Source: Desulfobulbaceae bacterium (GTDB lineage Bacteria; Desulfobacterota; Desulfobulbia; Desulfobulbales; Desulfocapsaceae). From it: a stretch of 9,178 nt of DNA. The notes beneath the pieces are model-generated. The model was not told where the DNA came from and did not search any database. It was given only the letters and a program-made list of their open reading frames with translations. The DNA lies in NCBI GenBank assembly GCA_030632405.1, contig DAOVUU010000059.1, forward strand, positions 1-9,178, read 5' to 3'. This document shows positions 1 to 9,178 of the stretch, one piece after another; within the stretch, counting starts at the first letter, position 1, and every line of letters starts with the position of its first letter. Position numbers and translations under genes: made by a program.

Positions 1-708
1 AGAATGTCCTTCCAGGATAATTGTTCGTTCTTTCATGCCGGGGAACTGGGTGATGCTCTGAAATTCTTCACCATAGAGAATTCGGGAATAGATCTCATCG
101 GACAGCACCCACAGATCGTGTTTGACTGCTAATTGAGCTACTTTTTTCAAGTCCTCTTTTTGAATGACGCCACCGCATGGGTTTTGCGGGCTGTTCAGGA
201 TAAGCATTTTGGTTTTGGGACTGATCAGTCGTTCAAGTTCTGTCACATCAAAGATGAACTCTTTCTCTTCCAGCAGCGGCAGGGGAACAGCTTTTGCGCC
301 GACATAGTTGATCATCGATTCATATATGGGGAACCCGGGGTTCGGATAAATAATTTCATCGTCTACATCAGCGAGGAGAAGGATGGCGTAAAACATGATC
401 GGTTTACCGCCGGGGGTAATGACTATTTCATCTGCAGTATATGTGACATTTTTTCTTGTGCTGTTGATGTAGTCTGCGTAGGCTTCCCTGGCTTCCGGTA
501 ACCCCGTAGAGGGACTGTAGTGAGTATATCCGTCGTCCAGCGCCTTTTTTGCAGCATCTCTGATATTTTGGGGGGTATCAAAGTCAGGTTCTCCAATGCA
601 GAAACTGATGATATCTTTACCCTCTTCTTCCAGTTTTTTCACCTGGGCCAGTACCGAAAAGGCGGTTTCTGTTCCGAGTCTTGACATACTTCTGGCATAC
701 TGCTTCAT
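1..708 (-). CDS. PLP-dependent class I/II aminotransferase, N-terminal 236 residues (C-terminus beyond window)
   Basis: Fold-type I PLP aminotransferase of the aspartate aminotransferase superfamily, which moves an amino group between an amino acid and a 2-oxo acid in the cytoplasm. I translated it by hand from ATG at 708, which is preceded by AAGGAG (719-724). Visible landmarks: Y64-S-P-S-T-G-L-P-E-A-R (substrate/PLP region), T98-P-G-G-K-P (cofactor phosphate loop), Y121-P-N-P-G-F-P, N172-S-P-Q-N176-P-C-G-G (the NPxG motif, with C in place of the usual T) and S203-D204-E-I-Y207 (Asp and Tyr contacting the PLP ring). The window ends at LEGHS, so by family alignment the Schiff-base lysine should be the very next codon. 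About 150-160 residues are missing relative to the usual ~390. It lies 101 nt downstream of the GlcG-like gene on the same strand and may be cotranscribed with it. Substrate cannot be told; the PGGKP variant phosphate loop places it away from the best-studied AspATs. Confidence 0.93.
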   Translation of the reverse strand, partial: MKQYARSMSRLGTETAFSVLAQVKKLEEEGKDIISFCIGEPDFDTPQNIRDAAKKALDDGYTHYSPSTGLPEAREAYADYINSTRKNVTYTADEIVITPGGKPIMFYAILLLADVDDEIIYPNPGFPIYESMINYVGAKAVPLPLLEEKEFIFDVTELERLISPKTKMLILNSPQNPCGGVIQKEDLKKVAQLAVKHDLWVLSDEIYSRILYGEEFQSITQFPGMKERTIILEGHS

Positions 709-761
709 GGATCGTGTGCTCCTTCAGCCTAAACAACCTGTTGATTTAACGGAATGAACTT

Positions 762-780
762 AAAACAAATTCCTTGTTTT
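762..780. repeat. AT-rich inverted repeat between the two minus-strand genes
   Basis: AAAACAA (762-768) and TTGTTTT (774-780) form a 7-bp stem with a 5-nt loop in the 101-nt gap between the GlcG-like gene and the aminotransferase. It has a single G/C pair and no U-run after it on the minus strand, so it is at most a weak terminator or processing site. Confidence 0.25.
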
Positions 781-809
781 TTATTGCAGTGTTTCTGGAC
801 TAAGGTACT

Positions 810-1232
810 CTAAAGTGTTGCCATCAGGGCGTCGATTCCCGCCTGTGCAACTTTTTCGTCCTGATCGGGGCTGCCGGAACTGCAGCCGATACCACCGACC
901 GGTTCACTATCGATAAAAATCGGCAGGCCTCCCGCAAAAATCATGAAACGCCCCTGGATACTTGAGTTGATACCAAAGGCAGGACCTCCAGGTCCGCTGA
1001 CCTCACCATAGGTGCGGGTTGATTTGCGGGCCGCTCCGGCCGTGAAAGCCTTGTCGATGGCGATGGTGATGCTGGTGATACGTGCATTGTTCATACGCTG
1101 AAACAGCAGCAGATTTCCGCCGTCATCGACGATGGCAATATCCATATCAACACCGATTTTCATTGCTTTCTTTTCAGCTGCTATCATCATCAGCTTTGCA
1201 TCGTCGAGAGTAAGTTTTGGGACACGCTTCAT
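810..1232 (-). CDS. GlcG/HbpS family (DUF336) protein, possible heme- or cofactor-binding
   Basis: A 140-aa single-domain protein of the GlcG/HbpS (PduO C-terminal-like, DUF336) family. The pattern is typical over the whole length: L7-T-L-D-D-A helix start, A33-I-V-D-D-G-G-N-L with the following R46-M, a K61-A-F-T-A-G-A-A-R-K helix, G79-S-P/G-rich turn, the F99-A-G-G-L-P-I strand and G113-G-I-G-C-S-S-G-S-P-D-Q-D-E. Characterised relatives bind heme (Streptomyces HbpS) or sit in glycolate or corrinoid/diol loci, but many have unknown roles. The start is ATG at 1232, with GGGAGG (1241-1246) 8 nt upstream. No signal peptide is seen, so it is probably cytoplasmic. It is the first gene of a possible two-gene minus-strand unit with the aminotransferase, and is divergent from the universal stress gene. 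Length is normal. The family call is firm; the function is not. Confidence 0.9.
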   Translation of the reverse strand: MKRVPKLTLDDAKLMMIAAEKKAMKIGVDMDIAIVDDGGNLLLFQRMNNARITSITIAIDKAFTAGAARKSTRTYGEVSGPGGPAFGINSSIQGRFMIFAGGLPIFIDSEPVGGIGCSSGSPDQDEKVAQAGIDALMATL

Positions 1233-1274
1233 ATGTGGTTCCTCCCTGGATTGAGTATGTGTTAAATTGAGTGC

Positions 1275-1304
1275 TATATAAATTTTTTTTTTGTTTTTTT
1301 ACAA
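1275..1304 (-). promoter_or_regulatory. Candidate sigma-70 promoter for the GlcG-like gene
   Basis: Read on the minus strand: TTGTAA (1304-1299), 18 nt of A/T-rich spacer, then TATATA (1280-1275), about 40 nt upstream of the GlcG-like start. The spacer is a long A-tract, so the surroundings are curved, low-complexity DNA and chance matches are easy. Confidence 0.4.
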
Positions 1305-1359
1305 AGAAAAAATTTGCTGAAGGCGTTTTTTTTCAAATTCTCACCCCGCCACTCCGTTA

Positions 1360-1388
1360 TTGAATTAATCGGTTTTCTATCGTATAGT
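1360..1388 (+). promoter_or_regulatory. Candidate sigma-70 promoter for the universal stress gene
   Basis: TTGAAT (1360-1365), 17-nt spacer, TATAGT (1383-1388). Both boxes are near consensus and the spacing is optimal. The start of transcription would fall near 1395, giving a leader of about 60 nt before the UspA-like ATG at 1456. Confidence 0.55.
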
Positions 1389-1444
1389 AGAGCATGAGAT
1401 TATTATGACCTGGAGCAATCATTACTGTTTGTAAATAATAGAAC

Positions 1445-1450
1445 AGGAGG
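1445..1450 (+). promoter_or_regulatory. Ribosome binding site that decides the UspA start
   Basis: A perfect AGGAGG ends on the G of an in-frame GTG at 1450. A start at 1450 would overlap its own Shine-Dalgarno, so the ATG at 1456, 5 nt downstream of AGGAGG, is the start. Confidence 0.85.
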
Positions 1451-1455
1451 TGTTT

Positions 1456-1884
1456 ATGCAGATCAAAAATATTCTTCTTCCGATAGATGGTTCCATCTAT
1501 TCAGATCACGCCACTGACCACGCAGTTTATCTGGCCAAACTCTCCGGTGCCCGTATTCACGCTGTCTGCTGCCATGAATGGCGTAAGTACAGGCAGGACG
1601 TTGTTGAACTGCTCGTAAAGGAATTGCAGGTAAATGTCGCGAAACGAGCTGAAAAAATCCTTGAGAGAACGGCTCAAACTATTGAAGAGGCAGGTGTTGA
1701 GTGTACCTGCAGGACTGTTTCAGGAGAACCTGGCAAAGTGTTAACTGATCTGGCTAAATCAAAGGAATTTGACCTGATCGTAATGGGCTCACATGGCCAT
1801 TCCGAGATAATAGGACTGTGTCTCGGCAGTGTTACGCTGAAAATGATTCGCACTATTTACTGCCCGGTTATGATAGTCTCGTAA
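1456..1884 (+). CDS. Universal stress protein (UspA family), ATP-binding type
   Basis: A 142-aa single Usp domain, the normal length for a one-domain member. It starts with the family's typical first strand, I6-L-L-P-I-D11-G-S, where the Asp is the adenine-side residue. It ends with D106-L-I-V-M-G-S-H-G-H, followed by the nucleotide signature G111-x2-G114-x9-G124-S125, which marks it as an ATP-binding (MJ0577-like) rather than a non-binding UspA-type member. The closing strand C-P-V-M-I-V-S is typical. It is cytoplasmic and usually dimeric; family members help survival under starvation, redox or energy stress, but the particular role is unknown. It has its own candidate promoter (1360-1388), an ideal ribosome binding site and a hairpin at the stop codon, so it is probably monocistronic. 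Confidence 0.95.
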   Translation: MQIKNILLPIDGSIYSDHATDHAVYLAKLSGARIHAVCCHEWRKYRQDVVELLVKELQVNVAKRAEKILERTAQTIEEAGVECTCRTVSGEPGKVLTDLAKSKEFDLIVMGSHGHSEIIGLCLGSVTLKMIRTIYCPVMIVS

Positions 1885-1905
1885 AGAGAAAGGCTTCTCT
1901 TTTCT
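1883..1905 (+). terminator. Possible intrinsic terminator of the universal stress gene
   Basis: AAAGAGAA (1883-1890) pairs with TTCTCTTT (1895-1902) around an AGGC loop and is followed by TCT. The hairpin overlaps the stop codon (1882-1884). The stem has only two G-C pairs and the U-tract is short, so termination efficiency is uncertain. Confidence 0.4.
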
Positions 1906-1972
1906 AAACAGGGACAGTTTAGTTGTAGTTTTCTGCATTTTTATGGCGACTACGGTTGAGGGAGTCCGCTTG

Positions 1973-2002
1973 TTGAGAATTTTCTTGCGAATATTCTAAT
2001 AT
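1973..2002 (+). promoter_or_regulatory. Candidate promoter of the GntR regulator gene
   Basis: TTGAGA (1973-1978), 18-nt spacer, TAATAT (1997-2002). The -10 box lies inside the left arm of the 34-bp palindrome, as expected if a repressor bound there blocks polymerase. A weaker alternative is TTGCGA (1985-1990), 17 nt, TATTAG (2008-2013). Confidence 0.45.
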
Positions 2003-2021
2003 CATGATATTAGAATATTCG
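1988..2021. promoter_or_regulatory. Perfect 34-bp palindrome, candidate autoregulatory operator
   Basis: The left arm CGAATATTCTAATATCA (1988-2004) is followed directly by its exact reverse complement (2005-2021), 17 bp per arm with no spacer. GAATATTC, itself a palindrome, occurs at both ends (1989-1996 and 2013-2020), around a TAATATCA|TGATATTA core. It lies 35 bp before the GntR start codon and overlaps the candidate -10 box. Such a long perfect palindrome in front of a dimeric FCD-type regulator suggests an operator, possibly for two dimers. It is not followed by a U-tract, so it is not a terminator. It does not match the classical FadR (TGGTnnnACCA) core. Confidence 0.6.
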
Positions 2022-2056
2022 GATATACAATATTGTTTACCAGAGGTGTCCCTTTT

Positions 2057-2806
2057 ATGTTTGAATCAGCACGGCAGCATAAAACAACAGATATAATAAT
2101 TGAGAGAATTCGCACCGCCATTCTTGAAGGCAAGTTGCAGCCAGGTGATAGATTGCCTCCCGAAAAGCAGCTGGGGGAACAGTTCAGGGTCAGCAGACAG
2201 ACTTTAAGAGAGTCGATACGGGCCCTGGAACACCTTGGTCTGATCGTAATGCGTAAAGGTAACGGCGGTGGTGCCTTTATAGCCGAAGTGGAGGAACGTG
2301 TCGTAACGCAGAATCTGGCCAATTATCTCTACTTCAAAAATCTCACCATCGAAAACTTATCAGAACTGAGGCGCATGATGGAACCCCACGCCGCAGGTTG
2401 TGCTGCACAACGGATGTCAACGCAGGACCTGAAAAAACTCAAAAAGATCAATTCGGTTACACAGGTGAATTTTGATCTCCAGAACTGGAGTGAAGTTACC
2501 AGGAACGAGATTGATTTTCATCGACTCATAGCTCGTCAGACTCATAACCCAATCTTTATTCTGATGCTCGATTTTGTTGAAACCCTTCTTGAGGATTTCA
2601 AGAATATCCTCAAACCTGATGAAGAATTTATGAGATCTGTGCTGGTTTCCCATGAGGAGATCTATGAAGCGATTTCGAAGGGGAAGAGGGAGGCCGCCTC
2701 ACAGGCAATGCTTGATCATGTGGAAAAGGTTGAATTACATCTGGCCAAGTTGAAAAAAAATCAGGCTGGAAGCAGGCTTTGGCAGAACTGTTTGCAGGCT
2801 GCCTGA
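2057..2806 (+). CDS. FadR/GntR-family transcriptional regulator with FCD domain
   Basis: A 249-aa regulator, normal length for the FadR subfamily. The N-terminal winged helix (about residues 10-78) has the GntR signature: I22-L-E-G-K-L-Q-P-G-D-R-L-P-P-E-K-Q-L, then the recognition helix F43-R-V-S-R-Q-T-L-R-E-S-I-R-A-L-E, and the wing G61-L-I-V-M-R-K-G-N-G-G-G-A-F-I. The C-terminal all-helical FCD effector domain (about 98-228) keeps the metal-site residues D153-x-H155, H199 and H221, so it probably binds a metal plus a small carboxylate ligand. The start is ATG at 2057, with GAGGTG (2043-2048) upstream; a TTG at 2033 would add 8 residues unlike the family and is rejected. The stop is TGA. The next gene, an aldehyde dehydrogenase, starts 124 nt downstream on the same strand and is the likely target; the palindrome at 1988-2021 suggests autoregulation. 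The effector is unknown, perhaps an organic acid or acyl-CoA. Confidence 0.93.
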   Translation: MFESARQHKTTDIIIERIRTAILEGKLQPGDRLPPEKQLGEQFRVSRQTLRESIRALEHLGLIVMRKGNGGGAFIAEVEERVVTQNLANYLYFKNLTIENLSELRRMMEPHAAGCAAQRMSTQDLKKLKKINSVTQVNFDLQNWSEVTRNEIDFHRLIARQTHNPIFILMLDFVETLLEDFKNILKPDEEFMRSVLVSHEEIYEAISKGKREAASQAMLDHVEKVELHLAKLKKNQAGSRLWQNCLQAA

Positions 2807-2865
2807 TTTTGATAAATGGGAAATGGATAGAGAAAAATTACAGTAACGAAGCAGGTGAAAAGTTT

Positions 2866-2882
2866 TTAAGATGTCGTCTTAA
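2866..2882. promoter_or_regulatory. Inverted repeat upstream of the aldehyde dehydrogenase, candidate operator
   Basis: TTAAGA (2866-2871), TGTCG, TCTTAA (2877-2882): a perfect 6-bp inverted repeat with a 5-nt spacer, 17 bp in all, typical in size for a GntR-dimer site. It lies 48 bp before the aldehyde dehydrogenase start. I do not see a convincing -35/-10 pair in this gap (2807-2930), so the gene may be read from the regulator's promoter or from a non-sigma-70 promoter. Confidence 0.4.
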
Positions 2883-2930
2883 TGTGAGACTACGAATTAT
2901 TTGATTTAAACAACCTGGAGGAAACTAGAG

Positions 2931-4469
2931 ATGCAGGAAGAACCGAAGAAGCTGAAGTACCATTGTAATGGACAATGGCTTGAATCTAAAACGACAGAAT
3001 ATATGGACTGCTACAATCCATCTACTGGAGAAATTATAGCCTATGCACCACAGTGCACTAAAGATGAGGTAGAAGGTATTATTGCGGCGGCAAATGCAGC
3101 TTATCCTGCCTGGTCAGAGACTCCTGTGAGCAAGCGGGTACAAGTTCTTTATCGCATGAAACATCTGATTGATAAAAATTTAGATGAATTGACCCACCTG
3201 CTGGCAAAAGAGATGGGCAAGCAGTGGTATGAGGCTATGGGAGACGTTCTGAAGGTGAACGAGGTTGTGGAATTTGCCTGTGGAGCACCCCATTTAATGA
3301 AGGGTGAGTCCCTCATGCAGGTGTCTACAGGGTATGATACCGTTCAATATCACCACCCCGTTGGTGTTTTTGCCGGAATCGCACCGTGGAATTTCCCGGC
3401 CATGATCCCCCACGGCTGGATGACTCCTATCTGCATTGCCACCGGTAACTGCATTATTCTTAAAGCAGCCAGTTTTGTTCCGCAGTCGTCGATGCGAATG
3501 ATGGAACTCTGGCAGGAAGCCGGACTTCCGGACGGTGTAGTGAATGTATTTACCGCGGGCCGTAACGAGGCAGAGATCCTTCTCAAGCACCCGGCAATAA
3601 AGGGTGTCTCATTTGTCGGTTCGACTAAGATAGGCAAACATATTTATTCTACAGCAGCAGCACATGGGAAAAGAGTCCAGGCACTTACAGAGGCAAAAAA
3701 CCATGCTCTGGTTCTGAGGGATTGTAAGCTTGAGAGAACTGCCCGGGGGATCATGAATGCCTTTTGCGGATGCGCCGGTCAGCGCTGCATGGCACTGCCA
3801 ACAATCGTTGTTGAGAATTGCATAGCGGATGAACTGGTAGCCTATCTTAAAAAATTCGTAGGAGAACTGAAAGTTGGGCCCGCCTACGATAAGGAAACAA
3901 ATATGGGGCCGGTGGTTAATCAGGGGCATCGCGAATTTGTATTGAACTGGATACAGAAAGGTCTGGATGAGGGTGCCGATTTAATAGTAGATGGTCGAAA
4001 TCCCCAGGTTCCAGAAGGTTACGAAAACGGTTTTTATGTCGGACCGACAATTTTTGACAACGTAACGGAAGAAATGTCGATTGGGGCTGAAGAAATATTT
4101 GGCCCTGTCCTGTGTATTAAAAGGGTAGAAAATTTCGAAGAAGGGCTGACTCTGATGAATTCGAGTCGTCATGCCAACGGCTCAGTAATTTATACCCAGA
4201 ATGGACATTATGCCCGTGAATTTTCCAAAAGAACAGATGGCGGCATGGTTGGCATCAATGTCGGTATTCCAGTGCCTCTTGGTATTTTTGGTTTCACTGG
4301 CCATAAAGAATCATTTTTTGGCGATTTGCATGTTATGGGAGGAGACGGGTTTAAGTTTTTTACAGAAACAAAGAACGTAACCGCCACATGGTTCCCGGAA
4401 GACGGTGAAATTTCGACCAAAGTCGATACCTGGGATGGAACTATAACATCTTTACCGGAAGAGGAATAA
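2931..4469 (+). CDS. Aldehyde dehydrogenase, methylmalonate-semialdehyde dehydrogenase (MmsA)-like, probably CoA-acylating
   Basis: A 512-aa NAD(P)-dependent aldehyde dehydrogenase closest in motif to MmsA, which oxidises (methyl)malonate semialdehyde to an acyl-CoA. MmsA-like marks: V144-G-V-F-A-G-I-A-P-W-N154-F-P-A-M-I-P-H-G-W (oxyanion Asn154), S240-T-A-A-A-H-G-K-R-V-Q-A-L before A-K256-N-H, the nucleophile in G280-C-A-G-Q-R-C286-M-A, E388-I-F-G-P, and S461-F-F-G-D-L-H near the C-terminus with T478-E-T-K-N-V-T. The canonical ALDH general base in ELGGK is Leu252 here, as in MmsA, which fits thiol transfer to CoA rather than hydrolysis. Oddities: the LGGAKNH of MmsA is L252-T-E-A-K-N-H, and the KPSE nucleotide motif is K178-A-A-S. 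GGAGG (2917-2921) lies 9 nt before ATG. It is downstream of a FadR-type regulator and ends in a strong terminator. The substrate is uncertain because of the altered motifs. Confidence 0.92.
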   Translation: MQEEPKKLKYHCNGQWLESKTTEYMDCYNPSTGEIIAYAPQCTKDEVEGIIAAANAAYPAWSETPVSKRVQVLYRMKHLIDKNLDELTHLLAKEMGKQWYEAMGDVLKVNEVVEFACGAPHLMKGESLMQVSTGYDTVQYHHPVGVFAGIAPWNFPAMIPHGWMTPICIATGNCIILKAASFVPQSSMRMMELWQEAGLPDGVVNVFTAGRNEAEILLKHPAIKGVSFVGSTKIGKHIYSTAAAHGKRVQALTEAKNHALVLRDCKLERTARGIMNAFCGCAGQRCMALPTIVVENCIADELVAYLKKFVGELKVGPAYDKETNMGPVVNQGHREFVLNWIQKGLDEGADLIVDGRNPQVPEGYENGFYVGPTIFDNVTEEMSIGAEEIFGPVLCIKRVENFEEGLTLMNSSRHANGSVIYTQNGHYAREFSKRTDGGMVGINVGIPVPLGIFGFTGHKESFFGDLHVMGGDGFKFFTETKNVTATWFPEDGEISTKVDTWDGTITSLPEEE

Positions 4470-4496
4470 TTAATAATTATCGCTCTTTTTCAGCTT

Positions 4497-4540
4497 AAAC
4501 CGGCTGCATTCTTATTTCTTAAGATTGCAGCCGGTTTTTT
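4497..4540 (+). terminator. Strong Rho-independent terminator after the aldehyde dehydrogenase
   Basis: AAACCGGCTGCA (4497-4508) pairs perfectly with TGCAGCCGGTTT (4526-4537) around a 17-nt loop, and the right arm runs into T6 (4535-4540). The core is a GC-rich 8-9 bp stem. On the minus strand there is no comparable U-run, so it mainly serves the plus-strand gene. Confidence 0.92.
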
Positions 4541-4566
4541 ATTTCTATTGCCTTAACGTGAGACTT

Positions 4567-4812
4567 TTACCAGCCATACTCAGCCAGTTGAGTGAAAAAA
4601 ATTAATATGGCCCCTAAAAAAATTGCCCCCATGGCGATGGTAGCAAAACATATTTGAATCTGCTCTTTGTATAAGGAGAACAGCTTTCGTGTTGTAGAAA
4701 GAGGCTGCGTCAGATGTTTGTTTTTATTGAGTTGAGTAAGATGGTTAAGCGTCTCTGAAAAGATTATCTGCGTTAAAGAAATTGTGTCTGTTATTCCTGC
4801 ACCGTTTTTCAT
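4567..4812 (-). CDS. Small single-pass membrane protein, unrecognised (81 aa)
   Basis: I do not recognise a family. The N-terminal two thirds is polar, rich in T, N, Q and K (about residues 1-50: I11-S-L-T-Q-I-I-F-S-E, L25-T-Q-L-N-K-N-K). One hydrophobic segment follows, about 53-74 (I54-C-F-A-T-I-A-M-G-A-I-F-L-G-A-I-L-I-F-F), then a short tail ending E-Y-G-W. The layout suggests a C-tail-anchored inner-membrane protein with a cytoplasmic N-terminus. An in-frame ATG further upstream (4851) exists, but GGAGGG (4820-4825) sits 7 nt before the ATG at 4812, which decides the start. It is divergent from the selenoprotein gene, with 260 nt between start codons, and convergent to the aldehyde dehydrogenase. 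Codon use is unremarkable and the ribosome binding site is good, so it is probably a real gene, though homologs cannot be checked here. Confidence 0.65.
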   Translation of the reverse strand: MKNGAGITDTISLTQIIFSETLNHLTQLNKNKHLTQPLSTTRKLFSLYKEQIQICFATIAMGAIFLGAILIFFTQLAEYGW

Positions 4813-4819
4813 TGTTGTT

Positions 4820-4825
4820 CCCTCC
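4820..4825 (-). promoter_or_regulatory. Ribosome binding site that decides the start of the 81-aa gene
   Basis: On the minus strand GGAGGG lies 7 nt before ATG at 4812. The two in-frame upstream ATG codons have no comparable site and would place the GGAGGG inside the coding region. Confidence 0.7.
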
Positions 4826-4859
4826 ATGGTTGTCTGTTTCATAAAAACCAAACATGTTA

Positions 4860-4886
4860 GATGGTTGTGCTATCTATGACGCCATC
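4860..4886. repeat. GATGG...ACGCCATC mini-repeat (third copy)
   Basis: GATGG (4860-4864) and CCATC (4882-4886) form a 5-bp stem. The element begins TAGATGG and ends GACGCCATC, the same ends as the copy at 8316-8342, but the interior differs (17 nt, without the T6 run). It lies in the gap between the divergent 81-aa and selenoprotein genes. Confidence 0.4.
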
Positions 4887-4896
4887 GTGACAATAG

Positions 4897-4915
4897 GTTA
4901 TAGAAGGACTATAAC
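4897..4915. promoter_or_regulatory. Inverted repeat in the divergent gap, candidate operator
   Basis: GTTATAG (4897-4903), AAGGA, CTATAAC (4909-4915): perfect 7-bp arms with a 5-nt spacer, about 50 bp upstream of the -35 box of the selenoprotein gene. There is no U-tract after it. Its size and position suit a dimeric regulator, but no match to a known operator is recognised. Confidence 0.35.
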
Positions 4916-4966
4916 AGGGGTGGGGTATCACAGAGTGAGCCCCCCTGGATTTAATTTTAAATTTTT

Positions 4967-4995
4967 TTGACACTTGCTCATTTTGGGTATATGCT
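4967..4995 (+). promoter_or_regulatory. Candidate sigma-70 promoter of the selenoprotein gene
   Basis: A perfect TTGACA (4967-4972), 17-nt spacer, TATGCT (4990-4995, 4 of 6 match to TATAAT). This would give a leader of about 70 nt before the start at 5073. Confidence 0.55.
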
Positions 4996-5072
4996 CTCAA
5001 TTCAAGCTGGTAAAAAAGATGACTTTTACGAAACCATCGCGGTTAATTGCAGATAAAATTAAAGGAGATGAC

Positions 5073-6425
5073 ATGGAAAAAGGGGACAAGCTTGTGATTG
5101 TTGGTTGTAGTGGGTCTGGCGGTCCCGCCGCCATGATGGCAAAAAAATTGATGCCTGATGTGGATGTTACCGTTATTCGTAAGGAAAAATTTTTTATTGT
5201 CAGGTGAGCTCTTCCACATGTAGTGGCCGGTCTGGCCACAGATGATTCAATTGTTGCTCCTGATAAAATGCTTGAAAGTGCAGGCGTTAATGTTCTTTGG
5301 GAGGAAGTGACTAAGGTGGATGCAGTGCAAAAGGCTGTTTTCGTATCCAGTGGAGAAAAGTTTAAATATGACAAGTTGTTCCTGGCCACCGGCTCCAGTT
5401 CGTTTGTACCCCCGATCGAAGGTAAGGACCTTGAGGGGGTCATGACCCTGCGCGGGCTTCCGGATGCTGAAAAAATCAAATATCATTTAGCGGGGAAAAA
5501 GGTTAAAAATATTGCATTTATTGGAGCTGGTTTTATCAGCATGGAAATCGCTTCACTGTTAGCGGAAACTAATCCCGATACATTTAATATCACAGTGATA
5601 GAACTGATGGATTGGCCCCTTCCTCTTATGCTGGATAAAGATATGTCTAGCTTTGTCAGAGAATATCTTGAGGAAAAAGGACTGAACATACGGACTGGAG
5701 AAAAAGTTGAAAAACTGATCGGCCGGGATGGGCAGGTTGCAGGAGTAGAATTGTCATCCGGGGAAACCCTTGATGCGGATATGGTTTTTATGAATGTAGG
5801 TGTTCGGCCAAACATTGGACTTGCCAAGGAGATCGGACTGGAGATGGGGCAGTTCGGCATAAAAGTAAACACCTTTCAGGAAACATCAGATCCGGATATT
5901 CTGGCTGGCGGTGACTGTGTTGAAAAATTTAATTTCATCACGGGGAAACCTACACCGGGACAGCTCAGGGGGCCTGCTGTTATACAGGGACGGCTGGCGG
6001 CAAAACGGCTTGCGGGCTATGATATCGAATTCCCCGGCGTGCTGGATGCCGGCGGCTGTAAAATGTTTGATATGGTAATTGCCGCTACCGGCTTCACAGA
6101 AGAAAACGCAGTTAAAGAAGGTTTTGAAACAGTAAGTGCAGTAGTTGATTCGAGAAGTAAACATGGAATGATTCCCGGTATGAAACCGTGGAAGATTAAG
6201 CTGGTTTTTGACAAAAAAACTGAGAAATTGATTGGTGGTCAGATTGTCAGCCATGCCATTGCACCGGCAAGAGAGATTGATGCTGTCACCGCATTTATCC
6301 TTGGTGGTAACACAATCCGGGAGCTGACAACTTTTACATCTGCCTGTAATCCGGATATTTCCTGCGAGCCGAGCATGGAACCCATTACTATTGCTGCTGA
6401 GCAGGCTCTGCAAAAGTTGAAGTAA
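5073..6425 (+). CDS. Selenocysteine-containing FAD/NAD(P)H-dependent disulfide oxidoreductase (CoA-disulfide reductase/NADH oxidase family), Sec45 encoded by TGA
   Basis: A 450-aa flavoprotein read through an in-frame TGA at 5205-5207. Family enzymes use NAD(P)H and FAD to reduce CoA disulfide, polysulfide, peroxide or oxygen. Domains: FAD Rossmann (V10-G11-C-S-G14-S-G16-G), the redox motif F41-I-V-R-Sec45-A-L-P at the place of Cys42/43, the NAD(P)H Rossmann G151-A-G-F-I-S-M-E with E177 ending the second strand (favouring NADH), N-V-G-V-R-P-N, L-A-G-G-D-C (FAD Asp), then the dimerisation domain to K450. Length and ends are normal for the family. AAAGGAG (5061-5067) sits 5 nt before ATG 5073. 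Downstream codons keep the family sequence, and a SECIS-like hairpin follows the TGA. C425 and C431 lie in the C-terminal segment, which in relatives faces the partner's active site. A nonsense mutation or sequencing error is the main alternative. The substrate is unknown. Confidence 0.85.
5205..5240 (+). promoter_or_regulatory. Bacterial SECIS element with the Sec UGA codon
   Basis: UGA at 5205-5207 is followed, after 15 nt, by GTGGCC (5223-5228), loop GGTCT (5229-5233) and GGCCAC (5234-5239): a perfect, GC-rich 6-bp stem. The loop GGUCU is the apical sequence of the E. coli fdhF SECIS that SelB recognises. The loop begins 21 nt after the UGA, within the range seen for bacterial elements, compared with about 18 nt in fdhF by my recall of that sequence. 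The stem is inside the coding frame and encodes V-A-G-L-A-T. A weaker competing hairpin, CCAC (5214-5217) with GTGG (5223-5226), is possible. Confidence 0.8.
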
Positions 6426-6469
6426 TCCTGGACGGGCGATACCCGCAACCCATAAGCTCTATTATTTCA

Positions 6470-6542
6470 CCACAGAGGACACAGAGAGCACAGAGAAGAC
6501 AAAAAGAAATTCTTTTCTCTGTGCTCTCTGTGTTCTCTGTGG
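6470..6542. repeat. CACAGAG-type long inverted repeat between convergent genes
   Basis: The left arm 6470-6499 and right arm 6513-6542 form a 30-bp stem (28 Watson-Crick and 2 G-U pairs) with a 13-nt loop. Each arm holds three CACAGAG-like units spaced about 8-10 bp apart. The right arm is followed by TTTAAGC and then T6 (6550-6555), so it can act as a terminator for the plus-strand flavoprotein gene, and as a barrier between it and the convergent hslO. Similar CACAGAGGACACAGAG repeats are common in intergenic regions of many bacterial genomes (general knowledge, not checked here). Confidence 0.85.
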
Positions 6543-6589
6543 TTTAAGCTTTTTTCCCGTTTACCGGGGAGTTGGGTATTAAGTGTCGT

Positions 6590-7480
6590 CTATCCTGTTT
6601 TTTTATGGGGGATGGTTGCAAGTATGGCCTTTATTTCATGTTTATTAAAGGTATAGGTATCCCGGCAGAATTGGCAGTGGACTTCTGCTTTGCCCTCTTT
6701 TTGCAGAAGTTGTAGCAGGTCGTCATAGCCAAGAGAGAGGAGTGCACTCTCCATTTTCGTTTTGCTGCAACTGCAGGAGTAGAACAATTTGGATTGGCCC
6801 GTTTTTCTATGGGGAACATTTTTAAAGAGAGTGGAAAGGATGTCCCCGGGATTTTTCCCGTCGAGGAAAAACTGGGCTGGAGATGGCAGGCGGTTGATCT
6901 CTTTTTCAATATGGGACAGTGAATTTTCCTCTGCAGGTGGAAGTGACTGGATCAAAAAACCACCCGATGCACCAATTGAAGCGTCTCTGTTAATCATCAT
7001 GGTAAGCGCAATGGCTGAAGGCGTTTGTTCAGATGTGGAAAGATAGTAAGCAAGATCTTCGCCGACCTCACTGGTGTAAAGTTGTATGGTTCCAGGGTAT
7101 TTTTTGTTATGGCCGATATCTTTGGTTACGGTCAGAAATCCTGCTCTGCCTATTCCAGATGCGACATCAACAGATCCTTTTTTAAGTGGGACGTCTCCAT
7201 GAGGGTTGGCAATATAGCCCCGCACCCAGCCGTCATAACCCGCTTCGGTAATTATTTTCCCCAAAGGGCCGTTGCCTTCAAATTTGAGCTGGAGAGACTG
7301 GCCATCTTTTAACAGGGCGGCGAGTAGAGCAGCCCCTGTAAGTGCCCTGCCAAGAGCAACTGCGGCCAGAGGTCCAACATCGTGCATCTTGCACGCTCTG
7401 GAGACAAGGGCTGTTGTATTGCAGGCGATACCAAAAAACCGGCCTGATTCTGAAATAACTCTTTCTAAAATGTCTGTCAT
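6590..7480 (-). CDS. hslO: Hsp33 redox-regulated molecular chaperone
   Basis: A 296-aa cytoplasmic holdase chaperone of the Hsp33 family. Under oxidation its zinc-bound cysteines form disulfides, and the protein unfolds in part to hold aggregation-prone proteins. The N-terminal chaperone domain is complete (M1-T-D-I-L-E-R-V, then A-A-V-A-L-G-R-A-L-T-G-A-A-L-L-A, G-P-L-G-K-I-I-T-E, Y-x-x-S-E-Q-T-P-S-A). The C-terminal redox switch has C236-x-C238, then 30 residues, then C269-x-x-C272, all four zinc ligands present. Length is close to E. coli Hsp33. The start is ATG at 7480, with a weak GAGAG upstream; an in-frame TTG at 7534 would add 18 residues not found in the family. The stop is TAG. It is convergent to the selenoprotein gene, with the CACAGAG repeat between. 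Identification is secure. Confidence 0.96.
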   Translation of the reverse strand: MTDILERVISESGRFFGIACNTTALVSRACKMHDVGPLAAVALGRALTGAALLAALLKDGQSLQLKFEGNGPLGKIITEAGYDGWVRGYIANPHGDVPLKKGSVDVASGIGRAGFLTVTKDIGHNKKYPGTIQLYTSEVGEDLAYYLSTSEQTPSAIALTMMINRDASIGASGGFLIQSLPPAEENSLSHIEKEINRLPSPAQFFLDGKNPGDILSTLFKNVPHRKTGQSKLFYSCSCSKTKMESALLSLGYDDLLQLLQKEGKAEVHCQFCRDTYTFNKHEIKAILATIPHKKTG

Positions 7481-7603
7481 GGTTCTCTCTATAAACTGAG
7501 GGTAGTGTTGTAGCAGGTGGTTTCGCATCTGCAATATACCGTTAAACTGGTGGAGATGAACAGAAAAAACTATTGATCTCGGACATCTCTATTGAAGTTT
7601 ACG

Positions 7604-7632
7604 TTTACGTATTGGTCAGAAAAGGGTATTGT
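7604..7632 (+). promoter_or_regulatory. Weak candidate promoter of the chalcone-isomerase-like gene
   Basis: TTTACG (7604-7609), 17-nt spacer, TATTGT (7627-7632). Both boxes match consensus in only 4 of 6 positions. The 221-bp gap 7481-7701 between the hslO start and this gene holds no other clear element except a short TTTACG tandem (7598-7609). Confidence 0.3.
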
Positions 7633-7701
7633 GTCTCCGTGCGCTTGCAGTTTTCAGTCCGTATTTATTCTTAAAAGTCTTCACTAAATGGAGGAGAAAC
7701 A

Positions 7702-8268
7702 ATGCGTGTACTCTTATTGTGTTGTGCGTTAATGATGATTGCAATCCCGGTTGGGGCAAGAGAAATTGCCGGAGTTGACGTTGCCGAAACGCTGCAGAGT
7801 GATGGCGGAACGGCTTTACACCTGAATGGTGCCGGGATACGGAAGAAGCTCTTCTTTGATATTTATATCGGCCAGCTGTATATGGAGCATCCCTCTAACA
7901 CTACTGAGGGGATACTTGGCGCAGCAGGACAGAAGAGAATGATCATGCATTTTCTCTACAAGAAGGTGGAGAAAGAAAAACTGACTGCCGGCTGGGATGA
8001 AGGGTTTGAGGGAAACAGTACAGCGGATGAGCTGCCGCTTTTACAGGAGCGTATTACCCAATTTAACAGCTTATTCGTTGATGTGAAAAAAAATGATGTC
8101 GTCGTGCTCGATTTTAGTCCGACAACGGGAACCCGAGTGGTTATTGCCGGAGAAGAAAAAGGAATTATCGAAGGCAAGGATTTTAATGATGCTCTGTTGA
8201 AGATATGGCTGGGGAAAAAGCCGGTTGCTTCGGGGTTGAAAAAGGATCTTCTGAACTATAAGAAGTGA
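7702..8268 (+). CDS. Exported chalcone isomerase-like protein
   Basis: A 188-aa protein of the bacterial chalcone-isomerase-like (Chalcone_3 type) family. A signal peptide is clear: M1-R-V, hydrophobic L4-L-L-C-C-A-L-M-M-I-A-I-P, then V-G-A19|R20 as the likely cleavage site, so the mature protein is periplasmic. The family pattern L41-N-G-A-G-I-R-K-K-L-F-F-D-I-Y-I-G-Q-L-Y is well kept, followed by the long mixed alpha/beta domain, V132-V-V-L-D-F-S-P, G144-T-R-V-V-I-A-G and the terminal W169-L-G-K-K-P-V with L-K-K-D-L-L. Plant-type isomerase activity is not expected; the role in bacteria is unknown, though plant relatives bind fatty acids. GGAGGAG (7690-7696) lies 5 nt before ATG. The stop is TGA. 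A tandem repeat fills the 72 bp to the convergent cupin gene. Confidence 0.9.
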   Translation: MRVLLLCCALMMIAIPVGAREIAGVDVAETLQSDGGTALHLNGAGIRKKLFFDIYIGQLYMEHPSNTTEGILGAAGQKRMIMHFLYKKVEKEKLTAGWDEGFEGNSTADELPLLQERITQFNSLFVDVKKNDVVVLDFSPTTGTRVVIAGEEKGIIEGKDFNDALLKIWLGKKPVASGLKKDLLNYKK

Positions 8269-8277
8269 TGGCATTGT

Positions 8278-8348
8278 AGATTTTTTACGACGCTACTAAA
8301 TTTGCAGCAACGAAGTAGATGGAGATTTTTTACGACGCCATCAGATTT
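8278..8348. repeat. Two tandem copies of an AGATTTTTTACGACGC repeat between convergent genes
   Basis: Copy 1 (8278-8303) and copy 2 (8323-8348) are 22 of 26 identical, with a 45-bp period. Both contain the identical 16-mer AGATTTTTTACGACGC. Copy 1 is bracketed by GTAG (8276-8279) and CTAC (8293-8296), copy 2 by GATGG (8318-8322) and CCATC (8338-8342), so each can form a small hairpin with different stem letters. The pair occupies nearly all of the gap between the chalcone-isomerase-like gene and the cupin gene, and copy 2 includes the cupin stop codon. A related element lies at 4860-4886. Confidence 0.7.
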
Positions 8349-8691
8349 CCGGGGCTCCTGAGGGGATAAGACAGACGAAAACAAAATCCTCTTCTCCCCG
8401 GTTTTTTATTTGATGTTCTTCATTTCCGGGAATAAAAACAACAGTACCGCTTTGTATATCACGCCATTCCCCTTTTCGATAGACCTGTCCTTTGCCGGAA
8501 TGGACAAACACCTCATGTTCCCAGTCGTGTGTGTGCCTGAGGGTGAAACCTCCCGGCTCTACGGTAAAAACACGCATACAGAAGTTGTCTGCCTGGTCTT
8601 CTTTACCGATAACAACTCGTCCGGTAACACCTTTTGCAGCTTCACTGTCATATTTATGGGTCGGACTTTCCTGGTAGTCTACAATTTTCAT
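8341..8691 (-). CDS. Small single-domain cupin, probable metal-binding
   Basis: A 116-aa cupin (beta-barrel) protein. Cupin motif 1 is present as G48-x4-H53-T-H55-x4-E60 followed by G66, and motif 2 as G82-T-V-V-F-I-P88-G-N-x-x-H93-x3-N97. The three His and one Glu are the usual ligands of an iron, manganese, nickel or zinc ion. The protein is cytoplasmic (no signal peptide). Family members range from small sugar or amino acid metabolism enzymes to sensors, so no reaction can be assigned. The start is taken as ATG at 8691; a GTG at 8700 is also in frame, and neither has a good Shine-Dalgarno (AAGTGA is the best match), so the first three residues are uncertain. It ends with TGA inside the tandem repeat. 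A transporter gene lies 95 nt upstream on the same strand. Confidence 0.88.
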   Translation of the reverse strand: MKIVDYQESPTHKYDSEAAKGVTGRVVIGKEDQADNFCMRVFTVEPGGFTLRHTHDWEHEVFVHSGKGQVYRKGEWRDIQSGTVVFIPGNEEHQIKNRGEEDFVFVCLIPSGAPEI

Positions 8692-8747
8692 TTGTGTCAC
8701 TTTGTGTTTTTTTTAATTGGTTGATGAGCGGCTTGGTCTCACTTAAG

Positions 8748-8775
8748 ATTGTAATTGCTCAGGGAAAGAATGCAA
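8748..8775 (-). promoter_or_regulatory. Candidate promoter of the cupin gene
   Basis: On the minus strand: TTGCAT (8775-8770), 16-nt spacer, TACAAT (8753-8748). The -10 box matches 5 of 6, the -35 box only 3 of 6. It lies in the 95-nt gap after the transporter gene. Confidence 0.35.
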
Positions 8776-8786
8776 GAGTCGGGGGC

Positions 8787-9178
8787 TTAGAGTTTTTTAA
8801 TGTTACCGGTCACTCCCATATATATTGCGGTGAGGGTGATAATAACCCCCATCCAGTTTACCAGGTCTGTCGGGCGTGAAAAGAAGAGGACATCCCAGAT
8901 AAATGAGAGTGCAGGCTGAAGTAACAGGATAAATCCTGTAAGAGACGTTCTGATCCTGGGCATGGCATTGGCAATAAGGAGCCAGCCCAGGACTTGACTG
9001 AAAAAAGCGAGAGAGAGAAGTATGGTCAGATTATACGTGTCAGGAATGGTAAATGGATCGCCATAGATGGTCATTTTCAGAGCAAAGCAGCAGGTAGTAA
9101 CAAAAGATATGAGCATCAGGGTGTAGAAAAAAGATGGCTGGTTATGCTGTATCTTGCGCAGGCTGATTAAAAAACCTG
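8787..9178 (-). CDS. EamA/DMT-superfamily transporter, C-terminal 129 residues (start beyond window)
   Basis: The reading frame is open from the window edge (9176) through to TAA at 8787-8789. The visible part is a polar stretch (about L-R-K-I-Q-H-N-Q-P-S) followed by four hydrophobic helices. The second-to-last helices carry the DMT/EamA pattern L-G-W-L-L-I-A-N-A-M-P-R-I, followed by G-F-I-L-L-L-Q-P-A-L-S-F-I-W-D-V-L-F-F, a final helix W-M-G-V-I-I-T-L-T-A-I-Y-M-G-V and a short basic tail N-I-K-K-L. This is the second EamA repeat of a ten-helix drug/metabolite exporter of the inner membrane. The usual Glu after the LQP helix (F-x-x-E) is replaced by S-R-P. The substrate is unknown. The cupin gene follows on the same strand. 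Confidence 0.85.
   Translation of the reverse strand, partial: GFLISLRKIQHNQPSFFYTLMLISFVTTCCFALKMTIYGDPFTIPDTYNLTILLSLAFFSQVLGWLLIANAMPRIRTSLTGFILLLQPALSFIWDVLFFSRPTDLVNWMGVIITLTAIYMGVTGNIKKL

What the first reader, a model, noticed from the sequence alone, without database searches (positions are those of the whole stretch)
5073..6425. Flavin disulfide oxidoreductase with selenocysteine in place of the redox cysteine
Seen: an in-frame TGA (5205-5207) at codon 45, flanked by F-I-V-R and A-L-P-H-V, with a continuous frame of 44 codons before and 405 after and no other lesion. Known: CoA-disulfide reductase and NADH oxidase/peroxidase relatives have one redox Cys at residue 42 or 43, in the same place. 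Gene callers would split this into a 5' fragment and a 400-aa ORF starting at GTG 5223, losing the active site. Inferred: a Sec45 enzyme, with faster turnover or resistance to over-oxidation, acting on CoA disulfide, polysulfide or peroxide. I half-remember reports of Sec variants in this broad family from metagenome surveys but cannot confirm them, so novelty is open.
Basis: partly seen in the sequence, partly recalled or inferred. Interest (0 to 1): 0.93.

Follow-up and report, generated by a model that had tools for sequence, protein, structure and literature searches.

The report
Selenocysteine flavoenzyme of the disulfide-reductase family
A gene that software cuts in two at an internal stop codon keeps that codon, followed by a conserved RNA hairpin, in 39 of 40 related bacterial gene copies, so the codon very likely inserts the rare amino acid selenocysteine at the active site of a flavin enzyme predicted to reduce sulfur-sulfur bonds; a selenocysteine version of this enzyme family was already known, but this is a separate branch with an altered active site.

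Summary
TGA 5205-5207 is the only break in a 450-codon gene (5073-6425) of the pyridine nucleotide-disulfide oxidoreductase (CoA-disulfide reductase-like) superfamily, at the redox-cysteine position. Of 40 distinct clade loci with DNA in hand, 39 have TGA and one TGT. A hairpin (GUGGCC-GGUCU-GGCCAC, 21 nt after UGA) meets the published bacterial SECIS rules; its Gly codon is GGT in 39 of 39 TGA loci, while no other invariant Gly codon exceeds 22 of 32. In the TGT ortholog the hairpin has decayed. The 73%-complete genome holds a SelB fragment and a selD with its own TGA; selA and selC were not found here but occur in 14 and 16 of 19 relatives. So selenocysteine decoding is well supported; selenium was not measured. 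The family-level fact is published (Geobacter metallireducens 'NADH oxidase', later listed as CoA-disulfide reductase, motif UGxP). New here: this UALP branch is separated by Cys lineages from the other Sec lineages I sampled, and the Tyr of CoA-disulfide reductases is replaced by a conserved C-terminal Cys. Substrate and mechanism are inferred. New variant of a known kind.

The parts
5073..6425 (+). Selenoprotein gene, 450 residues with Sec45; Pyr_redox_2 + Pyr_redox + Pyr_redox_dim domains
5205..5207 (+). In-frame TGA predicted to be read as selenocysteine 45, at the redox-cysteine position
   Evidence: TGA in 39 of 40 distinct clade loci; aligned with the redox Cys of solved relatives
5223..5239 (+). 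Predicted bacterial SECIS hairpin: stem GTGGCC/GGCCAC, loop GGTCT at 5229-5233
   Evidence: rules in PMC13188914 passage
5062..5067 (+). AAGGAG ribosome-binding-like site 5 nt before ATG
   Evidence: sequence
4967..4995 (+). Promoter-like TTGACA-17-TATGCT (weak: 1 found in the region, 3.0 expected by shuffling)
5106..5108 (+). Cys12 in the FAD-binding GxSxxG loop, Cys in 34 of 35 Sec-clade rows
6168..6173 (+). Met366-Ile367, where A. fulgidus Npsr has Tyr-Tyr (taken as the region of Tyr361 of S. aureus CoADR)
6345..6347 (+). Cys425, aligned with a Tyr of Npsr (inferred to be Tyr419 of S. aureus CoADR); Cys in 25 of 35 Sec-clade rows, the other 10 have Cys two residues earlier

Best explanation
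The gene very likely encodes a full-length selenoprotein in which UGA45, followed by a conserved SECIS-type hairpin, is read as selenocysteine, and the product is predicted to be a dimeric NADH-dependent FAD enzyme that would use Sec45 in place of the family's redox cysteine to reduce small disulfides, persulfides or polysulfides. Shown: the frame, the codon's place, its conservation, the hairpin and its codon constraint, the hairpin's decay in a Cys ortholog, SelB and Sec-type SelD pieces in the genome. Inferred: SelB would bind the hairpin at 5223-5239 and deliver Sec-tRNA; NADH would reduce FAD, FAD would reduce a Sec45 selenenylsulfide, and the selenolate would attack the S-S substrate. 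NADH rather than NADPH is inferred from the motif VIELMD, close to the VIEMMD of A. fulgidus Npsr, where Glu183 is said to disfavour NADPH. Because a Tyr that, as recalled, assists the redox Cys across the dimer is replaced by a conserved Cys (425), Sec45 may pair with Cys425 of the partner chain as a resting selenenylsulfide. Physiological substrate: small per/polysulfide more likely than CoA disulfide (weakly held).
Against: selA and selC not found in this assembly; G011, a single-contig relative that carries the TGA gene, also gave no selA match although it has tRNA-Sec. The hairpin's folding energy alone is ordinary (z -0.69; 39 of 200 shuffles fold as well). Covariation at pair 20/32 goes the expected way but gives only 3 independent contrasts on supported branches, sign-test median p 0.5. 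In the Cys ortholog 5 of 6 pairs could still form, so the decay is partial. No substrate, CoA, selenium or dimer data. NCBIfam CoA-disulfide reductase cut-off not reached (268 of 578.8 bits). No conserved neighbour points to a pathway.
Confidence: 0.78

Rival explanations
1. Pseudogene or sequencing error: TGA is a chance lesion or a misread TGC/TGT.
For: The assembly is a fragmented 73%-complete genome; one base separates TGA from TGC or TGT.
Against: The same TGA is in 39 of 40 distinct clade loci, including finished chromosomes of Desulfosarcina widdelii and D. alkanivorans; protein-level selection on both sides.
Confidence: 0.01
2. The TGA is a true stop and the enzyme is translated from the GTG at 5223 as a 400-aa protein, with the 5' part a separate short product.
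For: Databases hold it so: 119 of the 120 best hits listed are 383-410 aa long, and the 16 of them that I aligned start after the codon.
Against: A product from 5223 lacks the N-terminal FAD-binding strand, the GxSxxG loop and the redox residue; codons 1-44 are conserved in frame with the rest; the hairpin's synonymous constraint and its decay in the Cys ortholog have no role under this view.
Confidence: 0.03
3. A selenoenzyme, but a peroxide- or oxygen-reducing NADH peroxidase/oxidase rather than a sulfur-bond reductase; Sec45 cycles through selenenic acid.
Confidence: 0.25

Closest known systems
Sec-containing FAD-dependent oxidoreductase 'NADH oxidase / CoA-disulfide reductase' (COG0446, TIGR03385; Geobacter metallireducens, WP_011365774.1)
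   Same: Sec in place of the redox Cys of the same superfamily; listed in PMC1794560, PMC9312934, PMC13188914 and, as one GOS sequence, PMC2398784 (passages seen). That WP_011365774.1 is the Geobacter protein is inferred from the shared citation.
   Different: Published motif is UGxP, here UALP. In my tree the UALP clade and 38 other Sec loci of the CoA-disulfide reductase profile lie apart with Cys lineages between. I did not have the Geobacter sequence, so its place among those 38 is inferred from the motif.
NADH-dependent persulfide reductase, Archaeoglobus fulgidus (6PFZ)
   Same: Best sequence and fold match; R-C before LP like R-U here; similar VIE(M/L)MD stretch
   Different: Cys not Sec; has a C-terminal rhodanese domain and Tyr residues at the two places discussed, both absent here
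CoA-disulfide reductase (S. aureus, P. horikoshii)
   Same: Fold, FAD/NAD domains, one redox residue at the same place
   Different: Tyr361/Tyr419 replaced by Met-Ile and Cys (numbering inferred); NCBIfam cut-off not reached
NAD(P)/FAD-dependent oxidoreductase selenoprotein, COG1252 (deep-Sep, PMC12013277); probably the 'Type III sulfide quinone reductase' entry of PMC13188914
   Same: Another FAD/NAD(P) selenoprotein, from Desulfosediminicola (Desulfobulbia)
   Different: Different COG; Sec motif HxxU in the review's table

Membership tests
Bacterial selenoprotein gene | In-frame UGA where homologs have Cys | tested here: met
Bacterial selenoprotein gene | bSECIS: loop 3-9 nt, G in first two loop positions, stem 4-16 bp, 16-37 nt from UGA, at most -7.5 kcal/mol | tested here: met
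   loop GGUCU, stem 6 bp, 21 nt, -13.4 kcal/mol (rules)
Bacterial selenoprotein gene | Genome encodes SelA, SelB, SelC, SelD | tested here: inconclusive
   SelB C-terminal fragment (89.9 bits, below the full-length cut-off) and Sec-type SelD found; selA, selC not found in the 73%-complete assembly (17, 18, 27); relatives: selA 14 of 19, tRNA-Sec 16 of 19 (31, 32)
Bacterial selenoprotein gene | Selenium in the purified protein | not testable with these tools
   needs 75Se or mass spectrometry
Pyridine nucleotide-disulfide oxidoreductase superfamily | Pfam PF07992, PF00070 and PF02852 above cut-off | tested here: met
   188.2, 60.8 and 40.7 bits against 26.1, 22 and 25.3
CoA-disulfide reductase (TIGR03385 equivalog) | Score over the curated cut-off | tested here: not met
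   268 against 578.8 bits; 0 of 395 phylum genomes have a match over it
CoA-disulfide reductase | Catalytic Tyr361 and Tyr419 | tested here: not met
   aligned residues are Met366/Ile367 and Cys425; the S. aureus numbering is inferred from end points; that the two Tyr are catalytic is recalled, though Y361F and Y419F mutants were crystallised
NADH-dependent persulfide reductase (Npsr) | C-terminal rhodanese domain | tested here: not met
   protein ends at residue 450; no rhodanese match
NADH peroxidase/oxidase | Active-site His10 | tested here: inconclusive
   Gly14 by hand mapping of the recalled peroxidase motif; Gly in 35 of 35
Published Sec-CoADR (UGxP) | UGxP motif | tested here: not met
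   UALP or USLP in this clade; UGxP from the PMC13188914 table

The most novel reading that the evidence does not exclude
This clade has turned a one-redox-residue flavoenzyme into a two-centre one: Sec45 of one chain and the C-terminal Cys425 of the other, standing where relatives have the catalytic Tyr, form an intersubunit selenenylsulfide that relays electrons from FADH2, a thioredoxin-reductase-like relay built independently on the CoA-disulfide reductase scaffold, from a Cys-to-Sec change separate from the published UGxP lineage.
Probability: 0.3. Interest if true: 0.7.

Novelty: new variant of a known kind. Interest (0 to 1): 0.45.

Why it matters
Of the 120 best public protein hits, 119 are truncated to 383-410 aa and so lack the active site. 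Recognising the Sec codon restores a complete redox enzyme carried by many sulfate-reducer-type genomes. The clade also offers a natural test of what Sec buys: close Cys (P0004, 79% identical) and Sec orthologs of one flavoenzyme can be compared in the same assay.

Tried and rejected
Rfam: RF00031 (SECIS_1) gave nothing in the genome and nothing in any of the 14 control genomes, so it says nothing here; a permissive Rfam scan of 5000-5500 gave one unrelated hit at E 4.3. The tRNA-Sec search of the own genome gave 7 places, none over the cut-off (150 of 212 candidates scored); ARAGORN called the tRNAs there Cys, Arg, Leu, Tyr, Trp, Leu, Arg, so no selC was found. In one search the tRNA-Sec model also passed its cut-off in 5 of 14 control genomes, so it is not perfectly specific. 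Two SelB-profile matches of 192 bits (L001, L002) read by eye as EF-Tu-like 398 and 401 aa frames and were not counted as SelB. Gene neighbourhood: 16 of the loci compared (flanks about 1.5-3 kb); largest shared neighbour family in 4 of 16, of which one member (L052) was scanned and is Pyr_redox_2; no operon. Folding energy by itself does not single the hairpin out. The tree-based covariation test was underpowered. My first wording, that the Cys ortholog had lost the hairpin, was too strong: 5 of 6 pairs could still form. Papers: searches (listings); passages of 8 papers read and one part of a section. None of what I saw describes a UALP-type clade, but supplements were not available, and the deep-Sep study counted 38 known selenoproteins in Desulfosarcina widdelii PP31, which may include L063, so the clade may already be listed there under the family name. 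A dimer model was not possible with the tools.

The sampling behind one search is uneven: 38 Sec loci were fetched because they carry TGA, with few Cys rows from the same branch, and the tree is a quick one (SH-aLRT only), so the number of Sec origins there is not estimated; L093 was left out as a long branch. Rows dropped: of 50 clade rows with TGA (40, 5, 5), 8 repeats were removed (L074, L079, L085), leaving 39. L033 (G045) lacks the 5' part and was not counted. L035, L070, L071, L072 are incomplete and count only for the codon and hairpin. The searches overlap in genomes.

Full report
Observation. The window gene 5073-6425 reads through as 450 codons with one TGA at codon 45 and a TAA end. 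It starts with ATG behind AAGGAG. The protein has Pyr_redox_2, Pyr_redox and Pyr_redox_dim domains; its best NCBIfam match is the CoA-disulfide reductase model, below cut-off; by sequence its best solved match is A. fulgidus NoxA-3/Npsr, where the TGA residue pairs with the cysteine of R-C-G-L-P.

Conservation of the codon. Searches of relatives, class and phylum (193, 257 and 395 genomes, partly overlapping) and of named genome contigs gave 50 clade rows with a TGA at this place, 39 after removing repeats, and one clade locus with TGT, L083 (57% identical): 39 of 40. Because loci were gathered by similarity and then counted, the least selected figure is the class search: 22 matches at E <= 1e-95 in 21 genomes, of which 21 have one TGA and no other stop, and one (G045) lacks the 5' part. 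A second Cys ortholog, P0004, is known only as a protein (79% identical, C at 45). A search with residues 1-60 alone returned 11 proteins; nine were printed and the other two seen in the alignment; all 11 have Cys at the position. In the tree the 35 full-length Sec rows and two Cys rows (P0004, L083) form one clade (99/96) beside a Cys clade of 13; P0004 sits inside it next to L057 (99/93). The simplest reading is one Cys-to-Sec gain and two reversions, though two gains and one loss cost the same three steps.

SECIS. After the codon lies GUGGCC-GGUCU-GGCCAC (5223-5239). It meets each rule of the published model. It lies in coding sequence, so I tested constraint at synonymous sites. In the 39 TGA loci Gly53 is GGT in 39; among 20 invariant Gly columns in 32 full rows, Gly53 is uniform (32) and the next reaches 22. 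Codon 54 is CTG in 37 of 39 (one CTT, one GTG), and the hairpin keeps 229 of 234 pairs against 183.0 on average (maximum 199) in 2000 draws of synonymous codons from each gene's own usage. The one CTT (L035) is matched by GCA in place of GCC, giving an A-U pair. In the Cys ortholog L083 the stretch reads GTT TCC GGC CTG GTG ACT: one pair of six is U-U, the loop is GGCCU, and the 17-mer folds at -1.9 kcal/mol against -6.0 to -10.1 in the 37 Sec loci. The element has decayed there rather than vanished, which fits a Sec-to-Cys reversion. Three more distant Cys loci (L084, L086, L087; 42-45% identical) form 2-3 of 6 pairs. Against: energy alone is ordinary (z -0.69), and on the tree the covarying pair gives too few independent contrasts to be significant.

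Machinery. The window's assembly is 73% complete in 421 contigs. It holds a SelB C-terminal part with two SelB winged-helix domains and the SelB barrel, cut by the contig end, and a selD with its own in-frame TGA in the CGU loop. selA and selC were not found. In 19 relatives, 14 have selA (10 of the 11 of at least 90% completeness and at most 5% contamination) and 16 have tRNA-Sec (11 of 11). Against: G011, a single-contig genome with the TGA gene, gave no selA match. Three other window genes end in TGA, so this is site-specific recoding.

Known or new. Sec in this superfamily is published: one Geobacter metallireducens 'NADH oxidase' in 2006 (PMC1794560, passages), one GOS sequence (PMC2398784, passages), and the 2022 and 2026 reviews that list a CoA-disulfide reductase, the latter with motif UGxP (PMC9312934, PMC13188914; passages and one section part). 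In 395 genomes of the phylum, 41 of the 150 printed matches to the CoA-disulfide reductase profile carry one TGA (the list was cut at 150, and E <= 1e-70 was asked for); I read 38 of the 41 and all 38 have the TGA at the redox position, with motifs UGxP, UETP, USEP, UPTP, UDLP and others. So Sec is common in this family in the phylum. In a tree of 107 rows those 38 lie apart from the window clade, with Cys groups on the branches between (SH-aLRT 100% at the main splits, quick tree), and the hairpins of the ten I folded differ in sequence. The window clade is thus a separate Sec lineage of a known kind, with a remodelled active site.

Verdict. Genuine selenoprotein gene, confidence about 0.95 on comparative grounds; mechanism moderately supported; novelty modest; interest 0.45.

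Noticed in passing
other genomes of the phylum, L108-L145: 41 of 150 printed CoA-disulfide-reductase-profile matches in 395 genomes carry one in-frame TGA; all 38 read have it at the redox-Cys position, with many motifs (UGIP, UETP, USEP, UPTP, UDLP, ULMP).
   Followed up: partly
L016 (own genome contig C6): selD of this genome is itself a predicted selenoprotein gene, with TGA in the CGU loop.
   Followed up: yes
window 6469-6543: 34-bp inverted repeat (91%) of CACAGAG units just after the gene; the unit pattern occurs 14 times in the genome, 0 in the reversed control: a dispersed palindromic repeat.
   Followed up: partly
L033 (G045 contig C23): The 5' part of the ortholog is missing; in its place a frame-broken stretch that by eye looks peroxiredoxin-like (not searched); perhaps an assembly chimera.
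   Followed up: no
L052, L054, L058 downstream; L061 upstream: A related second flavoprotein gene (Pyr_redox_2 in L052, the one scanned) lies near the ortholog in 4 of 16 loci compared.
   Followed up: partly
P0022, P0083, P0114: Named NCBI entries (Desulfocastanea, Desulforhopalus, Desulfoprunum) are 403, 388 and 387 aa, starting after the Sec codon.
   Followed up: yes
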